64,000 nt of DNA from Parapedobacter koreensis (GTDB lineage Bacteria > Bacteroidota > Bacteroidia > Sphingobacteriales > Sphingobacteriaceae): NCBI RefSeq assembly GCF_900109365.1, contig NZ_FNZR01000010.1, forward strand, positions 62,001 to 126,000. The letters run 5' to 3'. The notes beneath the pieces were generated by a model. That model had not been told where the DNA came from. It made no database searches and saw nothing but the letters and a program-made list of their open reading frames with translations. Of this stretch, positions 1 through 64,000 are shown one piece after another. The translations under genes were made by a program, and so were the position numbers. The stretch's first letter is position 1. Each line of letters opens with the position of its first letter.

Positions 1-40
1 CAATTATCCGTAACGCTCCCCCCTCAACTATTGGCGTTAT

Positions 41-226
41 CTACAACTTATTAAGCCAATCGACCACTTCGTCACGTGCCTTGCCGGTCTTCTTTTGGAT
101 ACGACCGACCAATTCATCTTCCTTGCCTTCTTCATACAGCAAATCGTCATCCGTCAATTCCGCATACTGCTGTTTGACCTTCCCTTTCAACTCATTCCAA
201 TTTCCTTTTAACTTCAAGTTGCTCAT
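41..226 (-). CDS. CsbD family small stress protein
   Basis: A 61-residue, highly charged protein. The opening ([16 protein letters not shown]) and the later KTGKARDEV segment match the CsbD family, small stress-induced proteins of unknown biochemical role. The length is normal for the family. There is no signal peptide or membrane segment, so it should be cytoplasmic. It lies downstream of the OmpA-type gene on the same strand but is separated from it by a strong terminator, so it probably has its own promoter; I could not identify that promoter with confidence. Family assignment is sure, the stress role is family knowledge only. Confidence 0.9.
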
Positions 227-306
227 AATCCAATTTTTAATTTATCTCTGATTGGTAAACAATGGGGCATTTGAAAAGTTTCGAAAAAGAGCGTTTTGAG
301 TCAAAA

Positions 307-337
307 AAAACGGCCACCTTCAACAGGTGGCCGTTTT
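307..337 (-). terminator. Rho-independent terminator of the OmpA-type gene
   Basis: A perfect 13-base inverted repeat (AAAACGGCCACCT / AGGTGGCCGTTTT) with a 5-base loop. Read on the minus strand it is followed by a run of T (the A run at 303-310). It lies just after the stop codon of the minus-strand OmpA-type gene and before csbD. Confidence 0.9.
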
Positions 338-366
338 ATTAGGCGGATTCTAAACGAAGAACCTAC

Positions 367-1758
367 TTATTTTTTGATTTCGACACGGCGGTTAAGCACG
401 CGGCCTTCTTCAGTTGCGTTTGAAGCAATCGGAGCTGATTCACCGAAAGCTTGAACGTTAACTTTAGCTGCATCTACGCCAGAGTTCACTAAGTATTGTT
501 TTACTGAATTAGCGCGATCCCTTGACAAATTCAAGTTGTAAGCTTCAGAACCTTCAGCAGAAGCGTGGCCATCCAACGTTACCGTTGCACCACTTTCCCG
601 CAATTCAGAAGACAACCGATCAAGCGTAGCATAAGATTCAGTTTTCAATACTGAGCTATCAAACTCAAACTGGATGTTCGAATAAGTAGCTGATACTGTT
701 TCTTTTACTACCGGCTCAGGGAATTTGATTGGGCAACCAGCACCATCTACTTGAGTACCAGCAGGAGTACCTGGGCACTTGTCAAATTTATCAGATACAC
801 CGTCACCATCTTCGTCACGGCTCAACTCGTCAACAAGGCCTTCCAATGTAGAAACACGTTGTTTCAACGCTTCAAGCTCGTTGCGCAATGAAGGGTCTTT
901 CAACTCGTCATACAAGGTAGACACCGGATTGTGCCAAGTCAAATCTGGTTTTGAAGAAGAACCCAAAGAGAATTCTAAACCAGCGTAAGTGTAAGAGAAC
1001 TTATCGTTCGTAGCACGGTCAAGTACTGGACCATACAACGTCTTGTCGTCTACAAAGTTCATGGTGTAACCCAAGTTCAGGGCTACGCGATCGGACAATT
1101 TGAACTTCACACCAACGCCAACAGGAATGTTAGTTGCTTTCTTGTAATCCTTATCGCCGGTCAATTCTGCACCGTCGCTGCGCTCTTGTCCCCAGTTGCC
1201 ACCATTGTCCCAAGCACCGGTAGAACCTTCAGCATCGGTATAGCCAACTGGATTGTAAGCCAATAAGCCCAAACCTACGCTTGCATAGAAATTAACTGCA
1301 TTTTCCCTTCTCAGGAAATCGATGGTTGCAAATTGGAATACACCATTGATGCTTGCAGAATACTGTACTGAAGTCTCAGCAGATTCGTATCCTGCTGGAT
1401 CTACGCCTGGCCAAGAGGTGTTATACCAAGTTTTAGCACCGCCTTCGTTATGGGCGAAAATGCGTCCACGGTTTACATTACCTTCTAATCCAAACCAGTT
1501 TGAGAATTGCTTGCGGAGTGAAATTCCATAGTACTCACGAAGCTTATATTCAAAAAGACCCAATTCCTTGCCAAAAGAATTAGAACCACCGATAAGCACC
1601 GATGGCGTAGTAAAACCACCATTAACGCCAATTGTCCACGTCCTGTATTGGGATCTTCCTCCAAATACAGTCGGCTCCTGAGCTTGTGCTGTTTCAGCAA
1701 ACCCTAAGGCCGCAACGAGCGAGCAAGCAACCGCCGTTTTGATTGTAGAATAATTCAT
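367..1758 (-). CDS. OmpA family outer membrane protein
   Basis: 463 residues. A signal peptide of about 26 residues (cut after AETAQA) is followed by a beta-barrel-type region to about residue 270. A short coiled coil (about 285-315) and a DxDxDG calcium-binding linker (DEDGDGVSDKFDKCP) come next. The C-terminal OmpA peptidoglycan-binding domain (about 355-463) contains FEFDSS, LDGHAS and the closing NRRVEI. It is expected to be an abundant protein tying the outer membrane to peptidoglycan. It has its own consensus promoter upstream and a strong terminator downstream, so it is a single-gene unit. Confidence 0.95.
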   Translation of the reverse strand: MNYSTIKTAVACSLVAALGFAETAQAQEPTVFGGRSQYRTWTIGVNGGFTTPSVLIGGSNSFGKELGLFEYKLREYYGISLRKQFSNWFGLEGNVNRGRIFAHNEGGAKTWYNTSWPGVDPAGYESAETSVQYSASINGVFQFATIDFLRRENAVNFYASVGLGLLAYNPVGYTDAEGSTGAWDNGGNWGQERSDGAELTGDKDYKKATNIPVGVGVKFKLSDRVALNLGYTMNFVDDKTLYGPVLDRATNDKFSYTYAGLEFSLGSSSKPDLTWHNPVSTLYDELKDPSLRNELEALKQRVSTLEGLVDELSRDEDGDGVSDKFDKCPGTPAGTQVDGAGCPIKFPEPVVKETVSATYSNIQFEFDSSVLKTESYATLDRLSSELRESGATVTLDGHASAEGSEAYNLNLSRDRANSVKQYLVNSGVDAAKVNVQAFGESAPIASNATEEGRVLNRRVEIKK

Positions 1759-2174
1759 ACTCTGTTTTTTTAAGGTTAAAAATTTTTAATTGTCTAATTT
1801 CTCGCAAAAATAACCAATAGTTTGATTCACGCAATATTTGCAAATACTATTCCAGTTTTTTCTTTTTTTTATGATTTTATAAAAAAAACGGGGCGTGAAT
1901 AGCCGCTAAATCATAAAAAAAAGAACTTATCTATTTACTATACAGCTATTTATATAGGCCCCCTGGCTTTGTTGAAACCGAATCCGTTCATCCAGCTGTC
2001 TTGTCTCTTGCATGAAAAGCCTTGGAGCACCTGATACTTCACCTACAATTCAACCTCCAGCATGTCCTTTTTAATGGTCAGTCAGGCAAAAAACGTTGTA
2101 AATGTATCAATTAATCATCTTGTTTCCTAAAAAAAACAAAAGTTTTATTTCAGTCTGCCTATTGCCTTTTTTCA
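1759..2174. other. Intergenic region upstream of the OmpA-type gene
   Basis: About 416 bases without a supported gene. The part next to the OmpA-type gene holds its promoter, and the mRNA leader is AT-rich. The rest (about 1860-2170) contains A/T runs and no convincing ORF, RNA gene or hairpin terminator for the phosphate-transporter operon. Confidence 0.6.
1805..1834 (-). promoter_or_regulatory. Bacteroidota-type promoter of the OmpA-type gene
   Basis: On the minus strand TTG (1832-1834), a 19-base spacer, then TATTTTTG (1805-1812), matching the Bacteroidota -33/-7 consensus with TAnnTTTG. It ends about 46 bases before the start codon, and an ATTTGCAAAT palindrome lies just upstream. Confidence 0.7.
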
Positions 2175-3185
2175 TTAAAACAAGTAATGGATGACGGTAT
2201 AGGTAATGCCGGCTAAAATCGCTGACACCGGGATGGTCAGAATCCATGCCCACAATAGGCTTATGGTGACCCCCCATCTTACTGCTGAAACGCGCTTCAC
2301 TACCCCTACGCCAATGATGGATCCCGTAATGGTATGTGTGGTAGATACCGGGATACCGAAATGCTCCGTAATTCCTAATGTCACCGCCGCCGCGGTTTCT
2401 GCCCCTACACCTTCCAAAGCCGTTACCTTTGTGATTTTGGTTCCCATGGTCTTTACGATTTTCCACCCACCGCTCATTGTACCCAAAGCAATGGCCGAAT
2501 AACAGGCGAGCGGTATCCATTCGGGCATGGAATCTCCGGATTGCAGATAACCTCCAGCCACCATGGCAACGAAGATGATACCCATCACTTTCTGGGCGTC
2601 ATTGCCACCATGGGCAAAGCTTAATGCCGCGGAGGAAACCAATTGAAGTTTTCTAAACCACCATTCGGCAACAGCAGGCCTGGCTCGTTTGGAAATATTG
2701 ATGATAATTAACGTTATAATCACGGCGATAAACATACCGATTAATGGCGCGAGCACGATAAATGAGATAATCTGCAATGTCGCGCCTACGTTTATCGCGC
2801 CTATGGCGCTATCGCCCAAAATAAAAGCATGCGCCATTCCGGCCCCCGCAAAACCACCGATCAATGTATGGGAAGAACTGGAAGGAACACCATAATACCA
2901 AGTAAACAAATTCCATCCAATGGCAGCCATCAGTCCCGCAAATATCACCTCCAGGGTAATGTACTCTTCCAATACCGTTTTGGCTATCGTATTGGCTACC
3001 TTATGATCCGTGAAGTAAAAATAGGCCGCAAAATTGAAGGCTGCTGCCCACAACACGGCTTGGAAAGGCGATAATACCTTGGTAGAAACAATTGTTGCAA
3101 TAGAATTGGCGGCATCATGAAACCCATTGATGTAATCAAATGCAATGGCGAGGATGATGACAATGACCAATAGCGTGGTGACCAT
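2175..3185 (-). CDS. PiT family inorganic phosphate transporter
   Basis: 336 residues, almost all hydrophobic, with about ten membrane segments. Both halves carry the PiT signature: GFHDAANSIAT near the N-terminus and FAHGGNDAQKVMGI in the second half. PiT proteins are low-affinity phosphate symporters of the inner membrane. The gene follows the DUF47 gene by 20 bases on the same strand, the usual PhoU-like/PiT pairing, so the two are probably co-transcribed. The length is at the short end of the family but nothing looks missing. Confidence 0.93.
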   Translation of the reverse strand: MVTTLLVIVIILAIAFDYINGFHDAANSIATIVSTKVLSPFQAVLWAAAFNFAAYFYFTDHKVANTIAKTVLEEYITLEVIFAGLMAAIGWNLFTWYYGVPSSSSHTLIGGFAGAGMAHAFILGDSAIGAINVGATLQIISFIVLAPLIGMFIAVIITLIIINISKRARPAVAEWWFRKLQLVSSAALSFAHGGNDAQKVMGIIFVAMVAGGYLQSGDSMPEWIPLACYSAIALGTMSGGWKIVKTMGTKITKVTALEGVGAETAAAVTLGITEHFGIPVSTTHTITGSIIGVGVVKRVSAVRWGVTISLLWAWILTIPVSAILAGITYTVIHYLF

Positions 3186-3205
3186 ATGCGCTGCGAATTA
3201 CTGAT

Positions 3206-3874
3206 TTAGGCGTTTTTCACTAAAATGCTTTCCAATACATTGGCGACGTCTTCGCATTTATCGGTAGCCGTTTCCATGGCAGACAACACCTCTTTATATT
3301 TAATAAGCGCGATGGCATCTTTTTCAAATTCAAACAACTCCCCTACGGCCTTATCAAAAATATAGTCCGCTTTATTTTCAATACTATTGATACGCACACA
3401 GGAATCCGTAATATTTCGGATATTCTTTAAATTGCGCAGCTCGTGTACCGCTTTGGCGACGTCTTCTGTGGCCTCCAAAATCAAATCCGCCATCTCGATA
3501 ATGGGATCCGTGATTTTTTCCAGTTTATATAATTCAATCCGGTTAGAAGACCCGTGGATAAAATCTGCTACGTCATCCAACGAGCTGGTCAATGTGTGAA
3601 TATCTTCTCGATCAAACGGCGTAATGAAATTTTTCCCCAATTCCAAGTGTATCTGGTGCGAAATATCGTCGCCACGGTGTTCTAAATCTTCAATTTTCCG
3701 GGTAAGTTCTTTTCGCTTACCGGGATCCGAGAGGTTCACCAGTTCTTTCAGCAATTTCGCCATGTCGATGAGATTACTACTGGCTTGTTCAAACAATGGA
3801 AAGAATTTCTTGTCTTTGGGAACAAAATACTGGAATATGCTATTAAGCGACATAGAACAAAATATTTTCTGCAA
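3206..3874 (-). CDS. DUF47 family (PhoU-like) phosphate transport accessory protein
   Basis: 222 residues, all-helical and charged, with the DUF47 pattern (FFPLFEQASSNL, LEHRGDDISHQI, DREDIHTLTSSLDDVADFI). DUF47 proteins are PhoU relatives encoded beside PiT transporters and are thought to control them. Here the gene directly precedes the PiT gene. The first Met is at 3874; a second Met (MSLNSIFQYF) seven residues later is the more likely true start, because family members begin with a similar sequence. Confidence 0.88.
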   Translation of the reverse strand: MQKIFCSMSLNSIFQYFVPKDKKFFPLFEQASSNLIDMAKLLKELVNLSDPGKRKELTRKIEDLEHRGDDISHQIHLELGKNFITPFDREDIHTLTSSLDDVADFIHGSSNRIELYKLEKITDPIIEMADLILEATEDVAKAVHELRNLKNIRNITDSCVRINSIENKADYIFDKAVGELFEFEKDAIALIKYKEVLSAMETATDKCEDVANVLESILVKNA

Positions 3875-3942
3875 AAATATGATGTTAATGTTAACTTAAT
3901 GTTAATTAACAAGCCACACTGCATTAAACCTTTCCGTTCGAT

Positions 3943-4980
3943 TTAAATCGTGAGCTTCACTTTTTCCAGCGTAAAGGCAAACGTAGTTCCTACTCCCTCC
4001 GTACTGCGCACGTTGATGGTTTGTTGGTGTGCCTCGATAATGTGTTTTACAATAGAAAGCCCCAGCCCCGAGCCTCCGATTTTACGCGACCGGCTTTTAT
4101 CGGTTCGGTAGAACCGTTCAAAAACCCTAGGTAAGTTCTTTTCTTCAATGCCAATGCCGTCATCGGTCACTTCTACCAATACGGTTTCAAACAATTCATA
4201 AATCCGGACATTCGTCTCCCCTTTGGTTTTGCCATATTTAAATGAATTGTCGATAAGGTTGACAAATACCTGCCGTATTTTTTCCCGATCTGCCCGCACC
4301 ATCATTGGATGCTGATATTTTTCTTTGAACACCAAGGTGATATCGTGCATACCTGCCTTATCTTCCATGGACTCCAATACTTCTTTGATAAGCGCTACCA
4401 AATCAAACCTTTCATAGTTAATCGGTATTTGGCCGCTCTCAAGCTTCGAGATTTCATCCAAATCCTTGATGAGAAATGTCAACCTGTCAAGATTTTGGGA
4501 AGCCTTCATTAAAAACTGCGTCGCCAATTCCGGGTCTTCCAGCATCATGCCGTCTTGCAATGCATCCACATAACCCTGAATGGCAAAAAGTGGTGTTTTA
4601 AACTCATGGGAAATATTGGCAAGAAATTCACGCCTGAACCGCTCCTGTTCTTTCAACGTATCGATTTCTTTCTTTTTTTCCTTCGCCCAGTCCCTTACCT
4701 GTTGTTCCACGTCATTGATGGGATCATCGCTCATCTTCTCGCCCAGCGCTTCTTTCAGATCTTTACCCAGTTTAAGGTTGTGAATGAGCTTATAAATAAG
4801 CTTTATCTTGTTGTAGATGTATCGTTGAAACAGGTAGTAAAACGCCAGAAAACTGATGGTCAACGATATCGCGAAGGTGACGAAAAAATGCTGCCAGCTG
4901 TGCTGAAAATAAAAATTCACACAGGCGATGGAAAGTCCCACTGCAAATGCATTGATAAAAACGAGTAAGATAAATCTCAT
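3943..4980 (-). CDS. PhoR-like sensor histidine kinase
   Basis: 345 residues. Two membrane segments (about 4-24 and 32-53) are followed by a linker, a HisKA domain with the phospho-acceptor His125 in FLANISHEFKTP, and an ATPase domain. The ATPase domain shows an N box (VNLIDNSFKYG), DDGIGI and GGSGLGLSIVKH. The architecture and its place beside phosphate-uptake genes resemble PhoR, but there is no response regulator gene next to it and the periplasmic loop is tiny. The stimulus is therefore unproven. It lies 15 bases after the phosphatidylserine decarboxylase gene. Confidence 0.88.
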   Translation of the reverse strand: MRFILLVFINAFAVGLSIACVNFYFQHSWQHFFVTFAISLTISFLAFYYLFQRYIYNKIKLIYKLIHNLKLGKDLKEALGEKMSDDPINDVEQQVRDWAKEKKKEIDTLKEQERFRREFLANISHEFKTPLFAIQGYVDALQDGMMLEDPELATQFLMKASQNLDRLTFLIKDLDEISKLESGQIPINYERFDLVALIKEVLESMEDKAGMHDITLVFKEKYQHPMMVRADREKIRQVFVNLIDNSFKYGKTKGETNVRIYELFETVLVEVTDDGIGIEEKNLPRVFERFYRTDKSRSRKIGGSGLGLSIVKHIIEAHQQTINVRSTEGVGTTFAFTLEKVKLTI

Positions 4981-4995
4981 GACAACAATAAATCG

Positions 4996-5655
4996 CTATG
5001 CAAAGCGCCCTAATACTGTAAGTCCACCGGAGACGTTGTCACCGATTTTCACATCGACCTGGGTGCCCAGCGGCAAAAAAACGTCCACCCTGGAGCCAAA
5101 CTTAATAAATCCGAATTCTTCGCCTTGCTTTACTTCCACGCCTTCCTGTACATACCATACGATCCGTCGTGCCATTGCACCAGCAATCTGACGGAAAAGA
5201 ATTTCTTTTCCCGTATGCGTCCGCACGGCAATGCTTGTCCGTTCATTCAATGTTGATGATTTGGGATGCCAAGCCACCAAATATTTACCGGGATGGTAGC
5301 GAAAGAAACTGACGATTCCGCATACTGGATTACGGTTGATATGCACATTGACGGGCGACATGAAAATAGACACTTGTAGGCGTTTGTCCTTAAAGTATTC
5401 GGATTCTTCGGTTTCTTCGATGACCACTACTTTCCCGTCTGCCGGGCACAGGATCAGTTTTTCATCGGTAATAATGCGTCTTTTGGGGTTTCTAAAAAAC
5501 TGCAAAATCGCCACCAATAGCACGAAAGAAAGGACGTAAATCGTCCATATGACGAATCTGTTATCTGGAATGAAATAGTGGGCCAATGCATTGGCCACAA
5601 AAATGACCAAGACGACGATTGCGATGCTGGTATATCCTTCTTTATGAATGGTCAT
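4996..5655 (-). CDS. Phosphatidylserine decarboxylase family protein
   Basis: 219 residues. Two N-terminal membrane segments (about 10-28 and 35-50) are followed by the decarboxylase domain with CPADGKVV, MSPVNVHINRNPV and a C-terminal FGSRVD. In this short, archaeal-type subfamily the Gly-Ser there marks the self-cleavage point giving the pyruvoyl group. The enzyme converts phosphatidylserine to phosphatidylethanolamine at the inner membrane. It sits between the MORN-repeat gene and the histidine kinase gene on the same strand. Confidence 0.9.
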   Translation of the reverse strand: MTIHKEGYTSIAIVVLVIFVANALAHYFIPDNRFVIWTIYVLSFVLLVAILQFFRNPKRRIITDEKLILCPADGKVVVIEETEESEYFKDKRLQVSIFMSPVNVHINRNPVCGIVSFFRYHPGKYLVAWHPKSSTLNERTSIAVRTHTGKEILFRQIAGAMARRIVWYVQEGVEVKQGEEFGFIKFGSRVDVFLPLGTQVDVKIGDNVSGGLTVLGRFA

Positions 5656-5712
5656 GCGTCAAAATTAGTAGGCAAACTTAGCCAAACTTGTGTTCATGTG
5701 CAAGTATTCACA

Positions 5713-6849
5713 TCATATCCCCTTTTCACGCTGGATGGTGACATTATAAAACCGCAATTTACGTTCGGCAGCATCGGGAAATGCCTCCATAGTGACGGTA
5801 AGTTTGTCATCAATATACGCGCCATCTGCGTAAGAAGGAAACCAAAAGCTGACCCAACTGAGCCCTGCCAATAGCAAATCAGCATACTGCTTTTGGCCAA
5901 ATGTAGCCTCCATTTCGGCCCTTTCCGGTGCACCATTTTTCCTCACTACAATTGAAAACTCGATTTGCACCGGATCAGGCATTTCGTCTAATTCGCCATC
6001 AAACCATTCTTCCAAATGTTCGCTTAAATAATTTGTAAAACCGCTATATTCATCAATTGTGCAGCCTTTTCCGATCATCAAGTCTGCACGGACAAAAAAG
6101 GACGTCGGCAGTATGCCGTATTTCGGGGCATCGTGAAACTCCCTATCTTCATAGGTCTCATATCCCCGTATAAACCTACCCTTTTGGTACAATTCATGCC
6201 CCGCTCCTTCCGTATTCCCATCCTCAAATAGATATGTTATCGTCCAAACCCCATCGGGAAACCCGTCCACCACTTTCCCCTTGCGGCTGTAGCGCATGTA
6301 GCCGAACGGATTGTAACCATCCGTATCTATGGCAAAATCATACCGCCCGTTTCCGTCAACGACGCGCTGCCTTCCCCGTTGATCCCAAAAATTACGAATC
6401 AAGACCTTTTCATCGTCATACATCACTTCAAGTAGTGGTTTTCCATCCGGGTAGTAATATTTCCATAGTCCCCGTGGCCTGTCCTGCATGTAGGAAACTT
6501 CCCACTTTAATTGCCCGTTGGGATGATAGGCTTTAAATGCCCCGTCCTTCTTGCCATTGCGGTAATTTCCCCGTAAAATGGCCCTGCCCCAATTATTGAA
6601 GTCTGTAAATTCCCCTACAAACACCTGCGCCTCAAAGTCATATGCTGCAACACGCTCTATTGCCTTGAACTGGCAGTCTTTATCGGCGAGAAAATAATGG
6701 TCATCATAGAAAAAGCGAGTCATTCCATGTGGCGCTTTTTCATAGTATATCGGTTTAGCCGGTACCGTATCCCGGTCATTTGCAAAGGTCACTTGCGGAA
6801 CAAGCAACATCAAGCCTATCAGCAACCGCCCTATAAGTTGATTATCCAT
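5713..6849 (-). CDS. Secreted MORN-repeat protein with TonB-C-like end
   Basis: 378 residues with a signal peptide of about 23 residues. The middle (about 90-160) has MORN/YwqK-type repeats of the form GxYxNGKKDGxFKxYHPNGQLKWE and GLWKYYYPDGKPL. The C-terminal part (about 290-365: VQIEFSIVVRKNGAPE, later WFPSYADG) resembles the TonB C-terminal fold found in many Bacteroidota envelope proteins. The function is unknown; an envelope location is inferred from the signal peptide. The gene starts 9 bases after polA and is probably co-transcribed with it. Confidence 0.7.
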   Translation of the reverse strand: MDNQLIGRLLIGLMLLVPQVTFANDRDTVPAKPIYYEKAPHGMTRFFYDDHYFLADKDCQFKAIERVAAYDFEAQVFVGEFTDFNNWGRAILRGNYRNGKKDGAFKAYHPNGQLKWEVSYMQDRPRGLWKYYYPDGKPLLEVMYDDEKVLIRNFWDQRGRQRVVDGNGRYDFAIDTDGYNPFGYMRYSRKGKVVDGFPDGVWTITYLFEDGNTEGAGHELYQKGRFIRGYETYEDREFHDAPKYGILPTSFFVRADLMIGKGCTIDEYSGFTNYLSEHLEEWFDGELDEMPDPVQIEFSIVVRKNGAPERAEMEATFGQKQYADLLLAGLSWVSFWFPSYADGAYIDDKLTVTMEAFPDAAERKLRFYNVTIQREKGI

Positions 6850-6858
6850 GTTCTATCA

Positions 6859-9660
6859 TCAATGTGCTTCCAGCCAATTTCGTCCCACACCCAGCTCCAC
6901 CACAATAGGTACAGACATCGCCAATGCGTTTTTCATGTGATCCTCCACAAGCTCTTTGAAAACAGCCACCTCACTATCCGGCACATCAAAGACCAATTCA
7001 TCATGCACTTGCATCGTCATTTTCCCCTGTAGGCCATGCCGATGGATGGCCTGATGGATACCGATCATGGCTACCTTAATCATATCCGCCGCTGAGCCCT
7101 GAATGGGCGCATTGATGGCATTTCGCTCAGCAAAGCCCCGTACCGTCTGATTCGCCGAATTGATGTCTCTCAGGTAGCGCCGCCGCCTGAGCAACGTTTC
7201 CACGTAGCCGTTTTCCTTGGCAAAATTGATGGTATCATTCATGTATTTTTTGATACCGGGATATTGCGCAAAATACTGGTCAATGATTTGCGCTGCTTCC
7301 ATGCGCGGGATGCCCAGGTTTTGTGATAGCCCAAAGGCCGACTGGCCATAGATAATGCCAAAATTAACCGCCTTGGCATTCCGGCGCTGCTCAGCGGTCA
7401 CCTGCTCCAGGGGCACACCGTATACCTTTGCCGCCGTGGCACGATGCACATCCAGCCCTTTGGCAAAAGCGTCCAGCATACCTTCGTCACCACTCATGTG
7501 GGCCACGAGACGCAGTTCGATTTGCGAATAGTCCGCAGACAGGATCACGTGATCATCGCCCCTTGGGATAAATGCCTTCCGCACTTCGCGCCCGCGCTCC
7601 GTCCGAATGGGGATATTCTGCAAGTTAGGATTGGTCGAGCTGAGCCTCCCTGTAGCCGCCACCGCTTGGTTATAAGACGTATGTACCCGGCCCGTCGCTG
7701 GATTGACCATCATGGGCAAGGCGTCTACATAAGTCGATTTGAGCTTCTGCAGTTGCCTGAACTCCAAAATATCCTTTACAATATCACTTTTTGTGGCAAG
7801 GGTCAATAAGACATCCTCTCCCGTCTTATATTGCCCTGTTTTTGTTTTCTTGGCTTTTGGATCAAGCTGTAATTTTTCAAAGAGCACCTCGCCTAATTGC
7901 TTGGGCGATGCGATATTAAACCGCACACCCGCCTTTTGATAAATAGTCTTCTCGATGTCCGCAATATCCGTTGCCAAGATTGCCGAAAGTTGCTGGAGCA
8001 CGGGCAAATCAATATTGACACCGCATTGTTCCATCTCGGCAAGCACGTAAATCAGCGGAAATTCGACCTTTTGGGCAAGTTCCATCGCTTCTGCCTTTTC
8101 CAATAGCGGCTCGAATACCGCTTTCAATTGCAAGGTGATGTCCGCATCTTCAGCCGCATACTCTTTGATGGTTTCCATATCCACATCCTGCATATTGCCC
8201 TGGTTCTTGCCCCTTGGGCCAATCAGATCGGTAATCGGAATGGGCGTATAGCCCAAGTAATTTTCCGCCAGCACGTCCATGCCGTGGCGGGTGTCCGGAT
8301 CGATGAGGTAGTGCGCCAGCATGGTATCGAAAAGCGCTCCTTTCACTGTGATATCATAACGCGCCAACAGCAAGATATCAAACTTGATATTCTGTCCGAT
8401 CTTCTCAATAGCTTCATTCTCAAACACAGGCTTGAAATATTCCAGGATACGCAGGCTGCCTTCCTGATCTGGAGGTGTGGGTACATACCAAGCCTTGCCT
8501 GGCTCTATGGCAAATGAAAAACCTACGATATCCGCTGCATTGGCGTCTGTCCCGGTAGTTTCCGTATCAAAACAAAAGAACCGTTGCCGTGACAGCAGGG
8601 CCGCCAACTCCTGCTGCAAAGCCGGAGTATCCACAAGTATATATTCATGGGGCGTGTTGTGTACGCTCTTCCCGGCGGCCGGCGGTACATATTCCACGGC
8701 AGCGGCAGATAGGCCGTTATTATCCGCGGCCACGTTACCAAACAGGTCCATCTGGGTACCTGCTGCAGATTTTACATCCAGCACGTTAAACGCTTCACCA
8801 AATACACGCTTGCCCAACGTGCGGAACTCCAACTCAGCAAATAAAGGCTCCAGCGCCTCCTTATCAGGTTCGCGGATCGCCAATGTCCCTTCATCCAATT
8901 CAATAGGGACATCAAGCTGGATTGTGGCCAATTTTTTCGAGATCAGCCCTTGTTCAGCAAATGTTTCCAGATTTTCACGCTGCTTTCCCTTGAGCTGATC
9001 CGTGTTGGCCAATAGGTTTTCCATCGAACCAAAACGCTTAATCAGGTCTTTCGCTGTCTTTTCTCCGATTCCCGGGATTCCCGGGATGTTGTCTACCGCA
9101 TCCCCCCAAAGTCCCAAGATATCAATGACCTGTTTCACATCAGTCACTTCCCATTTTTCCAGAATCTCTTTTACACCCAATACTTCCGCCCCATTTCCCA
9201 GCCGCGCGGGTTTATAGATAAAGATATTGTCTGATACGAGCTGGCCAAAGTCTTTATCGGGTGTCATGCAATACACGGCATACCCTTTTTCTTCCGCCTG
9301 TTTTGCCAATGTACCAATAATATCGTCTGCCTCGTAGCCATCAAGCGTGATAATGGGCATATTAAACCCTTCAACCAGTTTAAAGACAAAGGGAATTGCG
9401 GCCGCCAAATCCTCCGGGATTGCCTGCCTATTTGCCTTATAGGATTCAAACTCGATATGCCTATTGGTGGGTGCCATGGTGTCAAATACAACGGCTATAT
9501 GGGTTGGTTGTTGCGTGCGCAGCAATTCAAGCAACGTATTCGCAAATCCAAATATGGCCGATGTATTAAATCCGGTAGACGTAATCCTTGGCGTCTTACT
9601 CAATGCGAAATAAGCCCTGTAGATCAAGGCCATTCCATCTAAAAGAAATAGTTTTTTCAT
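6859..9660 (-). CDS. polA: DNA polymerase I
   Basis: 933 residues with the three expected parts. The 5'-3' exonuclease domain (1-290) has DGMALIYRAYFA and GIPGIGEKTA. The 3'-5' exonuclease domain (about 335-540) has FDTETTG and keeps the proofreading acidic residues. The polymerase domain (about 560-933) has motif A DYSQIELR, the O-helix RRNAKAVNFGIIYG and motif C VHDELVF. It fills gaps after primer removal and excision repair. It is the first gene of a minus-strand run and is divergent from rsgA. Confidence 0.97.
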   Translation of the reverse strand: MKKLFLLDGMALIYRAYFALSKTPRITSTGFNTSAIFGFANTLLELLRTQQPTHIAVVFDTMAPTNRHIEFESYKANRQAIPEDLAAAIPFVFKLVEGFNMPIITLDGYEADDIIGTLAKQAEEKGYAVYCMTPDKDFGQLVSDNIFIYKPARLGNGAEVLGVKEILEKWEVTDVKQVIDILGLWGDAVDNIPGIPGIGEKTAKDLIKRFGSMENLLANTDQLKGKQRENLETFAEQGLISKKLATIQLDVPIELDEGTLAIREPDKEALEPLFAELEFRTLGKRVFGEAFNVLDVKSAAGTQMDLFGNVAADNNGLSAAAVEYVPPAAGKSVHNTPHEYILVDTPALQQELAALLSRQRFFCFDTETTGTDANAADIVGFSFAIEPGKAWYVPTPPDQEGSLRILEYFKPVFENEAIEKIGQNIKFDILLLARYDITVKGALFDTMLAHYLIDPDTRHGMDVLAENYLGYTPIPITDLIGPRGKNQGNMQDVDMETIKEYAAEDADITLQLKAVFEPLLEKAEAMELAQKVEFPLIYVLAEMEQCGVNIDLPVLQQLSAILATDIADIEKTIYQKAGVRFNIASPKQLGEVLFEKLQLDPKAKKTKTGQYKTGEDVLLTLATKSDIVKDILEFRQLQKLKSTYVDALPMMVNPATGRVHTSYNQAVAATGRLSSTNPNLQNIPIRTERGREVRKAFIPRGDDHVILSADYSQIELRLVAHMSGDEGMLDAFAKGLDVHRATAAKVYGVPLEQVTAEQRRNAKAVNFGIIYGQSAFGLSQNLGIPRMEAAQIIDQYFAQYPGIKKYMNDTINFAKENGYVETLLRRRRYLRDINSANQTVRGFAERNAINAPIQGSAADMIKVAMIGIHQAIHRHGLQGKMTMQVHDELVFDVPDSEVAVFKELVEDHMKNALAMSVPIVVELGVGRNWLEAH

Positions 9661-9783
9661 CCAAATAATTTGTCTTTAAGTGGCGGCGAAGCTTATTTGC
9701 CTATCGGCAGACAGGCCTTAGCCGTTGACCACTTTTTAGCGGCAGTTCGTACAATTTCACCCAAAAGCACGTTGGCGTGGTTA

Positions 9784-9791
9784 CAAAGATA
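9784..9791 (-). promoter_or_regulatory. Possible -7 box upstream of polA
   Basis: TATCTTTG on the minus strand fits TAnnTTTG. No clear -33 TTG lies at the right distance, and the box is about 125 bases from the polA start, so the call is weak. Confidence 0.3.
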
Positions 9792-9864
9792 GGGATATTG
9801 TGGTTTTTTTTCCGACTTTTGTACCAATGACGATATGCACGTTAGCACATAATTTCGCACCCAA

Positions 9865-10785
9865 ATGAAAGGCCTCGTCACCAAGTCAACTGGAAGTTGG
9901 TATGAGGTCCTTGCCGATGACGGCAATATCTACAGATGCCGCATCAAGGGAAAATTCAGAACCAAAGACATCAAGACAACGAATCCCATCGCCGTTGGCG
10001 ACTGGGTAGCTATCACTCCCGAGGCCGAACCCTACACGGCCATCATTGTCCACTTGGATGAGCGGCGCAACTATATTATCCGAAAGTCGGTAAATCTATC
10101 GAAGCAGGCACAGATTATCGCTGCCAATTTAGACCAGGCGTTTCTCGTCGTCACCCTGGCATCTCCTTTCACTTCGTTGGGATTTATCGATCGCTTTTTG
10201 GTCACCGCCGAAGCGTATGATATCCCTGCGGGGTTGATATTCAACAAGCTGGATTTATTCAGCGAGGAAGGGATACAAATCCTGCGGGAATACGAATCGA
10301 TTTACAAGACCATTGGCTATCCATGTTTTGAAGTCTCCGCGCTTCATGGAACGCATATCGATAGCATCAAAAATTTATTCCAAGACAAAACGACGTTAAT
10401 TTCCGGTCATTCCGGCGTAGGGAAATCCACACTCATCAATGCCATCCATCCACAAGCGGCGCTGCGCACAGCAGATATCTCCGACTGGTCGGACAAAGGG
10501 AGACACACGACCACCTTTGCCGAAATGATCATGCTTCCGTTTGGCGGCCGCCTTATCGATACGCCAGGCATCCGCGAACTGGGCGTCATCGACATTGAAT
10601 CCCAGGAACTGAGCCATTTTTTCCCTGAAATGCGCGAACGGATGAACGATTGCCGTTTCAACGATTGCCGTCATATCAACGAACCCGGTTGCGCAGTATT
10701 GGCTGCACTCGAAGCTGGCGATATTGCGCCAAGCCGCTATGACAGCTACCTCAGTATTTACCATGGCAATGATACGCGCGCGTAG
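9865..10785 (+). CDS. rsgA: Ribosome small-subunit-dependent GTPase A
   Basis: 306 residues in the circularly permuted order typical of RsgA/YloQ: an N-terminal OB fold (1-70), then the GTPase with G4 NKLD before G1 GHSGVGKST and G3 DTPG. The C-terminal zinc-binding part has CRFNDCRHINEPGC. It releases RbfA and checks the decoding centre in late 30S assembly. It is divergent from polA and is followed 87 bases later by the purine nucleoside phosphorylase start. Confidence 0.96.
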   Translation: MKGLVTKSTGSWYEVLADDGNIYRCRIKGKFRTKDIKTTNPIAVGDWVAITPEAEPYTAIIVHLDERRNYIIRKSVNLSKQAQIIAANLDQAFLVVTLASPFTSLGFIDRFLVTAEAYDIPAGLIFNKLDLFSEEGIQILREYESIYKTIGYPCFEVSALHGTHIDSIKNLFQDKTTLISGHSGVGKSTLINAIHPQAALRTADISDWSDKGRHTTTFAEMIMLPFGGRLIDTPGIRELGVIDIESQELSHFFPEMRERMNDCRFNDCRHINEPGCAVLAALEAGDIAPSRYDSYLSIYHGNDTRA

Positions 10786-10872
10786 GCTCATTCCCAAATA
10801 CCAGCGTACTTTGCATGCAAAACTTTGCATCTTTGCTCAAAAAAACGGAAGTTTGACAAACAAGTCATCACC

Positions 10873-11691
10873 ATGTACCATTTGATCGAAGAGACCACTG
10901 CATTCATTAAACATCGCATCGGCGATTTTGTACCTGAGTTTGGCATTATTCTCGGCACCGGGTTGGGAAAACTGGCAGACGAAGTAGCTATCACACATCA
11001 ATTGATGTATGCCAATATTCCTAATTTCCCGATTTCCACTGTCGAGTTCCATACCGGCAAATTGATTTTTGGCCTACTCAATGGTCGGCGTGTGGTAGCC
11101 ATGCAGGGACGCCTCCATTACTACGAAGGATACAGCATGCAACAGATCACCTTTCCCGTGCGTGTCCTGAAAGCATTAGGCATCCAAAAACTGTTTGTAT
11201 CCAACGCCTCAGGTTCCCTCAACCCGACTATCCTGAAAGGCGATCTGGCCATTATCGATGACCATATCAATCTACTGCCTGACAATCCCTTAAGGGGAGC
11301 TAACGATAGCAGATTCGGCCCCCGTTTTCCAGACATGAGCCGTCCTTATGACGCTCAATTGATTCAGGAAGGATTGGATATAGCCAAGCGCCAAAGCATC
11401 ACTGCCCATCGTGCGGTCTATGTATCCACCCCGGGACCCAATTTAGAAACCAGGGCCGAATACCGCTACATGCGCCTCATCGGCGGCGATATCGTGGGCA
11501 TGAGCACTGTACCGGAAGTAATTGTAGCTAACCATATGGCATTGCCCGTTTTCGCCATCTCCGTAGTCACCGATGAGGGATTCCATGAAGACCTCCAGCC
11601 CGTGTCGCTTGCCGAGATCGTGGAGGTCGCTTCCACGGCCGAACCGAAAATGACATTAATATTGAAAGAATTGGTAGCTTTGCAGCGATGA
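10873..11691 (+). CDS. Purine-nucleoside phosphorylase
   Basis: 272 residues of the trimeric PNP type. GIILGTGLGKL binds phosphate. MQGRLHYYEGY and SNASGSLNP are family signatures, and GPNLETRAEYRYMR and MSTVPEVIVANHM form the base and ribose site. It splits purine nucleosides to base plus ribose-1-phosphate in salvage. An upstream Met at 10825 would add 16 residues that do not look like the family; I chose 10873 because MYHLIEE begins the conserved region. Its stop overlaps the porin start by 4 bases (ATGA), indicating coupled translation. Confidence 0.93.
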   Translation: MYHLIEETTAFIKHRIGDFVPEFGIILGTGLGKLADEVAITHQLMYANIPNFPISTVEFHTGKLIFGLLNGRRVVAMQGRLHYYEGYSMQQITFPVRVLKALGIQKLFVSNASGSLNPTILKGDLAIIDDHINLLPDNPLRGANDSRFGPRFPDMSRPYDAQLIQEGLDIAKRQSITAHRAVYVSTPGPNLETRAEYRYMRLIGGDIVGMSTVPEVIVANHMALPVFAISVVTDEGFHEDLQPVSLAEIVEVASTAEPKMTLILKELVALQR

Positions 11692-13679
11692 AGGTTCTTC
11701 TGCGCATTTTGCTGCTCGTCCTATGCTCCATTTCTTTCCTGCCGGTAGTATACGCCCAAGAGGAGGAAGAATTTAGCAGTGCATTAGACTCGGCAAGAGC
11801 CGCGGAAGACGGCAAAGAAGACACGGTTATCTACAGTGCGAGGTACGTACGCTACACGACCTTGGCCATGATGAAACAAGGTACCTTTACCTATCAGATT
11901 GATACGTTGCATCAGAACTTCCAGTATTACAACCCACAAAACCAGCCAAGGAATCCATCCATCCATTTAGGCAGTTATGGGCTTGCCACGCGCGACCTAC
12001 TTTTTGTACCTAATAAGACCATTGGGTTTCAAACCGGGTTTCACAGCCTAGAGCGCTTTCTCTACCAGTCCGATTCCGTTAAGTATTACCGAGCCCGCGC
12101 GCCGTTTTCGGAATTGTATAATGTAGGCTTTTTTTTTGACGATCAAATTCTCCGGGCGAAGGTCACACAAAACGTCACCCCCCGACTTAATATTGGCGGC
12201 GAATTTCATGCGGCGCGGGCAGATGGCTATTACATCAATCAACGGTACAACGATGTAAAGTCTGCCTTATTTGCCTGGTATGAATCTTCCGACCACCGGT
12301 ATAACCTATTGACCAACGCGGTATTCAACAGGCTTACGTCTACCGAAAATGGGTCTGTAGTCAACGATACGCTATTCCGAAATACCGAACGGGGGCCTAG
12401 TGATTCGGAGTCCACCCGGTTACGGGGCACACGTGATGAACGGCCAAGGCATACCTGGCGTGACAACAGTGTTTTTCTCCGACAAAGCCTTTTTGTGGGC
12501 CGCTTAGATACGATAAATGCCGAAAAACCTGAGCAGCAAATCCTGCCGACTAATCGCATGTCGCATAGCTTAAACCTGCGTTTCCGCAATTTTCAATTTT
12601 ACAAGAATGAGGAAGATATTAATAATGCATTCCCTTTCGGTGACAACGTACTAACCCAAGATACTACCAAGGTCACGACCATTACCAATGACTTTGGTTA
12701 CAGCTTTTACCTCAGGGGCAAATCCCTGGCGTTTATCAAAAACGAAGTGAAACTTGACTTGGGCTACCAACACGACATGCATTGGTACCGGGATAGGGGC
12801 TATAGCACGTTTTTGCAAAACAGCATACTGAAAGCAGGCGTCGGGTACCGCTTCAGCGACCGGGTGAGCATCACCGGTGATTTGAACCAAATCGTACAAG
12901 GGGCAAATTTCGGCGATTATCTTTATGAAGCCAAAGCCGACATCTTACTCAGCAATACCATCGGTCGGGTGGTGCTGGGCGCGTACCTCCAAAATAAATC
13001 GCCCGAGTGGCTGTTCCAGCGAGTCAACTATACGTACCACCAATGGGAGCACAATTTCGATAAGACAAAGACGACAAACTTTTCGTTTGCCTATGAAAAC
13101 CCATCCATTGGTTTTTCGGGAAAGACTGAATATTTTTTGATTGCCAACCACCTTTATTTTCGGGAAATAGACAATCCATCCGTTGATGCCCGGTTGCTTC
13201 GCATTATTGAGCCCGCTCAACTTGGCAACAACATCAACCTACTGAAAATTACCGTTGGCCAAAATTTCAAGTTTGGCAAATTTCATTTCGACAATTATGC
13301 GGTATATCAGAAGTCCGACTATAATGCCGTCTTAGCCATCCCTGAATTATACACCTGGCACAGCCTTTATTATAATGGGTTGCTCTATAAAATTGTAGAT
13401 TTTAACCTCGGTTTTGACACCCGTTTCAATACACCATTCCCCGCACCGTCTTATGCCATTAATATCGGCCAGTTCTACAACGATAATGCAGGCATCGAAT
13501 TTTCCACCTATCCCATCGTGGATGTCTGGGCGACCGCCACGCTAAAGCGTGCCAACCTATTTCTAAGCTACAATTTCATCAATCAGTTTGTGTGGCCTGA
13601 TGGTTACTATTCTGTCCGCAGGTATCCCATGAACAACGCCAATCTACGTATCGGAATATCTTGGAAGTTTTACGATTAA
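11688..13679 (+). CDS. Putative porin (Bacteroidota outer membrane barrel)
   Basis: 663 residues with a signal peptide of about 24 residues (cut near VYAQ), then a long run of alternating polar and aromatic strands typical of an outer-membrane barrel. It matches the Bacteroidota putative porin family (PF14121 type), including the phrase LGSYGLATRDLLF and an ending ISWKFYD with an aromatic near the C-terminus. The substrate is unknown. The ATGA overlap with the upstream phosphorylase gene suggests one transcript, which could link nucleoside salvage with uptake, but that is inference. Confidence 0.85.
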   Translation: MKVLLRILLLVLCSISFLPVVYAQEEEEFSSALDSARAAEDGKEDTVIYSARYVRYTTLAMMKQGTFTYQIDTLHQNFQYYNPQNQPRNPSIHLGSYGLATRDLLFVPNKTIGFQTGFHSLERFLYQSDSVKYYRARAPFSELYNVGFFFDDQILRAKVTQNVTPRLNIGGEFHAARADGYYINQRYNDVKSALFAWYESSDHRYNLLTNAVFNRLTSTENGSVVNDTLFRNTERGPSDSESTRLRGTRDERPRHTWRDNSVFLRQSLFVGRLDTINAEKPEQQILPTNRMSHSLNLRFRNFQFYKNEEDINNAFPFGDNVLTQDTTKVTTITNDFGYSFYLRGKSLAFIKNEVKLDLGYQHDMHWYRDRGYSTFLQNSILKAGVGYRFSDRVSITGDLNQIVQGANFGDYLYEAKADILLSNTIGRVVLGAYLQNKSPEWLFQRVNYTYHQWEHNFDKTKTTNFSFAYENPSIGFSGKTEYFLIANHLYFREIDNPSVDARLLRIIEPAQLGNNINLLKITVGQNFKFGKFHFDNYAVYQKSDYNAVLAIPELYTWHSLYYNGLLYKIVDFNLGFDTRFNTPFPAPSYAINIGQFYNDNAGIEFSTYPIVDVWATATLKRANLFLSYNFINQFVWPDGYYSVRRYPMNNANLRIGISWKFYD

Positions 13680-13683
13680 TGGC

Positions 13684-14049
13684 TCAGTTGTACAAATCGT
13701 ATCCCGGCTTTCCAGGAATTGCTTGGTTGCAGCAAGGTCAGCATAGTCCAACTCAATAATTGCTTTTATCGCCAGTTTTTTATCATGTGCCTTTTCATAG
13801 TACGATTTACAAATTGCATATCCCATGAAATAGCCAAGATCGCCCATGGTTTGCTGAGTGGATGAATGCCTGCTGTTTGACATATCCGTAGTGGTTTTCA
13901 CGCTGTCAAAAACTCTCCAGAAATTCGCGATATCAGCCAATCAACACCGTTGATTTTGCATCTTGCCCGATGGTTAATGAAGGGACAAGCAGAAGAGAAA
14001 AAACCGTGATGATAGGGATGTACTTCTTAAGGGCAGGGATGTGTTTCAT
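13684..14049 (-). pseudogene. Decayed DUF2268-type putative Zn-protease gene
   Basis: On the minus strand an ATG at 14049 opens a signal peptide (MKHIPALKKYIPIITVFSLL). That frame stops after VLIG. One base over, the next frame continues with DIANFWRVFDSVKTTTD, which resembles the mature N-terminus of DUF2268 proteins. It then jumps straight to the family's C-terminus (GYFMGYAICKSYYEKAHDKK, AIKAI, FLES). The central part with the HExxH metal site is absent. A second shift near the end would restore GYDLYN before a stop at 13684. Two shifts plus a large internal deletion make this a pseudogene. It overlaps nothing but faces the porin end. Confidence 0.7.
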
Positions 14050-14219
14050 AATAAGTATTGACATTTATAGAAATATAAAAAGTCAAAAATTTATCGGTGA
14101 TTTGGAGGCTAAACCGTATTGGCTTGGCATGAACAGAATATGAAGGAAATTTTAAATCATCAATAAAATAACAAATTAACGCATATTTACTTGTATTTTT
14201 ACGCCAAAATGATAAAAAG

Positions 14220-14942
14220 ATGATACTGGGAGCCGTAAAATGGTATAACCGGGAAAAAGGATTTGGAATGTTGGAAACACCTTCTGACGGATCTATTTTT
14301 TTTCACATCAATAGTTTTGGCGTCCACCCTATTGAGATTTTCAAGAAACAGGTCATCGCTTTGAATAAGATTAAAAACCGCGATAACCAACACTATTCAG
14401 CCAAAAATAGCCGATTATTAGAATCTTTTGATCTGCCTTTGGCCATGTCACTCTTGGATAAACCCTACCTTGTCAACCTCACAGATACGTCTCGGCCAAA
14501 ACAAGGCACGTCAGGAACTCCACCGCGTGATCAGCATGATGACCTTCTTCTTCTGGCAGTAGATCAGGTTTTTCGTGGAAAGGACGCGAATATTGTTGAG
14601 AACACCTTCCGTGACTATTTTATGAATACCCTGGATGAAAACCAGATTGTTCCATTTTGTGAATTTGTTGAAAGATGGTCTGCGCACCATCGTAATGACT
14701 CGGGCCGGGCTGGCCTTTCCCACAGCATGTTTTCCCTGATCGGAGACAACCTTACGCCTGCAATTCTTTTTCATATCTGGAAACGGAAAGCTTTCCGTTT
14801 TATAGGGAAAGCAGAATCCGGAGATTATGAAATTCCGTTGGAAGTCGTCCAACAGTTCTTTTCTCACTTGGGCCCCGAAGAATTCAATCGCATACGCAGC
14901 TATTCATATGCTGCTGCATTCGAAACCCCTGCGAATACCTAA
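14220..14942 (+). CDS. Cold-shock-domain protein with unknown C-terminal region
   Basis: 240 residues. The first 35 or so have the cold-shock signature: VKWYNREKGFGML (RNP1-like) and SIFFHINSF (RNP2-like), suggesting single-strand nucleic acid binding. The remaining roughly 170 residues do not match anything I know. A low-complexity linker (about 90-105, TSRPKQGTSGTPPRDQHD) separates the two parts, and the C-terminal part looks helical. There is no signal peptide, so it is likely cytoplasmic. It stands alone, flanked by the decayed protease gene and a convergent DUF6265 gene. Gene call good; function of the C-terminal part unknown. Confidence 0.75.
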   Translation: MILGAVKWYNREKGFGMLETPSDGSIFFHINSFGVHPIEIFKKQVIALNKIKNRDNQHYSAKNSRLLESFDLPLAMSLLDKPYLVNLTDTSRPKQGTSGTPPRDQHDDLLLLAVDQVFRGKDANIVENTFRDYFMNTLDENQIVPFCEFVERWSAHHRNDSGRAGLSHSMFSLIGDNLTPAILFHIWKRKAFRFIGKAESGDYEIPLEVVQQFFSHLGPEEFNRIRSYSYAAAFETPANT

Positions 14943-15074
14943 GTTGGGTGATGAACAATCCATTGTCGCCTTGACCCTGCCGTCCCAAGGTTCTAACAGA
15001 TGCATCCCGAATAGGCTAAGAAATCACTTGTTAAAATCCGGACAGGGAAATCCCTTGCCGGTTTCGCAAAGGAA

Positions 15075-15100
15075 TTTCAGGCTCCTGAAAAAGAGTTTTT
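15075..15100 (+). terminator. Weak terminator-like hairpin after the cold-shock-domain gene
   Basis: TTTCAG-GCTC-CTGAAA is a 6-base inverted repeat followed a few bases later by five T. It is short and A/T-rich and about 130 bases after the stop codon, so it may not terminate. Confidence 0.3.
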
Positions 15101-15169
15101 GTTAATATTGAGTCGATCGATTGGCTCCGCCAGCCACTAAACGTCATCGGCTATGATTTCCTGTGCCCT

Positions 15170-15649
15170 TTATCTGATCCGCTTCATTGGGAACAGCTGT
15201 TTGCGTTCCTGCCCGTTTGCCATTCCTGAAATCTCGGCGACCAATGAATCGGCATTGATTTTCGTGTACGTGATGACCTGCGGGAAATCATGCTGCGGAT
15301 TTTCAAAGATCAGCACATTGTCCGTGACGGCCGTAGACGCAAAGCTAACGGGCAAGCCATCGTTCTGATTTGCCACAGATACGATATAATACAGTTTCTG
15401 CTCTTTTTCCAGCAATCGGACGGTTTCAAACAATATCGTATCCCCATCGTTCAGGAAATAGCTTTTTCCTAAAAATTCACCATCATTTAATTGGCTCCAG
15501 GTTTCATAAAGGCTTCCTTTAGGCATTTTGTTTTCCCAAGTTCCGAAGAGCCATTCCGCCTTTTTGATTTCATCTATTTGCCGTTCCGTCCAACCACAAC
15601 AGATGATTAGACCGACAACTGCAAGCATTGTTTTAGGTTTTGAATTCAT
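15170..15649 (-). CDS. DUF6265 family protein
   Basis: 159 residues. After a hydrophobic N-terminus (TMLAVVGLIICC) it shows the DUF6265 pattern: WLFGTWENKMPKGSLYETW, GEFLGKSYFLNDGDT, then FENPQHDFPQVITY. The family forms small lipocalin-like barrels of unknown function. The Cys pair after the hydrophobic stretch could be a lipid attachment site but is not a standard lipobox. I chose the ATG at 15649 because the longer open frame upstream overlaps the AraC gene and has no family similarity. It is the last gene of the ArsR-AHSA1-AraC set. Confidence 0.8.
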   Translation of the reverse strand: MNSKPKTMLAVVGLIICCGWTERQIDEIKKAEWLFGTWENKMPKGSLYETWSQLNDGEFLGKSYFLNDGDTILFETVRLLEKEQKLYYIVSVANQNDGLPVSFASTAVTDNVLIFENPQHDFPQVITYTKINADSLVAEISGMANGQERKQLFPMKRIR

Positions 15650-15716
15650 TTTATTTATGTGATGCTGGCAAAGTAACAGTTCTTGCAGCATATAAAATTG
15701 TATAAACGCGACAAGC

Positions 15717-16538
15717 CTAATCCGTACCGTAAAACAGGGAAGACATTTCCAGGTTTTCACCATAGAATTCCTTTGGGGTAAGCCCCGTAAACTCCTTGAA
15801 GTCCCTGATGAAATGGGCCTGGTCGTAATACGCTCCCGCATAAGCCAAAGCGGTAAGGCTGGCATATTGTTTAGCCAGCAATAATTTAAGTGTGGCTTGT
15901 AGCCTGATGGTTTTGGAAAGCTGTTTAGGGCTTAGACCGATGGCGGATGAAAATCTGCGTTCCAATTGCCTCCTGTCGATGTTAGTCTGTCCAGAAAGCA
16001 AACTGACGGAAATTTGTCCGTTAGCAGACAGGATGGTTTCCACCGCTGACTGGACGAAACGGTCAATGGTTTCATGGGTTAACCTACCCGATAAAAAGGA
16101 TTCTACGACGTTTATTTTTTCCACCGTGGTTTTGGCATGCATGACGGCAGATTCCAATGCGGTTCCATCATTCCCGAATAATTTTTTCAATGCGACCGCT
16201 TTGTTATCCATTTCCTTTATGGGAATGGTCGCAAACGGCATAAAGCCCCCTGGATGAAATCGGACGGAGAAAATACCGGTTTCCCCGATTGGCTCGATTT
16301 CCAGCGGCCGAGTAAGTTGCCCAAATACACAGGACCTTGGTTGTACTACACACAAGCCATCTGACATATATTGTTTGTAGAGGTCACCGTAATGGAAAAT
16401 CATTTCCATACAGCCGTCTGGCACGATAGTCTGCCGCCGGGGATTTTCTTCCATTGGACTTTCCAGTGTCCAGTAGCATTTCACAAGTGGACTTAAGTCC
16501 CTGCTTGGTTCAAATGTCTGATAATCCATCTGCCCCAA
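15717..16538 (-). CDS. AraC family transcriptional regulator
   Basis: 273 residues. The N-terminal domain (about 1-130; PLVKCYWTLESP, VPDGCMEMIFHYGD, FSVRFHPGGF) is of the DUF6597 type found in many AraC regulators. The C-terminal AraC double helix-turn-helix (about 165-265) contains SLLSGQTNIDRRQLERRF, LAYAGAYYDQAHFIRDF and the closing FTGLTPKEF. It is probably a ligand-responsive DNA-binding protein. It lies 19 bases after an AHSA1 gene on the same strand. The start could also be the Met three residues in. Confidence 0.9.
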   Translation of the reverse strand: MGQMDYQTFEPSRDLSPLVKCYWTLESPMEENPRRQTIVPDGCMEMIFHYGDLYKQYMSDGLCVVQPRSCVFGQLTRPLEIEPIGETGIFSVRFHPGGFMPFATIPIKEMDNKAVALKKLFGNDGTALESAVMHAKTTVEKINVVESFLSGRLTHETIDRFVQSAVETILSANGQISVSLLSGQTNIDRRQLERRFSSAIGLSPKQLSKTIRLQATLKLLLAKQYASLTALAYAGAYYDQAHFIRDFKEFTGLTPKEFYGENLEMSSLFYGTD

Positions 16539-16557
16539 TTTTACAATTTTTTGGCCA

Positions 16558-17022
16558 TTAATTTTGTTTGATATCAGGAAACTTATCCCTGACCAGGTTG
16601 AGTTCGATACCGAATTCCAGCCAGGCTTTCAGCCCGTCCAATACGGTTGTAAACCCTCCCGTGTTGTCTTTAATGGTCCGGATTAAGTCATCGCCGGTTT
16701 GTTGAAACCCATAATTTCTAATCACCACATAAGTATTTTCATCGGTAACGGCCGTGAATTCAAAATCAACGGTTGTCGCGGGGTTGTCCCATTCAATGGA
16801 AATTTTTTTAGCTGGTATGATTTCCTTTACAGTCACGTCGTCTGAAACGTTGTACATTTCCCATACCCACGTAATCGTTTTACCCACTTCCAATTTCCCG
16901 CTTGATTTGGTAAACCAGAACCGGGTTGTTACATCGGGATCGATGAATGCCTGGAAAACCGTTTCAAGCGGCTTCCGAATCATCATTTGGCATTCCACTG
17001 TTGGCGTTGCGTTCATTTCCAT
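16558..17022 (-). CDS. SRPBCC (AHSA1-type) domain protein
   Basis: 154 residues forming a single START/Bet v1-like SRPBCC domain of the AHSA1 type: MIRKPLETVFQAFIDPDVTTRFWFT at the start, a KISIEWDNP strand and a long C-terminal helix (TTVLDGLKAWLEFGIELNLV). Such proteins bind small hydrophobic ligands; the ligand is unknown. It sits between a double-AHSA1 gene and an AraC gene on the same strand. Confidence 0.88.
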   Translation of the reverse strand: MEMNATPTVECQMMIRKPLETVFQAFIDPDVTTRFWFTKSSGKLEVGKTITWVWEMYNVSDDVTVKEIIPAKKISIEWDNPATTVDFEFTAVTDENTYVVIRNYGFQQTGDDLIRTIKDNTGGFTTVLDGLKAWLEFGIELNLVRDKFPDIKQN

Positions 17023-17072
17023 TTTTCTGATATTTTTAATTAAATTTTAATCTCCGTTTTCCCATCCTGACA

Positions 17073-18023
17073 TCAGAGACTTCCTTTCATTAGGAATCCC
17101 GGCAGCATTTTCCCGATGATTTCGTTCCAGCCACCATTGAAACTCTTCCCCGCGAAATCGAGGCCGTCCTGCGGGAAGGTCTCCAATCCATGATGGGTGA
17201 GTCTCAGCCTTGTTTTGCTCCCGATTTCGGAAAGTTCGAACGATACCAGCGAATAGCCAGGATACCCCTCATATTGCCAGCTGTATTGCAGTTTCCTTTG
17301 CGGGATGACCTCGGTAATCGTACACAGGTGTATGTACTGCTCTCCCTTATGCCCTTGGCCCCGGAATGTGAAGCGGAAACCGACCTCAGGTTTAAAGTCA
17401 TCCAGATCGAAATACCACTGTTTTAGTTGATCCTTATTGGCAATCGCTTTCCAGACTTTTTCTACAGGAATATCGAGCTCTTTTTCAACCACCACGGGTG
17501 GGTTTTTGATGACCTCGGGATGGCTGTCGTAGACGGCTTCGACATACCGTATCCGTACCTCAAAATGTTCGGATCCGGTATCATCCGCTCCAAACGGGTA
17601 TACTTCTTCGCTGCCGTCAAGCCGTTCGGCCAACAAGTCAAGCAGATCGTGGAAACCTGCAGGGGCTTTTATCGCATAATCTGCTGCCAGCTTGCTGTAG
17701 GTGAAAACCAACCTTGTGGTCTGTTCGTCCAATGCAGTCAGTTCCCAAACCGCCAGCTCGCCTTCCCAAGTCCAGACAAACCGCCTGGGCGGCTCAATGG
17801 CTACGATCTCGCCATACGATTCGGATTGGTCTTTGTCCCTGAACCGGAATGTGATGGTGCCTCCCGGACGAAAGTCCATCGTAATATCGGTGAACCAGAA
17901 TTTCAGTTCCCCGGGGTTGGTGATGGCATTCCAGATCATTTCAATGGAATGGGGCAGCACCCTTTCAAAAACGACTTTATAGCCGTCTTTCTCCCTTGTT
18001 ATTTTTCCTAATGGGGTTCTCAT
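17073..18023 (-). CDS. Double SRPBCC (AHSA1 x2) protein
   Basis: 316 residues made of two AHSA1-type SRPBCC domains in tandem. The first (about 10-145) has RVLPHSIEMIWNAITNPGEL and FWFTDITMDFRPGG; the second (about 160-310) has LDIPVEKVWKAIANKDQLK and WYFDLDDFKPEVG. The usual length for one domain is about 150, so this is a fusion or internal duplication. It overlaps the end of the ArsR gene by 47 bases, so the two are co-transcribed. ArsR plus AHSA1 pairs are common, with the repressor controlling its SRPBCC partner. Confidence 0.9.
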   Translation of the reverse strand: MRTPLGKITREKDGYKVVFERVLPHSIEMIWNAITNPGELKFWFTDITMDFRPGGTITFRFRDKDQSESYGEIVAIEPPRRFVWTWEGELAVWELTALDEQTTRLVFTYSKLAADYAIKAPAGFHDLLDLLAERLDGSEEVYPFGADDTGSEHFEVRIRYVEAVYDSHPEVIKNPPVVVEKELDIPVEKVWKAIANKDQLKQWYFDLDDFKPEVGFRFTFRGQGHKGEQYIHLCTITEVIPQRKLQYSWQYEGYPGYSLVSFELSEIGSKTRLRLTHHGLETFPQDGLDFAGKSFNGGWNEIIGKMLPGFLMKGSL

Positions 18024-18369
18024 CGTTTACTGATTTATCGTTTGATAGGTTATTGTCTGTCACGCTGTTCAGGTAATCTTCCAGCGCATCCAGTTTCTGG
18101 GTCCAGAATTGCCTGTATTGCTCCACCCATTCGTTTACTTCGCTAAGTTTTTCCAATCTGGCTTCGCAGATGCGCTCGCGCCCCTGTTGTCTCATGGACA
18201 GCAAGCCGCATTCGGCAAGGATTTTCAGGTGCAGGGACACCGCTTGGCGACTGACGTCGAACCGTTCGGCGATCGCGTTCACATTAGTGGGCTCCCTGGC
18301 GACCATGCTGATGATCGCCCTGCGTGTGGGATCCGCTATGGCCTGAAAAACATCTCTCCGCGCCTCCAT
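17977..18369 (-). CDS. ArsR family winged-helix repressor
   Basis: 130 residues. The ArsR winged helix covers about residues 1-95: FQAIADPTRRAIISMV, recognition helix DVSRQAVSLHLKILAECGL and the wing QQGRERICEARLE. There is no metal-binding CxC motif, so it is the non-metal, AHSA1-associated type. I used the ATG at 18369 (MEARRDVFQAIADP) rather than an ATG 13 codons upstream, because the upstream part would cross the operator and promoter. The C-terminal tail past the domain overlaps the next gene by 47 bases. Autoregulation is likely from the sites at 18375-18416. Confidence 0.92.
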   Translation of the reverse strand: MEARRDVFQAIADPTRRAIISMVAREPTNVNAIAERFDVSRQAVSLHLKILAECGLLSMRQQGRERICEARLEKLSEVNEWVEQYRQFWTQKLDALEDYLNSVTDNNLSNDKSVNDENPIRKNNKGERRL

Positions 18370-18374
18370 ATTAT

Positions 18375-18416
18375 GCAAGTATTTGCTTGCAAATATAAAC
18401 GCAAGCACTTACTTGC
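18375..18416 (-). promoter_or_regulatory. Twin ArsR operators around a consensus promoter
   Basis: Two perfect copies of GCAAG-N6-CTTGC, at 18375-18390 and 18401-18416, 26 bases centre to centre. Between and across them, on the minus strand, lies TATATTTG (18390-18397), an exact TAnnTTTG -7 box, with TTG about 20 bases upstream (18418-18420). The ArsR start codon is 6 bases from the first site. Repression of the whole ArsR-AHSA1 operon from these sites is inferred. Confidence 0.75.
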
Positions 18417-18574
18417 GCAAGTTTCTCTTTCATTTTCTTACCAATGTCATCTTCCCTGTTGTTTCTTCAACAACCTCCTGATGGATACCAGGTGCGCAGG
18501 CTGTCCCGTTTACCCCACCCAATTGTCGCATTTGTCACCAGAAAAAACGAGTAATACGCATTACCTTTGGACGT

Positions 18575-19099
18575 ATGGACACACCCTTATCACCGCAGTT
18601 AAATATCATCATCCCGGCATACAGGATGCACACGCAGAGCTTCGTGAATGTGTTGGACGGTATTTCGGAAGCAGATGCCTTGAAGCGAATCGAAGGCAGG
18701 ACCAATCATGTCGCTTGGATGGCTGGCAACTTTGTAAACATGCGTTTCGGCTTGGCCAATGTGCTGGGCATCGGAGAGCAGGATCCTTACGAGGATTTGT
18801 TTTTTCAGGGAAAGGCACTGAATGAAAAATTCAGCTATCCCTCACTGGTGGAACTCAAGGAAAATTTCCACCGTATATCACCGGCAGTATACGGCGCACT
18901 GCTAACGCTTACTGATGCAAAGTTGGTCGAAATAATCCCGCTGGGTATGGATGTTCCTTTTTTCCCGGAAACATTGCTCAACTTCATTGGCATGTGCATA
19001 GGCCGAGAAGACTACCTCTGTGGGCAGATCGGACTAATGCGCAGGATATTGGATTATCCGGGCATGAAATATGATGTGGATGAACAGCTCAATTATTGA
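18575..19099 (+). CDS. DinB family protein
   Basis: 174 residues, a helical bundle of the DinB/YfiT type. The N-terminal helix (LNIIIPAYRMHTQSFVNVLDGIS) and NHVAWMAGNFVNMRFGLANVLG carry the first metal-ligand-like His, and GREDYLCGQIGLMRRIL is the final helix. DinB-like proteins are metal-dependent enzymes or thiol-transferase relatives of unknown substrate. The second and third ligand histidines seem not to be conserved here (GRED replaces the usual xxHE), so activity is doubtful. It is divergent from the ArsR operon. Confidence 0.75.
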   Translation: MDTPLSPQLNIIIPAYRMHTQSFVNVLDGISEADALKRIEGRTNHVAWMAGNFVNMRFGLANVLGIGEQDPYEDLFFQGKALNEKFSYPSLVELKENFHRISPAVYGALLTLTDAKLVEIIPLGMDVPFFPETLLNFIGMCIGREDYLCGQIGLMRRILDYPGMKYDVDEQLNY

Positions 19100-19184
19100 T
19101 CATCACCCGGAAAATCACCGGATTTCGGACCGTCCGTAGGCAATCTTTATTAGCTTTGTATACATACCAACGGAATCAAACATT

Positions 19185-19577
19185 ATGGAAACCAAAACAA
19201 TCAGCAAGGGCGCCATCGTGTCGGCGGACCTGACCGTAGCAGACGCCGAGGCAGCACGGGACTTTTACCAAGCCGTCATCGGCTGGAGCGTCGATGAAAT
19301 GCCAATGAAAGACGGAGCGGAAAGCTACAGCGACTACATCATGAAAGATGCAGACGGCAATTGGGCAGGTGGCGTGTGCCATCATCGGGGTACCAATGTG
19401 GGCATCCCCCCGCAATGGATTGTATATATCAACGTGACCGACGTGGAGGCGAGTGTCAAGCGCTGCATTGAACTCGGCGGTACGGTAATCAAGGAATCCA
19501 AAGATGAATCAGGCAAATACAATTATGCCATTATCAGCGATCCATTCGGCGCGGTACTCGGACTAACCAGTTTTTAG
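19185..19577 (+). CDS. VOC family protein (glyoxalase-like)
   Basis: 130 residues, one VOC module. It has SADLTVADAEAARDFYQAVIGWSVDEM at the start, CHHRGTNVGIPPQWIVYINVTDV in the middle and ISDPFGAVLGLTSF at the end. This resembles the CFP-30/hydroxylase-like VOC proteins, usually dimeric with a metal site, of unknown substrate. Confidence 0.88.
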   Translation: METKTISKGAIVSADLTVADAEAARDFYQAVIGWSVDEMPMKDGAESYSDYIMKDADGNWAGGVCHHRGTNVGIPPQWIVYINVTDVEASVKRCIELGGTVIKESKDESGKYNYAIISDPFGAVLGLTSF

Positions 19578-19581
19578 CCGT

Positions 19582-19650
19582 ATGGATCGAGCAGAAAAGA
19601 CAATGCTCGAAAACCTGCTTAAGCATACGGAACGGACATTGGAGCAGTGA
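19582..19650 (+). pseudogene. Possible 22-codon gene remnant after the VOC gene
   Basis: An ATG four bases after the VOC stop opens 22 codons (MDRAEKTMLENLLKHTERTL plus two). It looks like the helical start of a small protein that stops early. It may be a real small coupled ORF or the stub of a lost gene; I recognise no family. Confidence 0.25.
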
Positions 19651-19682
19651 TAGGCCTCGTAAATCGTTGCCAACGTACAAGT

Positions 19683-20045
19683 TTATTGCCTTAAAATCTT
19701 TTCCATCTTTCTGCCTTTCGCCAATTCATCCACCAGCTTGTCTAAATACCTTGCTTGTTTTGTTAATGAATTTTCAATTTCTTCTATCCGATAGCCGCAA
19801 ATTACCCCAGTTATCAGTTGTGCATTGGGATTCAATGCTGCTTGCTTAAAAAATGTTTCAAAAGTTACTTTCTCGTCAATGAGTTCCTGCAGTTTTTTAT
19901 CATCAAACCCTGTCAGCCATTCTATAACTTGATGTAATTCCTGTTTTGTCCTGCCTTTGCTCTCAACCTTCGTGATGTAGTGTGGATACACCGATGCAAA
20001 TGTCATTTTTGCAATTCGCGCATCGTGCTCGGGGGTCGTTTTCAT
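19683..20045 (-). CDS. DUF2200 family protein
   Basis: 120 residues matching DUF2200: [20 protein letters not shown], a [11 protein letters not shown] motif, [22 protein letters not shown], and ending [22 protein letters not shown]. The family is widespread in bacteria but uncharacterised; it looks cytoplasmic. I chose the ATG at 20045 (MKTTPEHD) because the conserved region starts right after it; upstream extension has no similarity. Confidence 0.88.
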
Positions 20046-20559
20046 GTTGTATGTTTTAATAATACAGCTTCGTTGTCCATCAATTGCTGGCCGTTTATGC
20101 CGACGTTTACCGTCGGCAAGCTTGAGGTGCGAAATGGCCACCTCATCATCTTTGCAATGGTACAAAAAAAAGGCCACATCACTGGATACGTTGACCACCA
20201 ACGAAGTAACAATAATTGCAAGGAAATGTCCAATACAAACGGACAGAACGCGCGTGTTGAACATACCTTTGTTTAACAGATGGATGTATTTTCAGTGCAT
20301 AAAAATCCGATCGCTCAAAACAGGTTTGGCGGATGAATACTGGCTGTACCGTTATTCGGTGGAATGGGGGTGTAATGCCAAAGCAAGCGGATAAGCACAC
20401 CAAAAAATGTCCTGATTGCCCCGCACGAATGTCGGGAATAGCATGCCTGGCATAGGCTGTTTACGGTTAATTTTACAGGGCTTGATGTATCCTGTAGACG
20501 GGCACAAGGACAGCGAAAAAAACATTCAGTATAAATTAACCAGAAAAGAATAGCGGAAC
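20046..20559. other. Gap between DUF2200 and GNAT genes
   Basis: About 514 bases without a gene I can support. It contains a perfect 7-base inverted repeat (GCCGACG-TTTAC-CGTCGGC, 20099-20117) 54-72 bases upstream of the DUF2200 start, possibly an operator. Open frames here give no recognisable protein. Confidence 0.5.
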
Positions 20560-21102
20560 ATGATGATGGGTGTAAAAATTATGCCGGTAACCGATGCGCT
20601 TTGGCCACAACTTGAGCAACTGTTTGGAAAGAGCGGTGCCTGCAATGGATGCTGGTGCATGTACTGGCGAATTGGCGCTGACTACCATAAAAGAGACCGG
20701 ACACTAAACAAGAATGACCTTCACAGCATCATTTCAGCGGGACATCCGTCCGGACTTTTGGCGCTTGTTGACAATATCGCTGCTGGATGGTGCCAATTGA
20801 CACCGAAACAGGATCTTCCCTGGTTAACCAAAAATGGTTATGGCGACCCTGACGTCACGAAAAACATATGGTGCATATCCTGCTTTTATATAAAATCTGC
20901 ATATCGTAAAAAGGGATTGACCACGCCGTTGATAAAGGCGGCGACTGAATATGCCCAAAAAGCAAAGGCAACGCTTTTGGAGGCTTATCCAGGAAATTCA
21001 CCCAACTCCTATACCGGCCACCTTAACACCTTTCTCAAATTAGGGTTTAACATCGTCGGCGATGGAAAATATGATCGCAAAATTGTTTCTATACGACTAT
21101 AA
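20560..21102 (+). CDS. GNAT family N-acetyltransferase
   Basis: 180 residues. The opening has a Cys-rich CNGCWCMYWR motif typical of one GNAT subfamily. The acetyl-CoA site is in the ISCFYIKSAYRKKGLTTPLI stretch, followed by YAQKAKATLLEAYPG and a C-terminal FLKLGFNIVGDG. The substrate is unknown. The start could be the first Met (20560) or the third (MGVKI). It is convergent with the fragment at 21089-21214. Confidence 0.85.
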   Translation: MMMGVKIMPVTDALWPQLEQLFGKSGACNGCWCMYWRIGADYHKRDRTLNKNDLHSIISAGHPSGLLALVDNIAAGWCQLTPKQDLPWLTKNGYGDPDVTKNIWCISCFYIKSAYRKKGLTTPLIKAATEYAQKAKATLLEAYPGNSPNSYTGHLNTFLKLGFNIVGDGKYDRKIVSIRL

Positions 21103-21214
21103 ATTCAACTCGATAAAAAGCAGATCCCACTCCAATGGGTAAGGCGTGGAGTTCTTTGTCGGCTTCATAACTTCCATCACCTGCTCCATATATAAATAAT
21201 ACCTGCTTGCTCAT
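21089..21214 (-). pseudogene. Remnant of an alpha/beta hydrolase gene
   Basis: A 41-codon minus-strand ORF. Its first half (SKQVLFIYGAGDGSYEADKEL) looks like the N-terminus of small alpha/beta hydrolases, which start with a strand, a GxGxGxYExDxxL turn and a helix. After about residue 26 the similarity is lost and the frame ends. It overlaps the last 14 bases of the GNAT gene. Likely a truncated remnant; similarity is from memory of the family only. Confidence 0.4.
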
Positions 21215-21257
21215 ATCCGAGAACAAAGATACCGCTACGATCTGGCAATAAGGCGCT

Positions 21258-21716
21258 TCAAATCCAACGCCGTACCCTGCTTGCATATCTTCTGTATTCG
21301 TTGCCGAAAATATGATCCAGCATCTTTTCTTCCGGTATGATCTGGAACTTGGTAACAAACCCAGCAAAAACAACTACCCCGATGATGCCGATCCAGTTCA
21401 TCAACATTACCGTCCAACCGATCAGCAACAGCACCATTCCCAAGTAAATGGGGTTTCGCGAGAACCTGTAAACGCCGATGGTCACCAAAGCAGTTACCCG
21501 AGGTAACGAATGCAGGCCCGGCCGTTCCGTCGTACGGTGCTTATATAAGGTGGCCTTAGCCGAAAAAATAATGAGGAATCCGAGCAAGAATATCATCCCT
21601 GATAATAAAGCATGGTAACCTATTTCAAATCCGAACCCTGGCAGGTATTTTACCAGCAGCCAAATCAGTGTACCACAGCCCAGCAGGATGATATCGGGTG
21701 GTATTTTCGCATCCAT
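21258..21716 (-). CDS. Isoprenylcysteine methyltransferase-like membrane protein
   Basis: 152 residues from the ATG at 21716, with four or so membrane segments (about 7-25, 31-50, 79-115). The C-terminal motif VYRFSRNPIYLGMVLLLIGW, then EEKMLDHIFGNEYRRYASRVRRWI, is typical of ICMT/PEMT-type membrane methyltransferases, in which RxPxY and the final E..Y.Y..R.RR bind S-adenosylmethionine. Substrate unknown. An upstream Met 24 codons earlier would add a non-hydrophobic, unlikely extension. Confidence 0.85.
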   Translation of the reverse strand: MDAKIPPDIILLGCGTLIWLLVKYLPGFGFEIGYHALLSGMIFLLGFLIIFSAKATLYKHRTTERPGLHSLPRVTALVTIGVYRFSRNPIYLGMVLLLIGWTVMLMNWIGIIGVVVFAGFVTKFQIIPEEKMLDHIFGNEYRRYASRVRRWI

Positions 21717-21852
21717 AGTTACCATTCGGTGCCGAGCGGTCCGACACGTGCGATTAGGAAAGTCAAAATACTGTCGCTGGTTTCCCATCCAGTCGCCCCG
21801 ATGTATTTGTCTACCATTATCGGTTTTGTGTCAGACATGGCAATATCGGCGG

Positions 21853-22254
21853 CTAAAAACCTTTCATGTAAAAGACATTGAACCGATGGCCATCCGGGTC
21901 GGCAAACAGGAAACCGTAATATCCTTCACCGAATTCTTCCGGTCGGGAAATGATTTGCCCACCCGCCTTTTCGACCTCTTTTTCCCAGTCGTCTGCCTGC
22001 TCCCTGCTTTCCGCGGAAAGCGTAAACACCACTTCGGTCACGGTGTGTGCCTCAGCTACATTGGCATTTAAATTGGTACTGAATACGTCACCCCGAAAAA
22101 AATTGATGGCAAAGCTGTCTTGCCCGATAGAAAAACTAACCAATTCGTCAGAACCATGTGTACCGTTAGACTCGAATCCCAGTTTCGTATAGAATTCCTT
22201 TGTCCGTCCTAAATTGCTTACGGCTAAATTCGCCCAAATCATTTTTGGCTTCAT
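21853..22254 (-). CDS. VOC family protein
   Basis: 133 residues, one glyoxalase/bleomycin-resistance-type module: MIWANLAVSNLGRTKEFYTKLGF at the start and GYYGFLFADPDGHRFNVFYMK at the end. It fits the lactoylglutathione lyase-like group with unknown substrate. The start at 22254 is chosen because MKPKMIWANLAV is the family opening; the longer frame adds 15 unrelated residues. Confidence 0.88.
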   Translation of the reverse strand: MKPKMIWANLAVSNLGRTKEFYTKLGFESNGTHGSDELVSFSIGQDSFAINFFRGDVFSTNLNANVAEAHTVTEVVFTLSAESREQADDWEKEVEKAGGQIISRPEEFGEGYYGFLFADPDGHRFNVFYMKGF

Positions 22255-22570
22255 ACTGTCTATTTTTTTTCTTATCAGAGGTAAGCTCCGTCTATACAAA
22301 ATTATGGTTTTGAACCGACACGGTTGTTGTGCAAATGCGACGAGTTAAGGGGGCGTTCGGGTCAATCTCAAACGTCCAATGCTATACTACGGCAATAGGA
22401 AGCTTTAAAGGGACGGCTCGGTTAGTTTTTGTTATCGTAGCAGTGCTATGATGGAGGTTGTTTCATGTTCATGTATTCCGGATGTTTTTCTTGGAAAGCT
22501 TTCCAATAGTCGAAACTGACTACGCGCAAAACAAATTCCACCTGACCGTGTTTCAATAACGGTAAGCAAA
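22255..22570. other. Gap between the VOC gene and the small hypothetical gene
   Basis: About 316 bases. I see no supported gene, RNA or clear promoter; open frames on the minus strand here are shadows of the following gene. Confidence 0.5.
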
Positions 22571-22894
22571 ATGAAAAAGCAACACGAAGACGACGGGCGG
22601 ATCCGCCCCTTGCAAGTGCCGGCCAAACATGCCCCACAGGCGCCACTGGATGACCGCGTGGTTTTTGCACTGGCAGACATCGGAAGCGGCACGGCCAAAC
22701 AGGTCGCTGAACGGCTTGTCGAACTGAAAGACCCTGATGCGGATACCGATGTGGTAGAATCGATTCTGGAAAGCCTATTCAACAACGGGCTGGTCAATGG
22801 TACGGAAAGCAAGAAAGCACGCGTGTACGATCTTGCCAAGGTCACCCGGCCCCACCACGGACATGTCGATCCGGAAAATATAAATAACTCATGA
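22571..22894 (+). CDS. Hypothetical small protein with winged-helix-like core
   Basis: 107 residues, unrecognised. After a basic, proline-rich N-terminus (1-28) comes a segment that reads like a winged helix: LDDRVVFALADIGSGTAKQV, AERLVEL, DVVESILESLFNNGLVNG, then a wing-like KKARVYDLA. The tail is His-rich (PHHGHV). It could be a DNA-binding or adaptor protein. Codon use is like the neighbours. It stands alone upstream of the tRNA. Confidence 0.6.
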   Translation: MKKQHEDDGRIRPLQVPAKHAPQAPLDDRVVFALADIGSGTAKQVAERLVELKDPDADTDVVESILESLFNNGLVNGTESKKARVYDLAKVTRPHHGHVDPENINNS

Positions 22895-22924
22895 GTTTAG
22901 TCAATAAAGGCAATATTAGAAAAG

Positions 22925-22954
22925 CAGAAGCCTCCAGTTATCTGAAGGCTTCTG
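22925..22954 (-). terminator. Terminator of tRNA-Val
   Basis: A 9-base perfect inverted repeat (CAGAAGCCT / AGGCTTCTG) with a 12-base loop, just after the tRNA on the minus strand and followed by CTTTTCT. Confidence 0.7.
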
Positions 22955-22959
22955 TTATG

Positions 22960-23034
22960 TGGGAGCTACTGGGTTCGAACCAGTGACCCCCTGCTTGTAA
23001 GGCAGGTGCTCTGAACCAGCTGAGCTAAGCTCCC
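22960..23034 (-). tRNA. tRNA-Val (anticodon TAC)
   Basis: On the minus strand a complete cloverleaf: acceptor GGGAGCT / AGCTCCC, D arm TAGCTCAGCTGGTTCAGAGCA, anticodon stem CCTGC-CTTACAA-GCAGG with anticodon TAC, and T arm CTGGTTCGAACCCAG. The CCA end is not encoded (the DNA reads ACATAA). It has its own promoter and terminator. Confidence 0.96.
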
Positions 23035-23049
23035 TTTGTTTTGGGTTTG

Positions 23050-23079
23050 CAAATATAGCGCTGTTATGCGACATTCAAA
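23050..23079 (-). promoter_or_regulatory. Promoter of tRNA-Val
   Basis: On the minus strand TTTG (23076-23079), 18 bases, then TATATTTG (23050-23057), an exact Bacteroidota -7 box, about 16 bases before the tRNA 5' end. Confidence 0.7.
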
Positions 23080-23095
23080 ATTATTTTTTCATTTT

Positions 23096-23126
23096 TTTGT
23101 GAGCCGCCACAGATATCGTAGTTTTA
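23096..23126 (+). promoter_or_regulatory. Promoter of the two-component operon
   Basis: TTTG (23096-23099), 19 bases, then TAGTTTTA (23119-23126), one base off TAnnTTTG, 35 bases before the response regulator start. Confidence 0.45.
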
Positions 23127-23160
23127 CGTTTTGATTTGGATACCAGATTAAGCAAACGAT

Positions 23161-24516
23161 ATGAAGCACTCGCGCATACTAGTCGTGGATGACGATCCCG
23201 ATGTACTGACTGCTGTACGCTTGTTACTCAAACAACATGTGGACAAAGTCATTACCGAGCCCAACCCTGAGCAAATTCCTTCGCTCCTCGCGAAGGAAGC
23301 ACCGGACCTCGTGCTGTTGGATATGAACTTTAAAAGCACCATCAACACGGGCAATGAGGGATTGTACTGGCTGAACCGTATAAAAACCATTAAACCAGAC
23401 CTGCCCGTAGTAATGATTACGGCTTATGGGGCCATCGATCTGGCGGTGACGTCTCTCAAGCAAGGGGCGGCAGACTTTGTGGTGAAGCCTTGGCAAAACG
23501 AGCAATTGATTGGCGTGATAACCGGCCTGCTGTCGAAAAAAGATCGCAAAAAAAGCATCGAACCCAAGAAGGCAACAGCTGACGCGGAATTTATTGGGGA
23601 ATCTGAAATCATGCAAGATCTGCTGTACAAAATCAGCAAGATAGCTCCTACGGACGCTAACATCCTGGTATTGGGCGAAAATGGTACAGGTAAAGATCTG
23701 ATCGCAACGGCCATCCATAAGCAATCCAGAAGAGCGGATAAACCGTTCGTAAAGGTAGATGTGGGTGCACTCACTGAAAGCCTATTTGAAAGTGAGCTTT
23801 TCGGACACAAAAAAGGTGCGTTTACGGATGCACGCGAAGATCGGATGGGTCGGTTTGAAGCGGCAAATGGTGGTACGCTCTTTCTGGATGAAATAGGCAA
23901 TATTTCTCTTCAGCAACAAGCTAAATTGCTCAGCGTGCTGCAAAACAGGCAAGTCATTCCTTTGGGAAGCAACACGCCCATTGCGGTGGATATCCGGCTA
24001 ATTTGTGCAACCAATGTACCTTTGACGGATTTGGCTAATGAAAACCGTTTTCGAAAGGACCTTATTTATCGCATCAACACCGTGGATATACAGGTACCTC
24101 CTTTGCGTGATAGGGACGAAGACATTGTCCGGATCGCACGGCATTTCTTAAAGAAATATGCCCAGAAATACATGAAATCCATCGTCGATTTTGATAAAAG
24201 GGCAGAACAAAAATTGCTTAAATACCATTACCCAGGGAATGTCAGGGAGCTTCAATATAGTATTGAACGTGCTGTCATCATGGCTGATGGAGAAATTCTT
24301 AGCGCGGAAGATCTCATCTTCTCCGCTATTGAACAAGTGCCCTTAAATAGCCAAAACCAACGGCAAGTACCGGAGGAGCATAACCTCGTTGAACTTGAGC
24401 GCATTACCATCGCTAATGTCGTGGAAAAGCATGGCGGAAACATTAGCAAGGCAGCCAAGGAGCTCGGTATCACACGCACTGCGCTTTATAGGCGACTAAG
24501 CAAATACGATATCTGA
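23161..24516 (+). CDS. Sigma-54-dependent response regulator (NtrX/NtrC type)
   Basis: 451 residues with three domains. The receiver (1-120) has the phospho-acceptor Asp54 in LLDMNF. The sigma-54 AAA+ domain (about 145-375) has Walker A GENGTGKD and the sigma-54 contact GAFTDA. The C-terminal Fis-type helix-turn-helix has HGGNISKAAKELGITRTALYRR. It activates sigma-54 promoters when phosphorylated. Its gene is followed 2 bases later by a histidine kinase gene, the probable partner. Confidence 0.95.
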   Translation: MKHSRILVVDDDPDVLTAVRLLLKQHVDKVITEPNPEQIPSLLAKEAPDLVLLDMNFKSTINTGNEGLYWLNRIKTIKPDLPVVMITAYGAIDLAVTSLKQGAADFVVKPWQNEQLIGVITGLLSKKDRKKSIEPKKATADAEFIGESEIMQDLLYKISKIAPTDANILVLGENGTGKDLIATAIHKQSRRADKPFVKVDVGALTESLFESELFGHKKGAFTDAREDRMGRFEAANGGTLFLDEIGNISLQQQAKLLSVLQNRQVIPLGSNTPIAVDIRLICATNVPLTDLANENRFRKDLIYRINTVDIQVPPLRDRDEDIVRIARHFLKKYAQKYMKSIVDFDKRAEQKLLKYHYPGNVRELQYSIERAVIMADGEILSAEDLIFSAIEQVPLNSQNQRQVPEEHNLVELERITIANVVEKHGGNISKAAKELGITRTALYRRLSKYDI

Positions 24517-24518
24517 GG

Positions 24519-25838
24519 ATGCGACGATTCAGGCGATTGATTTTTTTCCGGGCGATACTACTGTTGTTAGCGTTGACCAGCTTGGCTTATCTGCTATTCA
24601 AAGGACAATACTTGTATGCGCTACTGCTGGGCCCGTTTTGCGTTTGGATGCTCACCCTGAATTTTCGTTCCCAATTGCTGGCTTACCGCGAATTGGAGGA
24701 GTTTGCCGAAGCGGCCCGCTATCGCGATTTTACCCGACATTTTCCGCTAAGCTACGCTAAAGCGGAATTGCTGCCTTTGCGGAGCGCTTTTAATGAAATT
24801 AACGGTGTTTTTAAGAAAATTACGGGCGAGCGGGAAACGCAGTACCAGTACTTGCACCAAATTCTCGAAATCGTAGACACCGCCATCCTTTCCTACAACA
24901 CGGAGACCCACGAGGTCGTCTGGATGAACGATGCATTCAAAAAACTTTTCCGCATACCGTATTTGCACCGATTTGATGGGCTTCAGCGTAAAAACGAGGA
25001 TCTCTACCAAAAAACCCTGCAACTGGTGCCGGGCGAGCAAACCCTGCTCAGTGTCAATTCGGCAAAAGGAAACATCAAGCTACTGCTTACTTCCAGCTAT
25101 TTCCAGACTCCGGAGGGCAAGTTCCAGCTGGTGGTCTATCAAAATGTCAATGAGGCCATTGACGAGACAGAAGCCAAGGCATGGCAAAAGCTTTTGAGCG
25201 TACTGACGCACGAAATCATGAATTCCATCGCTCCCATATCGTCCCTTGCGGACACATTGAAGACTCGTCTGGACAGCATGCCCAATAGCGAAGACTTGGA
25301 GGATATCCGATTGGGCACCGAAACGATAAAGCGCCGCAGCGAGGGACTGCTCAAATTTGCTGGCACCTACCGTTCATTGAATAAAATCGAACGACCGAAT
25401 ATCAACAGGGTATATGCAGCCGATCTCTTTGAAAATCTCTACCAGCTCATGGAGCCATCCCTCATCCAGAAGAATATTGAGCTGGATATTATCTTGAAAG
25501 ATACCCAACTGCAGCTTGATTTGGACGTGAATCTCATCGAACAAGTGCTCATCAACCTCCTGCTCAATGCCATCGAAGCGGTCAAAGAAGTGCCAAACGC
25601 CAATATTTCACTCTCTGCTTCGGCTAATGACGGCAAACCGCAGATCAAAGTGAGCGACAATGGGAGAGGGATCCCCCCGGATTTGCTCGAAAGCATTTTT
25701 ATTCCTTTTTTTACAACCCGTAAGACCGGAAGCGGCGTTGGGCTCACGCTGAGCAAACAAATCATGCTGTTGCATGGCGGCAATATTTTAGTACAAAGTG
25801 AAGAAGGGAAAGGCAGCGTCTTCACCCTCCAGTTTTAA
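24519..25838 (+). CDS. NtrY-like sensor histidine kinase
   Basis: 439 residues. Two close N-terminal membrane segments (about 8-27 and 30-48), a PAS-like region (about 110-215; AILSYNTETHEVVWMNDAF), the H box with His231 (LLSVLTHEIMNSIAPI), and the ATPase domain (VLINLLLNAIEAVKE, VSDNGRGIP, GSGVGLTLSKQI). The order and the NtrX-like partner immediately upstream make it NtrY-like. The signal is unknown. The next gene, a low-molecular-weight phosphatase, starts 8 bases later. Confidence 0.92.
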   Translation: MRRFRRLIFFRAILLLLALTSLAYLLFKGQYLYALLLGPFCVWMLTLNFRSQLLAYRELEEFAEAARYRDFTRHFPLSYAKAELLPLRSAFNEINGVFKKITGERETQYQYLHQILEIVDTAILSYNTETHEVVWMNDAFKKLFRIPYLHRFDGLQRKNEDLYQKTLQLVPGEQTLLSVNSAKGNIKLLLTSSYFQTPEGKFQLVVYQNVNEAIDETEAKAWQKLLSVLTHEIMNSIAPISSLADTLKTRLDSMPNSEDLEDIRLGTETIKRRSEGLLKFAGTYRSLNKIERPNINRVYAADLFENLYQLMEPSLIQKNIELDIILKDTQLQLDLDVNLIEQVLINLLLNAIEAVKEVPNANISLSASANDGKPQIKVSDNGRGIPPDLLESIFIPFFTTRKTGSGVGLTLSKQIMLLHGGNILVQSEEGKGSVFTLQF

Positions 25839-25846
25839 ACAAACGC

Positions 25847-26284
25847 ATGAAAATACTCGTTGTATGCTTAGGGAATATTTGCCGATCGCCGTTGGCACAC
25901 GGTGTATTGCAGCATTTTGTCAATGAGCGAGGATTGGATTGGGTCGTTGATTCCGCGGGTACCGGCGGCTGGCATGTAGATAATCCCCCTGACCACCGTG
26001 CCATCGCAATAGCCAAGCGCCACGGCATTGATATTAGCAAGCAGCGCGCTAAACAATTACACAATCGCCACTTGGACGAATTTGACTACATTTTGGCAAT
26101 GGATCGTAATAACCTAAAAAGCTTACTGGCCCAAGCAAAAACCAGTGAACAACGTGCCCGCATCCAGTTGTTTATGGGTGATCGCGAAGTTCCTGATCCC
26201 TATTATGACAACCGTTTGTTTGAAGTGGTCTTCCAAATGGTGGAAGAAAGATGTCGGGAATTATTACGGATGTGGGAAAAATAA
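25847..26284 (+). CDS. Low-molecular-weight protein-tyrosine-phosphatase
   Basis: 145 residues. The P-loop VVCLGNICRSP has catalytic Cys7 and Arg13, and the general acid is the Asp of VPDPYYDN. Together these define the LMW-PTP family. It dephosphorylates phosphotyrosine or phosphoarginine; the target is unknown. In many bacteria the gene sits in exopolysaccharide clusters with a Wzc kinase. Here it follows a two-component pair by 8 bases, suggesting one transcript. Confidence 0.94.
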   Translation: MKILVVCLGNICRSPLAHGVLQHFVNERGLDWVVDSAGTGGWHVDNPPDHRAIAIAKRHGIDISKQRAKQLHNRHLDEFDYILAMDRNNLKSLLAQAKTSEQRARIQLFMGDREVPDPYYDNRLFEVVFQMVEERCRELLRMWEK

Positions 26285-26664
26285 AAAAGCGCCACCGAAG
26301 CGACGCTCTTCCAGATACTAAAACAAACAGTTCATACTATTCTAAGTAATTTACCGTTATCGTTCGCTTTACCCTCAATGTGGTAATGCTATGTGGTTAA
26401 GTTTATAAATTTCTGCCTATAATGTGTTTCTTACCTCACAATATTATGCCAATTGCCAACATACCCGCTGCACAGTGCCCAATTTTTCAGAAAAATCACC
26501 AATAAGTTTGAAAATCAACCAGATCTTTTCATTAACGAAACGCAAGCCATGATCGAAAAACCTGATCACGGTAGATTCCAGGGGATTCCCATCCCCCACT
26601 TTGTAGAATAATTCCCCAAAATGTAGCCTTCTTTTCTGAACACCAAAAAGATTATATTTGCCAA
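26285..26664. other. Gap after the phosphatase gene
   Basis: About 380 bases. At 26288-26307 an imperfect hairpin with a TTCG loop, followed by a T run when read on the minus strand, looks like a terminator for minus-strand transcription, although no minus-strand gene is recognised here. An AT-rich stretch follows. A minus-strand frame at 26444-26677 gives no recognisable protein. Confidence 0.5.
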
Positions 26665-27006
26665 GTGAATGCATCATTGATCAATAGAAAATGGACCGAA
26701 CTGCAAGCTGATACGGCAAAGCGGTTCGAAATGGAAAAGCCGGATATTAAAGTGATGCTCTTCCTCATCGGCGTACAAGAATTGGGTAAGGGCCCCATGA
26801 AGTTCAGCAAAAGGCAGAAAGAAGAATTGATGCATATTGCCACATGCCGACTCTTCAGCGCAATGGGTTTTTATGAATTAGATGGGTTGGATCAAGATGG
26901 CTGGCCACATTGGCGACTCATCAAGCCCATTCCTAACTATACGCTTCTTGAGCAAGAATTGATTATCAAATCACTTATTATTGACTATTTCGACGACATT
27001 AGCTAA
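26665..27006 (+). CDS. Conserved hypothetical protein
   Basis: 113 residues, cytoplasmic, mixed alpha/beta. Notable segments are IKVMLFLIGVQELGKG, FSKRQKEELMHIATCRLFS and GLDQDGWPHWRLIKPIPN. It reads like a conserved Bacteroidota hypothetical protein, but I recognise no characterised family. It precedes a cyclophilin gene by 36 bases on the same strand. Confidence 0.65.
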   Translation: MNASLINRKWTELQADTAKRFEMEKPDIKVMLFLIGVQELGKGPMKFSKRQKEELMHIATCRLFSAMGFYELDGLDQDGWPHWRLIKPIPNYTLLEQELIIKSLIIDYFDDIS

Positions 27007-27042
27007 CAAATAGTAAACAGACTTAAACGCCATAGAACGAAC

Positions 27043-27792
27043 ATGAAGAAAACCCTTATACTCATTGCACTCGTTGCATCCATTGTCTCTCTACATGCCG
27101 CCGCACCTCCGCACAAATATATCCGAATCATCACGCCTAAAGGGGAATGCTTATTGAAACTCTATGATGAAACGCCGCTGCATCGCGACAATTTTGCCAA
27201 ACTGGTACAGGAAGGCTATTATAAGGACTTGTTATTCCATCGTGTGATACATCATTTTATGATTCAGGGGGGCGATCCCACCTCCCGCTACGCGGCAGAA
27301 AAGCAGCTATTGGGAGGAGGCGGGCCGGAATACACCGTGCCTGCTGAGTTTAAAGACAGCCTTTTTCATAAAAAAGGTGTTATTGCCGCTGCCCGCGATG
27401 ACAATCCCGAAAAAGCTTCCAGTGGTTCGCAATTTTACCTGGTACAAGGACGGACATTCACCGATAATGGCCTTGATAGCTTAGAACAATTGCGCCTCAG
27501 TGGCCGTAAAATTCCGGCATACCAGCGCGAGATATATAAAACATTGGGGGGAACGCCCCACCTGGACCAGAGTTATACGGTCTTCGGGGAAGTGATCTCG
27601 GGAATTGCCGTCATCGACAGCATTGCTGCCGTGGAGACTGATCGCTATGACCGTCCAGTGGAAGACCAACGCATGGATATGGTCTTGCTCACCCGCAGAG
27701 AAGCCCTCAATTTGGAACGTGAACAAGCTGGACTGCCTCCCCGTAATGGTATTTTCACCAAGTTTTTTGACCTATTCAAGCCAAAATACTGA
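27043..27792 (+). CDS. Secreted cyclophilin-type peptidyl-prolyl isomerase
   Basis: 249 residues with a signal peptide of about 20 residues (cut near LHAAA). The cyclophilin domain (about 25-220) has YYKDLLFHRVIHHFMIQGGDPT with the active-site Arg, then SSGSQFYLVQG and YTVFGEVISG. It would speed proline isomerisation in the periplasm or envelope. It is convergent with the AsmA-like gene at 27804, only 11 bases apart. Confidence 0.93.
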   Translation: MKKTLILIALVASIVSLHAAAPPHKYIRIITPKGECLLKLYDETPLHRDNFAKLVQEGYYKDLLFHRVIHHFMIQGGDPTSRYAAEKQLLGGGGPEYTVPAEFKDSLFHKKGVIAAARDDNPEKASSGSQFYLVQGRTFTDNGLDSLEQLRLSGRKIPAYQREIYKTLGGTPHLDQSYTVFGEVISGIAVIDSIAAVETDRYDRPVEDQRMDMVLLTRREALNLEREQAGLPPRNGIFTKFFDLFKPKY

Positions 27793-27803
27793 GGGATCTC
27801 CCA

Positions 27804-29594
27804 TTAGTCTTGATTCTTTTCGCCTTCTCCTTTTTTACCAAACACGCGCCTGAAAAAACCACCTGTCTTTTCTGCGGCCCGTTTGGCTTCTTCGGCGGTA
27901 TTCATAAGCCGCTGTTCGCGTTCAGGACTGATACCCGCAGATTCTTTGATGCCTTGCAATAGGCTTTGCCACAGCATTTTGAAAAAGGAATAGGTTTCCG
28001 GACGCGTATAGTTTATCCGACCCCGATGGTATTGACCATTGGCATCGGGGTTGCTATCATTAATGATAAAACTATTGGTTAAGAAGGATACTACCTTATT
28101 TGATGATGTATTTCCATCGTCATCGGCAGACAGCAAATGGAGCCGCATATTATCGTAGTCAAAACGCAGGGAACCCCGTGCCCGATGGTCATCCGCCTGC
28201 ACGTCAAAATTCAAACCTTTGATATTCGCGCTACCGATTTCCGCATTCAATAAAGGCGTAATGATTCGGTTAAACGGCATCCCATTCATAGGGCCAACTG
28301 TCCCTTTATACGTATAGCCTCCGCGCTTATCTAACATATCAAATGCAAATAGTACGTCTAATTTACCGGTATTCATCAGGTACGCCGTCAGTTGGGCTTC
28401 CATGACTTGGTTTTTCAGCAGAGCTGATGTGTCGTTTGTCACATTCCGGAAAACACCGCTTGCATTGTCGAATGTGATTTTTCCTTCCTTTCCATACTTT
28501 TTACTTACTTCGGCGTAGCTAACGCTCAGATGATTGAGCAATACCGAATCAATCTTAATCACCTGCTTCATTTTCAGCAACAATTGGTGGGGTGACTTGC
28601 CAATTTTATTGGTCGGATGCTTGGGATAACGCAGATCGTTGGATATCGCTACCGTTCCACTATCAATGTGCAAGCTCCCGGCATACAGTTGCCTGCTATC
28701 CACAAACCGCTGTAGATCGACATCTTCAAGGCGAATCGTCGGAAAGGCTATAATAGCCATATCTTTTGCTTGCTGGCTTCGCCTGTAAAACTCCCGTCTA
28801 TTCATTCGAGGAGCATATTTCAAGCCCTTAATCAAGAGTTGCCTGTATGAGGTGGCCAGCTGTAGGCGATCAAAACTTACATAATAAAAGCTATCGGGCG
28901 TTTCGTATCGAAACCCGGGCATATCTACATCAATGGCCTGCGTCAGGTAAAACCGTGTCGTATCAAACTGTGAAACCGAATCAATGAGTACATCCCGTAC
29001 CCGGACATTGAGGTGGTTCAATGCAGTCTCGTTTACCGCGGAATCGGTTCGCTTTGAAAATTTAAACTGAATATCGTTGAAATGGATATCCCCCACGCTC
29101 ACCTCATTGAGTATATGCGCTATCCGCTGATAAAGCGATCGCTGATCACGCTTAGTGGCTACAGTATCGTTATAAGCGTGATACGTATTTATTACTTGGA
29201 TGGCTGGCGTATCGATAATGATATCGTCAATACGCAATCGCCGATCGGAAAGGATGCCGCGCGGATGGAATTGCCTGACTCTCAAATTTGCAATATTGAT
29301 GTTATAAACATTGTCGGGCGCTTGCTGGCGGTGTTCCAGTTTGGCGTACATTGTTGTATCTACCGTCAGTCGGAAGTTTTTGATGGAGGCATTTCCCGTG
29401 ATCAAGTTAAAGTCCAATTCGTCATAGGCGATCAGGTAAAGGCTGTCCGTAGCGTTCATGACGGCTTCTTTGAGCCGGGCATCCAATATCGGCCGCCAAT
29501 GCCTGCTCAGGTACCAAACGCCTACCGCTATAATCATCAAGAGGCTTACGACAATTCCAATTACCCATTTCCAAATCGGTTTCATGACGCGCAT
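27804..29594 (-). CDS. AsmA-like envelope protein, copy 1
   Basis: 596 residues. One N-terminal membrane segment (about 8-27) is followed by a long beta-rich region with repeating IDSGTVxI / IDxVxIDTP strands, as in AsmA/DUF748 proteins. Near residue 335 KIGKSPHQLLLKMK, and near 500 NDSNPDANGQYHRG, are shared with the paralog at 38107. The C-terminal tail is charged (EEAKRAAEKTGG, KKGEGEKNQ). AsmA-like proteins form bridges that move phospholipids between membranes; that role here is inferred. A near-consensus promoter lies at 29646-29676. Confidence 0.7.
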   Translation of the reverse strand: MRVMKPIWKWVIGIVVSLLMIIAVGVWYLSRHWRPILDARLKEAVMNATDSLYLIAYDELDFNLITGNASIKNFRLTVDTTMYAKLEHRQQAPDNVYNINIANLRVRQFHPRGILSDRRLRIDDIIIDTPAIQVINTYHAYNDTVATKRDQRSLYQRIAHILNEVSVGDIHFNDIQFKFSKRTDSAVNETALNHLNVRVRDVLIDSVSQFDTTRFYLTQAIDVDMPGFRYETPDSFYYVSFDRLQLATSYRQLLIKGLKYAPRMNRREFYRRSQQAKDMAIIAFPTIRLEDVDLQRFVDSRQLYAGSLHIDSGTVAISNDLRYPKHPTNKIGKSPHQLLLKMKQVIKIDSVLLNHLSVSYAEVSKKYGKEGKITFDNASGVFRNVTNDTSALLKNQVMEAQLTAYLMNTGKLDVLFAFDMLDKRGGYTYKGTVGPMNGMPFNRIITPLLNAEIGSANIKGLNFDVQADDHRARGSLRFDYDNMRLHLLSADDDGNTSSNKVVSFLTNSFIINDSNPDANGQYHRGRINYTRPETYSFFKMLWQSLLQGIKESAGISPEREQRLMNTAEEAKRAAEKTGGFFRRVFGKKGEGEKNQD

Positions 29595-29913
29595 AGTTAC
29601 ATTTGACGGAGAAACAACAATTGGCTATGAATGTTTTCGTATTCGTAAAGGTAGTGATTTCCGTGGCAATTCCCAATAGGTCATATGATGGTTGGTGGCC
29701 AAGCCAGTGGCACTTAATGTCAGCTTAAGGACAAAAAATAAAAAACGCTAGGCCGGAATCGCGACTTATCAAAAAAAGCACTACCTTAGACCTGCTGTTC
29801 GCTGCCCTTATCTTGCTCCATGCAAATTGCATAGCGCGAATCCCCATTCGCATAAGCAAATAAACGAACCAGCGAACACAGCGTAAAAACAAGACAATAA
29901 ACAGCGGAAACAT
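29595..29913. other. Divergent gap between AsmA-like copy 1 and the VWA gene
   Basis: About 319 bases. It holds the putative promoter at 29646-29676 for the minus-strand gene. I found no clear plus-strand promoter and no other gene. Confidence 0.5.
29646..29676 (-). promoter_or_regulatory. Putative promoter of AsmA-like copy 1
   Basis: On the minus strand TTG (29674-29676), 20 bases, then TACCTTTA (29646-29653), one base from TAnnTTTG, about 52 bases upstream of the start codon. Confidence 0.4.
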
Positions 29914-31011
29914 ATGCGTGGCTACCATTTCTCACAATATATCCCTACTGCATTGCCCAAAGGTGGTTTTGATGAATTGCTGAAGCTTTTTATGCAACTC
30001 CTACAATATACGGCGGGTGACGCCATGGAGGCGTTGGCTTGGCTCAATGAGCTGGATAAGCAGTACAACCTGACCACGGATGACTACGGCATGGGCGATT
30101 TTATCCAGGATCTCAAAGACAAGGGTTATTTGAGTGACGACCCAGGCTCTGGGCAATTCCGGATTACTGCTAAAAGTGAGCAGACCATCCGCCAATCCGC
30201 CTTGGAAGAAATTTTTGGCAAGTTGCGCAAAAGCGGGCGTGGCAACCATAATAGCAACCTTTCCGGACTGGGGGAGGAAAAAAATGCCGACCGTCGGGAA
30301 TACCAGTATGGGGATAGCTTGGATCAGATTGACATGACCACTTCTATCCATAACGCACAGGTAAATCATGGGATTGGCAATTTCATGCTCACCGAACGAG
30401 ATCTTGAGGTGGAAGAGCGGGATTACAAAACATTGACCTCTACCGTGCTGATGATCGACATTTCTCATAGCATGATACTTTACGGCGAGGATCGCATCAC
30501 GCCTGCCAAAAAAGTAGCAATGGCCTTAGCCGAGCTTATTCAGACTCGCTACCCTAAAGACACCTTGGATATTGTAGTATTTGGCAATGATGCCTGGCCG
30601 ATTAGCATCAAAGATTTGCCTTACCTTCAAGTAGGCCCCTACCATACCAACACGCTGGCTGGGCTTGAGCTGGCTACCGATTTGTTGCGCAGACGCAAGA
30701 CCCACAACAAGCAGATTTTCATGATCACCGATGGAAAGCCAACATGCCTGAAGGAAAATGGCCGTTATTATAAAAATAGCGTAGGCCTTGACCGTAAGGT
30801 AGTCAACAAGACGTTGAATATGGCTGCCCAATGTAAGCGATTGAATATTCCCATTACCACCTTTATGATTGCTCGCGATCCGTACTTGCAGCAATTCGTC
30901 CGTCAGTTCACGGAAACCAACGGCGGAAAAGCATTCTATAGTTCGCTCCAGGGATTAGGTGAATACATTTTTGAAGATTATATTCGCAACCGGAGAAAGA
31001 CGGTAAGGTAG
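29914..31011 (+). CDS. VWA domain protein, partner of a MoxR-like ATPase
   Basis: 365 residues. A helical N-terminal half (1-165) is followed by a von Willebrand factor A domain. The MIDAS motif is VLMIDISHSM (DxSxS), with TLAGLE and MITDGKPT completing the metal site. There is no signal peptide or membrane segment, so it is cytoplasmic. The next plus-strand gene encodes a MoxR/Mg-chelatase-like ATPase, and such pairs work as chaperone-like or cofactor-insertion machines. The target here is unknown. Confidence 0.85.
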   Translation: MRGYHFSQYIPTALPKGGFDELLKLFMQLLQYTAGDAMEALAWLNELDKQYNLTTDDYGMGDFIQDLKDKGYLSDDPGSGQFRITAKSEQTIRQSALEEIFGKLRKSGRGNHNSNLSGLGEEKNADRREYQYGDSLDQIDMTTSIHNAQVNHGIGNFMLTERDLEVEERDYKTLTSTVLMIDISHSMILYGEDRITPAKKVAMALAELIQTRYPKDTLDIVVFGNDAWPISIKDLPYLQVGPYHTNTLAGLELATDLLRRRKTHNKQIFMITDGKPTCLKENGRYYKNSVGLDRKVVNKTLNMAAQCKRLNIPITTFMIARDPYLQQFVRQFTETNGGKAFYSSLQGLGEYIFEDYIRNRRKTVR

Positions 31012-31025
31012 TGGGTGTTGGTGTC

Positions 31026-31110
31026 GATTCAAGCTGTTGCTCCTTAACTGGGTGGGATCCGGTTCGCTTGGCTTCCATCCCCAAGATTTCGTCTGCAACG
31101 GCTTAAATTG
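31026..31110. repeat. Intergenic palindromic repeat, copy A (short)
   Basis: Outer imperfect inverted repeat GATTCAAGCTGTTGC ... GCAACGGCTTAAATTG with a short centre containing GGATCCGGTTCGCTTGG and ATTTCGTCT. It lacks the long middle insert of copies B, D and E. It lies between the VWA and ATPase genes. Confidence 0.7.
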
Positions 31111-31187
31111 GTGGCATTAGAAAACGGTGATCAGTGGTGGAGATCGGTGATCGATAACAATAAAAAATAACGATTTTACAAATAAAC

Positions 31188-32672
31188 ATGACTCATATTC
31201 ACACATTAGGCGAACTCAAACAATCCGGATATCAATACCGTGCCGTAAAGGACGAATTAAGAGCCAATCTCATCAAACAATTGCAAGAAAAAAAAGCTGG
31301 ATTTAAAGGCATCGTCGGCTATGACGATACCGTCATTCCCGAATTACAGACAGCGATTCTTTCCAGGCACAATATCTTGCTGCTGGGATTGCGCGGACAA
31401 GCGAAAACACGTATTGCCCGCTTGATGGTGCATTTATTAGATGAATACGTACCTTATGTGGCCGGAAGCGAACTTTTTGATGATCCGTTGCATCCCATCT
31501 CTTGGTATGCGCGGAACGAAATCCAAACCAAAGGTGATGATACGCCCATCGCTTGGCTGCATCGCTCAGAACGGTATACTGAAAAATTGGCCACCCCGGA
31601 CGTCACCGTGGCCGACCTCGTAGGCGACGTGGATCCCATCAAGGCAGCCACATTGAAGCTGACCTATAATGACGAGCGCGTCATCCACTTCGGATTGATC
31701 CCACGGGCCCATCGGAGCATTTTTGTTATCAACGAATTGCCCGACCTGCAAGCGCGGATACAAGTTGCCCTGTTTAATATGCTACAGGAAAAAGATATCC
31801 AAATACGGGGCTTCAAACTGCGTCTGCCGCTTGATGTCCAGTTTGTATTCACGGCTAACCCGGAGGATTATACCAACCGGGGCTCCATTGTGACACCGCT
31901 GAAGGATCGTATCGAAAGCCAAATATTGACACACTATCCAAAGAATATTGATATTTCCCGCAAAATTACTTTTCAGGAAGCGCGCATAACGCCGGATCAG
32001 CAAACCGCCATCGAAGTAGATGGCCTATTGAAAGACTTGGTCGAACAGGTCGCGTTTGAAGCCCGCGAAAGTGAGTTCATCGATCAGAAATCGGGCGTGT
32101 CTGCTCGTCTTACCATATCAGCGTTTGAAAACCTGGTAAGTGCGGCCGAACGTAGGATGCTGATATCCGGCCAGCGGAAAACCATCGCTCGCCTATCAGA
32201 TTTTGCCGGTATTATACCTGCCATCACCGGAAAAATCGAATTGGTTTATGAAGGTGAGCTGGAAGGGCCTGTACACGTAGCGCATCGCCTAATCGGATCG
32301 GCGGTAAAAACCCTTTTTACGCAATACTTCCCGCATCCCGAGAAGGCAAAAAAGTCCAAAAGTGAAAACCCATACTCATCCATTGTTGATTGGTTCACGA
32401 TGGGCAACCAGCTGGAGCTGACGGATGATCTATCAGATAGCCAATATAAAAAAGCGCTGATGCAAGTACCGGGCCTGCATGCCCTGGTAAAAAAACTTCA
32501 CCCCAAGCTTGCGGAAAGCCAGCAATTGCTGCTGATGGAATTTGTGCTTCATGGATTAGCCGAGTATTCGCAACTCAACAAAAGCTACCTCGATGGAGGA
32601 GTCGTATTTGCGGACATGCTGGGCAGCTTGTTTGACGGCGACTTTGATGATGAGGAGTTTGAAGGAAGGTGA
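31188..32672 (+). CDS. MoxR / Mg-chelatase-like AAA+ ATPase
   Basis: 494 residues. The AAA+ module (about 30-300) has a Walker A-like LLGLRGQAKTR, in which Ala replaces the usual second-last Gly. Walker B-like IFVINELPDL and sensor 1 FTANPEDYTNRG follow. The C-terminal lid and a helical extension run to the end. It resembles the sigma-54-interacting/Mg-chelatase-like ATPases found beside VWA genes. With the upstream VWA protein it would form an ATP-driven remodelling complex; the client is unknown. A palindromic repeat lies between the two genes. Confidence 0.85.
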   Translation: MTHIHTLGELKQSGYQYRAVKDELRANLIKQLQEKKAGFKGIVGYDDTVIPELQTAILSRHNILLLGLRGQAKTRIARLMVHLLDEYVPYVAGSELFDDPLHPISWYARNEIQTKGDDTPIAWLHRSERYTEKLATPDVTVADLVGDVDPIKAATLKLTYNDERVIHFGLIPRAHRSIFVINELPDLQARIQVALFNMLQEKDIQIRGFKLRLPLDVQFVFTANPEDYTNRGSIVTPLKDRIESQILTHYPKNIDISRKITFQEARITPDQQTAIEVDGLLKDLVEQVAFEARESEFIDQKSGVSARLTISAFENLVSAAERRMLISGQRKTIARLSDFAGIIPAITGKIELVYEGELEGPVHVAHRLIGSAVKTLFTQYFPHPEKAKKSKSENPYSSIVDWFTMGNQLELTDDLSDSQYKKALMQVPGLHALVKKLHPKLAESQQLLLMEFVLHGLAEYSQLNKSYLDGGVVFADMLGSLFDGDFDDEEFEGR

Positions 32673-32673
32673 T

Positions 32674-32849
32674 ATTAAAGTGGCTGCTCCTCAACTGGAT
32701 CCGGTGCGCTTCGCGATGCTTTTCCTCTCCTTTCCAAGGCACCTTTGGATGCGCACAAGCAACCTAGGGGGATGAGCGGAGCGAGTCTTCCAGTTGCGTT
32801 GCGTATCCAGGGTGCCGCCATCTCCGCTGCCGTCTCCTAGGTTTCGGCT
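32674..32849. repeat. Intergenic palindromic repeat, copy B (long, core forward)
   Basis: Left arm TGCTCCTCAACTGGATCC and GGTGCGCTTCGC, an insert bounded by inner inverted repeats (GGCACCTTTGGATGCGC at 32739-32754 region and GCGTATCCAGGGTGCC at 32801-32816), and right arm GCCGTCTCCTAGGTTTCG. The 46-base core between the inner repeats (32755-32800) starts ACAAGCAACCTAGG and ends CCAGTTGCGTT. The outer right end is diverged. It begins 1 base after the ATPase stop codon. Confidence 0.8.
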
Positions 32850-32856
32850 TCACCGA

Positions 32857-33333
32857 TCACCATACAAAAGTAGCCTTACGCGTCGGATTATCCAGTTTAG
32901 TGCTTTTTCGTTTGCCGTAGGCTGTTACATGCAAAATATTGCTTTGTTTGGGAAATTGATCAAACAAAATACGGCTGTCTATGACAAGTCGTTGCACCTT
33001 GTCTACATTGCTCACTTCAAGGTAGCACCACGCCACGTCGTCTTCGATTTCGTAGCCAAGGTAGTGCAGCGTTTTCAACTCGCCATCTACGGCAAGCTTG
33101 AATTGCTTCCCGAGGTAATCTGCCAATAAGCTGTCAATCATAGGACGATCAGCAGGACTAATCAAGTCCACATGGGCACTATAAGCCGCTTTGAGGGCAT
33201 CTTCAAGGTCGTCATGGAAGATGCGACAGCTTATTTCCATGGCATGTGTCTTTTCGTTGAAATCTACTGCCGTGATGCTCACATAAAACGGATGGAACAA
33301 TCCTAAAAAAACACTAAAAATTAAACTCAACAT
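32857..33333 (-). CDS. DUF6702 family protein
   Basis: 158 residues starting with a hydrophobic signal-like segment (MLSLIFSVFLGLFHPFYVS) and the family pattern HPFYVSITAVDFN, ISCRIFHDDLEDALKA, GYEIEDDVAWCYLEV and NVDKVQRLVID. DUF6702 proteins are envelope proteins of unknown function in Bacteroidota, often near HupE or M1 peptidase genes, as here. The gene runs divergently from hupE, with 109 bases between them. Confidence 0.88.
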   Translation of the reverse strand: MLSLIFSVFLGLFHPFYVSITAVDFNEKTHAMEISCRIFHDDLEDALKAAYSAHVDLISPADRPMIDSLLADYLGKQFKLAVDGELKTLHYLGYEIEDDVAWCYLEVSNVDKVQRLVIDSRILFDQFPKQSNILHVTAYGKRKSTKLDNPTRKATFVW

Positions 33334-33442
33334 GAAATTTCAAGCCTAACACCGGTATGCTATTGCATTTTTTTTGTTATAGATTGCGTTTTCGCCGCAA
33401 TAAACGTAATATTGTTGCGAATATAACAACAAAACTTTCAAC

Positions 33443-34018
33443 ATGCAGGATTTCGGGGTTTATTTCGAATTAGGTTTACAGCATATCTTAGACCTTTCGG
33501 GATACGACCATATCCTTTTTGTAATTGCGCTTTGTTGTACCTATTTCATAAAAGACTGGCGAAAAGTCACCGTGTTGGTCACGGCCTTTACTGTCGGGCA
33601 TTCGCTTACCTTGGCATTGAGCGTATTTAATCTCGTCCGGGTAGATACGGAACTGATCGAATTACTTATCCCGATCACCATCGTCATCACGGCCTTCAGT
33701 AACGTGGTCAAAAAGCGCCAACGAGCAGCAAATACGGACTGGCTTACATATAGTTACGCCTTGTTTTTCGGGCTCATCCACGGGTTGGGTTTTTCCAATT
33801 ACTTGCGATCGCTATTGGGCAAGGAAAGCAGCATCACCTGGCCATTGTTTGCTTTCAACGTAGGATTGGAGTTGGGTCAGTTGGCTATCGTTTTTGTCGT
33901 TTTGATGGCATCACTTATCGCCACGGGTATCTTTTCCGTATCCAAGCGCGATTGGTCGTTTTTCCTTTCGGCCGCAATTTTCGGCATTGCGTTGATGATG
34001 GCGCTGGAAAGAACGTAG
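33443..34018 (+). CDS. HupE/UreJ family membrane protein
   Basis: 191 residues with about six membrane segments. It opens with the family signature LGLQHILDLSGYDHILFVIALC (here positions 10-31), then FTVGHSLTLALSVF and FFGLIHGLGFSNYLR, whose His residues suggest metal binding. HupE/UreJ proteins are nickel or cobalt permeases; without hydrogenase or urease genes nearby, the substrate is open. The downstream M1 peptidase gene is 90 bases away on the same strand. Confidence 0.9.
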   Translation: MQDFGVYFELGLQHILDLSGYDHILFVIALCCTYFIKDWRKVTVLVTAFTVGHSLTLALSVFNLVRVDTELIELLIPITIVITAFSNVVKKRQRAANTDWLTYSYALFFGLIHGLGFSNYLRSLLGKESSITWPLFAFNVGLELGQLAIVFVVLMASLIATGIFSVSKRDWSFFLSAAIFGIALMMALERT

Positions 34019-34108
34019 TGCCGGGCTGTAAGCTGATTTTGCCCGTGAACTAATATTACTTTTTTATTTTAATTTGTTGAAGAAAGACGAAGCTTAAAGC
34101 AAAACAAT

Positions 34109-36454
34109 ATGAAAAGAAGATTCCATCAATTAGTCATGCTTATCGGATTGGGGCTATACTCCTTCCCGACCGTAGCACAGTATCAAAACAATCCTGGATC
34201 AAACCATGGCAATAAGTTTGAACAATTGGGCACGCTATTGAGCGATCCCAACGTATACCGTACAGCTTCGGGCGCGCCAGGGCACCAGTATTGGCAGCAG
34301 AAGGCCGATTACGTCATCGATGTAGAAGTAGACGACGAAAATCAACGCGTCATCGGCGCTGAAACCATCACCTATACCAACAACTCGCCGGATCCATTGA
34401 ATTACCTCTGGATCCAGTTGGATGAAAACGAGCACAAGGCCGATGCGGAAAACAAGAAATTCGATGAAAGCTCACTCGGCGAACGGGTGACTACCCGTCA
34501 ACTGCAGCAACTCATCGGTGATGATAAAGATTTGGGCGTCAAAATCCTGAAAGTAGCCGATGGTGCGGGCAAAGCACTTCAATACACGATTAATTATACC
34601 ATGATGCGGGTGGAATTGCCTGCCATCCTAAAGCCCGGCGCCAAGTTTGTGCTACAGATTGATTGGCAATACAATATCAGTGATCGTACTACGGAAGGTG
34701 GACGCGGTGGCTATGAGTACTTTGCTGAAGATGGCAATTACCTATACACCATCGCACAATGGTACCCCCGCATGGCCGTATATTCCGACTTCCAAGGTTG
34801 GCAAAACAAGCAATTCACCGGTCGAGGTGAATTTGCGCTGGCATTCGGCGATTTTAAAGTAAATATTACGGTACCGGCCGATCATGTTGTGGGTGCCACG
34901 GGTGAATGCCGTAATTATGCTAACGTACTGACCGCTGCGCAACTGAATCGGTGGCAACAGGCACAGCAGGCCAATGAGCCTGTGGAGGTCGTCACCCTTG
35001 ACGAGGCCAAGCAAGCCATGCAGGGCAAGGCCACGGCTAAGAAAACCTGGATCTATGAAGCCAAAAACGTACGCGACTTTGCTTTCGTCACCTCTCGCCG
35101 CCTGGTGTGGGACGCCATGCGCGTCAAGGAGGGTATTGAAGGAAATACACCCATGGCGATGTCTTACTATGGCCCGGAAGCTTACCCGCTCTACCGTCCT
35201 TACTCCACTAAAGTAGTCGCGCATACCTTGAAAGTATATTCCAAACATACCATCGCCTATCCTTATCCGGTAGCCATCTCTGTAGAAGCTTCCAATGGTA
35301 TGGAATACCCCATGATCTGCTTCAACTATGGGCGTGCAGACAAAGATGGCACCTATTCCGAGGCTACTAAATACGGGATGATTGGGGTAATTATACACGA
35401 AGTGGGCCACAATTTCTTCCCCATGATTGTCAACTCCGACGAGCGGCAATGGACATGGATGGACGAGGGACTTAATACCTTTTGCCAGTTTCTCGCCGAG
35501 CAGGAATGGGATAAGGATTTTCCCTCACGCCGCGGGCCTGCACATAAAATCGCGGATTACATGAAGCTTCCCAAAGACCAGTTGGAGCCCATTATGACCA
35601 ACTCGGAAAACATTGTGCAATTTGGGCCGAATGCATATGCAAAACCAGCAACCGCACTCAATATCCTGCGCGAAACCATCATGGGACGTGAGCTTTTCGA
35701 CTACGCCTTCAAGGAATATTCGCAGCGTTGGGCTTTCAAACATCCCACGCCTGCTGATTTCTTCCGCACCATGGAAGACGCCTCAGCCGTTGATCTCGAT
35801 TGGTTTTGGCGGGGTTGGTTTTTTGGTATAGACCCTGTGGATATTTCCTTGGACGACGTACAGCATTTCCAACCCATGGGGAGTCTGCAGGACGCCCAAG
35901 CTGAGGCTAAGACGGCTTTTGAAAACGACCTGAACACCATTTCCCGTCAGCGTAATATCGAAGAAGGCATCGATTTTGCCGTAGAGGGCGATACTTCTTT
36001 GCAAGATTTTTATAACAAGTGGGATCGTTTTGCCATTGCTGATGAAGATAGGCAGGCATTTGAGCAATACTATGAATCCTTAACGACGGAGGAAAAAGCA
36101 TTGTACGATGGCAAGTACCACTTCTATCAACTCAGCTTCAGTAATAAAGGTGGACTGGTGATGCCCATTTTTATCCAATGGACATTCGCCGACGGCACTA
36201 AGGAAATCGATCGTATACCAGCGTATATTTGGCGTAAAAATGAGCATGAAGTAACCAAGGTCTTTGCTAAAACCAAGGAGGTAAAAGCCATTCTCATCGA
36301 TCCCCTTCGGGAGACAGCAGATATCGACGAAGAGAACAATGCGTGGCCGCGCCAACATACGCCTACGCGGTTTGAATTGTTTAAACAAGGTGCTGGCCCA
36401 GCACGGGGTGCCTCAGCCGGCCCGAACCCCATGCAACGGGCGAGGCAGCAGTGA
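34109..36454 (+). CDS. Secreted M1 family metallopeptidase
   Basis: 781 residues with a signal peptide of about 23 residues. An N-terminal beta domain precedes the thermolysin-like domain. The zinc site is His430-Glu-x-x-His434, followed 18 residues later by Glu453 in MDEGLNTF. The aminopeptidase exopeptidase motif appears as NGMEYP. It should cleave N-terminal residues from peptides outside the inner membrane. The length and motifs match the Bacteroidota group that pairs with DUF6702 and HupE genes. The C-terminus ends in a low-complexity GAGPARGASAG tail. Confidence 0.93.
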   Translation: MKRRFHQLVMLIGLGLYSFPTVAQYQNNPGSNHGNKFEQLGTLLSDPNVYRTASGAPGHQYWQQKADYVIDVEVDDENQRVIGAETITYTNNSPDPLNYLWIQLDENEHKADAENKKFDESSLGERVTTRQLQQLIGDDKDLGVKILKVADGAGKALQYTINYTMMRVELPAILKPGAKFVLQIDWQYNISDRTTEGGRGGYEYFAEDGNYLYTIAQWYPRMAVYSDFQGWQNKQFTGRGEFALAFGDFKVNITVPADHVVGATGECRNYANVLTAAQLNRWQQAQQANEPVEVVTLDEAKQAMQGKATAKKTWIYEAKNVRDFAFVTSRRLVWDAMRVKEGIEGNTPMAMSYYGPEAYPLYRPYSTKVVAHTLKVYSKHTIAYPYPVAISVEASNGMEYPMICFNYGRADKDGTYSEATKYGMIGVIIHEVGHNFFPMIVNSDERQWTWMDEGLNTFCQFLAEQEWDKDFPSRRGPAHKIADYMKLPKDQLEPIMTNSENIVQFGPNAYAKPATALNILRETIMGRELFDYAFKEYSQRWAFKHPTPADFFRTMEDASAVDLDWFWRGWFFGIDPVDISLDDVQHFQPMGSLQDAQAEAKTAFENDLNTISRQRNIEEGIDFAVEGDTSLQDFYNKWDRFAIADEDRQAFEQYYESLTTEEKALYDGKYHFYQLSFSNKGGLVMPIFIQWTFADGTKEIDRIPAYIWRKNEHEVTKVFAKTKEVKAILIDPLRETADIDEENNAWPRQHTPTRFELFKQGAGPARGASAGPNPMQRARQQ

Positions 36455-36457
36455 GGT

Positions 36458-36536
36458 AAATCAAGCAGTTGCTCCTCAACTGGATCCGGTGCGCTTCGCT
36501 GCCGTCTCCTAGGTTTCGTCTGCAACTGCTTGATTT
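36458..36536. repeat. Intergenic palindromic repeat, copy C (short, perfect ends)
   Basis: Perfect 15-base inverted repeat AAATCAAGCAGTTGC (36458-36472) / GCAACTGCTTGATTT (36522-36536). The centre joins the left arm (GGATCCGGTGCGCTTCGC) directly to the right arm (TGCCGTCTCCTAGG), so the middle insert of the long copies is cleanly missing. It starts 4 bases after the M1 peptidase stop, so it may also act as a terminator hairpin. Confidence 0.85.
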
Positions 36537-36558
36537 GATGATGTAGGAATTATTGGGG

Positions 36559-36723
36559 GATTCAAGCAGGCGATCCGCTACTGGATATGGTGCGCTTCGC
36601 GATGCTTTTCCTCTCCTTTCCAAGGCAGCTTTGGATGCGCACAAGCAACCTAGGGGGATGAGCGGAGCGAGTCTTCCAGTTGCGTTGCGTATCCAAAGCT
36701 GCCATCTCCGCTGCCGTCTCCTA
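36559..36723. repeat. Intergenic palindromic repeat, copy D (long, core forward)
   Basis: Left end GGATTCAAGCAGG, insert with inner inverted repeats GGCAGCTTTGGATGCGC (36624-36640) and GCGTATCCAAAGCTGCC (36687-36703), which pair except for one base. The 46-base core has the same orientation as copy B. The right arm is cut short (GCCGTCTCCTA), with no outer right end. Confidence 0.8.
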
Positions 36724-36824
36724 TCGAGATATATAGTCCGTCGTGGGTGGTATGAGTTGTAAGCGGTAGGTCACATGCTTGAAGCCTACAACATAAAGCT
36801 TATCGTATTAAAGGCACATAAGAA

Positions 36825-37898
36825 ATGATCGTACAAGAACAGCAACTAAGGAACTTCACGTATCGTATCTTCAAATCTATCGGATGCCCGGATGCGGATG
36901 CAGTGTTGGCTGCGGATGTGCTCCTTTCGGCCGATTTACGTGGTATCGATTCACATGGCGTGGCTCGCCTCGGCGGCTATGTGCGCCTATGGGAAAATGG
37001 CCGACTCAATCCGACGCCCAATATCTGTGTGGTACATGAGACACCGACTACGGCAACGGTCGACGGCGATGGTGGCTTAGGGTTAGTGGTGGCGTCCTAT
37101 GCGATGAACATTGCCATCGAAAAAGCACGGCAATACGGATCCGGCTGGGTCGCCATCCGCCATTCTAACCATTTTGGTATTGCAGCCTACCACGCACTCA
37201 AAGCAATCGAGCACGATATGATTGGTTATGCGATGACCAATGCCAGCCCTTTGGTGGCTCCTACTTTTTCATCCGAACGGCTATTGGGCACCAATCCGAT
37301 GTGCTATACTTTTCCGGCGGGAAAATATCCGCCGGTAGTCGTAGATATGGCCACTTCAGCGGCCGCCAACGGCAAGCTGGAAATCGCCCAACGCATGAAT
37401 GTCCCTATTCCCGAAGGCTGGGCACTCACACCGGATGGTAAGGCCACCACCGACCCCAATGCGGTGACCACAGGCGGTGCATTACTCCCTTTGGGTAGCG
37501 AATACAATCGTGGCAGCCACAAAGGGTTCGGACTGTCGGCTACTGTAGACATTCTGTCCGGTGTATTGTCTGGTGCCAACTATGGGCCATGGGTACCACC
37601 GTTTGTTGCCTACTTGCAACCCCTGGACGACCAACCGGGCAAAGGTATTGGCCACTTCGTAGGTGCTATGCGCGTAGATGGATTCCGGCCTGTCGCTGAT
37701 TTTAAGGCCAACATCGACCAATGGATCACCCGGTTTAAAAATGCCAAACGGATAAATGAACAACAAAGTGTGATTATCCCCGGCGAGCCGGAGCATCAAG
37801 CAACACAGCATCGCAAAGAACACGGTATTCCGCTAGTCGACGCCGTGTGGGAGAACTTACAGGCATTAGCAGTGAAGCTCGGTGTGGAGATGCTATGA
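36825..37898 (+). CDS. Ldh family oxidoreductase (malate/L-lactate dehydrogenase family)
   Basis: 357 residues of the NAD(P)-dependent MDH/LDH2 family: LRGIDSHGVARLGGYV near residue 40, IRHSNHFGIAAYHALKAIE near 115 (nucleotide and substrate residues), GTNPMCYTFPAG, then KGFGLSATVDILSGVLSG. Family members oxidise malate, lactate, ureidoglycolate or similar 2-hydroxyacids; the substrate cannot be told here. It is flanked by palindromic repeats on both sides and stands alone. Confidence 0.92.
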   Translation: MIVQEQQLRNFTYRIFKSIGCPDADAVLAADVLLSADLRGIDSHGVARLGGYVRLWENGRLNPTPNICVVHETPTTATVDGDGGLGLVVASYAMNIAIEKARQYGSGWVAIRHSNHFGIAAYHALKAIEHDMIGYAMTNASPLVAPTFSSERLLGTNPMCYTFPAGKYPPVVVDMATSAAANGKLEIAQRMNVPIPEGWALTPDGKATTDPNAVTTGGALLPLGSEYNRGSHKGFGLSATVDILSGVLSGANYGPWVPPFVAYLQPLDDQPGKGIGHFVGAMRVDGFRPVADFKANIDQWITRFKNAKRINEQQSVIIPGEPEHQATQHRKEHGIPLVDAVWENLQALAVKLGVEML

Positions 37899-37904
37899 AT
37901 ACAT

Positions 37905-38097
37905 GAATTCAAGCGTTGCTCCTCAACTGGATCCGGTTCGCTTCACTATGCCTTTCCTCTCCTTCTTGAGGCACCTTTGGACACGCAACGCAACTGGAAG
38001 ACTCGCTCCGCTCATCCACCTAGGTTGCTTGTGCGTATCCAAAGTGCCGCCATCTCCGCTACCGTCTCCTAGGTTTCGTCTGCAACCGCCTGAATTC
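37905..38097. repeat. Intergenic palindromic repeat, copy E (long, core inverted)
   Basis: Outer ends GAATTCAAGCGTTGC (37905-37919) and GCAACCGCCTGAATTC (38082-38097), nearly inverted. Inner repeats GGCACCTTTGGACACGC (37970-37986) and GCGTATCCAAAGTGCC (38033-38048). The 46-base core (37987-38032) begins AACGCAACTGGAAG and ends AGGTTGCTTGT: the reverse complement of the copy B core with one mismatch. The arms keep the same orientation as in B, so only the core is flipped. Confidence 0.85.
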
Positions 38098-38106
38098 CAA
38101 TACAGA

Positions 38107-39768
38107 TTATCCGTCACCGAGTCCTATACACTGCTTAGTACCCTCTCGGATGCTGTGCCAAATCATTTTGAAAAAAGAATACGTTGGGTCGCGTACCAAA
38201 TGCACGTTACCTTGATGATATACGCCATTGGCATCAGGGTTGCTATCGTTGACAAGGAATCGGTTGACAAAAAAAGAAACCAGCGATTTACGAGATGTTT
38301 CTCCCGCTTCGTTTTCTCTAAGCATATTCACTTTTAAGTTTTTGTAATCAAACTGCAACGTGCCGCTGGTATGACTGTCATCGGCCTCCATCTCGAAGGT
38401 CATGGTCTGGATATCTGCCCGTTCAATTTCCACATTCATCTGCGGCGTCAGCATCCGGTTAAACGGCTTTCCATCCATCGCACCCACTTTTGCCTGATAC
38501 GTATGTGCCCCCAGACTATCCAACAGGTCAAAGCGAAACTCCACGGTCAGATCGCCTGCACCCATGACTCGCGAGGTTGCGTTAAATTGAAGAAAACGAT
38601 TGCGGGCCAACGCCAAGGAATCATTTGTGACATTCTGCATCAGACCGGCGGTCTCTTCAAACGTCACTGTTCCCGCCTTGGCCGTCTTATCGCTCACCTC
38701 TGTGAAGTTGATATCGAGCGCATTGATCAAAACCGAATCAAGCGCCACCCGCTGCTTCATCCGAAGCAATTGCTGATGTGGCGATTTGCCGATTTTATCT
38801 GTAGGCGGGTTGGGTTGTGTCTTGTCTTTATAAATGGCAATCTCCCCGCTGTCAATACGTAACGTTGATGCCGCTATCGTCTCGGTTTTCACCCAGCTTG
38901 CTAAGTTGACGTCGTTCATAGCTATGCGTGAAATGGCAATGTCTGCAATGTCTTTGGCCAGTCGCACACGGCGGTAAAACTCAGCTTTGCTCACCGTAAG
39001 TCCGTAGCGGAGATTGTGAAGGAACAATTCACGCGTATCTGTTTGGAAGTGCAACAGACCTACCTGCAACCGATAGAGGCTATCCGGCTGGAGAAAGTCT
39101 ATCGAGTTCACATCCAGCTGAATCGCTTTTGCATAATAAAGGCGTGTCGTATCGCGCAGCGACGCTGAATCAATCCTTAAATCTTGTATCGCGAAGTCAA
39201 TATGCGGTATCCGTATATCCATTGCGCTACTGTCGTCCATCATCTCAAATTGACCGCCGTTCAGCTCAATACGATTCACCTGGGTGCCCGTTAACGTCTT
39301 TGCAAGGTTTTCGATAAACCTTTCGGAAGTCGTATCAACGGTTGTGGTATCTTTATCGGGCTGACGATGACGAATGAGCTGTACCGACGGCGTATCAATA
39401 ACAATCGAATTAATATGTACCTTATCCGTGATGAGCAACCGGATCAGACCAACTCCTTTAATTTGAAGGCGACCTATCCGGACGCGATAAGATGCGTCCG
39501 CCGCTCGGTTCGTTCCACCATTACCTTTGTAAGCTAACGTATCTGGTGTAAGGGAGATATTAGTAGCCGTAGCATTGCCGCCTATCAACGACACCTCCAA
39601 ATGGTCATAGTTGAGTTGATAGCGGCCGCCCGTCTCCCGGGCGACAAGGTCTTTCAACTTCACCTCCATCCGGGGTTTCCACCGATGGTTTACATACCAA
39701 TTAATTCCAATGATGATTACGATTAGGCCAGCGGCTATGCCAAGGCCCCATTTCCAAAAGGGCTTCAT
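38107..39768 (-). CDS. AsmA-like envelope protein, copy 2
   Basis: 553 residues, a paralog of the protein at 27804-29594. It has the same opening (membrane segment about 8-26 after KPFWKWGLG), the same KIGKSPHQQLLRMKQ, DSVLINALDINFTEVSDK and NDSNPDANGVYHQG segments and the same TYSFFKMIWHS near the end. It lacks the charged tail of copy 1 and ends at GLGDG. An AsmA-type lipid-transfer or envelope role is inferred. It lies 38 bases after the Rrf2 gene on the same strand and may be co-transcribed with it. Confidence 0.7.
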   Translation of the reverse strand: MKPFWKWGLGIAAGLIVIIIGINWYVNHRWKPRMEVKLKDLVARETGGRYQLNYDHLEVSLIGGNATATNISLTPDTLAYKGNGGTNRAADASYRVRIGRLQIKGVGLIRLLITDKVHINSIVIDTPSVQLIRHRQPDKDTTTVDTTSERFIENLAKTLTGTQVNRIELNGGQFEMMDDSSAMDIRIPHIDFAIQDLRIDSASLRDTTRLYYAKAIQLDVNSIDFLQPDSLYRLQVGLLHFQTDTRELFLHNLRYGLTVSKAEFYRRVRLAKDIADIAISRIAMNDVNLASWVKTETIAASTLRIDSGEIAIYKDKTQPNPPTDKIGKSPHQQLLRMKQRVALDSVLINALDINFTEVSDKTAKAGTVTFEETAGLMQNVTNDSLALARNRFLQFNATSRVMGAGDLTVEFRFDLLDSLGAHTYQAKVGAMDGKPFNRMLTPQMNVEIERADIQTMTFEMEADDSHTSGTLQFDYKNLKVNMLRENEAGETSRKSLVSFFVNRFLVNDSNPDANGVYHQGNVHLVRDPTYSFFKMIWHSIREGTKQCIGLGDG

Positions 39769-39806
39769 TACGATAAGAAACGCGGTAGCGGCTTAAATGT
39801 TTGGTG

Positions 39807-40244
39807 TCAAACATCCAAGGCCAAGCGTTTTTCCTTATCAATAATATCCGCTATGCTGGTATCGTTTAGGATTTGTAGCATGGCATTGCGCACATCAATA
39901 AACGTATCCCGGATGCCACACACTTCTTCCGATTTACATTCATCGCAACTCCGATAGAAATTGAGGCTTACGCAGGGCAACAGCGCGATGGGGCCATCAA
40001 TGAGCCGCATTACCTGCGACAACCGAATATCTTCCGGCGCTTTGTTGAGGTTGTAGCCACCACCAGCTCCCTTTTTGCTATACAGGATTCCGGCATTACG
40101 CATCTCCAACAAAATCTGTTCGAGGAATTTTTTGGGAATACGCTCCTCCTCCGCAATACGTAAAATCTGCATTGGCTCCTTACCGTAATTCCTGCCCAAA
40201 ACAATCAGCGCTTTGATGGCGTATTTAGCTTTTTTGGATAACAT
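39807..40244 (-). CDS. Rrf2 family transcriptional regulator
   Basis: 145 residues from the ATG at 40244. The winged helix (1-85) has MLSKKAKYAIKALIVLG, IPKKFLEQILLEMRNAGIL and SKKGAGGGYNLNK. Four Cys at about residues 91, 100, 103 and 109 could bind an iron-sulfur cluster, as in IscR/NsrR-like regulators. A longer frame to 40304 adds 20 unrelated residues over the promoter. The target genes are unknown; the AsmA-like gene directly downstream is one candidate. Confidence 0.92.
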   Translation of the reverse strand: MLSKKAKYAIKALIVLGRNYGKEPMQILRIAEEERIPKKFLEQILLEMRNAGILYSKKGAGGGYNLNKAPEDIRLSQVMRLIDGPIALLPCVSLNFYRSCDECKSEEVCGIRDTFIDVRNAMLQILNDTSIADIIDKEKRLALDV

Positions 40245-40272
40245 CCCGTGTGTAATGGTTGTTCTTGGAAAG

Positions 40273-40303
40273 CAAAGGTACGAATAACTTGACAATCTTT
40301 GCA
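40273..40303 (-). promoter_or_regulatory. Promoter of the Rrf2 gene
   Basis: On the minus strand TACCTTTG (40273-40280), an exact TAnnTTTG box, 29 bases upstream of the start; a TTGC lies about 20 bases further up. It overlaps the divergent promoter of the polysaccharide locus. Confidence 0.55.
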
Positions 40304-40339
40304 ATTCTCAAAAAAGTGAGTACCTTTGTTGCTCAATTA
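40298..40339 (+). promoter_or_regulatory. Promoter 1 of the polysaccharide locus
   Basis: TTTG (40298-40301), exactly 19 bases, then TACCTTTG (40321-40328): a perfect Bacteroidota promoter. The 23-base stretch 40317-40339, TGAGTACCTTTGTTGCTCA plus ATTA, recurs at 45490-45512 with one mismatch, and its TGAG/CTCA ends are inverted. Confidence 0.75.
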
Positions 40340-40352
40340 GTCTATCGTTTAG

Positions 40353-40856
40353 ATGCTTGATTCACTCATCACCTCGAAGACCCGCTTGCGCCTGCTGGTG
40401 AAGTTTTTCATCAACGCTGCCAATCGGGGACACATGCGGGGCTTAGCCGAAGAATTCAACGAATCCACCAACGCTATTCGCAAAGAACTCAACAATTTAT
40501 CGGAAGCCGGTTACCTGAAAAAAGAAGCCGATCAAAATCGTGTTTCTTACCGTGCCAATGTGAAGCATCCACTGTTTGGTTCATTGCAAGACATCGTACA
40601 TAAGTATCTGGGACTGGATCGAATTGTGGAGACGGTGCTCAGCCGTATGGGTGATGTGGAGCAGGTCGTACTCACTGGCGATTACGCCGAAGGGCGTGAT
40701 AGTGGTATCATAGCGGTCACTATCGTAGGAAAAGCACTCAATGCCGACTATTTGGAACAGCTTGCCCCGAAGGTGGAAGGGGTAATAGGGAGAAAAGTGT
40801 CTTTTGCATTGACCGACAAAAAAATGGATGGAGGGCTGGTGTTGTATGAGCAGTAA
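40353..40856 (+). CDS. Winged-helix regulator at the head of the polysaccharide locus
   Basis: 167 residues. The first 70 or so are an ArsR-like winged helix (SKTRLRLLVKFFINAAN, ESTNAIRKELNNLSEAGYL, a wing VSYRANVKHP). The C-terminal half (about 95-165; VVLTGDYAEGRDSGIIAVTIVG) resembles a degenerate nucleotidyltransferase fold without its acidic catalytic pair. Proteins of this type often start Bacteroidota polysaccharide loci, which suggests a regulatory role. It overlaps the next gene by 11 bases. Confidence 0.8.
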   Translation: MLDSLITSKTRLRLLVKFFINAANRGHMRGLAEEFNESTNAIRKELNNLSEAGYLKKEADQNRVSYRANVKHPLFGSLQDIVHKYLGLDRIVETVLSRMGDVEQVVLTGDYAEGRDSGIIAVTIVGKALNADYLEQLAPKVEGVIGRKVSFALTDKKMDGGLVLYEQ

Positions 40857-42204
40857 TCACCTATTACATGCGGTACACGATGCCCGTATTGCTGTCATCG
40901 GTTTGGGGTATGTTGGCTTACCGTTGGCGGTTGCCTTTGCGACCAAATACGATGTATTGGGTTTTGATATCGATGAAAAACGCATTACTGAACTGGAGAG
41001 CGGAAAAGACCATACCCGTGAAGTTGATATCACGGAGCTTCAAGCTGTACTCGAATTGAACAAGCACCTGGTAACTATCGATCACCCATCACCAACCACG
41101 GATTACCAGCCATCGACTACCGGGCTTTCACTTTCTTCTGATCCTGAAGTCCTCCGGCTATACAATACCTATATCATCACGGTTCCCACGCCTATCGATC
41201 AGTTCAATGCCCCAGATTTAGCTCCGCTAATCATGGCCTCGCAAATAGTCGGCAATGTGCTAAAAAAGGGCGATGTTGTGGTTTACGAATCTACGGTATA
41301 TCCCGGTTGCACAGAAGAAGATTGTATCCCCGTATTAGAGCGCGTTTCCGGGCTGGTCTACAATACCGATTTCTTTGTAGGCTACTCCCCCGAACGCATC
41401 AATCCCGGCGACAAGATTAATGCGCTCACCACGATAAAAAAAGTGACAAGCGGTTCCACACCCGAAGCGGCCAATTGGGTCGATGGCTTATACCGTTCCA
41501 TTGTCGAAGCCGGTACACATAAAGCCCCAAGCATCAAGGTCGCAGAGGCTTCGAAAGCCATTGAGAATGCGCAGCGCGATGTCAACATTTCCTTTGTCAA
41601 TGAGTTGGCTCTCATTTTCGATAGAATGGGCATCGACACCTATGACGTTTTGGAAGCAGCCGGTACTAAATGGAATTTCCTTCCCTACAAGCCCGGCCTG
41701 GTTGGTGGGCACTGTATCGGCGTAGATCCGTATTACCTGGCTCATCGGGCGGAGCGCCTCGGTTATACCCCCAACGTGATCCTGTCGGGTCGCCGTGTGA
41801 ACGAGCAGATGGGAGCCTTTGTAGCCAGTAAAGTCGTGAAGTTGATGCTGCAAAAGAACATTTCGATTAAAGGAGCCCGTGCACTAATCATGGGCATTAC
41901 ATTCAAAGAGAACTGCCCGGACATCCGTAATACCGGTGTCGTAAACATTTACCACGAGCTGGTGCAGTTTGGCCTTTCGGTGGATGTATATGATCCCTGG
42001 GCCGATGCCGGGGAGGTCAAGCGCGAATATGGATTGGATATCGTAAATGAAATGGACGATGGTACCATTTATGATGCCATCGTCGTCGCTGTCGCGCACC
42101 GTGAATTTTTGACGTTTGATTATCAAAAAATAAAAAGGTATAAAGGGGTGATTTTTGATACAAAGGGATGTTTGGATAAGGAAATGGTGGACGGGAGGTT
42201 GTAA
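40846..42204 (+). CDS. UDP-sugar 6-dehydrogenase (TviB/WbpA type)
   Basis: 452 residues from the ATG at 40846. The Rossmann motif VIGLGYVGLPLAVAFA begins it, and the catalytic Cys lies in VGGHCIGVDPYYL, followed by GRRVNEQM and KENCPDIRNT. The TviB/WbpA group oxidises UDP-N-acetyl hexosamine or UDP-glucose to the uronic acid, giving an acidic sugar for the polysaccharide. A further ATG six codons upstream (40828) exists; the later one, inside the regulator stop, is my choice. A stretch of S/T-rich residues (about 80-95) looks like an insert. Confidence 0.9.
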   Translation: MSSNHLLHAVHDARIAVIGLGYVGLPLAVAFATKYDVLGFDIDEKRITELESGKDHTREVDITELQAVLELNKHLVTIDHPSPTTDYQPSTTGLSLSSDPEVLRLYNTYIITVPTPIDQFNAPDLAPLIMASQIVGNVLKKGDVVVYESTVYPGCTEEDCIPVLERVSGLVYNTDFFVGYSPERINPGDKINALTTIKKVTSGSTPEAANWVDGLYRSIVEAGTHKAPSIKVAEASKAIENAQRDVNISFVNELALIFDRMGIDTYDVLEAAGTKWNFLPYKPGLVGGHCIGVDPYYLAHRAERLGYTPNVILSGRRVNEQMGAFVASKVVKLMLQKNISIKGARALIMGITFKENCPDIRNTGVVNIYHELVQFGLSVDVYDPWADAGEVKREYGLDIVNEMDDGTIYDAIVVAVAHREFLTFDYQKIKRYKGVIFDTKGCLDKEMVDGRL

Positions 42205-42251
42205 TCTATAATAACATTAATAGCTTTTTTTGAATGTGACTTTTAACGACT

Positions 42252-43700
42252 ATGCTTTTCAATTCAACCGATTTTCTGATATTTCTGCCAATAGTATTTA
42301 TTCTTTATTGGTTTGTTTTTAACAAGTCATTAAAGGCACAAAATATCTTGCTCCTTATCAGCAGTTATTATTTTTACAGCTGCTGGGATTGGCGTTTTCT
42401 TTTTCTACTGGCATTTTCCACAGTTTTGGATTTCTATTCCGGGCTAGCCATTTTTCGCTCGTCTACTATTAAACAGCGGAAGTTTTGGTTATTATTGAGC
42501 GTCATCATCAATTTGGGGTTCCTCGGCTTCTTTAAATACTACAATTTCTTTGCGGAATCATTTGCTCAATTTCTGGGAGCACTTGGATTGGAGGCGCATC
42601 CCGCAACGCTCAGCATTATCCTTCCGGTAGGTATTTCTTTCTATACTTTTCATGGACTCTCTTATGTCTTTGATATTTATAACCGTAAGATAGAACCAAC
42701 TACAAATTTCGTCCAATATTCGTTATTCGTGAGTTTTTTCCCCTTACTGGTCGCCGGACCTATCGAGCGTGCAACACACCTGTTACCACAGGTGGAAAAG
42801 CCAAGAAAGTTCAATTATGCAATGGCAACTGATGGGTTGCGGCAGATGTTGTGGGGATTTGTAAAAAAGGTGGTTATTGCCGACAACTGTGCTGAGTACG
42901 CAAATCTGATTTTTAACAATTCGGCAGAATACTCAGGCAGTACATTGGTGTTGGGAGCGCTGTTTTTTACCTTCCAGATTTATGGTGATTTTTCAGGATA
43001 TACGGATATTGCAATAGGCACAGCCAAACTACTTGGGATTAATCTTCTGCGAAATTTTGCATTCCCTTATTTTTCGCGAGACATCGCCGAATTTTGGCGG
43101 AGATGGCATATTTCTCTCTCATCCTGGTTCAGAGATTATCTTTATATCCCTTTGGGAGGCAGCAAGGGCGGAAATTGGATGCGAATACGTAATACATTTA
43201 TCATTTTCTTGGTCAGTGGCTTTTGGCACGGAGCCAATTGGACATTCATTTTCTGGGGAGGGCTCAATGCCTTATTTATGGTTCCCCTGGTTTGGTTCAA
43301 GACCAACAGGAAAAACATAGAAACAGTGGCTCAGGGTAGGTTACTGCCCAATATCACAGAACTCTTGCAGATGGCACTAACGTTTGGCTTAACTGTCTTT
43401 GCTTGGATTTTTTTCCGGGCGGAAAGTCTCCGCCACGCGTTTCAGTATGTTGGAGATATCTTCTCCAATAATCTATTGTCCCGTCCTGAGGTGCTTTCCT
43501 ATAGTATGCTAATAACCATTGGACTTATTACCACCTTTATAATCGTTGAATGGATGGGACGAGAAGATAAATATGCCATCGAAAAAATTGGCATATTATG
43601 GCCAAGACCTTTACGTTGGTCATTTTATGCGCTAATTATTTTGACTATAGGGTTATATATGCACACCGAAGAGACCCCATTCATTTATTTTCAATTTTGA
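42252..43700 (+). CDS. MBOAT family O-acyltransferase, full length
   Basis: 482 residues with about ten membrane segments, of the AlgI/DltB type. The signature regions are WRRWHISLSSWFRDYLYIPLGG and the catalytic His in SGFWHGANWTFIFWGGLN. These proteins transfer acyl groups, usually acetyl, across the membrane onto polysaccharides. An SGNH-like partner gene follows 6 bases later. Its first 236 codons are duplicated at 44709, in a truncated gene. Confidence 0.93.
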   Translation: MLFNSTDFLIFLPIVFILYWFVFNKSLKAQNILLLISSYYFYSCWDWRFLFLLAFSTVLDFYSGLAIFRSSTIKQRKFWLLLSVIINLGFLGFFKYYNFFAESFAQFLGALGLEAHPATLSIILPVGISFYTFHGLSYVFDIYNRKIEPTTNFVQYSLFVSFFPLLVAGPIERATHLLPQVEKPRKFNYAMATDGLRQMLWGFVKKVVIADNCAEYANLIFNNSAEYSGSTLVLGALFFTFQIYGDFSGYTDIAIGTAKLLGINLLRNFAFPYFSRDIAEFWRRWHISLSSWFRDYLYIPLGGSKGGNWMRIRNTFIIFLVSGFWHGANWTFIFWGGLNALFMVPLVWFKTNRKNIETVAQGRLLPNITELLQMALTFGLTVFAWIFFRAESLRHAFQYVGDIFSNNLLSRPEVLSYSMLITIGLITTFIIVEWMGREDKYAIEKIGILWPRPLRWSFYALIILTIGLYMHTEETPFIYFQF

Positions 43701-43706
43701 TAAGAT

Positions 43707-44663
43707 ATGTTTTTATTTTTCAGGAACCTGCTCTTATTCTTACTTTTTTCCGGAATTTTTTATGTTTTCGGTACTGCTTTAATCGGAATTTTTGCGCCCC
43801 GCTTAACGAAGAACTTAAATTATCGTATTGGTACCGGAGGAAATCTATATACCAGAATTAGAGATGCTGACACAGTTAAAAATGTCGATGTGATGGTTTT
43901 GGGATCTTCCCACGCATATCGAAGTTTTGACCCTCGATTGTTTAAGAAACATCGGTTAAGCATGTTCAACTTGGGGTCTAGCGCACAATCCTATCTCCAA
44001 ACAAAGGTAATGGTAAATAGATACATTGATCAGTTTAATCCGAAACTCATTTTGTTGGAAGTCTATGCGGGATTGTTAAATACGGATGGAGTTGAATCTT
44101 CAGTGGATTTTATCGCAAACAGTCCAATTGACAACGATATTATAAAAATGGCTTTTGAGGTCAATCACATTAAAACTTATAATACGTTAATATACGGACT
44201 TTTTAGGCAAGCGTTAAAATTAGATAGAGGATATAAGGAACCGAAAACGAAAAGTAACGGAGACGTCTATATTCCAGGAGGTTTCGTACAAACGTATGAA
44301 ACCATAAATGAAAAAGAACTGCTATCTTTCGAAGAGGAAAATATATATAGGATAAAATCTAAACAAGCGGCGGCTTTTCTGGCCATCATTCAAGAATTGA
44401 AGGATAGACAAATTCCCTATTTACTCATACAAACACCTATTTTGTCTTCACGGTTTAGATCGTATACCAATGTAACTGAAATCGATTCTTTTTATAAACA
44501 ATATGGTCCATATATCAATTTAAATCATGAATTGACTCTACCTCCCTCCTCGTATTATGACAGCCATCATTTAAATCAGCACGGAGTTGACACAATGAAC
44601 GCATATCTCTTTAAAACCTATGGGGCATTTATTGAAGCATTAATAGCAAATGGCAATCAGTAA
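43707..44663 (+). CDS. Membrane-anchored SGNH-like partner of the acyltransferase
   Basis: 318 residues with a membrane segment (about 5-25). The motif VDVMVLGSSHAYRSFDP near residue 60 gives a GxSH in place of the usual GDSL block I. The late YYDSHHLNQHGVD supplies a D-x-H pair as in SGNH block V. This is typical of the AlgX/AlgJ/DltD-type partners that take the acyl group from the MBOAT protein and pass it to the polymer. It lies immediately after the full-length MBOAT gene. Confidence 0.7.
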   Translation: MFLFFRNLLLFLLFSGIFYVFGTALIGIFAPRLTKNLNYRIGTGGNLYTRIRDADTVKNVDVMVLGSSHAYRSFDPRLFKKHRLSMFNLGSSAQSYLQTKVMVNRYIDQFNPKLILLEVYAGLLNTDGVESSVDFIANSPIDNDIIKMAFEVNHIKTYNTLIYGLFRQALKLDRGYKEPKTKSNGDVYIPGGFVQTYETINEKELLSFEEENIYRIKSKQAAAFLAIIQELKDRQIPYLLIQTPILSSRFRSYTNVTEIDSFYKQYGPYINLNHELTLPPSSYYDSHHLNQHGVDTMNAYLFKTYGAFIEALIANGNQ

Positions 44664-44708
44664 TTAACTTCTCATAGAAGATTATGCACTAATTCTAATA
44701 TCCTAAAC

Positions 44709-45419
44709 ATGCTTTTCAACTCAACCGATTTTCTGATATTTCTGCCAATAGTATTTATTCTTTATTGGTTTGTTTTTAACAAGTCATTAAAAGCACAAAA
44801 TATCTTGCTCCTTATCAGCAGTTATTACTTTTACAGCTGCTGGGATTGGCGTTTTCTTTTTCTACTGGCATTTTCCACAGTTTTGGATTTCTATTCCGGG
44901 CTTGCCATTTTCCGCTCGTCTACTATTAAACAGCGGAATTTTTGGTTATTATTGAGCGTTATCATCAATTTGGGGTTCCTCGGCTTCTTTAAATACTACA
45001 ATTTCTTTGTGGAATCATTTGCTCAATTTCTGGGAGCATTTGGATTGGAGGCGCACCCCGCAACGCTCAGCATTATCCTTCCGGTAGGTATTTCCTTATA
45101 TACTTTCCATGGGCTCTCCTATGTCTTTGATATTTATAACGGTAAGATAAATCCGACTACAAATTTTGTCCAATATTCATTATTCGTAAGTTTCTTTCCC
45201 TTACTGGTCGCCGGACCCATTGAGCGTGCGACACACTTATTGCCCCAAGTGGAAAAGCCGAGAACGTTCGGTTATAATATGGCAACTGATGGGTTGCGGC
45301 AGATGTTATGGGGATTTGTAAAAAAGGTGGTCATTGCCGACAACTGTGCTGAGTACGCAAATCTGATTTTCAATAATTCGGCAGAATATTCAGGCAGTAC
45401 ATTGGTGTTGGGAGCGTGA
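44709..45419 (+). pseudogene. Truncated second copy of the MBOAT gene
   Basis: 236 residues, the first half of the MBOAT protein at 42252 with only about ten substitutions. The similarity begins at the start codon and stops at LVLGA, where a TGA follows (45417-45419). It lacks the region with the catalytic His, so it cannot work alone. DNA similarity covers about 709 bases (42252-42960 and 44709-45417). It could be a dead remnant or a donor for gene conversion; the latter is speculation. Confidence 0.85.
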
Positions 45420-45430
45420 ACTTTGAAATT

Positions 45431-45453
45431 TTCAAAAATGAGTAACTTTTTGA
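45431..45453 (+). repeat. Short inverted repeat after the truncated MBOAT gene
   Basis: TTCAAAAA - TGAGTAAC - TTTTTGAA, an 8-base perfect inverted repeat. The centre TGAGTAACTTTTTG is a degraded relative of the promoter motif TGAGTACCTTTGTTG found at 40317 and 45490. Confidence 0.4.
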
Positions 45454-45489
45454 AAAAATATTTCAGGATGTTCTCTAAAAAGAACAAAA

Positions 45490-45512
45490 TGAGTACCTTT
45501 GTTGCTCATTTA
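45490..45512 (+). promoter_or_regulatory. Promoter 2 of the polysaccharide locus
   Basis: TGAGTACCTTTGTTGCTCA plus TTTA matches promoter 1 (40317-40339) at 22 of 23 bases. The TACCTTTG -7 box is at 45494-45501. The -33 element is weak here (no TTTG at 19 bases). It lies 43 bases before the ABC exporter start. Confidence 0.6.
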
Positions 45513-45544
45513 AGAGAGACGAAAGAATTAGAAAAGATTAAACC

Positions 45545-47344
45545 ATGTCAAAGTACGCTAAAGATCTAATTAGAAAATACTTTACGTATTTCGTGTTTTT
45601 CTATATTCATCTCAGGCATCGCATTTTTATTGCGTTGAGCCTAAGCCTCTTCGTTGGTATTTTGGACGGGTTCGGTCTAGCTATGTTTTTTCCTTTACTT
45701 GAAATGATTGGTGGGGATAAGGAGATAAGTGGGGAGGGTTTGGGAGGATTGAATTTCTTAATTAGCAGTATCAATGCAGTAGGAATTTCGTTGACGCTTT
45801 ATTCCGTACTTATCATCATTGCGTTTCTTTTTACACTAAAAGGTATTGCTAAATTTTGTGAACAATACTATAGTGTAATTACTCAGCAGTACTTCATTAA
45901 GAAATTACGATATGAAAGTATAAATAAGCTAAGCAATCTAAAATATAAATCGTTTGTTACGAGTGACGTTGGTAGAATACAGAATACACTTTCAGGTGAA
46001 GTAGGCCGAGTTTCCCAGGCTTACCGCAATTATTTTTTAGCTGTACAATCGGGTGTAATGGTTAGCGTCTATGCTGTTTTAGCGTTATTAACAGACCCAC
46101 AATTTGCCGTGCTCGTCCTCATTGGAGGCGGATTATCTAATCTGGTTTATAATAATATTTATAAAAGGACTAAAGCAACGAGTAAGAACATAACAAAAGG
46201 AGGACACATCTTCCAAGGATTATTAATTCAGCAAATTGCATTTTTTAAGTATCTTAAAGCTACTGGTTATATTAGACGTTATGCTAATAAACTTAAGGAC
46301 GCCATCGATTATATTGAGCAAAATACAAAAAGAATTGGATTTTACAATGCGATTCTAGCTGCAACCCGTGAACCCTTGGTAATCATAGTGGTCGTCTTAG
46401 TAATTATTATACAGGTTACGTTTTTTTCCGAGAATATCGGCGCTATTATTCTGAGCTTAATGTTTTTTTACCGGTCGCTCAACGCCTTGATGCAACTCCA
46501 AAATTATTGGAATAGTTTTTTGAATATGTCTGGCTCGTTGACCAACACCACAGCGTTTATGAAAGAGTTGGCAGCTCAACAAGAACGGACGACGGGCGCT
46601 CCTTTTGATCGGCTTAAATCGGCTATTACATTGAGTGGAGTACAGTTCTCTTATAATGAAACGCCTATATTATCTAATATTGATATTACCATATCCAAAA
46701 ATAGTACGGTGGCTTTTGTTGGTGAAAGCGGTAGCGGAAAAACCACATTGGTGAATATTCTCGCAGGTTTGATGCCGATTGAAAAAGGAAATATGTTGGT
46801 TGACGGTGTACCACTCAATACTTTGAATAAGGACACCTATCACGAGCGTGTTGGGTATATCACACAAGAGCCTGTGATCTTCAGCGACACCATTTATAAC
46901 AATGTTACGTTTTGGGCTGATGATACCCTCCAGAATAGGGCCCGTTTCTGGGAAGCGTTGGAAAAATCTGCAATTGCAGATTTTGTTCGCCGCTTACCAC
47001 AGCAAGAAAATGCCCCACTGGGAAATAATGGTATTTTAGTAAGCGGAGGACAAAAGCAGCGTTTATCCATCGCGCGGGAACTGTATAAAGAAGTGGATAT
47101 CCTCATTATGGATGAGGCGACCTCAGCATTGGATTCTGAAACAGAGCGTGCTATTCAAGAAAACATCGAGGCATTGAAAGGGAAATACACCATACTCATT
47201 GTTGCCCACCGGTTGTCGACTATAAGAAATGTCGATCTAATCGTACTTCTGCAAAATGGAAAAATACAGGGAATAGGAGATTACGAGGCATTGATCGATT
47301 CTTCACCGGCGTTCAAAAAAATGGTGGCATTGCAAGAAATATGA
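45545..47344 (+). CDS. ABC exporter (fused permease and ATPase)
   Basis: 599 residues. The six-segment permease domain covers about 1-335. The ATPase has Walker A GESGSGKTT near 393-401, signature VSGGQKQRLSIARE near 499, Walker B ILIMDEATS near 518 and switch His in VAHRLSTI near 552. It resembles MsbA/PglK-type exporters. Because no Wzx-type flippase is visible here, it is the best candidate to move the lipid-linked repeat unit across the membrane. It is the first gene after promoter 2. Confidence 0.9.
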   Translation: MSKYAKDLIRKYFTYFVFFYIHLRHRIFIALSLSLFVGILDGFGLAMFFPLLEMIGGDKEISGEGLGGLNFLISSINAVGISLTLYSVLIIIAFLFTLKGIAKFCEQYYSVITQQYFIKKLRYESINKLSNLKYKSFVTSDVGRIQNTLSGEVGRVSQAYRNYFLAVQSGVMVSVYAVLALLTDPQFAVLVLIGGGLSNLVYNNIYKRTKATSKNITKGGHIFQGLLIQQIAFFKYLKATGYIRRYANKLKDAIDYIEQNTKRIGFYNAILAATREPLVIIVVVLVIIIQVTFFSENIGAIILSLMFFYRSLNALMQLQNYWNSFLNMSGSLTNTTAFMKELAAQQERTTGAPFDRLKSAITLSGVQFSYNETPILSNIDITISKNSTVAFVGESGSGKTTLVNILAGLMPIEKGNMLVDGVPLNTLNKDTYHERVGYITQEPVIFSDTIYNNVTFWADDTLQNRARFWEALEKSAIADFVRRLPQQENAPLGNNGILVSGGQKQRLSIARELYKEVDILIMDEATSALDSETERAIQENIEALKGKYTILIVAHRLSTIRNVDLIVLLQNGKIQGIGDYEALIDSSPAFKKMVALQEI

Positions 47345-47371
47345 TTTAGTTACTGAAAATTGATTGATCCG

Positions 47372-48046
47372 ATGCGAGTAAACGTCTTTATTTATGCTCG
47401 TTTTAATTCCTCTCGGTTGCCGGGGAAAGTTCTTTTCAAAATAGGAAACGAGACAGTTTTAGGGATTTGTATTAATAAGTTGAAGACCATCCCAAATCTT
47501 AATCTAATCGTTGCGACTAGTGATAAGCAGACAGATGACCCGATTGCTAAATGGTGTGACACAATTGGTGTACATCATTTTAGGGGGGATTTGCAAGATG
47601 TTGCGGAACGCACAATTCAATGCATTAATGACTATCCTTGTGACGTTTTTTTTAGGGTTAATGCGGATAGCCCCTTCCTTCAACCTTTTTTATTCAGAAA
47701 AGCGTTAGCAATTATTAGTAAAAACCAACGAATTGATGTCGTAAGTAATGTGTATAAACGAAGCTTTCCTTACGGTATTGCGGTTGAGTTAATTAACACG
47801 CAAACCTATCTTAAGTATGTGGGAGATTTTAACGCGTCGGAACGAGAACATATCACGAGTTATTTTTATAGGAATGATTCGATATTTAACATCGTTAATA
47901 TTGAATATGAACATAATTATTCTCAATTGAGATGGGTACTTGATACGCCCGAAGATTGGGCTCGGCTTAATGAGTTGCATACCATTTATCCAGATCTATA
48001 TAACCTCCATTTAGAACAGCTAATTCGTATACAAAAATTTAATTAA
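47372..48046 (+). CDS. Cytidylyltransferase-like protein (SpsF/NeuA type)
   Basis: 224 residues from the ATG at 47372. The nucleotide-binding start FIYARFNSSRLPGKVLFKIG and later VFFRVNADSPFL and LRWVLDTPEDWARL are typical of CMP-sugar synthetase relatives (PF02348), of the SpsF subgroup. It may activate a nonulosonic acid or similar sugar, consistent with the NeuB-type gene nearby. The TTG 4 codons upstream is a less likely start. Confidence 0.8.
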   Translation: MRVNVFIYARFNSSRLPGKVLFKIGNETVLGICINKLKTIPNLNLIVATSDKQTDDPIAKWCDTIGVHHFRGDLQDVAERTIQCINDYPCDVFFRVNADSPFLQPFLFRKALAIISKNQRIDVVSNVYKRSFPYGIAVELINTQTYLKYVGDFNASEREHITSYFYRNDSIFNIVNIEYEHNYSQLRWVLDTPEDWARLNELHTIYPDLYNLHLEQLIRIQKFN

Positions 48047-48047
48047 T

Positions 48048-49118
48048 ATGAAGAACATATATTCGATTCGACCAAAAGGGTTTAACATTGGAAACGACGT
48101 CATCTATTTAGGGATAAACCATTTTATTCGGATGGCATTTAAGGAGAATTACAACATAATATCGCTTCCTGCTACTGGAAAATATGAAGCACATCGGAAA
48201 GCGGGCCTTTCGTCACAAACTATTTATGAAGTGAATCAATTTGGCCATGGCTTGATTGTCGGGGGAGGAAATCTTTATGAAAATGGGGAGCTGGAAGTGA
48301 ATCCCATTGCATTAAAGGCGTTGGAAAAGCCAATGATGATCTTCAGTGTTTCTAGAGGAAAAGTATACAACAGAGCGTTGGAATTGGTCGATCGGACAGA
48401 CACGATGGCTGACGAAAAACTTAAACTGTTGCACCAATATACCGATATTTCGTTGTCCCGAGATAAGGCAACAAAAACACATCTTGATTCGCTTGGTTGC
48501 GACAATACTTTAGGGGGCTGTCCTACGCTTTTCATCAATGAAATTCCTCAACATTTAGTTCCGATTATGGATACGGACAAAACGGATACACTTATCTCTA
48601 TCCGCACACCCACATTGATGAGCATACCTGTGGAATATCAGTACCGATTACGGGACCAACTAACGGAAATGATCGCTTTGCTAAAAAGAAAAGGATACCA
48701 GAATGTAAAGTTTCTTTGCCATGATCACAGGGACATTCCGTTTGCAGCTTCATTCGAAGAGATTGATTATCTTTATACCGAAGATGTGTACACGTATTTG
48801 ACATATCTAAGAAACACGCGGTTGAACGTAACGTTCCGCCTGCATTCGTTTATCCCCTGTTTGTCGTATGACGTGCCGGCGATTAAAATAAGTTATGATC
48901 AACGAGCGTTAAGCATGTTGGAGACGTTAGACATGGATGATTGGAATATTGATTTATTAAAAGACAACCTGATGGTTGAATTAGAGCACAGGCTTAACAA
49001 TCTCCAAGATTTAGAAACGCTTAAATCCCAACGGCAAAACGGACGATGGGCAGAGTTGCGGAATACAATGGTAGAAAATAGCGAAAAATTTGCAGCATTA
49101 GTTAACGAAAGGATATAA
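48048..49118 (+). CDS. Polysaccharide pyruvyl transferase family protein, first
   Basis: 356 residues of the CsaB/pyruvyl transferase family: NIGNDVIYLGINHFI near the start, GLIVGGGNLYENG, ISLSRDKATKTHLDSLG and TFRLHSFIPCLSYDVPAIKI near the end. The family adds ketal-linked pyruvate from phosphoenolpyruvate to sugars, though many members have other donor sugars. It starts 1 base after the cytidylyltransferase gene. Confidence 0.82.
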   Translation: MKNIYSIRPKGFNIGNDVIYLGINHFIRMAFKENYNIISLPATGKYEAHRKAGLSSQTIYEVNQFGHGLIVGGGNLYENGELEVNPIALKALEKPMMIFSVSRGKVYNRALELVDRTDTMADEKLKLLHQYTDISLSRDKATKTHLDSLGCDNTLGGCPTLFINEIPQHLVPIMDTDKTDTLISIRTPTLMSIPVEYQYRLRDQLTEMIALLKRKGYQNVKFLCHDHRDIPFAASFEEIDYLYTEDVYTYLTYLRNTRLNVTFRLHSFIPCLSYDVPAIKISYDQRALSMLETLDMDDWNIDLLKDNLMVELEHRLNNLQDLETLKSQRQNGRWAELRNTMVENSEKFAALVNERI

Positions 49119-49120
49119 TA

Positions 49121-50113
49121 ATGGCTCACATTATCGCAGAGGCGGGAACCAACCATAACGGCTCAAAACAAAAAGCCAAAGAATTGATAGATTTGGCGTC
49201 TCGAGCCAAAGCCGATTCGGTTAAGTTTCAGATCATCAACCCTTGGGGGCTGTATCTTCCTGGAGAATACAGCTATGGGCATTATGATATTAAGAAAGTG
49301 CTTAAACTAAGGGAATCTACCGTACTATCGGATGATGTCTATCGAGAGTTGGCAATGTATTGCAACGAACAAGGCATTGAATTTTCATCTTCAGTATTTG
49401 ATAAGAATGGGTTGGATTTGCTTTGCTCGTTAGACCCACCGTATATCAAAATCGCTTCATGTGATTTAAATAATATCCGTTTCCTTAGGCAAGTCGCCGA
49501 AACCGGAAAGAAGGTTGTTTTATCAACAGGAATGTCTTCTCTTAGTGACATTGAAAAGTCACTTAAAGAGATCGAAAAATCTGGCAACCTTAATAACTTT
49601 ATTTTATTGCATTGTGTGTCTGTATATCCTGCCAAAGTAGAACAAGCCAATTTGTCGTTTATCACGACATTGAAAAATTTGTTTGGCTTAGAAGTAGGTT
49701 TCTCAGATCATACTGGAGATAGCCTAGCCGCAGTAATGGCATTAGCATTAGGAGCTACTTGGTTTGAGAAACATTTTACTACCGATCATACTCAGGAAGG
49801 CCTGGATCATGCTTACGCGATGGAAGAAGACGGCCTGACTCAATATGTCGAAGATATACGTACAGCAGAAATTGCGCTTCAACCCAAAGAAGACAAGATT
49901 TCCGACGCCGAACGTTATACCCGCAAGCGTGCGAGAAGGTCACTTTACGCTGCGAGAGATTTGGTTCCCGGTGAGATTTTAAAAGATGATGATGTGCTTT
50001 GTGTCCGACCGGAAGGTATATTAGACGCAGACGATATTGATTTGGTAATCGGAAAGTCCGTGCAAACTCCGATTAGGCAATATGAGGCGTTTACTTTTGA
50101 AAAGATCGGCTAA
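49121..50113 (+). CDS. NeuB-type nonulosonic acid synthase
   Basis: 330 residues. The TIM-barrel synthase domain (1-250) has IIAEAGTNHNGSKQKAKELI, VKFQ, FSSSVFDKNGLDLL, KIASCDLNN, LSTGMSS, HCVSVYPA, GFSDHTGDS and EKHFT. The C-terminal SAF antifreeze-like domain (about 265-330) has ARRSLYAARDLVPGEIL. The enzyme condenses phosphoenolpyruvate with a hexosamine derivative to make a sialic, legionaminic or pseudaminic acid-type sugar. Only the condensing step and flanking genes are visible, so the product is uncertain. Confidence 0.92.
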   Translation: MAHIIAEAGTNHNGSKQKAKELIDLASRAKADSVKFQIINPWGLYLPGEYSYGHYDIKKVLKLRESTVLSDDVYRELAMYCNEQGIEFSSSVFDKNGLDLLCSLDPPYIKIASCDLNNIRFLRQVAETGKKVVLSTGMSSLSDIEKSLKEIEKSGNLNNFILLHCVSVYPAKVEQANLSFITTLKNLFGLEVGFSDHTGDSLAAVMALALGATWFEKHFTTDHTQEGLDHAYAMEEDGLTQYVEDIRTAEIALQPKEDKISDAERYTRKRARRSLYAARDLVPGEILKDDDVLCVRPEGILDADDIDLVIGKSVQTPIRQYEAFTFEKIG

Positions 50114-50124
50114 TTAAAGGCAAA

Positions 50125-51132
50125 TTGAAAGTAGCTATTTACTGTACGGGGGGCACAAACTTAGGTTTCGGGCATTTTTTTAGGTCGAAAACATTCGCCA
50201 AGTCGGCACCGGATGGATTTTCTGTCTGGCTTTTTCCGTTAGTGGCTGCTGAAGATAAACACATTTTTAATGAGTTAGCCGATATCACACGTGTATGTGA
50301 GTCGGAGGATCATGCACTTAACCAAATTTTAGATTACGCTCCCGATATTGTCGTTTTTGACACGGTCTATTGCTCAGATAGGTTTTTCTTTGAAATCAAA
50401 AGCAAGGTCAGAAACCTCATGTCTATTTCACCCGTATTTAATCAGATGCTGCGCGTTGATCTATTGTTCACGCGTAATGAGGATACCCTCCCAATTGGAA
50501 ACGTCAAAATTTTCAAGGGTTTTGAATTCGCTATTTTTAATGAGAATTGTAAACCTATTTCGGACGAATTATATATTAATAATTTAAACAATGATTATTT
50601 GACCATTGGAATTGCCATGGGCGGTGGTGATGCTCCGAATAAAACATTAGCTGTGTTAAAACATCTCTCCTATCTGAAAACTCCATGTACATTCTGGGTA
50701 TTACTCGGAGAAGGTTATAGGCACTCCTATCAAGACCTTGTCGATTGCATTACAAAAGACAGTAATCACGAAATTATTCTAGCAAAAACCAATCGCTCAG
50801 TTTGGAGTATACTAGCAAATTGCTCATTAGCGATATTGGCAGGTGGGCTTACGACATTGGAATCGGTATATGCTGGTTTGCCAACCATAAATATTTTTGA
50901 TCGAGAAGAACAAATATATGCAACTGGCAAGAGAATATTTGATACTGGTATCTCAATAAATTTGGGGGTTTTTAAAGAATTGAAAAGCATTGATTTAATT
51001 AACAAGATTAACCATCTTTATGATAATAAAAGTTTGTTATTAGAAATGAGAAATAAAGGCAAAGGGTTGGTTGACAAGAAAGGAAGTAAACGCGTATTCC
51101 AAATTCTAGCCTCCAATTTGATTAACAGGTAA
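50125..51132 (+). CDS. PseG-like UDP-sugar hydrolase or glycosyltransferase
   Basis: 335 residues starting with TTG. The N-terminal GTNLGFGHFFRSKTFA and the later MGGGDAPNKTLAVLKHL and LAGGLTTLESVYAGLPTINI are typical of the PseG/MurG-like GT-B fold. PseG releases UDP from the sugar that PseI/NeuB then uses. Beside the synthase gene that role fits, but a glycosyltransferase role is also possible. It starts 11 bases after the synthase. Confidence 0.7.
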   Translation: MKVAIYCTGGTNLGFGHFFRSKTFAKSAPDGFSVWLFPLVAAEDKHIFNELADITRVCESEDHALNQILDYAPDIVVFDTVYCSDRFFFEIKSKVRNLMSISPVFNQMLRVDLLFTRNEDTLPIGNVKIFKGFEFAIFNENCKPISDELYINNLNNDYLTIGIAMGGGDAPNKTLAVLKHLSYLKTPCTFWVLLGEGYRHSYQDLVDCITKDSNHEIILAKTNRSVWSILANCSLAILAGGLTTLESVYAGLPTINIFDREEQIYATGKRIFDTGISINLGVFKELKSIDLINKINHLYDNKSLLLEMRNKGKGLVDKKGSKRVFQILASNLINR

Positions 51133-51142
51133 GTAAAATATC

Positions 51143-52612
51143 TTGATGAAGAAAAATAGCATAACACAACCTGTCGTTCATTTAGAAAACGCCAATGGTT
51201 ACGAGTATGGCCTTGTTTTTCAACAGTCTCTCCAAATCGCGGCACACGCGCTAATGAGAATACATGGAAAAGGTAATGAGCGGACGTGGAAGATACTTTT
51301 ATTTCGATATGTTGTTACAGCTATAAAATATAAATCCCTATTTGCGAATGTGAACCATGTTCCTTTTGATAACATCGCATTAAGAGCGGAGATGTCAACA
51401 TCAACGTGCAGCGGAAGTGTCTCTAAAATAAGCAAGGTATTAAACGCTATCAAAAGTTTAATCAAAGGCATAATATCACCAACAACGCTAACGATACCTT
51501 CAGGCAATTATAGTTTTGGTATAGCATTGCCGGGTGATCTTCTCAAGGAGATCCCTTTAAACTCACGTTTATTATGGTTGCGGCCACTGAATCGAAAGGC
51601 AAACATGCGGTCAAATTTGCAAAAGATTGCTAATGAGATCCCCGACCCATTTAAAAAAAAAATCATTGAGAATATCCCTAAAGTATATGTTGAGTATTTT
51701 GATTATTACTGGAATCACATTGATGTGGAAAAAGCGGGAGGTATATCGTTTCATGTTCATTTTACAATAAAAGATTTTTTGAAAGAATTTGTAATAGCAA
51801 AATGCATATTAAATGGAGCTAAATTGTATTGCTATCAGCACGGGGGATTTTATGGTGAATTAGCAGAACACTTCATTCTAGACTTCGAACGCGAAATAGC
51901 CGATCGTTTCGTAACGTGGGGATGGGCATATAATATCAAAGATTTACCTTTAGGATCAGATAAGTTGTTAAAATTTAAAAATCGATATCAACAATTTTTG
52001 ACCATAGGCAAAGTTGAGCGCATTTTGCTTCCCCTTCCTTATATTCGTGACGATTTAGCTAGGTCTTCCGACTTCATTGATTATTTAAACTTTGTGTTAA
52101 TTCGCTTGGCAAACAGTATTTTTAGGTATAACGTATGCGTTAGATATAGACGAGATATCCTTGATAAGGAGAAAAGCAGCGCCAAATCAAAAATCATTGA
52201 TGTTGAAGAATTAGGGCTTAAAATTGATGACTTTAAAGTTCCATCGTATGAGTCTATTAAACAATCCGAACTAGTGCTACTTCCTACACATCCCTCAACA
52301 ATGTTTTTGGAATGCATTAGTGTTGATCACCCCGTTATTGCTATCTGTCCTGACACGTCTCTTTTGCATTCTAATTATTTGAAACAAATGCAGCCGCTGA
52401 TGACTATTAACTTGGTGTTCACTTCTGTTGAAGAGGCTATAGATTTCCTTGAAAAAACGAATGTAGAGAAATGGTGGAAAATGGTTGTTACTAGTTCGAT
52501 TTACAAAAAATTCAAATCATCGTATGCCTCAACTTTTGATTTAAAGAATGAGCTAGACAGAGAAGGGGGCATTTTCGATCGCGCCTTACAAATCACTGCA
52601 CATCGGGATTAA
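51143..52612 (+). CDS. LIC12162-like transferase
   Basis: 489 residues without a signal peptide. The segments LYCYQHGGFYGELAEHFILD, EIADRFVTWGWAYN and later LVLLPTHPSTMFLECISVDHPVIAI resemble the LIC12162 family, large GT-B-like transferases that occur with nonulosonic acid gene clusters. The function is unproven; transfer of the acidic sugar is plausible. The family match is from recall of the QHGG and WGW motifs. Confidence 0.65.
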   Translation: MMKKNSITQPVVHLENANGYEYGLVFQQSLQIAAHALMRIHGKGNERTWKILLFRYVVTAIKYKSLFANVNHVPFDNIALRAEMSTSTCSGSVSKISKVLNAIKSLIKGIISPTTLTIPSGNYSFGIALPGDLLKEIPLNSRLLWLRPLNRKANMRSNLQKIANEIPDPFKKKIIENIPKVYVEYFDYYWNHIDVEKAGGISFHVHFTIKDFLKEFVIAKCILNGAKLYCYQHGGFYGELAEHFILDFEREIADRFVTWGWAYNIKDLPLGSDKLLKFKNRYQQFLTIGKVERILLPLPYIRDDLARSSDFIDYLNFVLIRLANSIFRYNVCVRYRRDILDKEKSSAKSKIIDVEELGLKIDDFKVPSYESIKQSELVLLPTHPSTMFLECISVDHPVIAICPDTSLLHSNYLKQMQPLMTINLVFTSVEEAIDFLEKTNVEKWWKMVVTSSIYKKFKSSYASTFDLKNELDREGGIFDRALQITAHRD

Positions 52613-52623
52613 TTTCATTTCGG

Positions 52624-53676
52624 ATGAATACTTTTTTAAAATACCTGTTTAAGATTAGAACGAACCTATCCAATGCATTTATCCAATATTTGGGTAGATA
52701 CATCGGCCTTTCAGGTTTATATTACACATTTCTATCATCTGCCTTTGCGCGTGAGCGCCGCGCAGTCTTAGCTGGCAAGCTAAAGCACCTTGAAGAAACT
52801 AAGCGACTAAAAAGTAATTATTTTTTGCTGGTAAGAAACACACATAGACTCGAAAAGGGGCTCCTAATGCGTCCTCGCCGAGCTATTTTTGCGGTTGACT
52901 ATATTGAAGAAACAATCGATTGCTTTGTAAATATTTACAAAACAGATACGATACATGAAAACAATCAACTTAAATGGTTTAGAGATGTCTTGGAGCTATA
53001 TTTTAAAAGTGTAGAAATTACTCCGTTTCTTTCCACACAGCAAGATAGATTTATAAAACATATCCAGGCGAGTATAGAGGCATTATCGGTAATTGAAAAA
53101 TCTGTACCATATTGCAGAATTCTTCAAGACCAATCGACTATTAGTTTTGAAGAGTTTTACAAGTTAGCTAAGCAACGGCGTTCAGTAAGATGGTTTTTAG
53201 ATAGATCTGTCTCGAGGGAGTTAATTGATAAAGCTGTTTTAGTGGCCAATCAGTCTCCAAGTGCATGCAACAGACAACCTTTTGAATATCGAATTTTCGA
53301 TGATCCCAAGTTGGTTAAAGAATTAGTGAATTATCCGATGGGGACAAAGGGTTATGGGCATTCGATACCGGTTATGATCGTTGTGGTCGGAAATTTAGAC
53401 GCATACTTTGACGAGCGAGATCGCCATGTTATATACATCGACGCTTCGTTAGCAAACATGTCTTTGATGTTAGCGTTGGAAACCCTTGGGCTAAGTAGTT
53501 GTTCTATTAACTGGCCAGACATTGAAGCTAGGGAGAGAAAAATGGAAAAATTCCTTAAATTAGAAAAATACCAACGGCCGATCATGTGTATAGGCGTTGG
53601 ATATCCCGATCCAGAAGGAATGGTAGCATTTTCAGAGAAGAGACCGTTATCACAAATTAGAAAGTACAATATATGA
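52624..53676 (+). CDS. Nitroreductase family protein
   Basis: 350 residues. A helical N-terminal part (1-180) with HRLEKGLLMRPRRA, then the nitroreductase fold (about 185-345): RRSVRWFLDRSVSRELIDKA, QSPSACNRQPFEYRIF, MIVVVGNLDAY, IDASLANMSLMLALETLGL and the closing CIGVGYPDP. Flavin binding is expected. These proteins recur beside pyruvyl transferase genes in polysaccharide loci with unknown function. The stop overlaps the next start by 4 bases. Confidence 0.82.
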   Translation: MNTFLKYLFKIRTNLSNAFIQYLGRYIGLSGLYYTFLSSAFARERRAVLAGKLKHLEETKRLKSNYFLLVRNTHRLEKGLLMRPRRAIFAVDYIEETIDCFVNIYKTDTIHENNQLKWFRDVLELYFKSVEITPFLSTQQDRFIKHIQASIEALSVIEKSVPYCRILQDQSTISFEEFYKLAKQRRSVRWFLDRSVSRELIDKAVLVANQSPSACNRQPFEYRIFDDPKLVKELVNYPMGTKGYGHSIPVMIVVVGNLDAYFDERDRHVIYIDASLANMSLMLALETLGLSSCSINWPDIEARERKMEKFLKLEKYQRPIMCIGVGYPDPEGMVAFSEKRPLSQIRKYNI

Positions 53677-54803
53677 TAGTTGAGCTGAGAGGAGTAGAAT
53701 TCGTAAATAAAGGGGCAGAATTGATGCTACACGCGATACTTTCGGAATTGCGTAAGCATGATTCAAACGTAAAGGTTGTAATGCGACCTACTCCCCGTAC
53801 GCCAAAAGACAAACTTAGGGCAGTTAATATTTATATTAGGATAAGGCCTTCCCGTCATCCACTGAAAAAAGCGCTAAAGAAGTTTATTCCTTCACAGTTT
53901 TATGCGTTGCTGGGCTATGTAAGAGATGAAGAGATTAAAGTTGTATTGGACGCATCAGGATTTGCTTTCGGAGATCAATGGGGGGCAAAATATGCAGAAG
54001 ATCAACTCGGAAAACACATCGTCGAATGGAAGAAAAGAAATAAAAAGGTAATCCTGCTGCCGCAAGCGTTCGGAGGTTTCCATGACGATGAATTAAGAAA
54101 GGTGATGGTTAAGATTATTGATTATGCAGATCTGATCTTTGCACGAGAACCACGGTCGTTTGATTATTTACGCGAGATTTCAAATACGCCTAAAATAAAA
54201 CTTGCTCCTGATTTCACGAATTTGATTAATGGAAAGGTTCCGACTAATTTAGATACCAGTTTAGAGGTTGCCATCATACCAAACTATAAGATGTTGGAGG
54301 CAACGCAATACGAGAAAAACGAATATTTTAGTTTTCTTCGAAATGCAGTGACTAATGTTAGGCAGCAGGGATTTAATCCGTTTTTCTTAATACATGAAGG
54401 CCAAAAGGATTTCAAACTGACGGATGAAGCCAACCAAGAGCTGAAATCGCCGATTCCTATTATTCACAACCCGGATCCATTGGTCATAAAGGGCATTATT
54501 GGTCAAACTAAATTTATAATATGCTCACGATTCCATGGAGTTGTAAGCGCTCTTTGCCAAGGTGTGCCTCCTATTGTAGCAGGCTGGTCGCACAAATACG
54601 AATTGCTATTAACTGATTACAATCAATCGAACCTCTTAATTCGCGATATTTCCGATAAAGATGAATTGCACAAAGCCGTTAAGATGCTTTCCCACGAACA
54701 AACTCGCACCGCCATAAGCAACGAAATTAAACAGCATGCAGTTATACAGAAGGAGCTAAGTAAAGCTATGTGGCAGACAGTTTTTAATGAAATTAAATCC
54801 TAA
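53673..54803 (+). CDS. Polysaccharide pyruvyl transferase family protein, second
   Basis: 376 residues: ELRGVEFVNKGAELMLHAIL at the start, DASGFAFGDQWG and KYAEDQLGKHIVEWKKRNKK, ILLPQAFGGFHD, FAREPRSFDYLRE and CSRFHGVVSALCQGVPPIVAGW. These are the pyruvyl transferase (CsaB-like) landmarks. It differs much from the first pyruvyl transferase, so it likely acts on another sugar. It is translationally coupled to the nitroreductase gene. Confidence 0.85.
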   Translation: MIVELRGVEFVNKGAELMLHAILSELRKHDSNVKVVMRPTPRTPKDKLRAVNIYIRIRPSRHPLKKALKKFIPSQFYALLGYVRDEEIKVVLDASGFAFGDQWGAKYAEDQLGKHIVEWKKRNKKVILLPQAFGGFHDDELRKVMVKIIDYADLIFAREPRSFDYLREISNTPKIKLAPDFTNLINGKVPTNLDTSLEVAIIPNYKMLEATQYEKNEYFSFLRNAVTNVRQQGFNPFFLIHEGQKDFKLTDEANQELKSPIPIIHNPDPLVIKGIIGQTKFIICSRFHGVVSALCQGVPPIVAGWSHKYELLLTDYNQSNLLIRDISDKDELHKAVKMLSHEQTRTAISNEIKQHAVIQKELSKAMWQTVFNEIKS

Positions 54804-55717
54804 TGGTGTCGGTAATTATCCCATGTTACAACTGTGAGTTGTTTTTGGAGCGTGCTGTTAACAGCGTGTTAGCGCAAACTCACAAAAATATTGAAATCAT
54901 TCTTGTAGATAACCGTTCAACGGACAGTTCGTTTTCATTAATGAAAAAACTACAGGAAGCACATCCTACAAAGATAAGAATATGCCAAGAAACAAAAAAA
55001 GGAGCTCCTGCGACTCGGAATAGGGGTTTATATGAAGCTAAAGGAGAGTGGATCCAATTTTTGGACGCAGATGATGAGATACTATCGAATAAGATAGAGG
55101 GTCAACTCAACCTTATAACAAATGATGATATTTCACTCATTATAGGAGGATATATTAAAATAAATAATAATAGAGGCAGCAATGTTGAGATAACGAGGAA
55201 TAAATACACTGATGAATGGATGAATCTCATCGACTCTAAATTGGGAATTACCAGTGCAAATCTTTTTAAAAGAAAAGTTTTGTTGGACGCAGGAGGTTGG
55301 GATGAGTCGTTATCTTCATCTCAAGAATATGAATTAATGTTTAGGTTATTGAAAATAGGTTGTAAAGTCGCTTATGACAATGGCCTAAATACCTATATCT
55401 ATAAAAGAAATTATTCAATTAGTAAACCTAAGGATAAAGAAGCCTTTGATGAAATCTTAAAAACACGTATCGAACTAAGAAAAGAAATCAGAAGGCACTT
55501 AATTAATGAAAATAGATATTCTGACAAAATGCATTCTATTTTTAGCAAATATGTCTATAGGCTTTTATGGAAACGCAGGTACCAATTTAGCCAATATTAC
55601 AATAAAATAATGGATGAAGAGGAGATAAAGGTTCCTTGGGGATACAATGTAAAGGCTATACTAAAAGCCAAGATTGCTTTTTATTTAAAAGCTCCTCTGG
55701 TAAAAAAAAGGGGGTAG
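54803..55717 (+). CDS. Glycosyltransferase family 2, tandem copy 1
   Basis: 304 residues with a GT-A fold start: VSVIIPCYNCELFLERAVNS, LVDNRSTDSSF, GAPATRNRGLYEAKGEWIQF and the metal-binding LDADDE. The C-terminal half (about 165-300) has NLFKRKVLLDAGGWDESLSS and SQEYELMFRLL. It adds one sugar to the growing repeat unit; donor and acceptor unknown. It overlaps the pyruvyl transferase stop by one base. Confidence 0.92.
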   Translation: MVSVIIPCYNCELFLERAVNSVLAQTHKNIEIILVDNRSTDSSFSLMKKLQEAHPTKIRICQETKKGAPATRNRGLYEAKGEWIQFLDADDEILSNKIEGQLNLITNDDISLIIGGYIKINNNRGSNVEITRNKYTDEWMNLIDSKLGITSANLFKRKVLLDAGGWDESLSSSQEYELMFRLLKIGCKVAYDNGLNTYIYKRNYSISKPKDKEAFDEILKTRIELRKEIRRHLINENRYSDKMHSIFSKYVYRLLWKRRYQFSQYYNKIMDEEEIKVPWGYNVKAILKAKIAFYLKAPLVKKRG

Positions 55718-55956
55718 CTTTGTTTACAGGAAAACACCTTGGTAAGGAAATAAATTTTATCGGGCAGCTGGTTTTTGAAAAGGATTATAAAATGGATACA
55801 TCGATTCTTTTGGTTTGGGTTGGCTCTAACAATGTATTGGTATTTATAAGATATATAGCCACTGGCTAATGCTTGTCCCGGGTGGACAAAATGGCCGATT
55901 TAACATTTTAAGAAAAACGACTCCGATTTTAATCGGATAATAGTGATAGGAATTAA
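55718..55956. other. Gap between the two tandem glycosyltransferase genes
   Basis: About 239 bases. A plus-strand frame (55636-55869) overlapping the upstream gene gives a hydrophobic tail ending in YIATG, with no recognisable family. It may be a remnant of an earlier gene. No clear promoter is visible. Confidence 0.4.
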
Positions 55957-56859
55957 ATGGTCTCTGTTGTTGTTCCATGTTTTAATTGTGAATCTTCATT
56001 GTATCGGGCAGTGGAAAGCGTTCTTTTACAAAGCTACCCAAACATCGAAATTATTCTTGTAGATAACGGTTCAACAGACGATACATTTCGTATAATGCTT
56101 TCAATGCAACGCAAGTATCCTGATAAAATTCGGATTTTTAAAGAATTAAAAAAAGGAGCACCATCGGCGCGCAATAAAGGATTACGAGAAGCAGCTGGGG
56201 AATGGGTTCAATTTTTGGATGCAGATGATGAATTATTGCCATATAAAATTCAAGGTCAAATTGACTTTCTTGGAAGTGAAGAGAATATTGGGATCATAAT
56301 CGGGAACTACGTTGCCGTTGATTTAACAAGCAGGAAAAAAGAAACTAAAAAAGCGGTAAAAGATAAATGGGTTGGTTTGATGGATTCTCGATTAGGTATA
56401 ACTAGCGCTAATTTATTTAGGAAGTCGGCCCTGTTGGCCGTAGAAGGTTGGAACGAGACCCTTAAATCTTCACAAGAGTATGAATTAATGTTTAGAATTT
56501 TACAAGCGGGGTTTAATGTTTTATATGATGATTCTATTTCCACATTAGTTTACAAACAAAAAAATTCTATTAGTAAGTCCTCCGATAATAGGCGATTTTT
56601 AGATATTCTGAACACCAGAATTGAATTAAGGAGAAAGGCCAAAAATTATTTGACACAACGCAATTTGTATACACGGAAAATTCACCGAGCATATAGTAAG
56701 TATGTGTTTAGAAATCTGTGGTTAAACAAATATAAGTTCAAGGAATATTTTGAGAAAAATATAAAGAAGGAATATCTTTCAGTGCCGCTCTTTTATCGTT
56801 ATAATAGAATTATAAGAACTACATTGAGTTACATCTTAAAGAGGAACCCTGAAAAATAA
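55957..56859 (+). CDS. Glycosyltransferase family 2, tandem copy 2
   Basis: 300 residues, a diverged paralog of the preceding one: VSVVVPCFNCESSLYRAVES, ILVDNGSTDDTFRIM, GAPSARNKGLREAAGEWV, LDADDE and ITSANLFRKSALL all line up with copy 1. About half the residues are the same by eye. A tandem duplication followed by divergence is likely, giving two linkages with related specificity. Confidence 0.92.
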   Translation: MVSVVVPCFNCESSLYRAVESVLLQSYPNIEIILVDNGSTDDTFRIMLSMQRKYPDKIRIFKELKKGAPSARNKGLREAAGEWVQFLDADDELLPYKIQGQIDFLGSEENIGIIIGNYVAVDLTSRKKETKKAVKDKWVGLMDSRLGITSANLFRKSALLAVEGWNETLKSSQEYELMFRILQAGFNVLYDDSISTLVYKQKNSISKSSDNRRFLDILNTRIELRRKAKNYLTQRNLYTRKIHRAYSKYVFRNLWLNKYKFKEYFEKNIKKEYLSVPLFYRYNRIIRTTLSYILKRNPEK

Positions 56860-56940
56860 CGTCATCATACCCATAAATAAACAGTAAATTTGGCAGCTAT
56901 TTCATAATCAAATCTGCGATTAATTAGGATTAAATTACCG

Positions 56941-58062
56941 ATGAGATCAATAAATAAACATATAAGTTCTTTTGTTAAAGAATCGAAGGATAATGAGGCT
57001 ATACGATTAAAAAGTGTTTTTCAGGTTTTTTTTGTAGCCAAATGGTCAATCGTTGGGATAATCGTTTTTATGTTTATAATAGGATTGATTCGAGGTCTTA
57101 CTTCTCCAAACGAATATACAACAAACTCAAAAGTCATTACCGAACAAAATGATCAGACAGGAAGGGGCGGACTAAATAATCTGGCATCATTAGCCGGATT
57201 AAATACCAGAAATTTAATGCAACCCGAGACACTTTCGCCCGATCTGTATCCTAGCATAGTTACCAATGCAGATTTTGTACTTCAATTAGCAAGTGAGCAG
57301 TATTATTTCGAGGAGCTTAAAGATTCTTTAACCTTGGTGGATTATTTTGCCGAGTATGAAAGACAGAATTGGATTGCAATCGCAATCCAATCACCGAAGA
57401 AATTATTTTCTTTTTTTAAGCGGCGTGATAAAGAGGTGGTCTCCGAATCACTTAAAACTGAATATAATAGTTTGGATTCAGTAAGTTTTTATACTCAAAT
57501 AACAGCAAAGGAAGTGAGTGCAATTAATAAATTGCAAAACAGAATTACTGTCAAAAGAACCGACCGAATCTTTGAAATAGAAACAAAAATGCCTGATGCA
57601 AAAGTAAGTGCAATTCTCAATAAAAAAATTATTGACCATTTAATCAATTATGTTATTAAGTACCAAACTGATCGAGAGAGACGCAATAACAAGTTTATTG
57701 AGAGCCAATTAATTGAGGCCGAGAAGAGATATAAGACTGCACAGCTGAATCTCGCCTCTTTTAGAGATAACAATGTTGGATTGATTTGGGAAGCGGATAA
57801 AGCAAATATGCAGCGACTTCAAGCAGAGTTCAGTTTAGCATCCAATATCTATAACAATCTAGCCCAACAGTTGGAACAGTCAAAGCTTAGATTGGAAGAG
57901 TCAAAACCCGTGGTAGCAATCTTTCAAAAACCGATTCTTCCACTCAGCCCAAGTGAACCAAATACTCCAATTTCAGCAATAGTATTTAGTATTTTGGGTC
58001 TTTTTATAGGAATTTCTTTTATTGTTTTTAAAATAGTGTTTGAGTTTTTTAAACAAGCTTAA
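56941..58062 (+). CDS. Wzz-type chain length determinant protein
   Basis: 373 residues with two membrane segments (about 33-53 and 340-362) and a long periplasmic helical region between. The N-terminal Wzz domain has VFQVFFVAKWSIVGIIVFM. The periplasmic coiled coil contains FIESQLIEAEKRYKTAQLNL, and the C-terminal segment is preceded by the proline-rich KPILPLSPSEPNTPIS. It sets chain length with the polymerase. It lacks the cytoplasmic tyrosine kinase domain of Wzc. It overlaps the next gene by one base. Confidence 0.9.
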   Translation: MRSINKHISSFVKESKDNEAIRLKSVFQVFFVAKWSIVGIIVFMFIIGLIRGLTSPNEYTTNSKVITEQNDQTGRGGLNNLASLAGLNTRNLMQPETLSPDLYPSIVTNADFVLQLASEQYYFEELKDSLTLVDYFAEYERQNWIAIAIQSPKKLFSFFKRRDKEVVSESLKTEYNSLDSVSFYTQITAKEVSAINKLQNRITVKRTDRIFEIETKMPDAKVSAILNKKIIDHLINYVIKYQTDRERRNNKFIESQLIEAEKRYKTAQLNLASFRDNNVGLIWEADKANMQRLQAEFSLASNIYNNLAQQLEQSKLRLEESKPVVAIFQKPILPLSPSEPNTPISAIVFSILGLFIGISFIVFKIVFEFFKQA

Positions 58063-58943
58063 TGGCTAAGTTACCTTATATTTCGATAGTAATACCAATA
58101 TATAATAACTCTAATGGTTTGTCACATATATTAAAGGCGCTTAAGAGTCAGAAATATCCAGCAAATCGTTTTGAAATTATAGTAGTAGATAATGATTCCA
58201 GCGATAATCCGGAAAAGATAGTTAATAGTTACCCGAACATTCATTTTCTCAAGGAAACACGTTATACTAAAAGCCCATACTCTGCACGAAATCGTGGCAT
58301 TGAAGTGGCAAAAGGTGAAATAATAGCGTTACTCGATTCCACTTGTAAACCCTGTGAAGACTGGCTTCTAAATGGCACTAAACATTTGAAAAAAGCAGAT
58401 TTAATAGGTGGAAAAGTGATTTTCGATGTGACTTTAAAAAGTAATATCTGGGAAATTTATGATTCAGTATCCAATATTAAAATGAAAGAGTCCATCGAAC
58501 GGCGTGGATTGGCAGTTGGCTGTAACTTATTTATAAAAACAGTTCTCTTTAACGAACTAGGCTTGTTTGAAGAGGGCCTACGCTCAGGCGGAGACCTGCG
58601 ATGGACCAAAAACGCAACACTTAATGGCTATTTACTGAAGTTTGCTGACACGGCAATTGTAACAATGAAACCTAAAAACTATCGTTCGTTGTTAAATAAA
58701 ACCATACGAGTTGCAACAGGCCAACCTAAAGTTTGGCTGGAAAGTGGCACTTTTTTTTTGACTTTTATGAAGCGCATAATTTTGTTTTGGGTTCCTCCCA
58801 ATCCAATATACTTGTCAAAAAATATTCGGAATAGCTCTTTGCCTGAAGCCAAACGATACTTTTTCTGTCTTTATTGTATTAGGTATTTTTTTAGGCTTAT
58901 AAGTGTATACGGATTTATTAAAGGTTTATTGATTAAGCACTAG
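58062..58943 (+). CDS. Glycosyltransferase family 2
   Basis: 293 residues. The GT-A opening ISIVIPIYNNSNGLSHILKA is followed by VVDNDSSDNPEKI, SARNRGIEVAKGEIIALLDS (DxD replaced by LDST) and FNELGLFEEGLRSGGDLRW. The usual DxD metal motif appears as DST here. The C-terminal part includes a hydrophobic stretch (about 228-245). It is one of several glycosyltransferases of this locus; specificity unknown. Confidence 0.88.
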   Translation: MAKLPYISIVIPIYNNSNGLSHILKALKSQKYPANRFEIIVVDNDSSDNPEKIVNSYPNIHFLKETRYTKSPYSARNRGIEVAKGEIIALLDSTCKPCEDWLLNGTKHLKKADLIGGKVIFDVTLKSNIWEIYDSVSNIKMKESIERRGLAVGCNLFIKTVLFNELGLFEEGLRSGGDLRWTKNATLNGYLLKFADTAIVTMKPKNYRSLLNKTIRVATGQPKVWLESGTFFLTFMKRIILFWVPPNPIYLSKNIRNSSLPEAKRYFFCLYCIRYFFRLISVYGFIKGLLIKH

Positions 58944-60259
58944 TGTTCAATTTCACTTTTAAACTGCCAAATGGCTTATCAAACGTAAGTATATCTATAT
59001 ATACTTACGGCGTGCTAATATTGTTATTATTTTTTCTTAGGCCGTATCCACAGGCATTTCTGGGCGCAATGGCAATGAGGTTGATTGATATGGTCGTACT
59101 TGGATTGCCGATTCTTTTTTTTTTATTGAATAGAACAGCCGAATATTTAACGATTAAAGTCGCAAATATTTGTTTCATTTTTTTCTTTCTCTTTCTTTTT
59201 GGTTTATACTCTTTGGTGAATGGATATTTAATGGGAATAACCAAATTTAATTTTAGAGATCCTTTAGACGTTATTCGTTATTTGCAGATCCCCGTATTCA
59301 TGCTTTTCGGTTATTACTTAGCTTTACGTAGCGAATTTAGCGTTAAAAATATCTTAAGTGTATTCATTATTATCATACTAATTATCGGTGTCTTTGCTGT
59401 TATGCAAAAGATAATGCCTATCCAGTTTGGATTTGTAACCAAATTATACGCCCCCGAACACCAAAGCGAAAAATTGACTTCTACCGAGCGAGTCACGACG
59501 ATTTTTGGAAATCCTAATACCACAGCCTTAATGGCTTGCTTATTGTCCTCGTTTATCTTAGGTTGCACATTGGTGAAAGGGTTTATTAAATCTTTTACAG
59601 TATTAACGATGCTTGGAATATGCGGATTGGTAGTGTTGTTATCTGGCTCAAGGACGGGGTTTATTGCATGTGGATTTTTGACAATTGTATATCTTTTCCT
59701 GCGGATGAGAAATAAATTTATGTTTATTTTAATCTCTGTAACTTTTATTTTTGGTGTTTGGTTATTTCGAGGCCTTATTCTAGATGTTATTAAGTACTTC
59801 AACTATTATCTATATGTTGGCATTCAAATCGTTCTAAATTTAGATTTCGAGACATTATTTGCAGCAGGAAATACATTCTCTAGACGGTTCGACAGATGGT
59901 TCATTGCTATTGATTTATTCAGAACCTCACCTATATTTGGCTTAGGTCCTTTAAGAGGAGTAGTCGTGTCTTCAACTGATAACTACTATATATATATACT
60001 TTTACGGAATGGGATTATCGGCTTATCACTTTATCTTTTCTTTGTAATTTATTCATTGTCGATAGCAATACATGGATTAAAATTGACAAAAGAAATCAAG
60101 TTATTTTCTTATGTCTACATTTTTCAAACATGTATAATTCTGTTAATGAACTTTTTGATCGAAGCTCAGATTCAAAATAGTGTCGTTTATCTCCATTTAA
60201 CAACATTGGGAATATTACTGGGATTGATGAAACAACGAATTAATGAAAAAAATATATAA
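58943..60259 (+). CDS. O-antigen polymerase/ligase-like membrane protein (Wzy-like)
   Basis: 438 residues starting with GTG, with about eleven membrane segments spread over the whole length. The large extracytoplasmic loop (about 285-335) ends with RRFDRWFIAIDLFRTSPIFG, LGPLRG, a pattern of Wzy/WaaL proteins. In a cluster with Wzz it is the expected polymerase that joins repeat units in the periplasm. It overlaps the next gene by 17 bases. Confidence 0.85.
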   Translation: MFNFTFKLPNGLSNVSISIYTYGVLILLLFFLRPYPQAFLGAMAMRLIDMVVLGLPILFFLLNRTAEYLTIKVANICFIFFFLFLFGLYSLVNGYLMGITKFNFRDPLDVIRYLQIPVFMLFGYYLALRSEFSVKNILSVFIIIILIIGVFAVMQKIMPIQFGFVTKLYAPEHQSEKLTSTERVTTIFGNPNTTALMACLLSSFILGCTLVKGFIKSFTVLTMLGICGLVVLLSGSRTGFIACGFLTIVYLFLRMRNKFMFILISVTFIFGVWLFRGLILDVIKYFNYYLYVGIQIVLNLDFETLFAAGNTFSRRFDRWFIAIDLFRTSPIFGLGPLRGVVVSSTDNYYIYILLRNGIIGLSLYLFFVIYSLSIAIHGLKLTKEIKLFSYVYIFQTCIILLMNFLIEAQIQNSVVYLHLTTLGILLGLMKQRINEKNI

Positions 60260-61382
60260 AGTAGCTCATTTAACTAGTGTACATCCTCGATACGATAACC
60301 GTATTCTATACAAACAATGTGTTTCTTTGGCTAAAGCTGGATTTCAAACATATTTAATTGTGGCAGATGGGAAACAAGACGAAGTTTTTCGTGGAGTGCA
60401 GATTATAGACGTAGGGGCAAAACGGAACCTTTTGTATCGAATCACTCGTATAGCTTGCAAAATATACAAAAGGGCGAAAAAAATAAATGCAGACATCTAT
60501 CAAATCCATGACCCGGAATTATTATTAGTAGCATATTGGCTCAATATTAGGGGCAAGAAAGTGATTTATGACGTTCACGAAGATTATCGTACGTCAATCG
60601 GGCAGAAAAAGTACTTAAATGTTTTTCTAAAGAAGCTGTTTACTGCAATTTATATACTTTTAGAGAGGCGAGCGGCAGAGAATTTTACAATATTGCTTGC
60701 AGAAAAGTATTATAAAGAATATCTTCCGAATGGATATACGATTTTAAATTATCCGATTCTCGAAAAGACGGATACGGAAAAAAAGAGAGAATACAATCTA
60801 CCACCTACAGGAAATGATATTAAACTCTTATACACAGGAAACATCACAGAAGTAAGAGGGGCGTTAACACAGAGCATATTAGTTGATAAAGTTACCGATG
60901 TCTCTGTGACCTTTATCGGCTATTGTACAGAAGATCTCGCGAAAAGAATATGGCAGCAAGTAGATCGCAAAAACGCAATTGTAATTATTGGAATCAATGA
61001 ATATATCCCTCAAGATAAAATAAAAGATGCTTACAAATCAGGAGATTGGCTAGCTGGCATAGCCCTTTTTCCTAAAACCAAACATTATGAAAAAAAAGAA
61101 TTGACCAAGTTTTTTGAATACATGCTCAATGGCCTTCCTATAATTTGTTCGGATTTCCCCGCATGGAAGCAATTTGTGGAAGATAATCAATGTGGTATTG
61201 CTGTAGACCCTTTAAATTATACGGAAATCCAAAAGGCGATAGATAAACTTCTACAAAATGCTGAATTACGAAGTTTCATGGGATCCAACGGCCGACGACG
61301 CGTAACTAGTGAGTTAAATTGGGCATCACAAGAAAAACTGCTAGTAGGCATCTATAATCATTTAATCGATGGATATAAATAA
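60243..61382 (+). CDS. Glycosyltransferase (GT-B fold, GT4-like)
   Basis: 379 residues. The N-terminal domain opens with VAHLTSVHPRYDNRILYKQC and has DIYQIHDPELLLVAYWL and VIYDVHEDYR. The C-terminal domain has LLYTGNITEVRGA and KKELTKFFEYMLNGLPIICS. The EPLP-like Glu of GT4 is the E of KFFEYM. It transfers a sugar from a nucleotide or lipid donor. It is the last plus-strand gene before the oppositely oriented beta-helix gene. Confidence 0.9.
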   Translation: MKKIYKVAHLTSVHPRYDNRILYKQCVSLAKAGFQTYLIVADGKQDEVFRGVQIIDVGAKRNLLYRITRIACKIYKRAKKINADIYQIHDPELLLVAYWLNIRGKKVIYDVHEDYRTSIGQKKYLNVFLKKLFTAIYILLERRAAENFTILLAEKYYKEYLPNGYTILNYPILEKTDTEKKREYNLPPTGNDIKLLYTGNITEVRGALTQSILVDKVTDVSVTFIGYCTEDLAKRIWQQVDRKNAIVIIGINEYIPQDKIKDAYKSGDWLAGIALFPKTKHYEKKELTKFFEYMLNGLPIICSDFPAWKQFVEDNQCGIAVDPLNYTEIQKAIDKLLQNAELRSFMGSNGRRRVTSELNWASQEKLLVGIYNHLIDGYK

Positions 61383-61392
61383 ATAGGCTTAT

Positions 61393-62976
61393 TTAACCTC
61401 CTTTCCACTGCTTAAGTATATTGAAAAGATTGCCCCGTCTTTGTTCCGGTGTAGTTACATTATTAACTGCCGTTGCACCCAAGCGATCCTCTAGTTGCTT
61501 AACATACAAAGAGCGAGGTTGTTGGGTAGCTGAATTAAATACCACATTGATAATTTTGCCAAACAACGTATTACTTTCAGCGATAGCGGAATTCGTATTA
61601 ATGTTCCAATTCATAGCTGTTGGTGGTATTTGAACTTCTAATTTATTTCCCTCGCAATTCCACAACATAATTTGTGCTCCGGTCCAGCCATGACCAGTAC
61701 CATTGGACTTTGCGTTAATGACTCGGATGGAGTTTGCAAACACATTATCAAAGAGAATTCCTGTAGCCCAACGTTGATGAGGCCCGGTGTCAGCACGGCC
61801 ATTTTCGGCATAACAATCCAAAAAAACATTTGGACCAGCGACTCTACTCCCTGTAACAAAATCATGCCTCCCCGATCGGGTATAACATCGTTGAATTAAA
61901 TTAAAAGATCCATTGACAATATTGAAGGAATATCTGTTTCCTCCGACAGCTCTCGATTTCGGATCAAGCATCGCGCAGTCTTCCACAGTGATAAAGCTCG
62001 CCCCATTAAGAATGGTAACACAAGATTGCCCAAAATATTGAGCAGTAATTTTTCGTATCCAACAGTGCTCAGCTCCTCCAATTTTAACTGCTTCCCATCC
62101 ATGGTTTTCATCTGTTTCGCTGGCGTAATCCGAAATCAAACGCAAACTCTCCACACCACAATTCGCGACGACCCTTGTGATATTTGCTTTATATACGATC
62201 CCACTGCCATACTTCTTATATATAGCATCCACCACAGGGATATTAAGACTTAGTTCATTACCATTTATCCCTGTAATAATCCGTTCATGTTTGATACGAT
62301 ATGCTGTGGGAGTCCATCCATATTGCGTCATACCAATTACTTTGAACCATGCCGCGTTCGGCGTTTTCTCTATAAGAATTGTGTCTCCTAGTTTGAGTCC
62401 TTTCGCGGATTGGATAGAAAAACTGCTGGCTCCGACTCCAACAAAGTCATCTATTATATTTTGTTCAGTATTCGATATAGGGCTGATTTTTGAATTTCCT
62501 CCGATACTTATCAATGTTTGTTTTGATTTTTTGGTTGCTTTTAACACTGTACCATTTTCTCCTTGTCCCTCGCCTGCTAGCACCACTCCTTCATTTCTAA
62601 TGGAAAGCGTCCCATTAATATTATACGTTCCTTTGCGTAATAATACTTTACCCCTAAACCCATTTTTATCCAAAGGCAATTTACTTATTTTATCTATGGC
62701 ATTCTGAATAATTTTCGTTTGATCACCCTTTCCTGGGGAAAGGGTAATTTTGACAGGCACATCGGGTATTGCAACTCCTCCTCCCTTGTATCCGGCATAA
62801 GAATAATCCGGCACAATATTAATAGCTTCTTTCTCTCCATTGGCAGCCCAATTTTTGGAGGCTATTTTGCCATTTCGGCCAATACTTATCACAGACGAAG
62901 CTGATTGAACCGACTGTCCGTTTAAGGCAGCAATGTAAACGACCAAAATGAGTGATAGAAATAATTGTTTAATCAT
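61393..62976 (-). CDS. Secreted beta-helix protein (polysaccharide lyase-like)
   Basis: 527 residues with a signal peptide of about 21 residues. A pectate-lyase-type start (GDQTKIIQNAIDKISKLPLD, GKVLLRKGTYNI) leads into a right-handed beta helix with rungs such as NCGVESLRLISDY and SFITVEDCAMLDP. The conserved GPHQRWATGILFDN also occurs in related secreted proteins. It may bind or cut the polysaccharide made by this locus. It lies on the opposite strand inside the cluster and is convergent, 10 bases from the GT4 gene. Confidence 0.75.
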   Translation of the reverse strand: MIKQLFLSLILVVYIAALNGQSVQSASSVISIGRNGKIASKNWAANGEKEAINIVPDYSYAGYKGGGVAIPDVPVKITLSPGKGDQTKIIQNAIDKISKLPLDKNGFRGKVLLRKGTYNINGTLSIRNEGVVLAGEGQGENGTVLKATKKSKQTLISIGGNSKISPISNTEQNIIDDFVGVGASSFSIQSAKGLKLGDTILIEKTPNAAWFKVIGMTQYGWTPTAYRIKHERIITGINGNELSLNIPVVDAIYKKYGSGIVYKANITRVVANCGVESLRLISDYASETDENHGWEAVKIGGAEHCWIRKITAQYFGQSCVTILNGASFITVEDCAMLDPKSRAVGGNRYSFNIVNGSFNLIQRCYTRSGRHDFVTGSRVAGPNVFLDCYAENGRADTGPHQRWATGILFDNVFANSIRVINAKSNGTGHGWTGAQIMLWNCEGNKLEVQIPPTAMNWNINTNSAIAESNTLFGKIINVVFNSATQQPRSLYVKQLEDRLGATAVNNVTTPEQRRGNLFNILKQWKGG

Positions 62977-63091
62977 AACTATTGAATTGCCGATAGATAT
63001 TCAAATAGAACTAAATATATTTATTATATTACTAAAATTTCTTAATATTGCTCGTAGATTCAATCATCAATACCTCCGAAGCATCACTTGA

Positions 63092-63844
63092 ATGTCTGAG
63101 AACAAAAAAGTATCAATAATCACACCACTTTTTAACGGAGCGCAATTTGTATCTGAGACAATTGCGAGTGTATTACTTCAATCGTATCAAAATTTAGAGT
63201 TACTCATTATTGATGATGGTTCCACGGATAGTGGTCCTCAAATTGTGGAAGAATACAAAAAAAAGGATAATAGAATTAAATTCATCCGTAACGACCATAA
63301 CCTTGGCCCAGCACGAACACGCAATCGAGGCATAGAGGTGGCGACTGGCCGTTACATAGCCTTTTTAGATAGTGACGATATTTGGTTGCCTAACAAGTTG
63401 GAGGTGCAACTACACTTTATGGAGAAAAATAAAACCCCTTTTACATTCACACATTACGAACAGCTGGATGAAGAAGGCAATTTCCTTAAAAAAATGGACT
63501 ATTTCCCCGATAAGGTCGACTATCGTTCAACCATGATGTCCAACAAAATTGGATGCCTGACGGCAATGTATGACACCGTCTACTTTGGCAAAGTATACAT
63601 GGCTGATATTAGAAATCGCCAAGATTATACTCTATGGCTACAATTGTTGAAGAAGGTGAAATACGCGTATTGCGTGCCAGAAATCCTAGCCAGGTATCGT
63701 ATAAGAAAAGGATCGATATCCAGCAATAAATGGAAACTGATAAAATACCATTGGCATATTTATCGACATATTGAACAACAGCCTTTTTTTACATCGTTGT
63801 ATTACATCACAAACTATATTACCTTGCGTCTGTTGAGAAAATAA
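63092..63844 (+). CDS. Glycosyltransferase family 2, short
   Basis: 250 residues: VSIITPLFNGAQFVSETIAS, LLIIDDGSTDSG, NLGPARTRNRGIEVATGRYI, AFLDSDD and NRQDYTLWLQLLKKVKYAYC. This is the WaaV/LgtA-type GT2 with metal-binding DSDD. It is divergent from the beta-helix gene and followed by an epimerase gene 10 bases downstream. Confidence 0.92.
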   Translation: MSENKKVSIITPLFNGAQFVSETIASVLLQSYQNLELLIIDDGSTDSGPQIVEEYKKKDNRIKFIRNDHNLGPARTRNRGIEVATGRYIAFLDSDDIWLPNKLEVQLHFMEKNKTPFTFTHYEQLDEEGNFLKKMDYFPDKVDYRSTMMSNKIGCLTAMYDTVYFGKVYMADIRNRQDYTLWLQLLKKVKYAYCVPEILARYRIRKGSISSNKWKLIKYHWHIYRHIEQQPFFTSLYYITNYITLRLLRK

Positions 63845-63854
63845 ACCATTAAGA

Positions 63855-64000
63855 ATGATTGTATTACTCACAGGATCCACCGGCTTTGTTGGCCAAAATC
63901 TTACACCTTACCTGAAGAGACAAGGCATGGACTGTCTACCCGTTATGCTTAGAGACAGCAAATGGCAACAAAAATTGATAGACAATTACACCGCTGTCGT
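63855..64000 (+). CDS. NAD-dependent epimerase/dehydratase, partial
   Basis: Open at the right edge of the window; 48 codons are visible. The start MIVLLTGSTGFVGQNL carries the GxxGxxG Rossmann motif of extended SDR sugar epimerases and dehydratases. It probably belongs to the polysaccharide locus. The rest is outside the window. Confidence 0.8.
   Translation, partial: MIVLLTGSTGFVGQNLTPYLKRQGMDCLPVMLRDSKWQQKLIDNYTAV

Follow-up and report, generated by a model that had tools for sequence, protein, structure and literature searches.

A partly nested family of intergenic hairpins in Parapedobacter and an in-place inversion of its loop between species

The 64,000-nucleotide stretch of Parapedobacter koreensis DNA analysed here (the window, to which all coordinates refer unless a contig or locus is named) contains several copies of an intergenic repeat, one of which carries its core back to front between arms that have kept their direction. 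Is this arrangement a small switch that flips in living cells, or the trace of another process acting on hairpin DNA? Copy B (32674–32849, + strand) is an outer element with a nested core hairpin (32736–32817, +; a match to covariance model R1 with 95.4 bits) in the orientation denoted Y->X, and its best-folding strand is the + strand. Copy D (36559–36723, +) is likewise an outer element with a nested core (36622–36703, +; 100.9 bits) in the Y->X orientation. The outer element of copy E (37905–38097, +) is closed by its own outer stem and oriented as that of B, with the core hairpin (37970–38051, − strand, 92.5 bits on that strand) inverted relative to it. Direct comparison bears out what the preliminary description had reported: the cores of B and D share one orientation, the core of E is the reverse complement (45 of 46 bases identical to B), and the flanking outer sequence has one direction in B and E, to the left as well as to the right. 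Across the 82-base hairpin, E agrees with B at 67 positions and with D at 72 when it is reverse-complemented, versus 40 and 37 when left unreversed (the best of small shifts), and BLAST aligns E with B twice, once on the + strand (168 bases, 77%) and once on the − strand, within the core (79 bases, 93%). The inner inverted repeats said to bound the core do exist (in D, 18 nt with 94% complementarity), and inverted pairs are formed by D/E (75 nt at 95%) and B/E (67 nt at 96%). A core of 46 bp is indeed inverted, but the true inverted stretch is longer than that and extends into the arms. An additional, short copy, C (36460–36534, +), consists of the outer hairpin only, with its own 13-bp stem. 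The predicted folding of E, D and C is better than that of 200 out of 200 shuffled sequences, and that of B is weaker by the same measure (z = −1.73, 9 of 200 shuffles equally good).

B, C, D and E belong to a genus-level family of hairpin repeats that lie between genes, are REP- or MITE-like in habit and are partly nested. A genome-wide search for further copies, which the preliminary description had advised, was carried out by BLAST with B as the query and did reveal them: of its 27 rows, 8 include the core, corresponding to 7 core hairpins since E is hit twice, and the other 19 are confined to outer parts. Core and outer hairpins, as judged by eye, share the plan AACTGG...GCTTCGC or GCTCCGC...CCTAGGTT, and core hairpins are found either nested in outer ones or beside them. 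An exact scan of the named genomes with the core pattern identified 8 stretches, 3 in Parapedobacter luteus, 2 each in P. defluvii and P. indicus, and 1 in Sphingobacterium haloxyli. The covariance model, built from 18 copies, matched 84 times at E ≤ 0.001, in 6 of the 9 genomes of the genus; at E ≤ 1e-5 the distribution across the taxonomic family was patchy, with matches in 11 of 201 genomes and 4 of 25 genera. Once tandem neighbours, partial matches and weak duplicates on the opposite strand had been removed, 94 model matches came down to a tally of 70 sites, in which orthologous sites of two species are counted twice. The Rfam 15 search of positions 31000–40000 of the window gave 2 matches, neither of which reached the gathering score (E was above 2 for both), and in the sections of the Parapedobacter genus paper considered here palindromic repeats appear only as CRISPR (PMC7500135). 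The repeat family is real, and a hairpin family with a strongly preferred strand and the sense orientation in a gene cassette described below was absent both from Rfam (for that part of the window) and from the open-access literature searched.

The outer, short type of hairpin has a wider distribution than the core type: a probe taken from the element downstream of L100 (query part 829–912) has matches in 8 of the 9 genomes of the genus, including G001 and G007, two of the three genomes without core matches, while G008 has no match to that part. Many outer-type short hairpins, at least 4 of them with similar flanking DNA, lie on contig C11 of P. koreensis (179318–289724). Core hairpins, whole or partial, also occur in tandem at single sites, three in a row at L067:9306–9610 (P. 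luteus) and about four at L157:2870–3160 (G002).

Comparison with other species makes it possible to ask whether the core has changed its orientation at a fixed place. Gene order around the window is conserved in P. luteus, with 22 colinear matches over 300 bp, 75.7 kb in total, between 142 kb of the P. koreensis contig and 166 kb of P. luteus. Only 2 of 17 minus-strand matches are local, i.e. no more than 800 bases from a long colinear match, and these two fall at B (an 81-bp core at 93.8%) and at E (146 columns at 74%, spanning the element); the other 15 are not local. At the B site of P. luteus an outer-only copy comes first, and after it a separate core hairpin of the opposite orientation. 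At the E site it has three core hairpins with the same genomic orientation as in E of P. koreensis, and the outer element is reversed; hence it is E of P. koreensis that is odd with respect to its outer element, while B, D and the E of P. luteus agree. The cleanest case is an orthologous site of P. indicus (L129) and P. defluvii (L145), whose flanks are colinear (78% over 1.5 kb) and whose arms form a 19-bp inverted repeat in which only the outermost base in P. defluvii departs from perfection. Between the arms lies a 34-nt loop that matches at 33 of 34 positions once inverted and at 9 of 34 as it stands. This is an in-place inversion of the loop between species, and it is the only clean and exact one.

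Altogether eight orthologous cores, each comparison resting on one genome per species, were compared (B, E, L068/L069, L142/L153, L134/L138, L129/L145, L132/L143 and L122/L139), a set that leaves aside the cassette loci, L106/L157 (hairpins unalignable) and L130/L146 (a gene insertion versus an array). Two cores (B and L129/L145) are inverted relative to the genes, at one site (E) the outer element alone is inverted, and five are unchanged, so that flips are real but not constant. One could suspect that assembly programs place palindrome-bounded loops in an arbitrary orientation, as the arms are true inverted repeats and our analysis rests on assemblies; this is highly improbable, since arms of 17–19 bp are below the usual assembly k-mers and a core hairpin of about 80 bp would fit within one read.

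A different reading of the same arrangements is that core hairpins entered outer elements independently and in either direction, E then being an opposite insertion rather than an inversion. Hairpin sites are indeed gained or lost between species, and some are empty in relatives. The C/D stretch is missing from the orthologous gap of P. luteus, and P. defluvii lacks the P. indicus hairpin L128. No counterpart of the P. luteus hairpin L108 is present in the aligned gaps of P. koreensis, P. defluvii and G003, and the L108 site in G002, G007 and G008 is a short gap with no visible hairpin (in G005 and G001 the flanks are kilobases apart and hence uninformative). Core copies also occur beside outer-type elements (C14:256491 and C7:522226), and both core orientations are found relative to genes. 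Yet in B and E bases of the same orientation flank the core on both sides, which places the switch points inside or at the arms, and in the P. indicus/P. defluvii pair arms and flanks match around the inverted loop; as a general explanation, independent insertion is therefore unlikely. For B in particular the difference from P. luteus may reflect re-insertion rather than a flip, because the core hairpin of P. luteus stands apart there, beside the outer-only element.

What process could turn the loop around and leave everything else in place? Because the arms are complementary, the spacer is inverted and the flanks are untouched, we favour a replication-linked inversion through the arms: the loops of this hairpin family probably invert in place by template switching, on an evolutionary time scale and without programmed control. 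Each copy has base-paired arms surrounding a conserved asymmetric loop, and such arms, being closely spaced inverted repeats, would allow the loop between them to be inverted occasionally. The likeliest route would be template switching between the arms during replication, which could also preserve their complementarity, and the outcome would be a reversed loop within unchanged flanks. Both consequences, homogenisation of the arms and inversion of the spacer, have been described for template switching at inverted repeats in yeast (PMC8604942) and in rRNA hairpins (PMC8794818), although in the portions of these papers considered here the inversions are much shorter, involving 2–5 substitutions in yeast and up to 7–8 nt in rRNA loops.

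The arms of the Parapedobacter hairpins differ among copies and yet stay paired (95.5% of 485 cells, compared with 32–49% for slid controls), and 11 of 27 arm pairs have changed on both sides; 0 of 500 shuffles were as high. The test comprises 18 related sequences, in which changes are not equivalent to independent events. Recombination between the arms within one molecule, whether or not it depends on RecA, is expected to give the same inverted product, and arms of 17–19 bp around loops of at least 34 nt would provide for it, but taken alone it does not account for arms that have stayed complementary. Moreover, 17–19 bp is a very short homology for RecA, which counts against this route, and we regard it as rather unlikely. 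The preference for template switching has its limit, as its product is here indistinguishable from that of other recombination between the arms or of a recombinase acting in trans.

Selection on a folded strand would give the same picture of paired arms, and the two strands are far from equivalent. The strand with the core as in B and D has an alignment energy of −39.5 kcal/mol, versus −15.8 kcal/mol for the other strand; the same strand folds better singly at 67 of 68 sites, by 9.0 kcal/mol on average (L121 and L106:850 of the 70 sites were excluded from folding). Mispairs are lopsided as well (68 G.T versus 10 A.C cells). A wobble bias of this kind suggests that one of the strands folds, either as RNA or as single-stranded DNA, although it may partly be inherited from a single founder. 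A strand-blind DNA process alone would not give these strand-asymmetric mispairs, so selection on one folded strand may account for the paired arms instead. The apex of the hairpin reads GCGNAGC at 29 of the 68 sites; minihairpins of the GCGNAGC type are unusually stable in DNA.

The preliminary description saw in the layout either an invertible segment or a hairpin that had recombined through its arms, and suggested that flipping in living cells would make the repeat a small switch at several intergenic sites. The second option, recombination through the arms, is supported by the inverted product at L129/L145 and by the opposite core orientation at B in P. luteus, there in a changed context, whereas the programmed switch is unproven and unlikely. 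A mini-inverton of this sort would require a site-specific recombinase that recognises the arms by a conserved sequence and turns the loop over. Its appeal lies in the motif TTGGATRYGCA, found in most arms at flipped sites (it is missing from the left arm of E and the right arm of B), in the occurrence of flips at more than one site, and in an outer-type hairpin (C14:457774–457822) situated about 110 bp from a tyrosine-recombinase gene (C14:457936–458442) that is the best-scoring such match of the genome. The conserved motif, however, may simply be the stem of the family. Among the 6 tyrosine (PF00589) and 2 serine/resolvase (PF00239) recombinase matches of the P. koreensis genome none is on contig C17, which carries the window, although an enzyme might act in trans on the arm motif. 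Invertons of Bacteroidetes have inverted repeats around an invertible promoter, and the typical segment is larger than the Parapedobacter core. The two systems share inverted repeats around an invertible intergenic segment, but the promoter motif TAnnTTTG is absent from both strands of B, C, D and E. Finally, orientation relative to the genes is kept in 6 of the 8 orthologous core comparisons, and outside the cassettes there is no clear orientation preference (16 tandem-sense and 12 tandem-anti sites). Taken together, these observations make the programmed mini-inverton very unlikely.

Several candidates for the mobilisation of the element were considered. The hairpins resemble REP elements in being intergenic, in their varying stems, in forming clusters and in their patchy distribution, as far as the consulted part of the description of REP/RAYT systems goes, where REPs are palindromes tagged with GTAG/CGTC and associated with RAYT transposases (PMC3733652). 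In contrast to REPs, the Parapedobacter arms are longer, and GTAG occurs near either end at 6 of 68 sites and is absent from 62. The Y1 transposase domain (PF01797) was found neither in P. koreensis nor in any of the six genomes of the genus that carry the hairpins; its one match among the 9 genomes, in G007, contains 3 stops, in a genome without core-hairpin matches. Since the carriers are without a Y1 transposase, the REP/RAYT origin was rejected. An Rpn-type nuclease (PDDEXK_2, PF12784) was considered as a mobiliser because one copy in P. indicus is flanked by inverted hairpins, and was rejected since PF12784 occurs also in G007 and G008, both without core matches. The P. indicus gene lies between its two inverted hairpins at L130:3025–4286; the same place in P. 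defluvii (L146:3002–3500) has no PDDEXK_2 gene and contains a tandem array of about 6 hairpins with a period near 77 bp.

The genomic setting was tallied with a home-made, hexamer-based gene picker, with orthologous sites counted twice. The 57 sites outside cassettes comprise 17 divergent, 16 tandem-sense, 12 tandem-anti and 11 convergent sites and 1 inside a gene, with no clear orientation preference relative to genes; there is no bias to gene 3' ends, and the idea of an intrinsic or bidirectional terminator was abandoned. At the remaining 13 loci (L102:2572–4718 on contig C19 of P. koreensis, L112, L123, L124, L131, L140, L141, L144, L147, L148, L149, L150 and L152) the hairpin lies within a cassette of a DUF6266 protein, a DUF5675 protein and two small proteins. 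DUF5675 was located in 11 of them, and there the main hairpin sits between DUF5675 and the small proteins. The main hairpin is sense-oriented in 13 of 13 cassette loci, which are homologous and hence do not represent 13 independent cases; L123, L124, L147 and L150 have weaker additional matches on the opposite strand. The small proteins have no Pfam match (one is holin-like by eye only), and the open-access literature search on DUF6266 found nothing. The cassette, which is multicopy and present at many sites across the genus, may be a mobile or phage-derived unit. It was rejected as the sole source of the hairpins, as DUF5675 occurs in 9 of 9 genomes and core hairpins in 6 of 9. Could the strand preference and the cassette be parts of one system? 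Conceivably, the hairpins could form a transposase-less, strand-specific family in which one strand, as RNA or single-stranded DNA, is functional or mobile, serving as a fixed RNA part in the DUF6266/DUF5675 cassettes, with spreading between genes via a trans-acting system, and with a loop that flips in cells often enough to move the strong hairpin from one neighbouring transcript to another; we consider this combination speculative and doubtful.

In-place inversion of a loop is a known kind of event; the bacterial setting is unusual and the loops are larger than in the published cases. As far as the consulted parts of the yeast and rRNA studies show (PMC8604942, PMC8794818), the likeness lies in short, complementary arms, a spacer inverted in place and intact flanks, and the difference in the size of the loops (at least 34 nt here, a few bases there) and in the Parapedobacter hairpins being a dispersed and partly nested family. 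The plastid trnH-psbA spacer likewise is an intergenic palindrome with inversions both between and within species, but, in the part of that report considered, a single plastid locus rather than a multicopy bacterial family (PMC2903610). The arrangement of an inverted core within the same arms need not mean a phase switch, and caution is needed when it is met elsewhere. In Parapedobacter, nature provides a dispersed set of bacterial hairpins whose loop inversions, tens of bases long, can be read by comparing species, so that inversion of the spacer and pairing of the arms become open to study in the same material.
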